43,985 bases of DNA, taken from Nanobdellota archaeon. Lineage in GTDB: Archaea > Nanobdellota > Nanobdellia > Parvarchaeales > Parvarchaeaceae. The stretch lies in NCBI GenBank assembly GCA_021851145.1, contig JAJZJK010000003.1, forward strand, positions 1 through 43,985, given 5' to 3'. A model generated the notes under the pieces. It was given only the letters and a program-made list of their open reading frames with translations, was not told where the DNA came from and did no database searches. Numbering within the stretch: the first letter of the stretch is position 1; every line of letters begins with the position of its first letter. Shown piece by piece: positions 1 to 43,985 of this stretch. The position numbers and the translations under genes were made by a program.

Positions 1-32
1 AGCAGTGACCTCCAGCAGGATCAACTGGAATT
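1..32 (-). rRNA. rrs: 16S rRNA, 5' end only (truncated by window edge)
   Basis: Reverse complement reads AATTCCAGTTGATCCTGCTGGAGGTCACTGCT, the conserved archaeal 16S 5' terminus (canonical TTCCGGTTGATCCYGCCGGAGGTCACTGCT). Confidence 0.9.
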
Positions 33-185
33 GGTGCATTAACATCATCATGCATAAATATGAAATTCACGCACTCACTATTCTTCATCTGCTTTTTAAA
101 GCATCGAATATTATCTGCATATGAAAATATGCAATCACAGCACTGCAATGCAGCACTCCTGTGTATCCGGGATATACAGATAATT

Positions 186-218
186 ACTTTATTTATACAT
201 TCTAATTTAAATACTTTT
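186..218 (-). promoter_or_regulatory. Candidate BRE/TATA region for the 16S rRNA transcript
   Basis: Reverse complement contains AAAAAGTATTTAAATTAGAATGTATAAATAAAG: two TATA-like stretches in an otherwise non-coding leader upstream of 16S. Confidence 0.35.
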
Positions 219-297
219 TGCGCCTTAAAACCGCTAGAACAGCGTGATATCAAATTTTTTGATAAAAATTATTTACAATTATGTTTATAAATAAAAT

Positions 298-1272
298 CTA
301 TTTTTTCTTGCTTTCAAAGAAGTATGAAAACAAGCTAAGCATAGAAGTAGCAGTTACAGATAAAAGAAGCAAACTAAATGCAAATGAAATGCCATAAGAT
401 GAATATGTGCCTGCAGCACCAAATCCAAATAGATAATTAAAACCGTAAGATAATGAACCTGAAATCTGCGTTAAGGGTAACCCTAAAATTGCATCCAAAA
501 ACATTGCAAATACAAACAATGCAGACAAGCTCCCTAAAATAAGCAGAGCATTTCTGTGCATTTTCTTGTTACCGTAAATAAGATATGTTAATATTATAGT
601 TAGAATAAAGAAAACTATGAGAATATCATAATGCAACATACCCGAGATTCTTAATAAACTGTCATAAGCTAAAAGATAAATTGCTGCTACTAAACTTAAA
701 ATAACCGATCCAAGTAGGGTATAGTTTGCCGCCTTTGCAAACTTTTTCTTCATCGAAAGCTCTAATCCAAATAGTATAACTATTACGGCTAGGAATATGC
801 TACCAACATAATCAAAGTAATTTATAGGCTTTGGAGTACTAACAACTGGAGGAGTTACACTTGGAGGTGTACTACTTGTTGAATTTACAACATTAACAGT
901 TAATTGCACTGGAGAAACGGAAGGATCGTCACCTGTTGCAGAAATGTTGAATTTATAAGTTCCAACAGGAGTTCCTTTAGCTACGCTTATAGTAAGTGTT
1001 CCGCTGTATGTTGGATCTTGATTTAAGGTACTAGGAGTAAAGGTTATATAACTGTTAGAAGGACTCTCTGCTAGCGAAGTCCCCCAATAGCTTCCATTAA
1101 ACAATGAAATTGTAAAGCCTATATTTATAGAACTGCTCTGCGAGATATTTACTGAATATTGTGTCAATGTAACTTTTGAATAACCATAGCCTACAGCATG
1201 AACGGCATTCAATGCGAACACTAAAAGAAAAATAAAAGCAATTGAAGTGAGTATTATTTGCTTAGCTTGCAT
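298..1272 (-). CDS. Secreted/membrane protein: signal peptide, Ig-like ectodomain, several C-terminal TM helices
   Basis: 324-aa ORF; hydrophobic N-terminus, beta-rich S/T-rich region, TM-rich C-terminus. Confidence 0.75.
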   Translation of the reverse strand: MQAKQIILTSIAFIFLLVFALNAVHAVGYGYSKVTLTQYSVNISQSSSINIGFTISLFNGSYWGTSLAESPSNSYITFTPSTLNQDPTYSGTLTISVAKGTPVGTYKFNISATGDDPSVSPVQLTVNVVNSTSSTPPSVTPPVVSTPKPINYFDYVGSIFLAVIVILFGLELSMKKKFAKAANYTLLGSVILSLVAAIYLLAYDSLLRISGMLHYDILIVFFILTIILTYLIYGNKKMHRNALLILGSLSALFVFAMFLDAILGLPLTQISGSLSYGFNYLFGFGAAGTYSSYGISFAFSLLLLSVTATSMLSLFSYFFESKKK

Positions 1273-1293
1273 AATAACCCTTAGGATAGCATC

Positions 1294-1716
1294 TTATTTA
1301 AGCATTTCTATAGACTTTGATATCTTTTCTTTAAAACCCTCTTCTTCTACTTCATCTTTGTACTTTGTTCTTGGCCACATAAAACCACGCAAAGGTTTAC
1401 CTTTTTCTCTAGGGATTATATGAACATGAAAATGTGGCACGCTTTGACTTACAACATTGTTATTTATAAGCAGGATTCCATCACAATTTGTTCCTTTCTT
1501 TACGCCCTCTGCTATTAATTTAGATTCAACTGCCAGTTCCTCTAAATAATCCTCCGGAAAATCAAATAATGTTTCGATATGCTCTTTTGGTATCAAAAGT
1601 GTATGCCCTTTGAATATAGGGCTTTTGTCTAAAAAAGCAATAAAACGATCGTTTTCAAAAACTATGCTTGCTTTAATTTCATTTTTGATTATTTTACAGA
1701 ATACGCATTCTTCCAC
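1294..1716 (-). CDS. HIT family protein
   Basis: N-terminal CVFCKIIKNEI and HIT motif HFHVHIIPR. Confidence 0.95.
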   Translation of the reverse strand: MEECVFCKIIKNEIKASIVFENDRFIAFLDKSPIFKGHTLLIPKEHIETLFDFPEDYLEELAVESKLIAEGVKKGTNCDGILLINNNVVSQSVPHFHVHIIPREKGKPLRGFMWPRTKYKDEVEEEGFKEKISKSIEMLK

Positions 1717-1752
1717 TCATTATTTAGAAACTAAAAATATAAAAGAGTTTCA

Positions 1753-2391
1753 TTAATTATACTGTGCAATATCTAATATTGCAGTATTCATGCTTTCTTT
1801 TATTTCTTTCAAAGCCTTTGAATCCCTTGATTCCACGTACGGTAATAAATCTAAATCTAAAGGAGTGTTCTCCAGCCTTCTTTTATAGTTTTCATGCAGG
1901 TGCTTCCCAACTTCCTTATCATAATCCTGCCAGCTTACTCCCAAAAGCTTTATAAAATCCTTTTCAATTGAAGTTGCTAATTTATGTGAATATGCATATG
2001 AATAACCAAAATCAACAAGCCATTTTTCTGTAACTTCATGGTGCTTAGCTATGCTTTCCACAGTATCTATAATCTTATTGCCAACTGCCACTAATCTTGG
2101 AAAATTCTTATCCAAGAAGATTCTTTTCCCATCTACAGAGTACCCTCCTGTGTATTTTATGGAATAATCTGTATTTATTATCAGATCTTCTACACTTCTA
2201 TTTTCTATAACTTTTCCAATGTTTTTTTTCTTGAAGTACGCAATATCGTTATCTACCTGCACTATAAAATTTATCTTTAGTTTTTTATTCAACGAAATTT
2301 TTACCATTGAAGGAGAGATATAATTTATAGCTAGTGCTATAATCTGCCCATTTTCACTCTTTTTTTGAGATAAAATCCTATACTTCATCAT
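1753..2391 (-). CDS. Hypothetical protein with possible metallopeptidase-like motif
   Basis: 212-aa ORF; contains IFLDKNFPRL...AKHHEVTEKWL...YAYSHKLATSIEKDF. Confidence 0.65.
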   Translation of the reverse strand: MMKYRILSQKKSENGQIIALAINYISPSMVKISLNKKLKINFIVQVDNDIAYFKKKNIGKVIENRSVEDLIINTDYSIKYTGGYSVDGKRIFLDKNFPRLVAVGNKIIDTVESIAKHHEVTEKWLVDFGYSYAYSHKLATSIEKDFIKLLGVSWQDYDKEVGKHLHENYKRRLENTPLDLDLLPYVESRDSKALKEIKESMNTAILDIAQYN

Positions 2392-2587
2392 AATTTTAAT
2401 AATCCTCTGCGATATTTATACTTTTTTGCGATTAATTTGTAAATTTTACACATCATTTTAATTATTTATAAGTAATCAATATGATATATAAAGTTTGCTA
2501 TTTCCTTAATAAGCTAAAAAAATTCTCTTTAAAGATTTGGGTATAACAACACAAGTTACTTAAATTCTTAGAGATTTAATTAAAGGT

Positions 2588-3805
2588 ATGAATGATCAAA
2601 AATCAGAAATGCTAATGCTTTTTGGATGGGTTTTCGCAATAATGATCATAGCAGTTGTAATGCTGTTTCCTTACAGTAACTACCAATTTACAAGCCTTGG
2701 GATTAGTGACGGTGTAAATTTATATGCATGTAAATATGCAGAACCAGCACCAATGGGATTAGTTGACTACGGGGTCAGCAGTTATGGCAATGTTTACAAC
2801 ATATCTACACATTCTATTCAAAGTAGTATAACTTTAGATAATTTTGTAACAAACTTCAGTAATGATTACAACGCATCGATACAGCTTAATCTGAATGTTA
2901 TGTTAAGATACGAAAATAAGACACAGGCTTATTTTGCTCAGAATGTGATTCTCATGAATACTAAAACAAAGCAAATAAATTTTATAGATAATGTTTGGAA
3001 TGATTCCGGAATAAATGCTAGTTTGAGTACCAACTCAATAATGGGGAATGGGACGGTTTCTCCTTCAAACAAAAATATTACTTACTATTTTTATCAGGCA
3101 GAGAATCAAACCGGGGATAACCTAACACTAAAAAATAATCAAACGGTTTTCCTTAGAACAAATTCTAGTATATCAAGAAATGGAAAACCAGAAATAACAT
3201 TTTATTATAATGACGGCTATGGATGGGAGGAGTATGACAAAGTTGAATTACTTGTAAATGAGAGCATAAAAAACTACTCAATTGTGATAAGCGGTTTCAA
3301 TTATACCCCTAGTTATAATTTCTACGATGCAGGCATAATATTAGGGGGACCAGGTGATGGGTATAACACTACTCTTATAAACGGATCTGCATATCTAACA
3401 CTAAGTTATTGGAATGGCGATAATTTTCAGAATGTGCAGGATGCATATAACTTTGGATGTGATACAGAAGAAGGGATTAACAACGCAATTGTAAATCCGG
3501 ATTTCTATAGCAATGGATTATTATACGCAAATATAAGTAGTGGAAAGAATGCTTACCTCGGAAATTTATGGTCGATAAACTCTTCTGATATAGGTGTGCT
3601 TTACATAAACAGTTCAATAAAAAACATAGTTATTTCATTCAATAAAAATGGTCATACCTTTAACAATAGCTTAGAAAATGGCACGGGAGAATTTACCCTC
3701 GAGTCTGGTACATATCTTATAAAAGTATATAAAAATAAAAGTATAATCTATGATAAAAATTATACCTTAAAACAAGAAAAATTCAGTGTACTTAATATAA
3801 ATTGA
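2588..3805 (+). CDS. Membrane-anchored surface protein rich in N-glycosylation sequons
   Basis: 405-aa ORF; one N-terminal TM segment, long Asn/Ser/Thr-rich ectodomain with about 24 N-X-S/T sequons. Confidence 0.75.
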   Translation: MNDQKSEMLMLFGWVFAIMIIAVVMLFPYSNYQFTSLGISDGVNLYACKYAEPAPMGLVDYGVSSYGNVYNISTHSIQSSITLDNFVTNFSNDYNASIQLNLNVMLRYENKTQAYFAQNVILMNTKTKQINFIDNVWNDSGINASLSTNSIMGNGTVSPSNKNITYYFYQAENQTGDNLTLKNNQTVFLRTNSSISRNGKPEITFYYNDGYGWEEYDKVELLVNESIKNYSIVISGFNYTPSYNFYDAGIILGGPGDGYNTTLINGSAYLTLSYWNGDNFQNVQDAYNFGCDTEEGINNAIVNPDFYSNGLLYANISSGKNAYLGNLWSINSSDIGVLYINSSIKNIVISFNKNGHTFNNSLENGTGEFTLESGTYLIKVYKNKSIIYDKNYTLKQEKFSVLNIN

Positions 3806-3835
3806 TAGCCTTAGATTTAAATAAATTTTATAACA

Positions 3836-5518
3836 TTATGGTGAACTTACTTTATCTGCCCCCTTAGCTACAGAATGCTTTGTAAAGGCAGAAAGTATGG
3901 CAGCAATTATTAGTATAATTATACCTATATACAATGCTGTTTTTAAACCCTGCATAAATGGCGAAGCAATCAATTTAGGAATAAAGCTACTGGAATTCAT
4001 TATTTTTAATGATGAACTTGAAATAAGAGAGGTCAGTGAAGCTGGAGCTTGGGATAGAAATGTTGATACGGGATTTATACCTAGAAAAGCGGAGAATAAG
4101 AAAGACGAAGCAGGAATTGCTGCAAACTGTGATGACAAAGCAGAAGGCACATTCAAAGTAGTTAACTGTGTTGTAATTATAGACGGCAGAGCATATGAAA
4201 AAACTGTTATCGCGATAGTAAAGAATATAGCCATGCTTATCATCTGGCCGATATTTGCGAAAGTGGTTCTTATCCCATTGCCAACACCCCTGTCCTTCCA
4301 AGGTAGAGCATCCATTGCCCTTTTTGTGTTAGGTGCAGCAAACATGCCATTACCTGCACCTATTACAAATAAAACAATCGCAAATGGAATGTATGAGAAA
4401 TTTGCTGAAAAAGTAGTAAGTAAAAATAAACCTACAGCGGTTATTAAAAGTCCAACTGTACTAAATACTCTCGCACCAAACCTATCAGTTAAGATACCAC
4501 TTATCGGCCCTAAAGCTATAAAACCAACCATCAAGGGTATCATATATATACCGGCCCAGAAAGGCGTTTGAGCAATTGTAAAATTATGTAATGGCAAATA
4601 AACTCCTTGTAACCATATTATCACTAAGAACATTACTGCTCCTCTAGCAAGAGCACTTAAAAACAAAGCAAGAGAACTAAAAAGAAATTGTATATTCCGG
4701 AATAATGACAACTTAAACAACGGGTTCTTAATCTTCCTTTCTATTGGTATAAATATGACTATTAAGAAGATACCTGCAATTAAACTTGCTATTACCCAAG
4801 GATTGGCCCAACCTAATGGGTTTGTTTTATAAGGAGTGAGAGCGTATGTAAAACCTAAAGCAACGAGTATTAAACCTGAAGATAAAGCAAGGTTGCCCTT
4901 CCAATCCAAACCTTTCTTTTTGCCACCGGTTTTTTCCTCTTTAAGCTTGTAATAGGACCAAAAAGCACCAAGAACTGCAAAGGGTATATTAACTATAAAT
5001 ATTAAATGGAAATCAAATGGAGCAAGTAAACCTCCTGCTACCAACCCAATAAATGATCCTGCAAGAAAAGCTACTTGGTTGGTTCCTAATGCTTTTCCTC
5101 TTTCATTGTCCGGAAATGCATCTGTAAGAAGGGCAGTGCTATTAACCATTATAAACCCGCCACCGACTCCTTGGATAAGCCTGAATATTATTATAAATAG
5201 AACACCATTTGTGCCAGAGTTATAAGGGGTAAAAGAAAGCGCTATAGAAGCTACTGCAAATATAGCGAAGCCTATTGTGTAGAATCTTTTTCTCCCATAA
5301 TCATCAGATAACCTTCCGAAGGTTACAAGAAGAGAAGCGGTTACTACCATGTAGCCTAAAAGGACCCAGAGTAAAAGAGTAAAATTACCAGGTGCTAATG
5401 GGTTAACATTTAAACCTCTGAATATAGACGGAAGCGATATAAGAATTATGGTGGCATTTATCGAAGCCATCAGTCCTCCCATTGTTGTATTTGCTAGAAC
5501 TGTCCATTTATATTGCAT
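3836..5518 (-). CDS. MFS transporter, DHA2-like (multidrug efflux type)
   Basis: 560 aa; motif A GRLSDDYGRKR, RLIQGVGGGF, about 14 TM segments. Confidence 0.92.
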   Translation of the reverse strand: MQYKWTVLANTTMGGLMASINATIILISLPSIFRGLNVNPLAPGNFTLLLWVLLGYMVVTASLLVTFGRLSDDYGRKRFYTIGFAIFAVASIALSFTPYNSGTNGVLFIIIFRLIQGVGGGFIMVNSTALLTDAFPDNERGKALGTNQVAFLAGSFIGLVAGGLLAPFDFHLIFIVNIPFAVLGAFWSYYKLKEEKTGGKKKGLDWKGNLALSSGLILVALGFTYALTPYKTNPLGWANPWVIASLIAGIFLIVIFIPIERKIKNPLFKLSLFRNIQFLFSSLALFLSALARGAVMFLVIIWLQGVYLPLHNFTIAQTPFWAGIYMIPLMVGFIALGPISGILTDRFGARVFSTVGLLITAVGLFLLTTFSANFSYIPFAIVLFVIGAGNGMFAAPNTKRAMDALPWKDRGVGNGIRTTFANIGQMISMAIFFTIAITVFSYALPSIITTQLTTLNVPSALSSQFAAIPASSFLFSAFLGINPVSTFLSQAPASLTSLISSSSLKIMNSSSFIPKLIASPFMQGLKTALYIGIIILIIAAILSAFTKHSVAKGADKVSSP

Positions 5519-5542
5519 CCGATATTTTGATTTTATTGATAT

Positions 5543-6712
5543 TTAAATATTTGCAAGCCTGTAAAGTTTTTCTATCTTATAGACAGACCTTTTCTTGTTT
5601 TTATCTTCAATTTTTGATTTAATTACCATATTTTTCATAGTCTCAATTACTTCTTCTGCTACTTTTTTATTGACAGAATAAGGTATGCTGTCTTTCCCTC
5701 CTATCGTAAAAGCATACTTAAATGGATCATATGGGTAATTAACAGGATCTATAAAAGATGGCGGTTCATTATATATTAAATCTGCGATTAAAGACATTGC
5801 TCTTGTAGTAGAAGCAGTTAAACCTCCTAAAAGCGCGCTTGAAAGGCTAGGAAAAGTCTCATTTTGTATCTTATTCAGGTTTCTTTTAAGCTTTTCTATA
5901 CTTATTGGACGGTAATAATCTATCTTTTTTATCCTATCAAAACCAGATATTGCCGCGGTCCTTTCAATTAGTTCAAGTGTGGAATTGCCATTTAAAGTAT
6001 TCAAGGCCTTAGTGTAATCCTGGAGTATCTTATCTTTATCAGTATTAACCTCTTCAAGAATTGTCTTCCGTGTTTCATCTATATTTTTGTCTAAAAGATT
6101 TATTGCTTTGCCAGTCGTACCGATTATGGCAGAATTTGAATCACATTCGAAATTTTCTGTATCAAGCAGATGGTAACGTCTTGCATATTTTGTAAATGGA
6201 TTCATACCCTGCTGAACAACGAGCCACCTGCCGCTTTTAGATATAAGGATATAATGGATATACAGATTATAACCATCTTGCAAAAGAACTGAATCAGTTT
6301 TTGCCGATAATAAGCTATACTTGTAGATTTTACTGGGAGTTATATCAAAAGTACTAATATGTTGCAGTTCATCTTTTACAGACAAAGAAGCCTTTCCTTT
6401 ACCTCCAAAAATGGCTATCCCATCTTTTGGTTTTATAATCTGTTTTAAGATGGAAAGTAGAACTGTGGTCGAACCACTCGAATCCCAATCCATTCCAATT
6501 GCATTGTTTAAGGCTTGAAACCACATGGGATTTGAAAGTCTATCTAATAGTTTATCTTCACCGTATTCATAAAGCATTGTATGTATTATTGCATCGCACA
6601 TTTCCTTCATTGTTTTTAGCAAATAATCTGGAACATGCCCATAATGCAACGGTAAATCTGCAATTCCTGCCATAGGGATATTAAGTTGATGATTATTTAT
6701 ACAATTACTCAA
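5543..6712 (-). CDS. DUF763 family protein
   Basis: MAGIADLPLHYGHVPDYLLKTM...NPMWFQALNNAIGMDWDSSGSTT resembles the conserved DUF763 N-terminus. Confidence 0.85.
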   Translation of the reverse strand: MSNCINNHQLNIPMAGIADLPLHYGHVPDYLLKTMKEMCDAIIHTMLYEYGEDKLLDRLSNPMWFQALNNAIGMDWDSSGSTTVLLSILKQIIKPKDGIAIFGGKGKASLSVKDELQHISTFDITPSKIYKYSLLSAKTDSVLLQDGYNLYIHYILISKSGRWLVVQQGMNPFTKYARRYHLLDTENFECDSNSAIIGTTGKAINLLDKNIDETRKTILEEVNTDKDKILQDYTKALNTLNGNSTLELIERTAAISGFDRIKKIDYYRPISIEKLKRNLNKIQNETFPSLSSALLGGLTASTTRAMSLIADLIYNEPPSFIDPVNYPYDPFKYAFTIGGKDSIPYSVNKKVAEEVIETMKNMVIKSKIEDKNKKRSVYKIEKLYRLANI

Positions 6713-6766
6713 TTAATTCATAACTGTAAATAAAATGCTTTTATCAGCATGTTGGTATAAAATAAT

Positions 6767-7270
6767 ATGAAAGCTATCAGCGGCAATAAAATCTTCAATA
6801 GCCTTTTAAAAAAGAACAAATTATTTTTAGTGATTCCTTTTGTAATTTTATTTGCATATGCTTACTTATTCCTGCATGACCAGGTGGGAATAGCTACTTT
6901 TTCAGTCTTTTATCCGTTGTTTGATATTATCTTTGCAGTTTTACTAAGTGTAATGATAACTTTTATTATAACAATAAATTACTATATTATAAAAGCCAAA
7001 AAAGATGCAAACAAGAAGAATACGGCATGGGCGATTTTCTTTAGTCTTTTGTCTACTCCTTTTTGCTGCAATGTGTTGATTCCTCTGTTTATAGCATTTA
7101 TATTTGGTTCTGCAGCACTTTCGCCAGTATACGACACCGCACAGACGGTATTAGTAGATTATGATCCTCTGATAATTATATTTTCTATAGTTGTAATTTA
7201 CATTTTCTACAGAAGATCTTTAAATGCATTTATGAACTGCAAAATAAAACTCACTGTTAACAAAAAATAA
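6767..7270 (+). CDS. Membrane protein, unknown function
   Basis: 167-aa ORF with about four TM segments and a Cys pair (PFCCNVLIPLF). Confidence 0.65.
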   Translation: MKAISGNKIFNSLLKKNKLFLVIPFVILFAYAYLFLHDQVGIATFSVFYPLFDIIFAVLLSVMITFIITINYYIIKAKKDANKKNTAWAIFFSLLSTPFCCNVLIPLFIAFIFGSAALSPVYDTAQTVLVDYDPLIIIFSIVVIYIFYRRSLNAFMNCKIKLTVNKK

Positions 7271-7285
7271 TATTTAGTTATCAAA

Positions 7286-8278
7286 CTACTTTAACTTGTG
7301 ATGTTTTAGACGGGTTTTTACGGTTGTTTTTAGTTCCTTTTTCTGTGGAAGAAAAACCTCTGCAAGCATGCACCTTATGCTTCCACCGCCACATTCCTCT
7401 ATAGTGCTAACATCTATGTTTATTATGTCACAGTACCTTTCTATTGCAAATTTCTGCTCATCTGATAAAGAATAAAATGCTTTCTTTGAGATTATCAGCT
7501 TCTTATTTCCATGCATGTCTAGTACTTCCAATGCATTACCAGCAAAATTCATCATCTGATTATCACTTAAAGCAATTATCTCCTTACCGGATCCTTTGAT
7601 TGAGGTTATAACTGCTTCTTTTTCATTTTCATCTTTTATAGAATCAAGACAGATCATGGCAAATTTTTCACCCAATGCCATCATAACGTTTGTGTGATAA
7701 ATGGGAAAACCGGTGCTGTCATAAGCGTGGAATTTAATCGGAGTATAACCTAACTCTTTGCAAAACTTATTTACTACATCTTGATTAGTGCGTTCAGATA
7801 GACATGAATATGCTATTTTGTTTAGCCTATCTAGAACAAGGCTACCAGTCCCTTCAAGAAATTTATTTTTATCTTCGTAAAAAGTAAAGTCGACTACTCT
7901 AGAACAATAAAATCCATAGATTGTAGAAAGATCTTGTATTATATCTGGCCTTCTTTCTTTTCTCCTATTCATTGCAAGCATAGGGTATACTACAGCAGTA
8001 CCATCTGAATGAAAAGACACCCAATTATTAGGAAACACTGAATCAGGAGTATCAACACCAATTAAATCATCAAAAATGAATACATTTATATCGTTCAATC
8101 TAAGTGTTTCTACAGCATTATTAAATTCATTTAGGGCATTCAAATTAACTGAAGAATTAACCTTTTTCTGGAATTTGTTCGTATTTGCGGTTTGTTCATT
8201 GAAGCCAAAGTTGTGTGGCCTCACCATCATTATATTGCTAGTCAATGCTTTTTCTTCCATGCTGATCCAAGCAGACAA
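7286..8278 (-). CDS. CtlX-like amidinotransferase/arginine-deiminase superfamily protein
   Basis: MVRPHNFGFNEQTANTN and C-terminal EECGGGSIRCMLAEVFLP, typical of the GME/CtlX family. Confidence 0.88.
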   Translation of the reverse strand: MSAWISMEEKALTSNIMMVRPHNFGFNEQTANTNKFQKKVNSSVNLNALNEFNNAVETLRLNDINVFIFDDLIGVDTPDSVFPNNWVSFHSDGTAVVYPMLAMNRRKERRPDIIQDLSTIYGFYCSRVVDFTFYEDKNKFLEGTGSLVLDRLNKIAYSCLSERTNQDVVNKFCKELGYTPIKFHAYDSTGFPIYHTNVMMALGEKFAMICLDSIKDENEKEAVITSIKGSGKEIIALSDNQMMNFAGNALEVLDMHGNKKLIISKKAFYSLSDEQKFAIERYCDIINIDVSTIEECGGGSIRCMLAEVFLPQKKELKTTVKTRLKHHKLK

Positions 8279-8393
8279 TCTAGCAACTGCTAAAAACTTA
8301 TTAAAGAATAGAACTTATATTTAAATCTTTATTCGCCCTTGCAGCTTATTTTATAAGACTGTCTTATTTTTGTAGATAAAGATTTTAAAGCCT

Positions 8394-8505
8394 TGGGGTT
8401 GCCAGGATTTGAACCTGGGTCAAGCGGTTTCTTCTTAATCATCCTTAACGTCATGTTTCCAGACAAGCTGGAGCCGCCTATTCTGCCTGGTTAGACTACA
8501 ACCCC
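8394..8505 (-). tRNA. tRNA-Trp (CCA) with a ~39-nt intron at 37/38
   Basis: Acceptor GGGGTTG/CAACCCC, T-arm CCAGG-TTCAAAT-CCTGG, anticodon stem GGCGG/CCGCT, loop CTCCAG^...^A; 112 nt total, 73 nt exonic. Confidence 0.88.
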
Positions 8506-9036
8506 TTAGGTGAATATTTTATACTTATCCTTATTCTCAAGTTCTTCTTCTATCCTATTTTCTATGCTTTTAGCTATGCCCGAAGTAAAGCCGACTCTCT
8601 CATCAAAATCGCTATATGATTTAAATTCGCCTTTGCTACGTTCTTCCATTATTTTTTGAACCATTTTTTTACCTGCGCCAGGTATAAGCGCCAATGAATG
8701 CAATCTTACATTTATTGGCCCTAATCTGTTTATTATGTTTATGTAATTTGTTTCGTTTTCCAATACAATATCATGTATTTTATCCGCAAGCATTTGTAAG
8801 CCATTTCCGTTTAATTTGTCAGGAGTAATCCTCTGTATAATATGGTGTACCTCTTCCCTTTTATTTTCTCCAATGTAAACTTTCATTCCAGGGTCCACTT
8901 TCACGTCTTTTTTGAGTGCTACCAACAAGAGGCCTAATGAATCAGTAAGCACTATAGCAGTAGCCTTTCTATCTTTTGAGTCTTGCAGCCCAAAAGGAAG
9001 GTATTCTAAAACATAAGCATATTCATCTTTTCCCAT
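8506..9036 (-). CDS. DUF655 family protein (helix-hairpin-helix containing)
   Basis: EYAYVLEYLPFG..., HSLALIPGAGKKMVQKIMEER; located in the archaeal L21e-RpoF-DUF655 cluster. Confidence 0.9.
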   Translation of the reverse strand: MGKDEYAYVLEYLPFGLQDSKDRKATAIVLTDSLGLLLVALKKDVKVDPGMKVYIGENKREEVHHIIQRITPDKLNGNGLQMLADKIHDIVLENETNYINIINRLGPINVRLHSLALIPGAGKKMVQKIMEERSKGEFKSYSDFDERVGFTSGIAKSIENRIEEELENKDKYKIFT

Positions 9037-9058
9037 AGTATAAGGAGTAATTTAAACG

Positions 9059-9388
9059 TTATAAATGCTTTTTCAGCACTGCTAGAACGGCCTTTAAATC
9101 CTCTTCTTTTACGTTTAACTTTAATGGAGATATAACTGCCCTTATCTGATCAGAAGAAGTCGGTGATACGTCGATAATCATCCTTATATAATCGTCTCTT
9201 ATGTTAAGGTTAAGTCCGGATATCTCTTCGAATACGCTGTCAAAGTTGTCTATTTTTATGTTCTTTTGAACGTGGTCTATAAGCTTTTTACCCATTTCTG
9301 AACCCTTATCTACAAAATCCAAGTATTTCTCCTTAACTTCTGTTTCGCTCAAAAACTTTTCATCTATTATTTCGTATTCCATTTTCAA
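9059..9388 (-). CDS. rpoF: DNA-directed RNA polymerase subunit F (Rpo4/Rpb4)
   Basis: 109 aa, position between L21e and DUF655, C-terminal HRDC-like half. Confidence 0.85.
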   Translation of the reverse strand: MKMEYEIIDEKFLSETEVKEKYLDFVDKGSEMGKKLIDHVQKNIKIDNFDSVFEEISGLNLNIRDDYIRMIIDVSPTSSDQIRAVISPLKLNVKEEDLKAVLAVLKKHL

Positions 9389-9678
9389 AGCCTCTTCATA
9401 TGAACTGGTAAAAGATCTATTCTTTTAAGACTTTTACCCTGTTGTTTTACTTCTACCGTATAGGCTTTACCTTTCTTTTCTATTATTTTACCAACTGAAC
9501 CGAAAAAACTCCTTTGGGGCAAATTCCTTTGAATCCTTGAATCAGGATCTACTATTATTTTATCCCCTACCTCAAAGGACTGCAATGCCTTCTTTATGTT
9601 TACTTTTCCTCTTTCTTTTATATCTAGCTTCAATCTCTTCCTTGAACGCTTGTGCAAACCATTTCCCGTTATTGACAT
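9385..9678 (-). CDS. rpl21e: Ribosomal protein L21e
   Basis: 97 aa; KALQSFEVGDKIIVDPD...RSFFGSVGKIIEKKGKAYTVEV...LLPVHMKRL. Confidence 0.93.
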   Translation of the reverse strand: MSITGNGLHKRSRKRLKLDIKERGKVNIKKALQSFEVGDKIIVDPDSRIQRNLPQRSFFGSVGKIIEKKGKAYTVEVKQQGKSLKRIDLLPVHMKRL

Positions 9679-9727
9679 AATTCTATTTTATAAAGCCCCT
9701 TAGTATTTATACTTTTTTAATCGCATA

Positions 9728-9810
9728 TGCAGAGGGAGGGATTTGAACCCTCGAAGGCCTAAGCCATAAGGTCCTTAGCCTTACACGTTTGACCGCTTCG
9801 CTACCTCTGC
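9728..9810 (-). tRNA. tRNA-Leu with anticodon AAG
   Basis: Acceptor GCAGAGG/CCTCTGC, type II variable arm, anticodon stem TAAGG/CCTTA, loop CTAAGGA. Confidence 0.88.
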
Positions 9811-9906
9811 ATCATAGTTTAAAAAGGGCTTATAATAAAACGCTTACTATTCATAATCTATTTATACTATAAAAATTGATTTATACACTTAAAACGATTT
9901 AAAACT

Positions 9907-11067
9907 ATGGTATTTAACATAATAATAGAGATTCTAATAGTATTAGCGAGTTCAATAATTATTGGAGAGCTATTTGAACAGCTTAAATTTCCTTCTGTTG
10001 TTGGTTACCTTATTGCAGGATTAATTATAGGGCCTTTTGTCTTTAATTTCATCCAGAATAACTTGGAATTGCAGGCTTTGTCATCAATTTCTCTTTTCTT
10101 TATAATATTTTTATTGGGAATCGAAATGAAAACAGAGTTGGTTATAAAATACCTTAAACCCTCGCTAAAAATGTCTGTTACTAGTTTTATTTTGCCTTTG
10201 CTTTTGTCTGTTTTACTTTCCGTTGTTTTACTGCACTTTGGATTGAGGCAAGACTTTATAGTTTCTTTGGCAATAGCAGTGCCATCTATATCAATAGTAT
10301 CTGTTCTTGTTATGAGATATAGACTCGCAAGAGACCCAAAAGGGGTAACAATAATAGGGTCAGTAGTAATAACGGATGTAATCGCATTTTTACTTTTGGG
10401 GATAACCTACAAAAGCGCATTAAATGCAATATTACTGGTTGTATACTTCGTAATTTTCCTTATGGTGTTTTTAAATGTGGATAAAATTCTGAATAGGGGG
10501 AGCGAAAAATTAAGAAAGCAACTAACAAAATCTAAAAAACTATTAAAAAGTGAACATTTTGGTTATGCAATGATAATAATCATAGGGCTATTAACTGGCG
10601 GTATATCCCAGTTAATAGGCGTAAACTATATAATAGGAGTTTTCTTTGCAGGATTAATCATACATGAAGGGTTGATAGGCAAGACCTTATTCAGAAAGGT
10701 TAGCAAAACAATAAAAAGGATGAATGATGGATTTTTTATACCTATTTTCTTTGGGATAGCAGGGATTGATGTCTCTTCATTTCATTCTCTTGAAATTTAT
10801 ATGCCTGCAATAATTACAATATCTGTCTTGGTTATTGTCTTCTCAATATTACTAAATTTCTTTTATTCCAAGAAGGCAATGAATGCAAAGACAAATAAAT
10901 GGAGAATAAAAATAAGTGCAATAATAAATGGAAGAGGCGCAGTGGGCATAGCAATTGCTACAGTTGCATTCGAGATAGGGGTTATAACTAACTCTGCTTA
11001 CTCTGTAGCAATACTGGCAACTATAATTATATCAATAATCGCAACATCACTTCTTAGAAATACCTAA
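9907..11067 (+). CDS. Cation:proton antiporter (Kef/NapA, CPA2-like)
   Basis: 386 aa, about 12 TM segments; FPSVVGYLIAGLIIGP, FFAGLIIHEG, NGRGAVGIAIATVAFE. Confidence 0.9.
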   Translation: MVFNIIIEILIVLASSIIIGELFEQLKFPSVVGYLIAGLIIGPFVFNFIQNNLELQALSSISLFFIIFLLGIEMKTELVIKYLKPSLKMSVTSFILPLLLSVLLSVVLLHFGLRQDFIVSLAIAVPSISIVSVLVMRYRLARDPKGVTIIGSVVITDVIAFLLLGITYKSALNAILLVVYFVIFLMVFLNVDKILNRGSEKLRKQLTKSKKLLKSEHFGYAMIIIIGLLTGGISQLIGVNYIIGVFFAGLIIHEGLIGKTLFRKVSKTIKRMNDGFFIPIFFGIAGIDVSSFHSLEIYMPAIITISVLVIVFSILLNFFYSKKAMNAKTNKWRIKISAIINGRGAVGIAIATVAFEIGVITNSAYSVAILATIIISIIATSLLRNT

Positions 11068-11185
11068 AAATAATTATACAACTGAAATTTAAACATAAAA
11101 GCCTTGCTTTTCCTGAATATTGAAGTTTAGAGTCTTTTATAATCCAGTTTTATTTATAAATATATTCAAATAGATAGTATCAAAT

Positions 11186-11458
11186 ATGAGAATATCGGTT
11201 AATAATTTGGTTAATTATTATAAATCAATGATAAAACGTATAGATAATAACGCCATATTAACTTTTTACACGTATAAAAAAGACAGAGGTTTTTCAGTTA
11301 AGAAAGATAATGGCAAGTTACTAATTTCGGAATTTGGCTTTAAAAATCAGAATTTGTGTGTAGAAGAAAAAGATTCGGTAAAAATAATTAAAGGCATAAC
11401 AAAATTAGAGTTTCCAAGAAGTCACGAGATCTTTGTTAGCACCCACAATGAAAATTAA
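11186..11458 (+). CDS. Small hypothetical protein
   Basis: 90-aa ORF with an archaeal-like AT-rich upstream region (TTTATAAATATA). Confidence 0.45.
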   Translation: MRISVNNLVNYYKSMIKRIDNNAILTFYTYKKDRGFSVKKDNGKLLISEFGFKNQNLCVEEKDSVKIIKGITKLEFPRSHEIFVSTHNEN

Positions 11459-11624
11459 TTATGTATGTGTTAGTATCTTTTTAGAGTGCTTAATTCTCGT
11501 TATTAAACTAAAAGAATTTGTAATACTCACTGATTTAATGTGATATTTTCTCTATTTGAGTCTCTGTTTTAATTATTCAATAAAAGCCATTTTTGAGCAT
11601 ATTAACTTCCTTACTATTATTATT

Positions 11625-11698
11625 TGGGGTGGCTGGGATTTGAACCCAGGTCAACTAACCCCCGAAGCTAGCATCATACCAAGCTAGATCACCACCCC
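11625..11698 (-). tRNA. tRNA-Pro (CGG)
   Basis: GGGGTGG/CCACCCC acceptor, anticodon stem CTAGC/GTTAG, loop TTCGGGG, T-arm CTGGG-TTCAAAT-CCCAG. Confidence 0.9.
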
Positions 11699-11722
11699 TT
11701 TTCAAATAACTAATATACGGTT

Positions 11723-12733
11723 CTAATTAATCTTTTTGTACTGTGGATATGTGCCCAAACTCATTATTACGCTATCTGTTTTAACAGCTATTCCTTTTTT
11801 AAAGATCTTTATTTCCTCTGCTGACAATACAGATCTGCCAAGTGCTATCAATTCACCTTTCAATGTCATTATCCCCACTACTTCATCTTTTTCGAAATTA
11901 GTGAATTTAACTATACCGGGGACAGCAAGAGGTGAACCATGACAGATTGGATCTACTGCCCCATCAGAGATGAAAAGCTTTGGCAAAAAGTCTACCGCTG
12001 ACTCTATGCTGCCTAAACATTTGTTCAATAGTCTATCATCGTTTTCTTTTTCATAAAAATAAACCGCATCCTCTAAATCCTGTAATGTAACTAAATTATC
12101 TTTTTCTGATAATGTTGAAACCTTTGTTCTTCTTAATTCAGTCATGTGCGCACCTATTTTTAACTCTTCCCCCATGTCGTGTATAAGCTTCCTTATGTAT
12201 GTTCCAGATTCTACTCCAACTTTAAAAAGAACATCCTTCCCATTTATTTCTAATATATTAGAATAATAGATTTCTCTCTCCCTATACTGCCGCTTAACAT
12301 GAGACCTGACCGGCGGAAGTTGCATTATTTTTCCTATAAATTTGTTGAACGTATCTCTAAGTAATTGCTCATCAACTTCACTATGCAGATGCATCAGAGC
12401 TATGTATTCCTTTCCTCCAAAAAGAAGCACTGGGAGAACCTTTGTAGCGTTATTTATAGCTAATGGCAAAAGACCAGTTACGTTGGGATTTCTTCAATGT
12501 TCTAAAGTCCCTGAGTAACCCATCTTCTTTGCACCTAATACGGCCATAAGATTCTTGGCTATGTAGGCTGCGGTTTTAGACCTTATACCTGCTGGCTTAT
12601 CCAAAAGTACAAAACCGTAGTTTATCCTCTCCGGTATACTTCTATCCTTTGGAGCTTTACCGTATCTGCTGTCGGTTTCTTCCTCTCTCAAGGAAAAAAT
12701 TTCATGCTTGAAATCCTCCAAAGGCAGTTTCAT
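11723..12733 (-). CDS. cbf5: Cbf5/TruB-family RNA pseudouridine synthase, interrupted by a predicted 12-nt intron (join 12502..12733 and 11723..12489)
   Basis: ORFs 12494..12733 and 11723..12469 lie in one frame and are the N- and C-terminal parts of Cbf5 with a PUA-like C-terminus; removing 12490..12501 gives a continuous 332-aa protein with KKMGYSGTLDPNVTGLLPLAI. Confidence 0.88.
12490..12501 (-). other. Predicted archaeal micro-intron in cbf5 pre-mRNA
   Basis: RNA 5'-GGGA CUUU AG^A ACAUU GAAG AA^A UCCC-3': outer helix GGGA/UCCC, 4-bp central helix CUUU/GAAG, 3-nt 3' bulge AAA, 5' site in the loop. Excision replaces E-H-stop-R-N with the catalytic Asp. Confidence 0.75.
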
Positions 12734-12838
12734 TCAATTAAATCATATGTTTAAAGATTAAAGCTTTACTTTTTTTCTTTTAGTATTACAAATAACAATA
12801 ACCTCACAAAAATGCATTTGACTCTAAAATTTATTTAA

Positions 12839-13393
12839 TTACTTTTTCCCTTGATCCATTATAAAGTCTGAACATATTTGAATAACGCTGTTTAAGTCCA
12901 TATTTGAAGAATCTATAACTAGATTGAATGGAGTAAAATCCTTATCTATCTCTATTTTATATATTTTTTTGTAGATATTTTTTGTGAGAGTGTCTTTTTG
13001 CCTCATAAACTTTGAAGCTTCACTTAGACTTATTTTGTCGCGCATGCTTACTCTTTTTGCTCTTACATATTCATCTGCCTTTATGTAGATTTTTATGGTC
13101 TCTTTGTCCTTTATCTTCCATGGAGCTACCCAGCTGTCCAAAACCACATCACTTTTCGATTTAAAGTAAGAAAGAATAAAAGAATCAAGTTTTTTATCAT
13201 ACTGGGGATTATTTAATCTGAATTTTACTGCATCTATGCCTTTTTTTGATTCCCAAACCATAAAATCCTTCTTTGGAAGAAGCTTTCTTAATTTTGAACT
13301 GGCAGAAAAATATTCAACTCCAAAATTAAGAGCAAGGCTCGTAGCAACGCTTGATTTACCAGACGCTGTAAGACCTGAAACTATTACTTTCAT
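12839..13393 (-). CDS. cmk: Cytidylate kinase-like protein
   Basis: P-loop GLTASGKSSVA, 184 aa, adjacent to cbf5 as in other archaea. Confidence 0.85.
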   Translation of the reverse strand: MKVIVSGLTASGKSSVATSLALNFGVEYFSASSKLRKLLPKKDFMVWESKKGIDAVKFRLNNPQYDKKLDSFILSYFKSKSDVVLDSWVAPWKIKDKETIKIYIKADEYVRAKRVSMRDKISLSEASKFMRQKDTLTKNIYKKIYKIEIDKDFTPFNLVIDSSNMDLNSVIQICSDFIMDQGKK

Positions 13394-13395
13394 GA

Positions 13396-16300
13396 TTAAT
13401 TAATAGGTGTATTATTTATAAGTTTACTGTAGTTTCCAAATGCAGCCGGTAAATAACTAAGATTATCACAGTAATTCTGTGCTGAAGGTGAAACTGAACA
13501 TTCTCCAGTAAGCATGTATTTACTTAATGCAGTATAATTTATCTTATAAACATTTACATTTGTAATTACTTGATTTTCTATGCTTAAAAGCGAGTTAACT
13601 GGCAAGTTATCGCTGTATAACAATGTGAATCCAGGAACGCTTTCATTTAGTAAGTAAAGCTTGTCAAATAGTGTATTAAGAGTTTCATTTGGCATATACA
13701 GCAAAGCGGGTTGATTTCCAAACTGTGACATGTTTATTGGAAGTACTTCATAACCACCAGGTGCTTGAGTATAACCTCCAATGTGAAGATTTACTTCATT
13801 TGTGGCATTCAAAAGCATCATTCCACCAGGAATACCACTGTTTGTAACTTCTTTACAGCCTACACTATACACACAATTGTAATCCAATGGTAATGGGGAT
13901 GAAAATTGATCTGTAAGTTCATTATAGATTATACCATAAGGATTACCCATACTTGTAATTGTGCCAGTACTACTTGCATTTAGTGGTATTACTACCTCTA
14001 CAAGAAGGTCATTGTTTGCATTACCTGGCAAGCTGCTTATTGTCGTATTTGAATAAAGCGGTGAAATTTGACCATTCACATCTCCGAATTCCAGCAGGTA
14101 TTTGTAGCTTTCATTTCCTATATTTTGGCTATTTACAGTAACATTGTTTTCTGTCATAGGCGTAAAAGAGGTTGGTTCCAACGCTATAGTTGAGATTGCA
14201 GAGAATTTCTCCACCTCACTACCGCTTATTACCGCGTAGGTAGGCTCATGAATAAAATGCAAGTATGTGGAATAAACGTAAGGGGAGGTTGATTCGAAAA
14301 AGTACTTAGCTATCATAGACTGATAGCCATACGCATTACTTCCATCTGCTACAGCAGTTCTATTTGCTATTGCTTCTTCCCAGTAACCATAATCCCACCA
14401 AGAGATTATTGAGGTGTTAACAGGCGTATTCTGGCTGATCCACTGCATTGTAGGCCCCCATAACAATAAACCGCTTCCACTTGACTGTGCAGTTTGATAA
14501 GACAAAGAGAGACTAGAGTTAAGATCTGCTGCAACGAAAGCAATTGCTATTATTATAATAATTGCTGAAACAATCATCATATTCTTAGGTGAATTCTTAA
14601 AGAATCTATTTGTTAAGTTTATAGACCCCTTAAAGAAATAAACTATTGCAAAAGGTATTATTATCGCAGCACCCAACTCTGTAGGCTCCAATAATCTGCT
14701 TTCAACATTTGAAAGTATAACTGTAGCTACAAAGAAAAATAAAGGAATTATAGCAAGTAAAGATATCAAGTTTACATCCTCCTGTTTATCAAATGCAAAC
14801 TCCAGTATAAGTATGACTGCAAGAGCTACTGCCCCATATTTATAATTATTTGCTGAGGAGTTCATTGTCCATATGACAATAAGCATTATCAATGAGATTA
14901 ACGTGAGAAACAGAACCACACTTAACAATCTTTTTGATTCTATTTCATTTTTATGCAAAAATAGGTAACCTAAAGGTATGAAATCCAGAGCTATGAATAT
15001 AAACAGAAACGAATAAGAAGTAGCATTATAACTAAATGTGCCCCCATTTAGCATTAACAGGAATGGCACACTTAACAAGAAAGGAATATACCAGTGCTTA
15101 AATCGTTTTAGTACAATATAAAGAAGGAAAACTGCACCAGCACAGAACAAAAGGAAATTTATGCCTATAGAACCCACAAGAAAGTTAAAGTCTTGCACCC
15201 TTTGTGTCAAATCTAGAGGAGCATATTCTGCAATAGTTTGGGTTACAGGATTTACAATACCTACTCCCAATGGATGAATAAATTCAGATGAAACGCTTGA
15301 TAAGGCATGCTTTAATGTATTTAAACCAGTAAGTGCAACTACAACAAAAGATATTATTATACTGTATATTGCTATTGAAAAACCATTATTTATGAGAGGT
15401 ATTTTAAGTTTATGTTTGTAACGATCATATATTATTAATTTGAATAGAACTAGAACGTAAGCAAACAACATAGGGTAATAAAGAGCGCTATGTATAACAT
15501 CCGAGAATGTAAAGGTTACGAAGCTAACTTTTATTGGAATCCATATTGCAAACAAGATATAAGCAAATAAGTCTCCCTTTTTAGCATATCCAAGTAAAAT
15601 GATTATTATATAGATAACTGGAATTAAAAGAATTAAGTATTCACTATAACCGCTTGCGGCAGTTGCTAAACCTGTAGCTATCCCTGTTGCTAGCCCGTAA
15701 ATCATTTTACTCCTTGTCCTTTTGGACTTAAGAGACTTCGATAGGAAGAATATTGCTAGTAATATAAACATAAAACCTAGAGAGGTCTTCTGAGTAAAAC
15801 CTGCAGTAGAACGACTTAAGAAGGTAAGAAAGGCAGGCAAGATAAATGCACTTATACTTGCCATCCAGTAATCACCAAACAACTCTAAAACTATAAGGAA
15901 AAGAAGTAAAGCCGAGAATATTGCAAAAACAGCAGGCAAAAACATAAAAGAAGTCATAGGTACTGCGCCTTTTACTATTGGATCTATAAGCCTTGCAGAG
16001 TATGCTCCGAAGAAGGATACCATAAGCTCATCAGTCCTAGAAGGCAAACCTATCGGCAAGTACTCTAAATAATTTACTGCTGGAACGTTCCCAGTCTTAA
16101 GAACATTCTGCATTTGTATATAAAATGTATATGGGTCTAAACCAGAAAGGGAACCCCCCATACCCAAATAATTATTTCCTATTAATGGCGAATTTGACTG
16201 CAAAGGGTTTAACAATGCAGGAACGCTTGCAACATGTACGTACCAGCCAATTGTTACGGCAAGTATAAGAATCAAGTAAAAAAGAACCTTCTTCTTTATA

Positions 16301-16572
16301 AGTATATTATAAGCAGCATTGCCAAAGGTTTTGAAACCCGCTAGATTTAATTCTATTTCAACTTCACTTACTTTTTTCTTAGAAGCTTCTTCCTTTACGT
16401 TCTCCAGCTTTTGGGCCTCTTCTCTTAAACTTTTTAACTTTTCCTCTTCTGTCTTGATGTCTGTCTCTTCTTTTTTTATTTGAATTTCTTCCTTTTTTAT
16501 CTCTTGTTCTACCTTCCTTTCATCCTTGGAAGCTTCTTCTTTTATTCTCTTAAGTTCATCATCTTCGGCCAT
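13396..16572 (-). CDS. aglB: Oligosaccharyltransferase STT3/AglB with N-terminal coiled-coil extension
   Basis: 1058 aa, multiple TM segments, GLDPYTFYIQMQNVL and hallmark WWDYGYW motif. Confidence 0.93.
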   Translation of the reverse strand: MAEDDELKRIKEEASKDERKVEQEIKKEEIQIKKEETDIKTEEEKLKSLREEAQKLENVKEEASKKKVSEVEIELNLAGFKTFGNAAYNILIKKKVLFYLILILAVTIGWYVHVASVPALLNPLQSNSPLIGNNYLGMGGSLSGLDPYTFYIQMQNVLKTGNVPAVNYLEYLPIGLPSRTDELMVSFFGAYSARLIDPIVKGAVPMTSFMFLPAVFAIFSALLLFLIVLELFGDYWMASISAFILPAFLTFLSRSTAGFTQKTSLGFMFILLAIFFLSKSLKSKRTRSKMIYGLATGIATGLATAASGYSEYLILLIPVIYIIIILLGYAKKGDLFAYILFAIWIPIKVSFVTFTFSDVIHSALYYPMLFAYVLVLFKLIIYDRYKHKLKIPLINNGFSIAIYSIIISFVVVALTGLNTLKHALSSVSSEFIHPLGVGIVNPVTQTIAEYAPLDLTQRVQDFNFLVGSIGINFLLFCAGAVFLLYIVLKRFKHWYIPFLLSVPFLLMLNGGTFSYNATSYSFLFIFIALDFIPLGYLFLHKNEIESKRLLSVVLFLTLISLIMLIVIWTMNSSANNYKYGAVALAVILILEFAFDKQEDVNLISLLAIIPLFFFVATVILSNVESRLLEPTELGAAIIIPFAIVYFFKGSINLTNRFFKNSPKNMMIVSAIIIIIAIAFVAADLNSSLSLSYQTAQSSGSGLLLWGPTMQWISQNTPVNTSIISWWDYGYWEEAIANRTAVADGSNAYGYQSMIAKYFFESTSPYVYSTYLHFIHEPTYAVISGSEVEKFSAISTIALEPTSFTPMTENNVTVNSQNIGNESYKYLLEFGDVNGQISPLYSNTTISSLPGNANNDLLVEVVIPLNASSTGTITSMGNPYGIIYNELTDQFSSPLPLDYNCVYSVGCKEVTNSGIPGGMMLLNATNEVNLHIGGYTQAPGGYEVLPINMSQFGNQPALLYMPNETLNTLFDKLYLLNESVPGFTLLYSDNLPVNSLLSIENQVITNVNVYKINYTALSKYMLTGECSVSPSAQNYCDNLSYLPAAFGNYSKLINNTPIN

Positions 16573-16619
16573 AATTTAAATATATAGAGAAATTACTGCT
16601 TATTATTAAACCTTTCGAA

Positions 16620-17408
16620 TCAAAAATCCTGTGATTCAATGTCCCAAGAATCATGCTTCCAAAGCAAAAATTCCGGTTTATTCAAGAAAATAAAATGCTC
16701 AGGGTGAGCGATATACTCATCGTATATACTCTTCGAATAGTCCAAAAAAGGTATTTTCTCCGCATCAGTATGCTTAAGTGAAGTCTCCTTATAATTTTTA
16801 TTTACAACTATATTTCCGTTCTTAAGCAAGAAAAGCGCCCCTCCGCCCATTGCCTGAACAGATTTATAATCAGAATTAAAAGTAGAATTAACTAAATTAG
16901 CTTCTACCAATAAATCTTTTCCAACATTGATAGAGAAATGCCCGTAATTTGGAGGCATTATAACCTTATCACCTGCTTTTGCGTGAACAAGCTCTAAATC
17001 AAAACTGCCGTTATCATTTTTTTTCTGGAGCAAGTATACAACCTCCCCACTTATTACTTCATAAAGTTCCGGGTATGCAAGCCCGTTATCAACTAAAGGA
17101 TGATAATGGCCCAATGTCTTTGTGAATTCCCCTCCGAGATCATAATTTTCAATAACCGTTACATCATATCTTATGTTATGCGCAGAAAAAACTGTGGCAT
17201 TCTTTTCTACGCCTGCTGCTCTGTACATCCTATATATTATGTCGTTTTTATTCTTAGCGTTTATGAAATCCTTGTTGAATAGAACATCTTTCATTTCGCT
17301 AACTTTACGCACAGAAAAAGGTATTTCCTTGCCGTCTGCAAAGAGTTTTCTTTCTTTTTCATCGAATTCCAAGTCAACAGCTTTAACATTTAGTTTCATA
17401 TAATACAA
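16620..17408 (-). CDS. pgiA: Cupin-type archaeal glucose-6-phosphate isomerase
   Basis: TKTLGHYHP...YPELYEVISGEVVYLLQ...AKAGDKVIMPPNYGHFSIN. Confidence 0.88.
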   Translation of the reverse strand: MYYMKLNVKAVDLEFDEKERKLFADGKEIPFSVRKVSEMKDVLFNKDFINAKNKNDIIYRMYRAAGVEKNATVFSAHNIRYDVTVIENYDLGGEFTKTLGHYHPLVDNGLAYPELYEVISGEVVYLLQKKNDNGSFDLELVHAKAGDKVIMPPNYGHFSINVGKDLLVEANLVNSTFNSDYKSVQAMGGGALFLLKNGNIVVNKNYKETSLKHTDAEKIPFLDYSKSIYDEYIAHPEHFIFLNKPEFLLWKHDSWDIESQDF

Positions 17409-17422
17409 ATACTACAGTAACT

Positions 17423-18967
17423 TTAATACTTTTTATAGAAAATCTTAACAAATTTGTCAGCTTTAAAGAGTTTTATTATGAATCTTAATTCCTTATTGCT
17501 TATAGTCTTGGTAACATACAGCATTAAGGCATAGAAAGCCAATGAAGCTATCAAAAGCAACGGCAGGTAAGCCAATCTTTTTACAAATATTAATAAAAAG
17601 TATAAAAACAGGCCCATTAATACAACGGAAACTGTGGCTTTTAAAAGCTCCAGATAAGGCAACTTTATTTTAATGTATCTTGAAACCAGTATTAAATTAA
17701 CTGATAAAGTAGATAATGTAACTGCCAAATAAGCAAATGCAGCTCCTACTGCATATAAAATTGGGACTAGTATTAATGTAAGAGCTATTCCAACTACTGC
17801 TCCGGTTATAACCGAATACATTGCATATTTCTGCTTTCCCGTAGCACTTAAAACCTGTGTAACCGGGCCAAATATGCTAGATATAAGAACCGGCACAAGA
17901 AGGATTATAAACGGCGTTTCTGCGCCGATAAAACTTGCTTTATATAAGTAGGAGATTAATTTTGGAGCAGAGATTATAGAGGCCGTAACAAGCGGAAAGG
18001 TAAGCAGGAAGGAATATTTTATAAGGCTGCGCTGAAGCCGGTAAAAGCCTTCAAATTGCTTTCTTTCGAAAAACTTGGTTATAGATGCGAAAAAAGCAGA
18101 ACCGACTGCGGCTGCCGGCAAGCCAAGCATACCTGCCATTATTAACCCCACTCTATAAAAACTTACAGATGATATATTTGGAGCAACTGCCCCCAGGAAT
18201 AGGGCTATTACAGGCCCGTAAGAAAGAGAAATTATCGCCATAACGTATGAGAAATTTCTGTAGCTATAGAAATGACTTAAATCCTGCTTTTCTGGTTTTG
18301 CTGATTTTGGAAAACCCTTCATTGAGCGGTATAACAAGAAAAGACCGACAGTTGCAGTTACCAAATAGACAACATCATAAAATTTAATTGCCCCTATTAA
18401 TCCAAACCCTAGATAAATTACAACAAGCTGGATTATACGAAGAAAATCATACAATACTCCGGTTATGAAACTGTTATTCATCTTCTGGAATCCTATAAAT
18501 GAAGGTTCGGTAAAATTGCTTGAAAGAGAGTAAAATACAAGGCCAAAAGCAAGTATTTTGATAAGGTATCCCACCTCTGCAGAGTGATATATTGAAGCTA
18601 TTACTCCCGAGAGGGAGAATAATACAATTGAAGCAACAAGAGAGGACAAGATTACTATAACAAGATAATGTTTTACTGCCCACATAAGCCGTGAAGCTGA
18701 ATTTTGTGCACGGTATTTAGATATAGCATATTGAACCGCAGAATTTATACCTAATCCTGCCATAGTCGAAGCAAAACCCCAGTAAAGCACAACTACAGTA
18801 TAATAACCATAGTTTGTAGGTCCAAGAAATCTCACAAGAAGGACACTTATAAGAAAAGAAACAAAGAATTTTGATCCAGAACGAAGAAAGCCATAGACAC
18901 TGTTTGAAGCAACTAACCCCTGTTCTTCTTCTATGTTTATTTCATCTTTGTTTATAGGCTGTTCCAT
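17423..18967 (-). CDS. Polysaccharide flippase (MOP/Wzx-like)
   Basis: 514 aa, about 14 TM segments; FLISVLLVRFLGPTNYGYYTVV typical of oligosaccharide flippases. Confidence 0.88.
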   Translation of the reverse strand: MEQPINKDEINIEEEQGLVASNSVYGFLRSGSKFFVSFLISVLLVRFLGPTNYGYYTVVVLYWGFASTMAGLGINSAVQYAISKYRAQNSASRLMWAVKHYLVIVILSSLVASIVLFSLSGVIASIYHSAEVGYLIKILAFGLVFYSLSSNFTEPSFIGFQKMNNSFITGVLYDFLRIIQLVVIYLGFGLIGAIKFYDVVYLVTATVGLFLLYRSMKGFPKSAKPEKQDLSHFYSYRNFSYVMAIISLSYGPVIALFLGAVAPNISSVSFYRVGLIMAGMLGLPAAAVGSAFFASITKFFERKQFEGFYRLQRSLIKYSFLLTFPLVTASIISAPKLISYLYKASFIGAETPFIILLVPVLISSIFGPVTQVLSATGKQKYAMYSVITGAVVGIALTLILVPILYAVGAAFAYLAVTLSTLSVNLILVSRYIKIKLPYLELLKATVSVVLMGLFLYFLLIFVKRLAYLPLLLIASLAFYALMLYVTKTISNKELRFIIKLFKADKFVKIFYKKY

Positions 18968-19050
18968 TAAGATACTTACTAGCTATATACTTGCATTATA
19001 ATCCACTCAATTTATGTATTTAAATAATAATCAAGCAATATTAGTTAAAT

Positions 19051-19404
19051 ATGGTTTTACTTTTGCAAGAAACAGGGTTGAGCGTAATAGTTTCGATTGC
19101 CATTATCCTAGGGTATTTTATAGGGGTATCTACTCAAGAGGAAATAGAAGGTTTGGCAAAAAAGGTCAAAGCGGAAAAAATCTTTTCTTATCCTTTGATA
19201 ATTGCAGAGTTTGCAGTAATATCTTTAGTATTATACCTTTATGGAAGTTATTATTTTATTGTTTCGGCGGTCGTAATGTTATTCAACCTTTCATTTTCTG
19301 CGCTTTATAACGCAGAAAAATCAGATTTGCAGAGAACAGTTGGGTATGTAGTTACTTTCTTAATACCTTCTTTAATAATTGGAACCGCAATAGTGATACT
19401 ATGA
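19051..19404 (+). CDS. Small membrane protein
   Basis: 117 aa with three to four TM segments; overlaps the ychF start by an ATGA. Confidence 0.65.
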   Translation: MVLLLQETGLSVIVSIAIILGYFIGVSTQEEIEGLAKKVKAEKIFSYPLIIAEFAVISLVLYLYGSYYFIVSAVVMLFNLSFSALYNAEKSDLQRTVGYVVTFLIPSLIIGTAIVIL

Positions 19405-20540
19405 AGATTGGAATAATTGGACGAACTAATGTTGGAAAAAGCACGCTCTTTAAGGCTCTTACCCTTGAAGAAGTAGAGATAGAAGACAGGCCATTTACAA
19501 CAATAGAACCTAACAAAGGCGTTGGTTATGTTACTATAGACTGCCCAGAAAAATATTTTAATGTAAAATGCACACCTCACAATGCCCCATGTGCTGATGG
19601 AACTAGGTTTGTACCGATTAATATAATTGACGTTGCCGGTTTAGTTGAAGGTGCTAGTGAAGGTAAAGGCTTAGGAAACAAGTTCCTTAGTGAGATAATG
19701 GAAGCAGATGCTATAATAGAAGTGATAGATATATCTGGCAATACAGATTCAAGTGGTAATAAAACAAAAGATTTTGATCCGGCAATTGATATAGAGATGG
19801 TAGACAATGAAATAAAGAAATGGATAGCGTCCATAATTTTAAGGTCAAGATACGTAGGAAAAGAGGATATAGCGGATATAATATTCAAAAATGTATCCGG
19901 GATAAACATAAAATACTCAACTGTAAAAGAAGTTGTAAAGGAACTGGGGATAAAGGAAATAAACGATGAAACAGCGGTAAAGATGGCATCTTTAATGATG
20001 AAAAAGGATAAGCCATTACTGGTTCTATGCAATAAGATGGATTCTGTTCAAGATTTGGATGAAAGACTCAGAAAACTAAGGGAAAAATTTGATTATGAGT
20101 TTATGGCCTGCTCAGCTGCTGCAGAACTAACAATAAAGGAAGCAGAAAAGAATGGTTTTATTCGCTTTAAAGATGGAAAACTTGAAAGGATAAAAGAATT
20201 GAGCGGTGAGCAGGAAAACGCAATAAAAATAATAGATAATATAATTAAAAAATACGGGAGCACAGGGGTTAGAGAAGCATTAAATCATTTGGTATTCGAA
20301 TTAAAAGGGTATAAGGTGGTATTCCCCGTAGAAGACGAAAAGAGACTTACAGACGGATTTGGAAGGATCCTCCCGGACGCATATCTTGTTGAAAAAGACA
20401 CAAATCCAAAGGGGGTTGCAGCAAAGATACACAGTGATGTAGCTAAAAACTACAAAGGTGCAGTAGACTGCAAGACTGGCCTAAAAGTAAAAAATGACTC
20501 CCCAGTAAAGAATGGCCAAGTACTTAAAATACTGGTATGA
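19401..20540 (+). CDS. ychF: YchF/OBG-family GTPase
   Basis: KIGIIGRTNVGKSTLFKAL, DVAGLVEGASEGKGLGNKFL, C-terminal TGS-like domain. Confidence 0.95.
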   Translation: MKIGIIGRTNVGKSTLFKALTLEEVEIEDRPFTTIEPNKGVGYVTIDCPEKYFNVKCTPHNAPCADGTRFVPINIIDVAGLVEGASEGKGLGNKFLSEIMEADAIIEVIDISGNTDSSGNKTKDFDPAIDIEMVDNEIKKWIASIILRSRYVGKEDIADIIFKNVSGINIKYSTVKEVVKELGIKEINDETAVKMASLMMKKDKPLLVLCNKMDSVQDLDERLRKLREKFDYEFMACSAAAELTIKEAEKNGFIRFKDGKLERIKELSGEQENAIKIIDNIIKKYGSTGVREALNHLVFELKGYKVVFPVEDEKRLTDGFGRILPDAYLVEKDTNPKGVAAKIHSDVAKNYKGAVDCKTGLKVKNDSPVKNGQVLKILV

Positions 20541-21331
20541 ACAACACAAAAATATTCCTAAAGGACGAAAAGGTTTTCCAAAAGATAGTAAAAGCATCCA
20601 ATCTTGATAGCGAGGACGTGGTTATAGAGATAGGCAGCGGGGACGGGAGATTAACAAAGAGAATTGCACCTTATGTAAAGAAAGTATACGCTATAGAGCT
20701 AGACACAAATTTATTTGACTCTGCAAGAACTTTCCTTGGAGAAAATAGCAATATAGAGTTTATTAATGGCGATGCCTTAGATTTGGAATTCCCAAATGAC
20801 GCAAACAAGATAATATCAAATTTACCCTATGCAATATCCTCTCCGATAACTGAAAAGATAATATATTTCTTAAATAGCAAAAAGGCCGGATTGGCAGTTT
20901 TAATGTACCAACTAGAATTTGGAGAAAGAATGCTAGCCTTCCCAGGGATAAGAGATTACTCGATGATTTCTGTATTTACACAATATACATGCGAGATAGA
21001 GCTGGTTTCAAGGGTTAGCAAAAACGCATTTAGGCCCAGACCTGCGGTTGAATCAATAATACTTAAAATAAAGCCTAAAAAAATTGATATAGACGAAGGT
21101 TTTCTGGAATTTTCAAGGCTTCTTTTCCAGCACAAAAAGAAAAACCTTTATTCTGCTCTTATGGCCAGCAGAGGAAAACTAAATTTAAAGTCAAAGGATG
21201 ATCTAAGACAGAAACTTTTAAAATTCAAGTACAAAGAAAAACTCAAGCAAAAAGTCTTCTACCTTGAGATAAATGAGCTAGAGGATATATATAATGAAAT
21301 GCTAAAGATAGAGATATGCAAAAAGAAGTAA
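20537..21331 (+). CDS. ksgA: 16S rRNA dimethyladenosine transferase
   Basis: VIEIGSGDGRLTKRIA, ISNLPYAISSPITEKI, FRPRPAVESIILKI. Confidence 0.95.
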   Translation: MNNTKIFLKDEKVFQKIVKASNLDSEDVVIEIGSGDGRLTKRIAPYVKKVYAIELDTNLFDSARTFLGENSNIEFINGDALDLEFPNDANKIISNLPYAISSPITEKIIYFLNSKKAGLAVLMYQLEFGERMLAFPGIRDYSMISVFTQYTCEIELVSRVSKNAFRPRPAVESIILKIKPKKIDIDEGFLEFSRLLFQHKKKNLYSALMASRGKLNLKSKDDLRQKLLKFKYKEKLKQKVFYLEINELEDIYNEMLKIEICKKK

Positions 21332-22140
21332 AGGTTATAAAAAGGGGCAATCCGTCGGTGAAGATATACCGAAAAAAGAAGCCCTGGGAGTTTATACCCT
21401 TCAAATCAAATTTGGGTTACAACCACAATACGCAGAAAAAATTCAAAAATTTCGTATCAAGGTTCTCAGTAAAAGAAGTAGAGGATATAATATTGGCATG
21501 GCTTGCATTAAGTTTTGCTTTCGCTGTAGTTATATATCCGGTTGAAAACTACATTTTTTTCATATATTTCTTGGCTTCTTTTATAGTTTTGGGAGCGGCA
21601 TTTATAATGCATGAGCTAATGCATAAATTTGTTGCTCAAAGCTACGGCTATGAAGCGCAGTTTAGAATGTTCCCGTTCTTTTTAATACTTGCAGTTGTTA
21701 TGGCATTGCTTATAGGCTTTGTATTTGCATTGCCAGGGGCAACTATATTTGAACCTGATCCACATGAGCCGTATACTGATCCAAAAGGTTTCACTGAAAG
21801 GTACGGAAAGATATCGCTGGCAGGCCCATTGATAGATATAGTTTTTGGATTTGTATTCTTGGCATTATTCTTTTTAATTTATGTATTCGTGGGCTCGAAT
21901 GTAACAAATCTGCTGACTACTTTCGGTTATATTGTTACAGGCCTAGGAACATTCATAAGCTTTTATCTTGCCGCATTTAATATGCTGCCACTTGGTTCTG
22001 TTTCATTTATAGGACTTGACGGATACAAAGTCTGGAGATGGAATAAAGCTTATTGGGCTATATTTTTTGTAATACCAGTAGTAATGACAGTATTGATATA
22101 TTTGGGGTATATACCTATTCTTTCAGCGATAGGGCTGTAA
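21316..22140 (+). CDS. M50-like site-2 protease family membrane metalloprotease
   Basis: HELMHKFVAQSYG zinc motif within TM segments; LAGPLIDIVFG; NMLPLGSVSFIGLDGYKVW. Confidence 0.9.
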   Translation: MQKEVKVIKRGNPSVKIYRKKKPWEFIPFKSNLGYNHNTQKKFKNFVSRFSVKEVEDIILAWLALSFAFAVVIYPVENYIFFIYFLASFIVLGAAFIMHELMHKFVAQSYGYEAQFRMFPFFLILAVVMALLIGFVFALPGATIFEPDPHEPYTDPKGFTERYGKISLAGPLIDIVFGFVFLALFFLIYVFVGSNVTNLLTTFGYIVTGLGTFISFYLAAFNMLPLGSVSFIGLDGYKVWRWNKAYWAIFFVIPVVMTVLIYLGYIPILSAIGL

Positions 22141-22182
22141 TCTGCAAGACAATTATTTAAATGAATAAGTTTAATAGTAGTC

Positions 22183-22857
22183 ATGACAGAAAAAAATAAA
22201 ATAATAACAGCTTTTCAAACCGCAGGTTTCATATCTATACTAGCAGCAAAATTTCTAGAAGAGAAAGGAATTGTAAAAGATGTCGGAGGAATTGATATTG
22301 AGGAGCTTGCACAATTCGCAATCGTTAAAAATGGGGATTTGCTTTCACCGATTAGAATTTTAGAGGGCAAAGACTTTACTGTTATAACTTCACAGATACC
22401 TTTGCCATTAAAGGCTATAAATGAACTTTCTGATAAAATAATAGAAATTTACAAAGAAAAGAAGTCAAACCAGATTATAGCATTGGATGGACTAGCGGTT
22501 GATGAAGCGAAGGATAAAAGCGAAGTTTACTTTGCAAGCAATTATAATGAAAAAGAGATAAAAAACTGCAATAAACTACCTGAAGGAGCTATGATGGGCT
22601 TTAATTCATATTTAGCACATAAAACAAGAAAGATAAAAATACCTTTTGTGGTATTAATGGCCGAAACACACGCAGAGATACCAGATGGTATAGCTGCAGC
22701 TGCTCTTATCTCGGTTTTGGGAGAGCTTGTAAATATACAAGTTGATACGTCTGAGCTGGTATCTGAATACAAAAAGACACTTGGCCAGATAAACAATATT
22801 CTAAAGAGAGTAAGTCAAGCGCCTAAAAAAGAAGAAGAACAAAACATGTACGTTTAA
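22183..22857 (+). CDS. PAC2-family (proteasome assembly chaperone-like) protein
   Basis: Q-T-A-GFISILAAKFL start, IIALDGLAVDE, MLMGETH-equivalent VVLMAETHAEIPDGIAAAALI. Confidence 0.75.
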   Translation: MTEKNKIITAFQTAGFISILAAKFLEEKGIVKDVGGIDIEELAQFAIVKNGDLLSPIRILEGKDFTVITSQIPLPLKAINELSDKIIEIYKEKKSNQIIALDGLAVDEAKDKSEVYFASNYNEKEIKNCNKLPEGAMMGFNSYLAHKTRKIKIPFVVLMAETHAEIPDGIAAAALISVLGELVNIQVDTSELVSEYKKTLGQINNILKRVSQAPKKEEEQNMYV

Positions 22858-23258
22858 TTTTGGTTATATTCCTTAGCTTTTTCTTCTAAGAACCTTGAAA
22901 CATTGTTATCCATAAATGAAGTTGAATATGAGGTTATGTCGGTTATGGGTACCCATTTATAACTTTGAAAAAATGATAGTACTTCAGGCTCTTTATTCAA
23001 ATGTTCCATTACATAAAGAAAATAAAGTAGCTTAGGGTTTTCACTAGGGTAATACTTGAATACCTTCCCAGTAAGGTTAAATTCTATACCAAATTTCTGC
23101 ATAAGAGATATTATTTCTCTTCGTGGACTTTTGTCCTCATCTAATTCCAAAAAAGGAAATACCCAAGTTGCCCTTGGCATATACCTATCCTGGGCCTTAA
23201 GTTTTACCATTAAAACCTTGTTTCCCTTTATCACTAATGCTGACACCCTTTTTGCCAT
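22854..23258 (-). CDS. NUDIX-like protein with degenerate Nudix box
   Basis: VSALVIKGNKVLMVKLK...TWVFPFLELDEDKSPRREIISLMQKFGIEF resembles a NUDIX fold without an intact GX5EX7REUXEEXGU. Confidence 0.65.
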   Translation of the reverse strand: MAKRVSALVIKGNKVLMVKLKAQDRYMPRATWVFPFLELDEDKSPRREIISLMQKFGIEFNLTGKVFKYYPSENPKLLYFLYVMEHLNKEPEVLSFFQSYKWVPITDITSYSTSFMDNNVSRFLEEKAKEYNQN

Positions 23259-23329
23259 AAGATATTAACATTTTTGCATTTTAAACGCTTTTTTATATCA
23301 AGGTAGACATAAAATATTGTTAAAAAGAT

Positions 23330-23620
23330 ATGGACAAAGGGTATTATGCAGTGTTGATTGTAATTTTAGTATTGATAATAATAGCAGCATTATTCTATAC
23401 TAACCCATACGAAAATCACCGGCAGATTGCAATAGGGATATGCGAGCTTGAATGTCACCACATAACAACTAATTCGACAATAACAAGCAATACATGCATA
23501 AACGAAAACGCAAGCTTTGGTTACTCTTGTGCTGCAGTCAGTTCAGCTTCTCCAGCAGTATGTTCAAATACCAATGAAATAAATTTAAATTATGACTGCG
23601 TTTTACAGAGCGTAAAATAG
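23330..23620 (+). CDS. Small secreted/membrane-anchored Cys-containing protein
   Basis: 96 aa; N-terminal TM then six Cys in the ectodomain. Confidence 0.55.
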   Translation: MDKGYYAVLIVILVLIIIAALFYTNPYENHRQIAIGICELECHHITTNSTITSNTCINENASFGYSCAAVSSASPAVCSNTNEINLNYDCVLQSVK

Positions 23621-23622
23621 TT

Positions 23623-24270
23623 CTACTTAACCAATTGCTTTAGCTCGTTAAGCTTCTTATTAAGAAAATCTATCCTGCTCTGCTTATCTTCTAGTATCTT
23701 CCCGGGCTCCATGTGGGTAAGCACTCCGCCATCATTTTTACACCTGAAATCATTTTGCAGGGCTTCATTTACATCATACCTTCTGTTACAGATGTCACAA
23801 ACGTAAAAGTCCTCTGCTTTATTCAATTCCATTGCTTTCTTGGTTTGTTTTATCTCATCCTCATACATTCCTTGTATTATAAAAACCAGCTTGCTCGGAT
23901 TTGCACTCCAAAAATAAGTGTACCAAGCTTTATTGTTCTTCCTGACTTTCCTGTAAGAAACAAGATTTTTGTTATAGAGTTTATACAAGAATTTTCTTAT
24001 TGCATTGGCCTTTTCGAATTTAAGTTTTTTTGCAAGGAGATTTTCTTCCATCTCTCCCTTTGCAATCAGAAATTCGAATACTTCAAGTCCTTTCTCACCC
24101 GCAAGATCTATTACGTATTTCCTTGCCTCCTCTAGCCTCAAAAGCTTCTTTGTGTCTATTACTATCTTTTTTTCTTTTTTTACAGCTATTTTTTTTGTCT
24201 TTTTAGGTTTGGACTTAGAAACTTTCTTTTTGATATTTTTTACAGAATTTTTCCCTTTTTTCATTGCCAT
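23623..24270 (-). CDS. tfe: Transcription factor E, alpha subunit, with Lys-rich N-terminal extension
   Basis: Winged-helix region plus zinc ribbon CDICNRRYDVNEALQNDFRCKNDGG. Confidence 0.88.
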   Translation of the reverse strand: MAMKKGKNSVKNIKKKVSKSKPKKTKKIAVKKEKKIVIDTKKLLRLEEARKYVIDLAGEKGLEVFEFLIAKGEMEENLLAKKLKFEKANAIRKFLYKLYNKNLVSYRKVRKNNKAWYTYFWSANPSKLVFIIQGMYEDEIKQTKKAMELNKAEDFYVCDICNRRYDVNEALQNDFRCKNDGGVLTHMEPGKILEDKQSRIDFLNKKLNELKQLVK

Positions 24271-24321
24271 TTATTATATATCGTAAACTGAGGATTTAAC
24301 CTTTTCTATTTTATTGCTACT

Positions 24322-25575
24322 TTACTTCAAAGCTGCAAATATTATTGAGCCTATTGGGCTTAAAAGGACCAAAAGCAGTATAAATAAGAAAGCAACAGTG
24401 TTAAGAATTGCTAAGGCCTTCTTTTCATTTTTAACTACATACCCCAAAGCATCAAAGAATATCTTCCCGCCGTCTACCAAATAGGACAAAGGAAGGATGT
24501 TTACTATTGCAAGGCTAAAGGAGATTACCCACAGCCAAAGGAAAAGCCCGTCTATCCAATAAAGGGACTGGGAAGGAAAGGAGTTATTCGGAAAAGCTGT
24601 AACTGATATTGGCTCAATTATGAAGGCTGGCGGCTTTGCTAAGGAGAAAAACCCTCCTACCCCTATATAGCTGTGGTAAGTGTTGTTTATAGATGAATTA
24701 TACGTGGTTTTCATAGAATAAACTTTTCCATTGGTTAAAGTAAAATTTACATACTGCCCAGGTTTCACATTAAGATCCGAAAGCGCTTCCTGTTCTGAAT
24801 AAAATTTATGTCCATTTATCTCGGAAACTGTTGAGTTTACAGGCAAAGAAACAATGCTTGCAGGGCTGCTGTTAACTACGGTTGATACGTCCAGATAGTA
24901 AGGAGAGTAAGATATCATATTTGCAGAAACTATGAAATGTGAAAGAGCAAGATATGCACCTAAGAATATAAAACCCAAAACAACGTTTGTAAAAGCGCCG
25001 GCCGAGAATATTCTCAAACGATCTATCCTTTTTGCCTTTATTATTTTCTTTTCATCGGGCTCTACAAATGCAAGGGGCAGTACTCCAAATAAGAACCCAA
25101 AACCTGTAGATTTTATTTTTATGCCCTTTGACAGAGCAACAACCCCGTGAGAAGCTTCATGCAGTGCTGCAAGCAGGATTATAGCAATCAGTATATAAAG
25201 TATAGGGACGCCGATTAGAACCGGTATACCTCCTACAGAAATAGAAACGGGAAATAGAGGTGCTACTGCTGGAAATGTAGTCGTAGGACTAGTTATCATT
25301 AGATAAAGATAAGGAATAAATAAGTAAAGAACAAAAGCTATACCTGCTAAAGCAACAAATACCCCTATTGTAGAATAAACATTGATAATCCTTTTGAATC
25401 TGGCCATTTTTTTCATTAGTTTAAGCCCAATTTTTGTTTTGTAAAGAAATACTACCTTACCTTCTACATCAAATCTCTTTCTTTCTACTACTACAAATAA
25501 ACCAAAAGCTAAAAGTATCAGTATTGTTAAAAGCAAATTATCTCCGTTGGCTAAAAGTACACTTAAAACTGACAT
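24322..25575 (-). CDS. M50 metalloprotease with PDZ-like insert
   Basis: ALHEASHGVVALSKGIKI zinc motif, FSAGAFTNVVLGF, NILPLSYLVDGGKI. Confidence 0.92.
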   Translation of the reverse strand: MSVLSVLLANGDNLLLTILILLAFGLFVVVERKRFDVEGKVVFLYKTKIGLKLMKKMARFKRIINVYSTIGVFVALAGIAFVLYLFIPYLYLMITSPTTTFPAVAPLFPVSISVGGIPVLIGVPILYILIAIILLAALHEASHGVVALSKGIKIKSTGFGFLFGVLPLAFVEPDEKKIIKAKRIDRLRIFSAGAFTNVVLGFIFLGAYLALSHFIVSANMISYSPYYLDVSTVVNSSPASIVSLPVNSTVSEINGHKFYSEQEALSDLNVKPGQYVNFTLTNGKVYSMKTTYNSSINNTYHSYIGVGGFFSLAKPPAFIIEPISVTAFPNNSFPSQSLYWIDGLFLWLWVISFSLAIVNILPLSYLVDGGKIFFDALGYVVKNEKKALAILNTVAFLFILLLVLLSPIGSIIFAALK

Positions 25576-25583
25576 TATAATAC

Positions 25584-25772
25584 TTACACCTTTAACTTTC
25601 TTAACTCTTTGTGTTTAGGCCTTAATGCTGAAGAACCGCAGTTTCTACACCTTACTTCATTCCTTCTAAGAACTTTCTGGCTTGAAACACGTATCTTTGC
25701 ATTACAATTTCTGCATACGTATACGTTATAAAACAACCTGTTATCAGCAACTGGATTTGATCTCTCTGCCAT
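25584..25772 (-). CDS. rpl40e: Ribosomal protein L40e
   Basis: 62 aa; CRNCNAKI...RNEVRCRNCGSSALRPKHKELRK. Confidence 0.95.
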   Translation of the reverse strand: MAERSNPVADNRLFYNVYVCRNCNAKIRVSSQKVLRRNEVRCRNCGSSALRPKHKELRKLKV

Positions 25773-25835
25773 AATCTTATAGCTTTCTATTTCCTTATAT
25801 ATAAAGTTTTATTTAACCTAAAATTAATATAATTT

Positions 25836-26333
25836 ATGAAAATTGATGTAATAAGAAAGAACTCCACAGAAATACTTGAAAAACTTAAAAAGCTTGGATT
25901 CGACAGTGTCCTTTTATTAGAAGAACAAAAAATAAAAGATATTACAAAGGATAAAGAGATGGAAGGCAATGCTTATTCTGGAAAAGATTATGATTTTGTT
26001 ATTAGAAAGGGAAAAGCTAGATTTATCTATGACTTGGAAGTAAATGGATTTTTTTTGAATAAGGGACTATGCAGCAAGCTAAAGGAAAACAGGATTACAG
26101 TAATCTTTAGCTTTTCATCCCTTGAAAAAAGCGATAACCTGTTTAAAGTTTACAAGAACTTGTTAATAAACGGAAAGTTATGCAATGATTATGGTATAAA
26201 CTGCTTGTATTCGTCAGGATCGGAAAAACCAAGTGATATAAAGTCATTCTTCCAGCTTTGTGCATTTGCAGAAGAGTTTGGTTATAACTATAAGAATATG
26301 GTCAATAGCATGGAGTCAATTAAAAAATTATAG
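25836..26333 (+). CDS. rnp3: RNase P protein component 3 (Rpp30-like)
   Basis: 165 aa; C-terminal LLINGKLCNDYGINCLYSSGSEKPSDIKSFFQLCAFAEEFGYNYKNMVNSM resembles the Rpp30 TIM-barrel end. Confidence 0.65.
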   Translation: MKIDVIRKNSTEILEKLKKLGFDSVLLLEEQKIKDITKDKEMEGNAYSGKDYDFVIRKGKARFIYDLEVNGFFLNKGLCSKLKENRITVIFSFSSLEKSDNLFKVYKNLLINGKLCNDYGINCLYSSGSEKPSDIKSFFQLCAFAEEFGYNYKNMVNSMESIKKL

Positions 26334-26335
26334 AT

Positions 26336-26836
26336 ATGTCATCTTTTCCAGCAGAAGACTATATAATTATTTTTGTAATTGTTTTGATAGTCGCAAGGAG
26401 GTTATATTCGGGGGTCAACGGCACGAAATTTAGCTTATTCAGGGTATTTAGGCTGCCTGTACTTTACATAGCTTTAACGGTTATACTTATTTTAACATCT
26501 GCAGTAACTAAATTTTTTTATTATATGCTGTCTGTTTCAATTGCATTATTTTTTATATTATTTGTAGTTGGTTTAATTTACAGCAAAGATATGGAATTTT
26601 TTGAGAAAGAAGAAAAACTTTACTATAAAAGGAAACCTTATATAATGATAATCTGGATGGTAACTTTTTTAGCCCGTATTATTCTGGAAATAGCAGCGAG
26701 TAACTTAATATACGCAATATACACTGTAAATGTTCTTATGGCTCTATCAACAGGATTAATAACTGGAGAGGCTATAAACACTTACAAATCACATAAAAAT
26801 TACATTGAGGGGATAAAAAAATCTAAGGTAAAGTAA
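26336..26836 (+). CDS. Membrane protein
   Basis: 166 aa with several TM segments, 2 nt downstream of the Rpp30-like gene. Confidence 0.65.
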   Translation: MSSFPAEDYIIIFVIVLIVARRLYSGVNGTKFSLFRVFRLPVLYIALTVILILTSAVTKFFYYMLSVSIALFFILFVVGLIYSKDMEFFEKEEKLYYKRKPYIMIIWMVTFLARIILEIAASNLIYAIYTVNVLMALSTGLITGEAINTYKSHKNYIEGIKKSKVK

Positions 26837-26862
26837 TAATAAGCGGAATTTGCCTCTAAAGA

Positions 26863-27566
26863 TTAACGCCCGATTGCAGCAATAAGAACGACTATCGCTA
26901 TGATATAAACGAGATCTGCAATCACAACAACGAAAGGTATCGTAATATTCATCTTTTCGTGCAGCGATAAAGCAATCGATAGATACAAAAACAAGCCTAC
27001 CATCAAAGAAATGCCGGCAATCAAACCTACGTTCAATATGCTTTTTTTCGGCTTCCCGACTATGAATTTAGGGCCCAAAGCCTTTGAAAGGACGTTTATT
27101 AAGGAATTTGTGTCATCTGCTTTGTTGTTTACAAAGAAAACATATTTATTGCCGTCGTTCAGATTTATTCTTATGTTTTTGTTATTCAAAATCGTCTTCT
27201 TTGGATATAACACTGCGTTTTTTACGTCCGATACATAAATTGAGCCGGAGTTATATTTTCCAATGCGCTGCCCCGGTTTTTGGTGCTCTTGAATGTATTT
27301 ATCTACAGAAGATAAAATCGTTGTTTTTAAGTTTATCACTTAATATTTTAGCCGTTCTCTCCGCCTGTTTGCTTTCTACTTTATAATACTCCATCCCCTA
27401 TCTAAGCGGTCTCCATGGCAAACTCTTTAGTGGTCTCGCCCTGCGAAGCCGGATCCAAAAATATTATTCTCTTATCTGTTACAATGAGATTAACGTATGG
27501 CAATGCACCGAAATGACCATCTATTTCTCCTACCGGAATGATTCCTATAAAACGTTCGTTTGTCAT
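26863..27566 (-). pseudogene. Fragmented PH-like membrane protein gene
   Basis: 27402..27566 (54 aa, MTNERFIGIIPVG...VTDKRIIFLDPAS), a helix in the next frame (YYKVESKQAERTAKILSDKLKNN, from 27394), then the C-terminal half plus two TM segments in the third frame (26863..27339). Confidence 0.45.
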
Positions 27567-27715
27567 GCATTTTTTGTTTATGAATATTATAATTAAATCA
27601 CCTTTATCATTAATACCTTATACGAAGGAACGTGTCCACTTCTTTGGATTAATAACTCATAGCATCCTTAATGCAGTGTGCTACATCTCTAGTGTATGTA
27701 GTTCCAATAGTTAAA

Positions 27716-27750
27716 TTAATAGCTACTATTAAGTTGTTAAAGTATTTAAA
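27716..27750 (+). promoter_or_regulatory. Inverted repeat next to a candidate TATA box upstream of the kinase-like gene
   Basis: TTAATAG-CTA-CTATTAA (27716..27732), then AGTATTTAAA (27741..27750) about 25 nt before ATG 27773. Confidence 0.4.
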
Positions 27751-27772
27751 CTGTAACGTTCATAGGTATTAC

Positions 27773-28396
27773 ATGAAAAAACGGATAACCTTGGATTCAG
27801 TCATCGGCATTGCAAAAGAGAATCTGGCCGGCAAGATACAGGTAGGATTCACTGGGTTGATAAAGACGGGGAAAAAGGCCACTTATTTAAGATCCGAAGA
27901 AATGCTAAAGGAATTGACTGAAAACAGCGGAAAATACGTTCTTGATTCCTCAATAGATAGTTACAGCAGGAATGACCTGTTCTTTAAGCCAATAAGCTTT
28001 TTGGAGAGGGGGCAATTTGACAAGCTTAGCAAGATGTATGACATTCTGCCAGAAGCAATCCCAACACCAATAACTAAAGTAAGAAACGGCGATGGAAAAG
28101 AGATAGGATACATAATGAGGAAAATAGAAGGTAATACCATGGCAGATTATCTAGCAGGATTAAACGCTGACATAAGATATCGGGAGAATGATAGGATACT
28201 CAAAGAATTGAACGGCTACGTTGGGAAACTTTCCGCCAACGGAATAGGACACGGGGATATACACGAAAGAAACGTCATTATCTACAATGGCAAACCTTTC
28301 CTAGTGGATCCTTTTGCAATAAACGACTGTGACAGCTGGTATATGAAAAGAGATGCAAATAACTTGAAAAAACTGAAGTCCACCTTATATGACTGA
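27773..28396 (+). CDS. RIO/APH-like atypical protein kinase
   Basis: Catalytic-like HGDIHERNVIIYNGKPFLVDPFA; start MKKRITLD fits the TATA box better than the 27671 start. Confidence 0.75.
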   Translation: MKKRITLDSVIGIAKENLAGKIQVGFTGLIKTGKKATYLRSEEMLKELTENSGKYVLDSSIDSYSRNDLFFKPISFLERGQFDKLSKMYDILPEAIPTPITKVRNGDGKEIGYIMRKIEGNTMADYLAGLNADIRYRENDRILKELNGYVGKLSANGIGHGDIHERNVIIYNGKPFLVDPFAINDCDSWYMKRDANNLKKLKSTLYD

Positions 28397-28497
28397 TATG
28401 TCTATTCGACATTACTTTGGAATCGTATTACGATATTTATGATATTTTTGGAAGGTGGGAAATTAAGAAGGAGATATCCTATACCCCTAATTATAAA

Positions 28498-28570
28498 TGG
28501 GCCCGAAGGGATTCGAACCCTTGGTCTTCTGCACGTCAAGCAGACGTCATAACCGCTGGACCACGGGCCC
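28498..28570 (-). tRNA. tRNA-Val (GAC)
   Basis: GGGCCCG/CGGGCCC acceptor, anticodon stem TCTGC/GCAGA, loop TTGACGT, T-arm AGGG-TTCGAAT-CCCT. Confidence 0.92.
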
Positions 28571-28655
28571 ATAATTAATAACAACTGCATATAAAATATA
28601 AAAGCTTATTTAAAACAATAAAAAAGCTTTTATTCCTAAATTATAATATTGTCAT

Positions 28656-29948
28656 ATGAATTACGATTTAAACTATGTAAGAGATCACAAAGACGAGCTC
28701 ATATTATCAATTAAAAAAAGGTTCTTAAATCCGCCTATTGAAAACCCTGTAGAAAGATTAATTGAATTGAATGAGACTATAAAAAAGAGCAGAAGTGAGG
28801 TTGATGAGCTTAGGCACAAAAGAAATACAATAAGCAAAGAATTTGCAGAAAACAAAGATGATACTCAAAAGAAAGAAAGCGAAAGAAAAACTGTTAGGGA
28901 GATAATGCAACAGATAAAAGAAAAAGAGGAAGAAATAGCAAAATATGAGGATGAAGCTAAAAATCTATTTTTATGGCTACCAAATGTTATTAGTCCAGAT
29001 GCGCCGGAAGGAAAAGATGATAATGATAATGTTGAAATAAGAAATTACGGAAAAATAGAAAAGAGAGATTTTATTACAAAAAGCCATATAGATTTGGGCC
29101 AAGAAAGGAAATTTCTGGATATGGAGAATGCTGCTAAGATTACCGGCAGCAGATTTGTTTTTATAAAAGGTAAGCTGGTACAATTAGAACTTGCTTTAGA
29201 GCTGTATTCTATAGAAAAGATATCCTCAAAAGGGTACTTGCCAGTTATGCCACCTTTTATGATAAAACGTGATATTTACGGCGGGATAGCGCATATGGCC
29301 ACCTTTGAGGATGCCCTGTACAAAGTAACTGGTGTAGAAGAAGAAGGAGAAGAAGAACGCTTTCTTATATCTACAACTGAACACCCTATGATAGCACAAT
29401 ATTCTAATTCGAATATACCTGAAGAAGAACTACCTATAAAATTAGTAGGTATAAGCCCGGCCTTTAGAAAAGAAGCTGGAGCACATGGAAAAGATACAAA
29501 AGGGATTTTTAGGCTACACCAATTTGACCAGACAGAACAGATAGTACTTTGTAAACCTGAGGATTCACAAAAATTTCACGAAGAGATGCTCGCTAACATA
29601 GAAGAGATTTGGAAAGAATTGGGGATACCTTACAGAGTAGTGAGTTGCTCAACCGGTGATATGGGGGTTAGGGACATAAAACAGTATGATATTGAAGCTT
29701 ACCTTTATTCACAAGAAAAATACAGAGAAGTTGGATCATTTGACAATACAACAGACTGGATATCTAGAAGATTAAACATAAAATATGTAGATAAAAAAGG
29801 AAACAAGGATTATGTTTATACTTTAGATGGAACTGGTTTGCCAATGCAAAGAACCATGATAGCTATAATGGATACTTATCAACAAAAAGATGGGACAATA
29901 ATAGTTCCTGAGGTGCTTAGAAAATATACAGGTTTTAACGAGATTTAG
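28656..29948 (+). CDS. serS: Seryl-tRNA synthetase
   Basis: Coiled-coil N-terminus; class II motifs FLISTTEHPM, ISPAFRKEAGAHGKDTKGIFRLHQFDQTEQ, TLDGTGLPMQRTMIAIMDTYQ. Confidence 0.97.
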   Translation: MNYDLNYVRDHKDELILSIKKRFLNPPIENPVERLIELNETIKKSRSEVDELRHKRNTISKEFAENKDDTQKKESERKTVREIMQQIKEKEEEIAKYEDEAKNLFLWLPNVISPDAPEGKDDNDNVEIRNYGKIEKRDFITKSHIDLGQERKFLDMENAAKITGSRFVFIKGKLVQLELALELYSIEKISSKGYLPVMPPFMIKRDIYGGIAHMATFEDALYKVTGVEEEGEEERFLISTTEHPMIAQYSNSNIPEEELPIKLVGISPAFRKEAGAHGKDTKGIFRLHQFDQTEQIVLCKPEDSQKFHEEMLANIEEIWKELGIPYRVVSCSTGDMGVRDIKQYDIEAYLYSQEKYREVGSFDNTTDWISRRLNIKYVDKKGNKDYVYTLDGTGLPMQRTMIAIMDTYQQKDGTIIVPEVLRKYTGFNEI

Positions 29949-30018
29949 TAATACTATAGTAATACTCAACTTTGTTTTATAAAAGAAAAAATGCGCTTAT
30001 TATTAAGGGGGTAATAAT

Positions 30019-32196
30019 ATGGGAAGTCAAATGCTTGAGGAAATAATAAAAAAAGATAATAATTCTTATTCTAAATTAAGGCTTCTTACTATGTCAGAGT
30101 TAGAACTTGCAACAAAACTAAGTGACAAACAGGTACTAGATAATTTAGGGCAGATGATAAAAGATTATGAAGGTAAAATTGACGGTATAGTCATAAATGG
30201 GGGCCTGGCATATATACCTGACAAATATAGCAGATTAAGAGGGGAGAGATTAGATTTAGTAGAGGACATGCTAAAAGAGAAATATGGAGAAGAAGCTTAT
30301 AATGAAATAAAACGTGGAAAAAATGACTCTAATTCTGTTGATGATTTAACTGAAGCCGCAATACTTGCAAGAATACAGATGAAAAGCATTGCTTATGAAG
30401 CTAAGAAAAAAGGAGTACCTATTTATTATATTTATGGGGTTACAGACTACAAAAACGTAAAAATGATCATAGAAGCATTGGAAAGGCTTAGCAGAAGAAA
30501 TAACAGAGAAGAAGAGAGAGTTAGAGAAACGAAAAAGAATAAAAAACAAAACAAACTTGAAGATAAAGTGCCAGATGAGATAGAAAGAATAATGTCTATT
30601 ATCCCTGATAGCTATAAATTTAAGGCCTCTAAATGGAAAACGTCAGATAAACAAGGTATAAAAGATAAAGCTAATGACATCTACTTGCACCTTATAAATA
30701 TGATGCTAAATCCTGGTAAAAACCAAGATAACATAAAAGTATACAAAAAATTTGAAAATTTCATTGGAGACAAAGAGAGTAATGAACCTGATGCAGAAAT
30801 AACAATAAATGGTGTTAAGGTAAAAGTATTCCACGCTATTAATGCTCTTACTGCTGGATTAAACGAAGGAAAACCTAGCGACAGAACAATAAACATGATA
30901 GTAGATTATACAAATTTAGATGCTCAGTATGGAAGACTTGCGGATATTTATATAACTGGAAGAGGATCCGCAACGGAATTTACAGCGTTAGATTACCAAA
31001 GCAGGAAAGAGCCTGTATTGATATTTAACCAAGGTCCTTTAATGGATATAGACAGACAATTTAAACTAAGAGCAAGCCTTAATAAGACGGATGTATCCAA
31101 AAGGTTATCGCAATTTGAAGATAGCGGGGTCTCTTTCTTATCGGTTTACAATGATAATACTGTTGAGATAGAACATTTAGATGTAAGTGGCATAAAAAAC
31201 AAGATAAATCCTTCCAAACTAAATAAAGAAAAACAGAATGGATCGCTTTATGAAGTGGTTCAAGCATCGGATTGGCATGTTGGAAACGCCGCCTCAGATT
31301 ATGAAGCAATGGAAGAAGTACCTAAAATAATTAGCAAAAGTGATGTTCCTAAAGAGAAAAGAGTACTTTTCGTGGGTGGAGACATGGTTGATGGCGGAAA
31401 TGATAAAGCACAAAGGACAAAGATGTCACTACCCAGAGCACCAAGTCCAGAAGAATTTGTAGGAAAACTTGAGGATATTTTAAAGGATGACAACAAAGAA
31501 AATACAAAAACCAAGTTTATCTCTGAATTGCACAAAGTAGTCTATGGAAATTCAGATATAGACTTAGGCCAGCAGGAAAAAAGACTCGATAATTACCTAA
31601 AACCACTGGCACCACTATTTGACAAAGCATATGTAGTAGGTGGAAACCATTTTGAAAGGGCAACTGGTAATGGGAGCGAAGGCAGAATGATTGGGCCTAA
31701 ACTTGAAAATGGTGGTACAAACGAAGTAGTTTATGTAGATGATTACTTATTGAGGGGAGAAACGCCTTACCTCGGAGATTATGGTTTATTGATGATGCAT
31801 AGCGCAGGTTATAGAGGCGGGGTAGATGCAAGAACCTCTCTAATGAACACTATAAAAAACACTGGATCGGATCTTATAGACTTGGGGATGGCTGGAGATT
31901 GCCATGAACCTGGAATAAAATTTGCCTTAAAGAAAAAGAATGGTGAATGGAGGACTATGGCTACAATTACAACTCCCGCGCTTGAAGGTGAAACTTACTT
32001 TGAAAAATATATAATCCATAAACCAAATTATACCAAAGGCATAAGTGAAATTTATATACCTACAGATAGCACAATAGGAACATCGTATTTAAAGTACAAA
32101 CTAATTCCGCTACAAACAATAAGAGATGAAATATATGCATCAGGAGGGTCAAGGTACTACAAAGCATTGGATAAGATATTAAACAAACTTGATTAA
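30019..32196 (+). CDS. Tandem metallophosphoesterase-like protein (degenerate first copy, intact second copy)
   Basis: C-terminal half has SDWHVG, VGGDMVDGG, VGGNHFER, MMHS and GDCHEPG; N-terminal half has the parallel series INGGLAY, YGVTDYKN, TGRGSATEF. Confidence 0.75.
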   Translation: MGSQMLEEIIKKDNNSYSKLRLLTMSELELATKLSDKQVLDNLGQMIKDYEGKIDGIVINGGLAYIPDKYSRLRGERLDLVEDMLKEKYGEEAYNEIKRGKNDSNSVDDLTEAAILARIQMKSIAYEAKKKGVPIYYIYGVTDYKNVKMIIEALERLSRRNNREEERVRETKKNKKQNKLEDKVPDEIERIMSIIPDSYKFKASKWKTSDKQGIKDKANDIYLHLINMMLNPGKNQDNIKVYKKFENFIGDKESNEPDAEITINGVKVKVFHAINALTAGLNEGKPSDRTINMIVDYTNLDAQYGRLADIYITGRGSATEFTALDYQSRKEPVLIFNQGPLMDIDRQFKLRASLNKTDVSKRLSQFEDSGVSFLSVYNDNTVEIEHLDVSGIKNKINPSKLNKEKQNGSLYEVVQASDWHVGNAASDYEAMEEVPKIISKSDVPKEKRVLFVGGDMVDGGNDKAQRTKMSLPRAPSPEEFVGKLEDILKDDNKENTKTKFISELHKVVYGNSDIDLGQQEKRLDNYLKPLAPLFDKAYVVGGNHFERATGNGSEGRMIGPKLENGGTNEVVYVDDYLLRGETPYLGDYGLLMMHSAGYRGGVDARTSLMNTIKNTGSDLIDLGMAGDCHEPGIKFALKKKNGEWRTMATITTPALEGETYFEKYIIHKPNYTKGISEIYIPTDSTIGTSYLKYKLIPLQTIRDEIYASGGSRYYKALDKILNKLD

Positions 32197-32221
32197 AAGC
32201 TAATACATAAATATTATTAGG

Positions 32222-33298
32222 ATGGCTTTAGGTATATTCATGGATGAAAATAAAAAAGCAGAAAGCATCAATAGCGTTAGAAAATTTGTTTCGGAAAACA
32301 ATGATTTTACAGTTTTTTACCACTTTGATACTGATGGGATAGTAAGTGCTGCATTGCTTACGGCTGCACTTAAAAAGATAAATAAGGGAGTTTATTACTA
32401 CAGACCAACAAATTATGAAGACTACGAAAAAATGGATATGCAAGAGTACAGCAAGAACATAATAATATGCGATATGCAGATAAGGGAAGCGCAGTTACCG
32501 CTATTCAAAGACAAAAACCTATGTATAATTGATCATCACCAAATAATAGAAGCAGATATGTCTGCATATGCAAACCCTAAGATTTGGGGTGATAACACAT
32601 ATACCCCTTGTTCTTTACTTGTATACAGAATATTTAAGCAAGAAGTGGAAGAATTGGATTGGGAATCTGCAATAGGTTTAGTTGGAGATTCTGGCGGAAA
32701 AGAGAATTCAGAATTTGTAAAAGAAACTGCCGAAAAATATGGAATAAAAATCGGAACAGATGAATTCATGTATGATAATGATTTTGGTAAGGCTGCGGGG
32801 ATGATAGGTGCTATGACTACAGTGTATAATAGAGAAGGCGCCGATGAGGCATTGGGTATACTAATGAATAGCGCTTCTATTTCAGACGTAATAAATAACC
32901 AAAAACTTGTTTTCGCGGATAAAAAAGTAAGATTTGAACTTGAAAAACTAAAAGAAGACTTTAAAGAAAAAGCGGAAAAAGTCGGAAAGGTCTATTTTTA
33001 TGAATTAGACCAAAAAAAGAAGAGATACTCTTCTACATTAGTTACAGAATTAAGCTTTGATAAAGAGTATTATGGGAATGTTCTTGTGTTTATGACTAAG
33101 ATAAATGCAAGAACTATGAGACTAAACCTAAGAGCAAATGGGGTTGAGATAAAACTTCCAGTCATGCTGAACAATATCTTCAAAAAAGTTAAGGGAGAAG
33201 GCGGAGGGCATGATAAGGCATCCGGTGGTTCTATAAACTACAAAGACAAAGACAAATTCAAACAGCTTTTCCTTGAAGAAGCTAAAGACTTAAATTAA
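32222..33298 (+). CDS. DHH-family phosphoesterase (RecJ/GAN-like)
   Basis: FYHFDTDGIVSAALL, CIIDHHQI, GLVGDSGG, C-terminal GGGHDKASGGSI. Confidence 0.9.
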   Translation: MALGIFMDENKKAESINSVRKFVSENNDFTVFYHFDTDGIVSAALLTAALKKINKGVYYYRPTNYEDYEKMDMQEYSKNIIICDMQIREAQLPLFKDKNLCIIDHHQIIEADMSAYANPKIWGDNTYTPCSLLVYRIFKQEVEELDWESAIGLVGDSGGKENSEFVKETAEKYGIKIGTDEFMYDNDFGKAAGMIGAMTTVYNREGADEALGILMNSASISDVINNQKLVFADKKVRFELEKLKEDFKEKAEKVGKVYFYELDQKKKRYSSTLVTELSFDKEYYGNVLVFMTKINARTMRLNLRANGVEIKLPVMLNNIFKKVKGEGGGHDKASGGSINYKDKDKFKQLFLEEAKDLN

Positions 33299-33568
33299 CT
33301 AGAAATCCGGTGCCCTGCTTACTTCAGATATACTTAGACTTGCCTCTTTAAATGAAGAAAATGCTTCTTCAATCTTAGAAGTTCCCTCGTCCTCGTCTGC
33401 TACTAAAGTGATCATTATTACAGTTAAACCAAATGCAAGAGGCTGCACTTCGGATTTGTATACTGAGCCGTATTTAGATAAGAATGATTTTAACTCACCA
33501 ACAACTTTGTCTATATCAGACGAAGTATCCTTTGGGAGTGCCTTTATTTTTATTACTACTTTTCCCAT
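33299..33568 (-). CDS. ef1b: Translation elongation factor 1-beta (start MGKVVIKIKALP)
   Basis: About 89 aa; KVVIKIKALPKDTSSDIDKVV...QPLAFGLTVIMITLVADEDEG. Confidence 0.92.
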   Translation of the reverse strand: MGKVVIKIKALPKDTSSDIDKVVGELKSFLSKYGSVYKSEVQPLAFGLTVIMITLVADEDEGTSKIEEAFSSFKEASLSISEVSRAPDF

Positions 33569-33569
33569 A

Positions 33570-33755
33570 TTAAGGCCCCACAAAACCACATACTTTACAG
33601 GTGTAATTAACGCCTCTTCCCCTGCATTTTCCGCATCTGGATATTTTTGTATTGCAATTTGGGCAATTAAAGACTACTGAATCATCTATTATTGAGATAT
33701 CCCTATCACAGGATATACAAAAATTCTTTTCTGACTCAATTAACTCCTCTGCCAT
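33570..33755 (-). CDS. Zinc-ribbon protein (DUF1610-like)
   Basis: 61 aa; CISCDRDI...FNCPNCNTKISRCGKCRGRGVNYTCKVCGFVGP, directly upstream of EF-1beta. Confidence 0.88.
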   Translation of the reverse strand: MAEELIESEKNFCISCDRDISIIDDSVVFNCPNCNTKISRCGKCRGRGVNYTCKVCGFVGP

Positions 33756-33807
33756 TTGTTAGTTTATTATTAGATTCATATTTATATGTTTCTGTTATAG
33801 ATAATAT

Positions 33808-34167
33808 ATGGAAAAAGACATAAAACAGGTAATAATCTTGAGAAAGAATATAGGCATGGGAACAGGCAAACTTGTTGCACAAGGGTCTCATGCAAGCCTT
33901 ATGAGTTTTATACACACCGAAAAGATTTATCCGGAGATTGCTAAGAAATGGTTGGCACAGGGAGAAACCAAAATAGTGCTAAAAGTGAATAAAATAGAGG
34001 AATTTGAAGATTTGAAAAACAAACTAAAAAGGAGTGATATACCATTCCAGGTCGTAAAAGATGCTGGACAGACACAAGTTCCACCTGGTACTGAAACTGC
34101 AATAGGGATAGGCCCTTATTATACGGACGAAATAAATAAGATAACCTCTAAACTTAAACTTTTATGA
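33808..34167 (+). CDS. pth2: Peptidyl-tRNA hydrolase (Pth2)
   Basis: KQVIILRKNIGMGTGKLVAQGSHAS...DAGQTQVPPGTETAIGIGP. Confidence 0.97.
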   Translation: MEKDIKQVIILRKNIGMGTGKLVAQGSHASLMSFIHTEKIYPEIAKKWLAQGETKIVLKVNKIEEFEDLKNKLKRSDIPFQVVKDAGQTQVPPGTETAIGIGPYYTDEINKITSKLKLL

Positions 34168-34481
34168 CAAATATACTGTACATAATGATAAATTCTGTAA
34201 TACAGACTAACCCTTACTTAGGTTACCTATTTTTTGGGTTGATTATAGCAGGAGTTGGGATAACTTACTTTTATAGAAAAGAGGTAGGATTTCTGATAAC
34301 TATAATAATCTCTTCAATTTTAGGCTATATTGGAATTTTTTCTTCATTAATATTTATTTTAACTGCCGCTTGTATCCTACTTCTTGTGCTTTCTTTACTT
34401 GGAGGAGGTTCTATAACCCGACCAATAAAAAATCTAGAAAGTTGGATGTATCTAAAATTTGTCTTAAAGAAACAAAAGTAA
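34164..34481 (+). CDS. Small membrane protein
   Basis: 105 aa, about three TM segments, ATGA overlap with pth2. Confidence 0.6.
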   Translation: MTNILYIMINSVIQTNPYLGYLFFGLIIAGVGITYFYRKEVGFLITIIISSILGYIGIFSSLIFILTAACILLLVLSLLGGGSITRPIKNLESWMYLKFVLKKQK

Positions 34482-34552
34482 TGCATCGGCCGGGATTCGA
34501 ACCCGGGTCTCCACCGTGGCAGGGTAGTGTCTTACCACTGGACTACCGATGC
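34482..34552 (-). tRNA. tRNA-Gly (GCC)
   Basis: GCATCGG/CCGATGC acceptor, anticodon stem CTACC/GGTGG, loop CTGCCAC, T-arm CCGGG-TTCGAAT-CCCGG. Confidence 0.92.
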
Positions 34553-34590
34553 TTAATATTACTTATTAATAGGCCTCTTTTATATATCTT

Positions 34591-35028
34591 ATGTATTTCG
34601 ATGCCGAATTCAATAAAGAGAGTAACCAGTGGAAAAAATTCGAAAATGATGCTGCGGATATATTTGAGAAATTTGATTACACTGTTGAAAGGGATGTAAG
34701 ATTTAAAACAAGTAGAAGATTTCAGATTGATTTTATAGCTTATGACAAACAACGCAGATTTTTTGTAGATTGTAAAAACCATGCATATATCCCTCCTGAA
34801 AAAGAACGAGAATTCATAAAGAAACAGCTGGATAGGGCCTATAACTTTATTGGCAAACAGGATAAAGACCCTAAAAAGGAGATAATACTTCTTGTTACAA
34901 AGAATAAAACAAATTCTTTATTGTTGCATAAAATTGGTAAAGGGAAGGTGCTTGCAGTTGATTTTTCTTCATTACCTGTTCTTTTAAAGGATATAGACTT
35001 GTATGAAGATGAATTATTCTTTTTTTGA
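34591..35028 (+). CDS. PD-(D/E)XK restriction-endonuclease-like protein (Mrr-like)
   Basis: ENDAADIFEKFDYTVERDV...FQIDFIAYDKQRRFFVDCKNH matches the D...(D/E)xK core. Confidence 0.8.
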   Translation: MYFDAEFNKESNQWKKFENDAADIFEKFDYTVERDVRFKTSRRFQIDFIAYDKQRRFFVDCKNHAYIPPEKEREFIKKQLDRAYNFIGKQDKDPKKEIILLVTKNKTNSLLLHKIGKGKVLAVDFSSLPVLLKDIDLYEDELFFF

Positions 35029-35775
35029 TTACTCTAATCTATTTGCCAGAATAAATGACATTATAGCATCAGAATTAAGTTCATAATCTACTTTTAAGGG
35101 ATAATTGTTAGAAAATGACATTTTTATAGGTTTTTCTGAGTCTACAACATACAAAAATTTTGTAAGGTAATCTATAGAATATTTTGACCTAGTAGTAGAC
35201 TCTGATTTCAAGTCGAAGATTTCTTTGTTCTCATTTATTGATAACTCCTGTGAAAATTCCTTCTCATCGCTCTTTGAACTTATTATAAATCTCGGCCTGT
35301 CAACAGTAAAGTATATAGAATCATCTACAAGAGAGGCTGCTTTTACTGAATCTTTTATTAGCGAACCCAAAACAGTAACTTCTGATACAAACTTAAGTTG
35401 GGGTATCTTCTGCGCAGTATAATTCTCATCTATTAACGGAATTGAAAAATGCTGCTTATTCCTTCCATTTATATCTAATATAAGTTTGTTCTTAGAATCT
35501 GACAACTTCAGCTTGTCTTCTTTCTTAGCTAGTTTTAATATACCATTTAAATCATCAAGAGAAACAGATATTTTTACAGGCTTTTCTATGTTAAAACTGG
35601 AAAAAATTGATTTTTTTGCTTCAAAAAGGACCATTGCTATGTTCGCAGGATCCATTGCTTTAATTGCAAACCCCTCTTCATTAAAATCTATAGAAACATC
35701 GGACATCAAGCTACCTATTGCGTCCATCATTTTCTTAAAAACTTCTACATCCTTAAATTCAGCTTCCATTACCAT
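35029..35775 (-). CDS. pcn: DNA polymerase sliding clamp PCNA
   Basis: 248 aa; FKKMMDAIGSLMSDVSIDFNEEGFAIKAMDPANIAMV, C-terminal PLKVDYELNSDAIMSFILANRLE. Confidence 0.95.
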   Translation of the reverse strand: MVMEAEFKDVEVFKKMMDAIGSLMSDVSIDFNEEGFAIKAMDPANIAMVLFEAKKSIFSSFNIEKPVKISVSLDDLNGILKLAKKEDKLKLSDSKNKLILDINGRNKQHFSIPLIDENYTAQKIPQLKFVSEVTVLGSLIKDSVKAASLVDDSIYFTVDRPRFIISSKSDEKEFSQELSINENKEIFDLKSESTTRSKYSIDYLTKFLYVVDSEKPIKMSFSNNYPLKVDYELNSDAIMSFILANRLE

Positions 35776-36097
35776 CTAATAGATTATTTCTTATTATTAA
35801 ATACTTTTTATAATTGTTATAATCATTTATATTTATCTCTTCCACTTTATCAACTCTTACTTCAAACGAAGAATCAGCTGCTATAGTTCTTCCAGTAATA
35901 ATAACAGGTTTAGATATTTCAAGTTTAACATTCTCTTGGTAATTTGGGAGACAAGTAAGTGTTAAACCTCCGTCTTCAACATCAAACACACCCGTTTTAT
36001 CATCAACTGAAGTTATTTTACCGGGAAACCTTACCCTTAGATTATCTTCTTTTATTTCCTTAATTTCTGTATCTTTTATTACCTGATTTTCCATCAA
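35759..36097 (-). CDS. Small probable OB-fold protein
   Basis: 112 aa; RVRFPGKITSVDDKTGVFDVEDGGLTLTCLP...KPVIITGRTIAADSSFEVRVDKVEEI has OB-like strand order; overlaps pcn by 17 nt. Confidence 0.65.
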   Translation of the reverse strand: MMENQVIKDTEIKEIKEDNLRVRFPGKITSVDDKTGVFDVEDGGLTLTCLPNYQENVKLEISKPVIITGRTIAADSSFEVRVDKVEEININDYNNYKKYLIIRNNLLDGNGS

Positions 36098-36561
36098 TTT
36101 GTAGCGTTTACTACTGTAACATTTATATGTATAATTTTGTAATTTACGCAGTTAAGATAACTTGCAGATAAATTTGCATCAACTACATAACTTCCTAATT
36201 TTGAAGGAGAGTATACTCCAAACTCTGTATCTCCCGTTTCACTTGCATTAATTTCTGTCGAATTTGCAACTTCAACATAAAATGGGGCATTTTTAGGAGG
36301 AGTTACAACTAGGGCTATATTTTCGGTTACATTCCCAGTATTATTAAAACCTATCCTAAGGAATGTATTTGTGTTTTCTGGCGCCGTTAGATTTGAATTA
36401 GTATTATAAACGAAACTTAAATTTACAGAATTACAATTTATTGTCTGCACAACTGGAGCTTTGTAAGCCGGAGAGATTTTACCAGCTACTATAAAACCTA
36501 TCAAAAATATTATTAACAAAGCAAGCAATAAATAGTTCCTAAGTCCTTTCATATTTATCAT
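36094..36561 (-). CDS. Signal-anchored extracytoplasmic protein, sequon-rich
   Basis: N-terminal TM then an Ig-like beta-rich domain with many N-X-S/T. Confidence 0.65.
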   Translation of the reverse strand: MINMKGLRNYLLLALLIIFLIGFIVAGKISPAYKAPVVQTINCNSVNLSFVYNTNSNLTAPENTNTFLRIGFNNTGNVTENIALVVTPPKNAPFYVEVANSTEINASETGDTEFGVYSPSKLGSYVVDANLSASYLNCVNYKIIHINVTVVNATN

Positions 36562-36596
36562 TTAATTTAGTATTTATTGTTAATAAGTGTTTCGAT

Positions 36597-37187
36597 ATGG
36601 TAAATATAAAAGAATTCAATGGAGTTTACCCCCCTGCAGAGGATAGCTTTCTACTTTTAAATGCTGTAAAATATGCCCATGGCAGTGTACTCGATATGTG
36701 TGCAGGCAGCGGTATAATAGGCCTAAATGCCGCCAAAGTAGCAAAAGAGGTAACTTTAGTAGACATAAATCCAAAGGCAATAAAGGCAATAAAATACAAC
36801 GCAAGAAAAAACGGTATAAAGAATATTAAATGCATAAAATCTAACCTATTCTCTTTTCTTGATAAACAAAAATTTGACGTTATATATTCAAACCCGCCTT
36901 ACCTCCCTAAAAAAACAGAAAAAGGGTGGGCAGATTACGCATTATCCGGCGGAATAGAAGGCAGTGAAACTACTTTAAGGATAATAAATTCCATTAAAGA
37001 ACACTTAAAACCAGGTGGAACTGCATTTATCATACTTTCTACGGTTTATGATATAGATAAAGTATATAAGGAGATAAAGCGTTTAAAACTTAGCTTTGAG
37101 AGGTTGTATTCAGTTAATTTTTTCTTCGAAGAGCTTATCCTTATTAAAATATATGACAAGAGCAGGAATAGCAGTAAATCAAGGTAA
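36597..37187 (+). CDS. HemK/PrmC-family methyltransferase (archaeal Mtq2-like)
   Basis: VLDMCAGSGIIGLNAAK, VTLVDINPKA, IYSNPPYLPK. Confidence 0.92.
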   Translation: MVNIKEFNGVYPPAEDSFLLLNAVKYAHGSVLDMCAGSGIIGLNAAKVAKEVTLVDINPKAIKAIKYNARKNGIKNIKCIKSNLFSFLDKQKFDVIYSNPPYLPKKTEKGWADYALSGGIEGSETTLRIINSIKEHLKPGGTAFIILSTVYDIDKVYKEIKRLKLSFERLYSVNFFFEELILIKIYDKSRNSSKSR

Positions 37188-37479
37188 GATTATAGTAGCA
37201 GTAATTATAAATAACTCTGTACAAGTCCACAGGGTAAAAAGCTTAAGTGAAGTAAAAGACATACTCAATACCTCCAAGCCAACTATTGTAGGTGTAGACA
37301 AGAGTGCAGCAGACTTATTTGAAGATTTATCATTTTCATTTAATACTACAAAAATAGACGGAGAAAATTGTGATAACAAACAGATTCAGTCACTTACCAT
37401 GCTGAGTATAACTAAAGACTCAGATAAATGCGCGATAAATGCAGCCTACTATTCAGAAGAAGCAGAAAATTCCAATTAA
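37153..37479 (+). CDS. Hypothetical protein, possibly RNase H-like fold
   Basis: About 108 aa from MTRAGIAVNQGKIIVAVI; alternating strands, VGVDKSAADLFEDL. Confidence 0.5.
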   Translation: MTRAGIAVNQGKIIVAVIINNSVQVHRVKSLSEVKDILNTSKPTIVGVDKSAADLFEDLSFSFNTTKIDGENCDNKQIQSLTMLSITKDSDKCAINAAYYSEEAENSN

Positions 37480-37880
37480 ATTTTATTTTCCTGACCGCTA
37501 AGAACTTCTCCTTTTTCTACTTTTACAAAATCAGGCACAACTAAAAGATAATCCTCATCTACTCCGATTATCTGTGCTTCTGCAGCATCTGCACTTTTCT
37601 TTAATTTTGAAATTGTGCGTTTCAATTCATCTACCCCGCCTTTTTCTCTTATTTCTTTTACTTTTATAAATGATAAAGTGTACCCGGAACGAATGTCATT
37701 TAGTATGGAACTTGCGTCTTCAAATTTGTTGATATTATAGTACTTTACAAATATTTTAGCCATAGGCTTATCACCCTGCTCAACTTCCAACTCAACGTAG
37801 TCACCACTTTGACTTGAAGAATCAACATTCACATTCTTCTTGAATATATTCAAGAAATTATCAAACGAAAGATCTACCAT
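37476..37880 (-). CDS. sepF: SepF-like cell-division protein
   Basis: 134 aa; AKIFVKYYNINKFEDASSILNDIRSGYTLSFIKVKEI...LKRTISKLKKSADAAEAQIIGVDEDYLLVVPDFVKV. Confidence 0.8.
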   Translation of the reverse strand: MVDLSFDNFLNIFKKNVNVDSSSQSGDYVELEVEQGDKPMAKIFVKYYNINKFEDASSILNDIRSGYTLSFIKVKEIREKGGVDELKRTISKLKKSADAAEAQIIGVDEDYLLVVPDFVKVEKGEVLSGQENKI

Positions 37881-37980
37881 GTTTACACCTCACAACTTAA
37901 TTTTAATCCTATAAGAAGATAAGCAAATTTTAGTATTTAAGTTTATCATTATTGATGTTAATGCAATTTTGCAATAAATA

Positions 37981-38063
37981 TGCAGAGGGAGGGATTTGAA
38001 CCCTCGAAGGCCTAAGCCATAAGGTCCTAAGCCTTACACGTTTGACCGCTTCGTTACCTCTGC
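37981..38063 (-). tRNA. tRNA-Leu (UAG)
   Basis: Same fold as 9728..9810, anticodon loop CTTAGGA; 81 of 83 positions identical by my reading. Confidence 0.92.
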
Positions 38064-38074
38064 AATAACTATTT

Positions 38075-38509
38075 TTAAACTCTTTTTATGTCAACAACAT
38101 CCCCAAATGACAGTTTATCGCTATCAATTGTAGAGCGGGAATCTGAAACATAATCAAGCTCATATAAAGAGATTTTAAGGGTATTTTCTATTTTTGAGGT
38201 TATATCATTATCCGGCAATATTTCTCCAGTAAGTATTTTTTTTAAGTCTTTTGGAGAGCATTTCATGTATTCTGCAGCCTTATCAATTGAAAGCTGTTTT
38301 TCCTCCAATGCCTTCTTTATAACATCCAGATAATCATATTTTAGCTGCCTTTCACTTTTAATTCTTTTTAGTGGTTCATTGTTTATAGGCGCATAAAATT
38401 CAATAACCTTACCGTACTTTGAACAGTTCTTACATAAGTTCATTACAGCACCTTCTACTTCAGTCTTTAAAAGATTCTCTTCAAACGCGCCACATATTTC
38501 GCAATTCAT
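38075..38509 (-). CDS. mbf1: MBF1-like transcription factor (zinc ribbon plus HTH)
   Basis: MNCEICGAFEENLLKTEVEGAVMNLCKNCSKYGKV and HTH LSIDKAAEYMKCSPKDLKKILTGEILP. Confidence 0.88.
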   Translation of the reverse strand: MNCEICGAFEENLLKTEVEGAVMNLCKNCSKYGKVIEFYAPINNEPLKRIKSERQLKYDYLDVIKKALEEKQLSIDKAAEYMKCSPKDLKKILTGEILPDNDITSKIENTLKISLYELDYVSDSRSTIDSDKLSFGDVVDIKRV

Positions 38510-40164
38510 TGTATAAAACCATCAAGATATATCTCAGCAAGAGAGATAGGCAATTCTATGCTAAATAAATTTAATACCCTCGGATGAACCTCTCCTGCAA
38601 TCCCTATCTCTTTGCCATCTGCAATAACTGTGTACCCTCTGCCGTCTATAAAGGTCTTTGAGTAATTTTCATCGGCATATCTTGTAGAGACATTTTTAAC
38701 CATAAATGAATCAGATAGCAATTTCTTTAGTATTGACAAAGTTTCGGTTATATTTGCATCTTTCTCGCAAGAGACTATTGAAAGCTTTAACACATTTTTG
38801 AATTTTACATCCGATTTTCCTAACTTAGGAACTTCAGATAAAGAGAAGATTTTCTGCGGAAATTTTTTGTGTAGATTATTTGAGATGAGCCTAAAAAGCT
38901 CAGGAAATATATATTTGCTTGCCATAGTTACATCGCCACTCTTAAGAGGGAACAGACTAACATAATCCTCCCCTTTTATATAGGTATTTTGAAATTGGTA
39001 TTTCTCATTTGTTAGTAGGTTTATATCTATCTCTTGATAACCAAAACCCACTAAAATCTCTCTTAAATTCTGTAAGGTATAATGATTTTGCAGTAACTGC
39101 CCTTCAGTATAAATATTAGGTTTTGTTTCAGGTATATCATTTATTCCAAAAGACCTCATTATATCATCCACAATATCAACTTGATGCATTATATCCTGCC
39201 TATAAAATGGCGGTTCAACTAAAATATCCTTTCCTACGAATTTAACGTTATAATCCAATTCTGAAAGCATTTTTGCTGCTAGATTTTTGCTTATTGCTAC
39301 CCCTAATAAAGACTTTATAGAATTCTCATTCAAATAAAATCTGTGGGTGGAAGTTGAAAGGCTAGTTGAAATTAATTTATTTTTATATCTAATTTTTATT
39401 ATTGACACTTTACCCAAGAATTGAAAGTTATATATAAGTATTTTAGTAACAGAATTTACAGTTTCTTTGTCAGTACCGGTTATATCTACGAATAATTCTT
39501 TAGTGTTTTTATTAATAGAGTATTTGTCTGCATTTATTATAGGAGGCATAGCAATTATATCATTTTGGTTATCCAACCAAACTATTGGATTAGTAGTGAT
39601 TAAATTCTTGTATTCATTCGCTTGTTTCACTTCTTTAATGATTGCGTCATAATTTTTTTGCGAGGAGTAACCCAATGGTACAAAATTAACTTTTTTCTTT
39701 GAAACTTCACAGTATTTAATAGGAAATGATATTTTTTTATAGTCAAAAAGTCCAATAGCCGAGTTTTTTCTATTTCTACCAATATTTTTATCTAGCCTTT
39801 CCTGAATGGCTAAAACTTCGTTTAAGTTATCTCCTATTTCACTATCAAGCACTATATGCAAGGCGTTTACGAATTTTCTTTCTGTTTGCTCTACTGAGAC
39901 ATCTAAATTTTCATTCCCTATAGAAACGTGCCTATTCATCTTTATCCCAAGCTGGCTGGCAAAGATATTGGCAAGAGAATACTTTGAGACTATATCTGTC
40001 CTATCCGGAGTAAGCTCAAAATTAAGTACGTTCTCTCCTTCATCCAAGTCTAATCCAAACTTAAGTGCTATATCTTCATAATTGGTTATCTTAAGTTTTT
40101 TATTAAGAACTTTGTTCATCTCATCCAAACTATAATTAAGCATTACCATACTAAAACTCTCCAA
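38506..40164 (-). CDS. pheT: Phenylalanyl-tRNA synthetase beta subunit
   Basis: 552 aa; ELTPDRTDIVSKYSLANIFA, EVPKLGKSDVKFKN, AGEVHPRVLNLFSIELPISLAEI. Confidence 0.95.
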   Translation of the reverse strand: MESFSMVMLNYSLDEMNKVLNKKLKITNYEDIALKFGLDLDEGENVLNFELTPDRTDIVSKYSLANIFASQLGIKMNRHVSIGNENLDVSVEQTERKFVNALHIVLDSEIGDNLNEVLAIQERLDKNIGRNRKNSAIGLFDYKKISFPIKYCEVSKKKVNFVPLGYSSQKNYDAIIKEVKQANEYKNLITTNPIVWLDNQNDIIAMPPIINADKYSINKNTKELFVDITGTDKETVNSVTKILIYNFQFLGKVSIIKIRYKNKLISTSLSTSTHRFYLNENSIKSLLGVAISKNLAAKMLSELDYNVKFVGKDILVEPPFYRQDIMHQVDIVDDIMRSFGINDIPETKPNIYTEGQLLQNHYTLQNLREILVGFGYQEIDINLLTNEKYQFQNTYIKGEDYVSLFPLKSGDVTMASKYIFPELFRLISNNLHKKFPQKIFSLSEVPKLGKSDVKFKNVLKLSIVSCEKDANITETLSILKKLLSDSFMVKNVSTRYADENYSKTFIDGRGYTVIADGKEIGIAGEVHPRVLNLFSIELPISLAEIYLDGFIQ

Positions 40165-41677
40165 AAACCTTTACAGATTCTAATTCTCTTAGCAAGTCAA
40201 TATCTGTATAAGCGCCATATAAATCCCGTATATCTGCCATACCTAATTTAAGATTCAGCATTCTTTCCATTCCGAAGCCCCATGCTATTATATTCTTGTT
40301 TATTCCAAATGGCCTTAATGTTTCAGGCCTAAATACTCCAGAATTTCCTACTTCAATCCATCTTTTTAGTTTTGGACTAAATGCTTGTATTTCTAAACTT
40401 GGCTCAGTATAGGGGTTGTATGTCGGTTTAAGCCTTATCTTCTCTATTCCTATCTTTTTGTAAAATTGTTTTATATAACCAATTAAATCAGACACTGTTA
40501 AGTTATCTCCGTAAACTACTCCTTCTATTTGGTATAATTCTAAAAGGTGGGTATTGTCCATTGTTTCGTTCCTAAACCCTTTGTCTACTGAGAAGAACTT
40601 TGCAGGTTTATTTTTATTTTTTGATATAAATTCATAGATATACCTAAAAGTTGTTGCAGTTGTATGCCCCCGCATTATAAGTGAAGTGCTTTTTGAAGTA
40701 TCGAATTTTCTTCTATATCCTATGGACTCATCATATTTAGATGAAAAAAACCCATTCTCATAAACTTTCTTTACATTTTTAAGAAGTCCATCTGGTACAT
40801 TTCCTTCTAAACCATTCAAATATACAGTATCCTGTATTTCTCTGTCTGGATGATCTTGTCTAAACATCATTACATCAAAATTCCAAAAAGTCGACTCTAC
40901 AAAATTACTATGCATCTCTGAGAACCCCATAGAAACCATTGCATCTTTTATAAGTGAAATAAATTTGGTCTTAATATTTGTTTTTCCAGATAAGGAACCA
41001 AGTATTTCTGGATTCTCACTATATTCTCGAAAGCTTAACCCCTGCCAATTTTTTATGTTATTTGTAGAAAGTTTGTCAATGAATTCCTTACTAAATTCTG
41101 GATTTTTAAGAATTTTTATACCTTCTTTAGTTATAGAGAATTTTTCTTTTATCTCGTTAATTTGCTCAATTATACCTCTTTTTATAAAATCTTGAACGGA
41201 ATTAAAATCAATATTTTTGCCATTTTCTATTGATATCAAAATTTTATTTCTCTCTTCTATCTGTGAAGACTTGTCCAAATTTGCAGTAATTTTACCTCCA
41301 TCAACATTTATTGCAAGTAACCGCTTTAAAACGCCAATAGCTGCATTAAGTTCATCTTTATCCATTGGGACGCTAGAAAAAAGTTGCTTATACTCAAAAG
41401 TTTTATTTATTCTAGCAAAATCAAAAACCCTGTATTCTGGCAGCCCCTCTTTCAGGTATTTCTGCCCCAGCGGTGTAAGTCTAAACACTGTTTCGGTTAT
41501 ACTTTCAATGTTTACAAGACCAAGGGATAAAAGCTTTCTAGCAGAATTTATAACAGCTGCCCTTTCAAGGCCACATTTCAGTTCTACCTCATTTGAAAAC
41601 ATCTCTCCGTTTTCAAGAGCAGAAAGTAAAATTTTATCTGTCTTACTAAGCATTCTTATGATATTCTTTTCTTCCAT
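40151..41677 (-). CDS. pheS: Phenylalanyl-tRNA synthetase alpha subunit
   Basis: 508 aa; class II motifs, GWGFGMERMLNLKLGMADIRDLYG; overlaps pheT by 14 nt. Confidence 0.96.
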   Translation of the reverse strand: MEEKNIIRMLSKTDKILLSALENGEMFSNEVELKCGLERAAVINSARKLLSLGLVNIESITETVFRLTPLGQKYLKEGLPEYRVFDFARINKTFEYKQLFSSVPMDKDELNAAIGVLKRLLAINVDGGKITANLDKSSQIEERNKILISIENGKNIDFNSVQDFIKRGIIEQINEIKEKFSITKEGIKILKNPEFSKEFIDKLSTNNIKNWQGLSFREYSENPEILGSLSGKTNIKTKFISLIKDAMVSMGFSEMHSNFVESTFWNFDVMMFRQDHPDREIQDTVYLNGLEGNVPDGLLKNVKKVYENGFFSSKYDESIGYRRKFDTSKSTSLIMRGHTTATTFRYIYEFISKNKNKPAKFFSVDKGFRNETMDNTHLLELYQIEGVVYGDNLTVSDLIGYIKQFYKKIGIEKIRLKPTYNPYTEPSLEIQAFSPKLKRWIEVGNSGVFRPETLRPFGINKNIIAWGFGMERMLNLKLGMADIRDLYGAYTDIDLLRELESVKVFGEF

Positions 41678-41703
41678 CTTAAGATAAAAGTAATCTACAT
41701 AAA

Positions 41704-43089
41704 TTAAAAGGTTTTAATCTCTCCTTTTTCTACCAGCTTTTTAGCGATATAAGGCCCTGATGAATAAAGACCTGAAAATTTCGATTCAATTTTAGTGCCA
41801 TATAATGCTTCTCCCACTGGAAATGCTATTGAGAAGGAAGGATTAAAACTATAACCAAAAGATTCCTTTATAAATTTTGGAAGTTTTAATTTGTCCAACT
41901 CAGATAAAAAATCCTCACTAGAATCAAATTTCATTGAAAGCGTTGAAACTGCAGACTCAAGACGGTTTACTGAAAGGAATAGATCATATCCTTCTAATGG
42001 AAAATCCTCCTGTACGGATTCTAAGGCCTTCTCCGCATAATAACTTGCCATCTGTTCGCTAGTTGCACCTGCTCCATGGGATATTTCATGGAAAAGAGCA
42101 AATAAATATTCTGGGACAGCATTAAACCTGTCTGTATTTAGGAAAACTGGGCTGTATGATTTCTTTTTTATAAATTTTCCGATAAGAGAGTTATAAACTA
42201 AAGTGAACCCCCCTACTCCTCTTGGGGAATGATGTAAAACTAGGTTAGGAGCTATACTTTTTTTAAGTACTTTGGAGATATAAGGCAGCATTAATTTCTC
42301 ATATTCTCGTAAACCCTCCTCAGAATTCATTGCACCTTTGTAAGCTTTTGTGGACGACAACATATAAATTGCATTCAAATTCGTAAGAGAAGGCGTTATC
42401 CTAGACTGGAAAAACGCTTCATTGTATTTTTTAAAGGTATCCTTAAAATCTTTCGAGTAGTTTCTTATATCTTTTTCTATTTCTTCGAGCTCTAACTTTT
42501 TATGATTAAACACTGCTGAAGTACCGCCAATAATAAAAGCTGTTCCTAGCATAGATATCAAACTAGTTATAATTGGAACTTCCAACAGCATATAACCATT
42601 ATACATAAGCTGTCCTTGTAAAACGTTCATAAATGAAAGTTTCAATGTTGAAGAGTAATAAGCCGTCTCACCAAAAAGGGATAAAAGCTCTGCTAATTCA
42701 CCCCCTACCGCGCCTATAGACATTGTTGAAAGCAGGTGGCTGTTTGTTTTTTCAATCATGTAATCATAAGCTTTTGCAACTAACTTGGCAGGGGACATAA
42801 GTATGTTGTAAAAAACTTTTTTTGCAAGATGTGCGACTTTTTTGGGTTTAAATCCTGTATACCCCTCCCAGTAATCTAAAATACTTCGTAAATACCTCTC
42901 TAAACCTTCTTTGCCGTATGAATTTGTTATAAAATCTTTGTTAAGTTTCTTGACTGCTCTTACTGTGGTTTTTTCTGCACTGTCTTTTAATAAATCATCT
43001 ATTGACTCTTTATTGCTTCCTTCTAGGCTTGACAGGATAGAATAGAGCTTTGAAGCACTTTCTACTGAGTCCATCTTATTTGATGACAA
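41704..43089 (-). CDS. Membrane-associated HExxH-type putative metallopeptidase
   Basis: 461 aa; FALFHEISHGAGATSEQMASYYAEKAL plus two to three hydrophobic segments. Confidence 0.65.
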   Translation of the reverse strand: MSSNKMDSVESASKLYSILSSLEGSNKESIDDLLKDSAEKTTVRAVKKLNKDFITNSYGKEGLERYLRSILDYWEGYTGFKPKKVAHLAKKVFYNILMSPAKLVAKAYDYMIEKTNSHLLSTMSIGAVGGELAELLSLFGETAYYSSTLKLSFMNVLQGQLMYNGYMLLEVPIITSLISMLGTAFIIGGTSAVFNHKKLELEEIEKDIRNYSKDFKDTFKKYNEAFFQSRITPSLTNLNAIYMLSSTKAYKGAMNSEEGLREYEKLMLPYISKVLKKSIAPNLVLHHSPRGVGGFTLVYNSLIGKFIKKKSYSPVFLNTDRFNAVPEYLFALFHEISHGAGATSEQMASYYAEKALESVQEDFPLEGYDLFLSVNRLESAVSTLSMKFDSSEDFLSELDKLKLPKFIKESFGYSFNPSFSIAFPVGEALYGTKIESKFSGLYSSGPYIAKKLVEKGEIKTF

Positions 43090-43126
43090 TAATTAGTATA
43101 AATATATTAAAAATTTCCATAACCTA

Positions 43127-43636
43127 ATGATAATAGCGATATCTGGCACACCTGGCACTGGAAAGCACACTATTGCAAAAATACTTGCAAAAGAGATGAA
43201 GTATAAAGTATTGGACTTAAACCCTGTTCTTAATTCTGGCAAAAAAGAAAAAGAGGTAACACTTAAAGAGGTAAATTTAGCTTTTCAAAGAAATAAAACT
43301 GATAATCTAATTGTTGTTTCGCACTTAGCTCATTTTATAAAATCTAATAAAATAAATTTTGTGATAGTGCTTAGAACTAACCCTTTAGTACTAGTAAAAA
43401 GGCTGAAAAAAAGAGGATATAAGAAATCAAAGATATATGATAATGCTATCTTTGAGGCTATGGATGGAACGTACGCAGAAGCTTCAAAAATGAAAAAAGA
43501 AGTATTTCAGATTAATAATACAAAAAACTTAGAAATGACTATCAAAAAGGCAAAGTCAATAATAAACGGAAAGGGGAAAGGAGATATTGTTGATTTTTCT
43601 GATACAATTCTTAAAATAGAAAAAATGTTTAAATAA
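43127..43636 (+). CDS. AK6/Fap7-like adenylate kinase
   Basis: MIIAISGTPGTGKHTIAKILAKEM; VVSHLAHF; VLRTNPLVLVKRLKKRGYKKSKIYDN. Confidence 0.88.
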   Translation: MIIAISGTPGTGKHTIAKILAKEMKYKVLDLNPVLNSGKKEKEVTLKEVNLAFQRNKTDNLIVVSHLAHFIKSNKINFVIVLRTNPLVLVKRLKKRGYKKSKIYDNAIFEAMDGTYAEASKMKKEVFQINNTKNLEMTIKKAKSIINGKGKGDIVDFSDTILKIEKMFK

Positions 43637-43656
43637 AAGTAATTTTTATAATAAAG

Positions 43657-43985
43657 ATGGAGATAAAAGAAATAAAAGCGCTTAAGATATTGAATGCAAA
43701 TTCTAATTTTACTGTCGAGGTTATAATAAATTCGGAAAATGGCCAATTTAGAGGATCTTCTCCTGCTGGTGAGAGTAACAGCAAGTATGAAGTAAGTCAA
43801 TTTAGCAATGGCATAGACCAGGAGATAAGTAGTTTTAATACCTACCTAAAAAACTTAATTGGAAAAGCTATAAACAGCTTAGAAGACATTTTTAATATAG
43901 AAAAAGAAATTCCTAAAGAGTTTATAGGCGGGCCTTCACTTTCACTTTCTTACGCACTTATATACGCTTTAAGTTCAGATTTAAA
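43657..43985 (+). CDS. Enolase-like protein, N-terminal part (truncated by window edge)
   Basis: IKALKILNANSNFTVEVIINSENGQFRGSSPAGESNSKYE aligns with the enolase start (ILDSRGNPTVEV...PSGASTGxxEA). Confidence 0.75.
   Translation, partial: MEIKEIKALKILNANSNFTVEVIINSENGQFRGSSPAGESNSKYEVSQFSNGIDQEISSFNTYLKNLIGKAINSLEDIFNIEKEIPKEFIGGPSLSLSYALIYALSSDL

Follow-up and report, generated by a model that had tools for sequence, protein, structure and literature searches.

A leucine tRNA gene with adenosine at the wobble position

The window, that is, the whole stretch of 43,985 nucleotides that we analysed, carries two leucine tRNA genes of nearly identical sequence (table 1). The first of them lies on the minus strand, where ARAGORN places a tRNA-Leu(aag) at 9727-9811, while Rfam model RF00005 matches 9728-9810 over its full length (1-71) with 58.3 bits, and both indicate a complete cloverleaf with the long variable arm of an elongator type II tRNA-Leu. 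The anticodon loop reads C32 U33 A34 A35 G36 G37 A38. Thus, the tRNA-Leu with A34 proposed from the sequence by a first-pass annotation is an intact gene. The 81/83 identity to tRNA-Leu(UAG) reported there is also correct, the mismatches falling only at sequence positions 10 and 35, which correspond to position 10 and wobble base 34; with a body so similar, the AAG tRNA is presumably charged with leucine. The host is indeed an archaeon, a Parvarchaeum-like member of the DPANN, represented by an assembly (G000) of 588 kb in 50 contigs, 63% complete. Introns occur in many of its tRNAs, tRNA-Trp being one example (table 1).

Table 1. tRNA genes and features of the window relevant to the AAG locus
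Feature	Position	Strand	Remarks
tRNA-Leu(AAG), A34 isoacceptor	9728..9810	-	Intact cloverleaf, no encoded CCA; ARAGORN, Rfam RF00005, orthologues
Anticodon AAG	9774..9776	-	T at 9776 is read as A34 on the minus strand; sequence and ARAGORN
tRNA-Leu(UAG) paralogue	37981..38063	-	Differs at position 10 and at the wobble base
tRNA-Pro(CGG)	11625..11698	-	Conserved neighbour of the AAG locus; isoacceptor Pro(AGG) elsewhere in the genome
tRNA-Trp(CCA)	8394..8505	-	Conserved alongside the AAG locus; contains a 39-nt intron

Occurrence of A34 in the leucine and proline boxes of the family

In a tRNA search of 55 relatives, with loci called by ARAGORN, the AAG gene was found in 30 of the 32 genomes of the family (Parvarchaeota), the two genomes lacking it being drafts (92% and 66% complete). 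The locus is often syntenic, with tRNA-Trp and tRNA-Pro(CGG) frequently kept alongside. Copies carrying A34 are identical over 82 nt (100%) in the independent assemblies of G001, G003, G009, G021 and G025, and such identical genes in independent species rule out a sequencing error at the wobble base. The first-pass annotation had noted that its reading would fall if relatives carried the same gene with TAG; they too have A34. Overall, tRNA-Leu(AAG) is a real, functional-looking, old and lineage-wide gene.

For complete tRNA sets we relied on three near-complete members of the genus, G015 (100% complete), G004 (98%) and G022 (98%). All three possess the leucine anticodons AAG, UAG and CAG; UAA and CAA are present as well in G015 and G004, and ARAGORN called neither in G022. 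A survey for the GAG isoacceptor, as the first-pass annotation had suggested, found none in these sets or in the window's own, incomplete (63%) genome, and the G34-Leu search pattern had no match anywhere in the family. The proline sets of the same three genomes show a similar composition, with AGG, UGG and CGG and no GGG, the latter being found in two outgroup families. In the remaining four-codon boxes (Ala, Arg, Val, Thr, Gly and Ser) G34 is present wherever these three genomes have a called tRNA with a purine at position 34. Among the 28 genomes of the genus, 19 have Pro(AGG), one of them the window's genome, where it lies beside tRNA-Arg(GCG) (G000:C8:28822-28896) and constitutes the organism's second A34 tRNA. 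In G022, the Pro(AGG) gene (L170:155-242) contains a 14-nt intron after position 37; the ARAGORN output, with a Ser(AGA) and no Pro(AGG) in this genome, was a miscall, as reading the sequence revealed. In both switched boxes G36 ends the anticodon and G37 comes next. The same two bases occur in Arg(CGN), yet GCG is kept in the family. We propose that in this family tRNA-Leu(AAG) anciently displaced tRNA-Leu(GAG), the isoacceptor usual in archaea, and that tRNA-Pro would have undergone a parallel swap from GGG to AGG.

Distribution of A34 across the class

The A34-Leu pattern was found in at least 113 of the 378 genomes of the class, under 19 family labels, with about 60 of these genomes belonging to a single family, f5 (Pacearchaeota); the G34-Leu pattern matched 45 class genomes, of which about 37 were judged by eye to be genuine, and both counts are lower bounds given that the patterns require a particular T-arm. 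The G34 matches of G071, G244, G338, G347, G376, G177, G088 and G354 are by eye not ordinary leucine tRNAs and were set aside. ARAGORN confirmed Leu(aag) at all 30 class loci that were read, and made the same call on each of the contigs, at least 107, that the genome collection yielded. Two of the records, titled Patescibacteria group bacterium (L347 and L350), contain an archaeal-type tRNA-Leu(AAG) and are probably mislabelled archaeal MAGs.

No class genome combines A34-Leu with a genuine G34-Leu (hypergeometric probability 9e-7, relatedness ignored). Family f28 is mixed, with A34-Leu in G249 and G320 and G34-Leu in G077, G161 and G266; the presence of both types in different genomes of one family implies that the switch took place more than once, or was reversed. 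The same family should be a good place for timing the switch. Outside the Parvarchaeota, pattern matches to Pro(AGG) were obtained in 15 genomes, and in all 12 of these whose loci were read ARAGORN calls Pro(agg). The Pacearchaeota and other lineages of the class have likely undergone the same replacement of GAG by AAG, probably by separate events. We are fairly confident that A34 replaced G34 repeatedly and independently, in leucine and proline tRNAs, over much of one archaeal class, with CUC and CCC being read either by unmodified A34 or by way of an A34-modifying enzyme new to archaea.

Search for an A34 deaminase

Whether a deaminase is present was judged from profile searches of MAGs. As anticipated by the first-pass annotation, no TadA/ADAT homologue was recognised in the window's genome. 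The sole match there to PF00383/PF14437 is a ComEB-type dCMP deaminase, which we rejected as TadA: it is closest to ComEB (133 bits, below that model's cut-off of 219) and scores just 28 bits to TadA. Neither PF00383 (E<=0.1) nor PF14437 (E<=0.01) had a match in G015, G004 or the four family members of other genera, and the ADAR/Tad1-type domain PF02137 had none in any of the 55 genomes, on which ground we rejected the Tad1/ADAR route. The A34-specific deaminase that an I34 system has to encode was thus not found in G015, G004, the other genera of the family or the window's genome. Among the A34 genomes outside the family, 59 of 80 lack any protein matching NF008113, a TadA model, with E<=0.001. 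The other 21 match it weakly, none reaching the cut-off of 150, which is a strict one (5 of 14 control genomes pass). The proteins of five A34 genomes outside the family (L426, L427, L428, L429 and L430) score 83-99 bits against this model and may be TadA-like.

Codon use and the reading of CUC

The sampled genes of the window's genome contain 85 CUC against 720 CUU codons, as counted from a crude ORF calling, and so CUC must still be read. In G000, G015, G004 and G022, four related genomes of one genus, CUC has the lowest of the 16 NNC/(NNC+NNU) ratios, and only within this genus is its avoidance strong. Its relative use is lower in A34 genomes than in six G34 genomes (Mann-Whitney p = 0.006-0.018, values that are optimistic since the genomes are related). 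Three f5 (Pacearchaeota) genomes gave a mixed picture, with clear CUC avoidance in one of the three. For proline, G000 and G015 show a depletion of CCC that is not seen in G004 and G022.

Tests in E. coli provide a frame for these numbers: an unmodified AAG tRNA with G37 reads U and C at a ratio of 87:13, and an AGG tRNA without inosine at 56:44 (PMC11066159). The tRNA-Leu(AAG) described here shares G37 with the AAG tRNA of that test. CUC avoidance is what would be expected from an A34 that prefers U, and the Parvarchaeota pattern, with strong avoidance of CUC and inconsistent avoidance of CCC, fits an unmodified A34. In this scenario the A34 of the AAG tRNA would stay mostly unmodified, CUU being read through Watson-Crick pairing and CUC through a weak A-C wobble; Pro-AGG would read CCU and CCC more evenly, and the UAG and CAG tRNAs would cover CUA and CUG. 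We think it likely that the family has a functional, anciently fixed tRNA-Leu(AAG) in place of the archaeal GAG, with the same swap in tRNA-Pro and with A34 mostly unmodified.

Alternatively, an unrecognised enzyme, either a highly divergent protein of the TadA fold or an unrelated deaminase, might convert A34 to inosine, so that the tRNAs work as IAG and IGG. A34 elsewhere is almost always I34, and archaea do make methylinosine at position 57 (PMC8072771); furthermore, the mutual exclusion of G34 and A34 is the usual I34 pattern, and a few A34 genomes encode the TadA-like proteins mentioned above. We nevertheless regard this scenario as unlikely, given that G015 and G004 have no protein of the cytidine-deaminase or ADAR fold, and that the avoidance of CUC in Parvarchaeota is the opposite of what an inosine reading C efficiently would predict. 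The modification state of A34 decides between this enzyme and decoding by unmodified A34.

A still less probable scenario, to which we give little credit, is that the UAG tRNA superwobbles over all four CUN codons, leaving AAG as a mere helper for the abundant CUU. CUU is the commonest CUN codon, and the low use of CUC would agree with weak reading. Nonetheless, the retention of AAG across a family of reduced genomes, where it replaces GAG exactly, suggests a need for it. Moreover, U34 is usually modified in archaea (PMC8879553).

Relationship to the UAG paralogue

The AAG and UAG genes lie at distinct loci on the same contig, with some 25-60 kb between them, in G000, G025, G013, G008, G016, G005, G015 and G004, and their anticodons differ in all 24 same-genus genomes in which both genes were called. 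In G004 the wobble base is the sole difference between them. AAG and UAG genes from one genome resemble each other slightly more than shuffled pairs do (p = 0.013, with length differences inflating the counts in two genomes), which suggests occasional homogenisation of two old genes with the wobble difference retained. The near-identity of the pair seems better explained in this way than by a recent duplication. That tRNA-Leu(UAG) was recently duplicated in this genome and then mutated at the wobble base, as the first-pass annotation had envisaged from there being just two differences between the genes, and that this was of no lasting consequence, is hardly credible in view of the separate loci with anticodons that always differ, the orthologous and often syntenic AAG genes found family-wide, which refute it, and the absence of the G34 isoacceptor throughout.

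Comparison with known systems

Reviews describe ANN anticodons and A34 deaminases as missing from archaea (PMC8007984, PMC8072771, PMC8879553) and hold that A34 is almost universally avoided in its unmodified form (PMC8007984, PMC8072771, PMC8879553, PMC11066159). Recurrent use of A34 across a clade, in two boxes of archaeal tRNAs and apparently without TadA, contradicts the supposed absence of A34 from this domain, and offers natural material on why A34 is normally excluded and on whether A34 tRNAs precede the deaminase in evolution. An archaeal tRNA-Leu(AAG) is in itself already known: that of Ferroplasma acidarmanus fer1, where GAG is likewise absent, was traced by Wu et al. (2018) to a G-to-A substitution in GAG (PMC6000648). 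However, that is a single species-specific case, whereas here A34 is family-wide, extends over 19 families of one class and includes Pro(AGG). In the open-licence literature searched we found nothing relevant on the anticodons of Parvarchaeota or Pacearchaeota tRNAs, nor any report of the family-wide fixation, the class-wide recurrence, the extension to proline or the lack of a known deaminase.

Outside the archaea, three systems show similarities. The eukaryotic I34 set also has A34 in the leucine and proline boxes to the exclusion of G34, but it comes with ADAT2/3; here no ADAT was found, and only two boxes are changed. In Lactobacillales and Oenococcus, A34 likewise replaces GAG in the leucine CUN box, as tRNA-Leu(IAG), although these bacteria use TadA and inosine, whereas no TadA was found in the most complete carriers studied here. 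The third is the tRNA-Arg(ACG) of Mollicutes lacking TadA, with A34 in reduced genomes without a deaminase (PMC3711424). That case concerns the bacterial arginine box, in contrast to the archaeal leucine and proline boxes described here, in which the UNN and CNN isoacceptors are kept.
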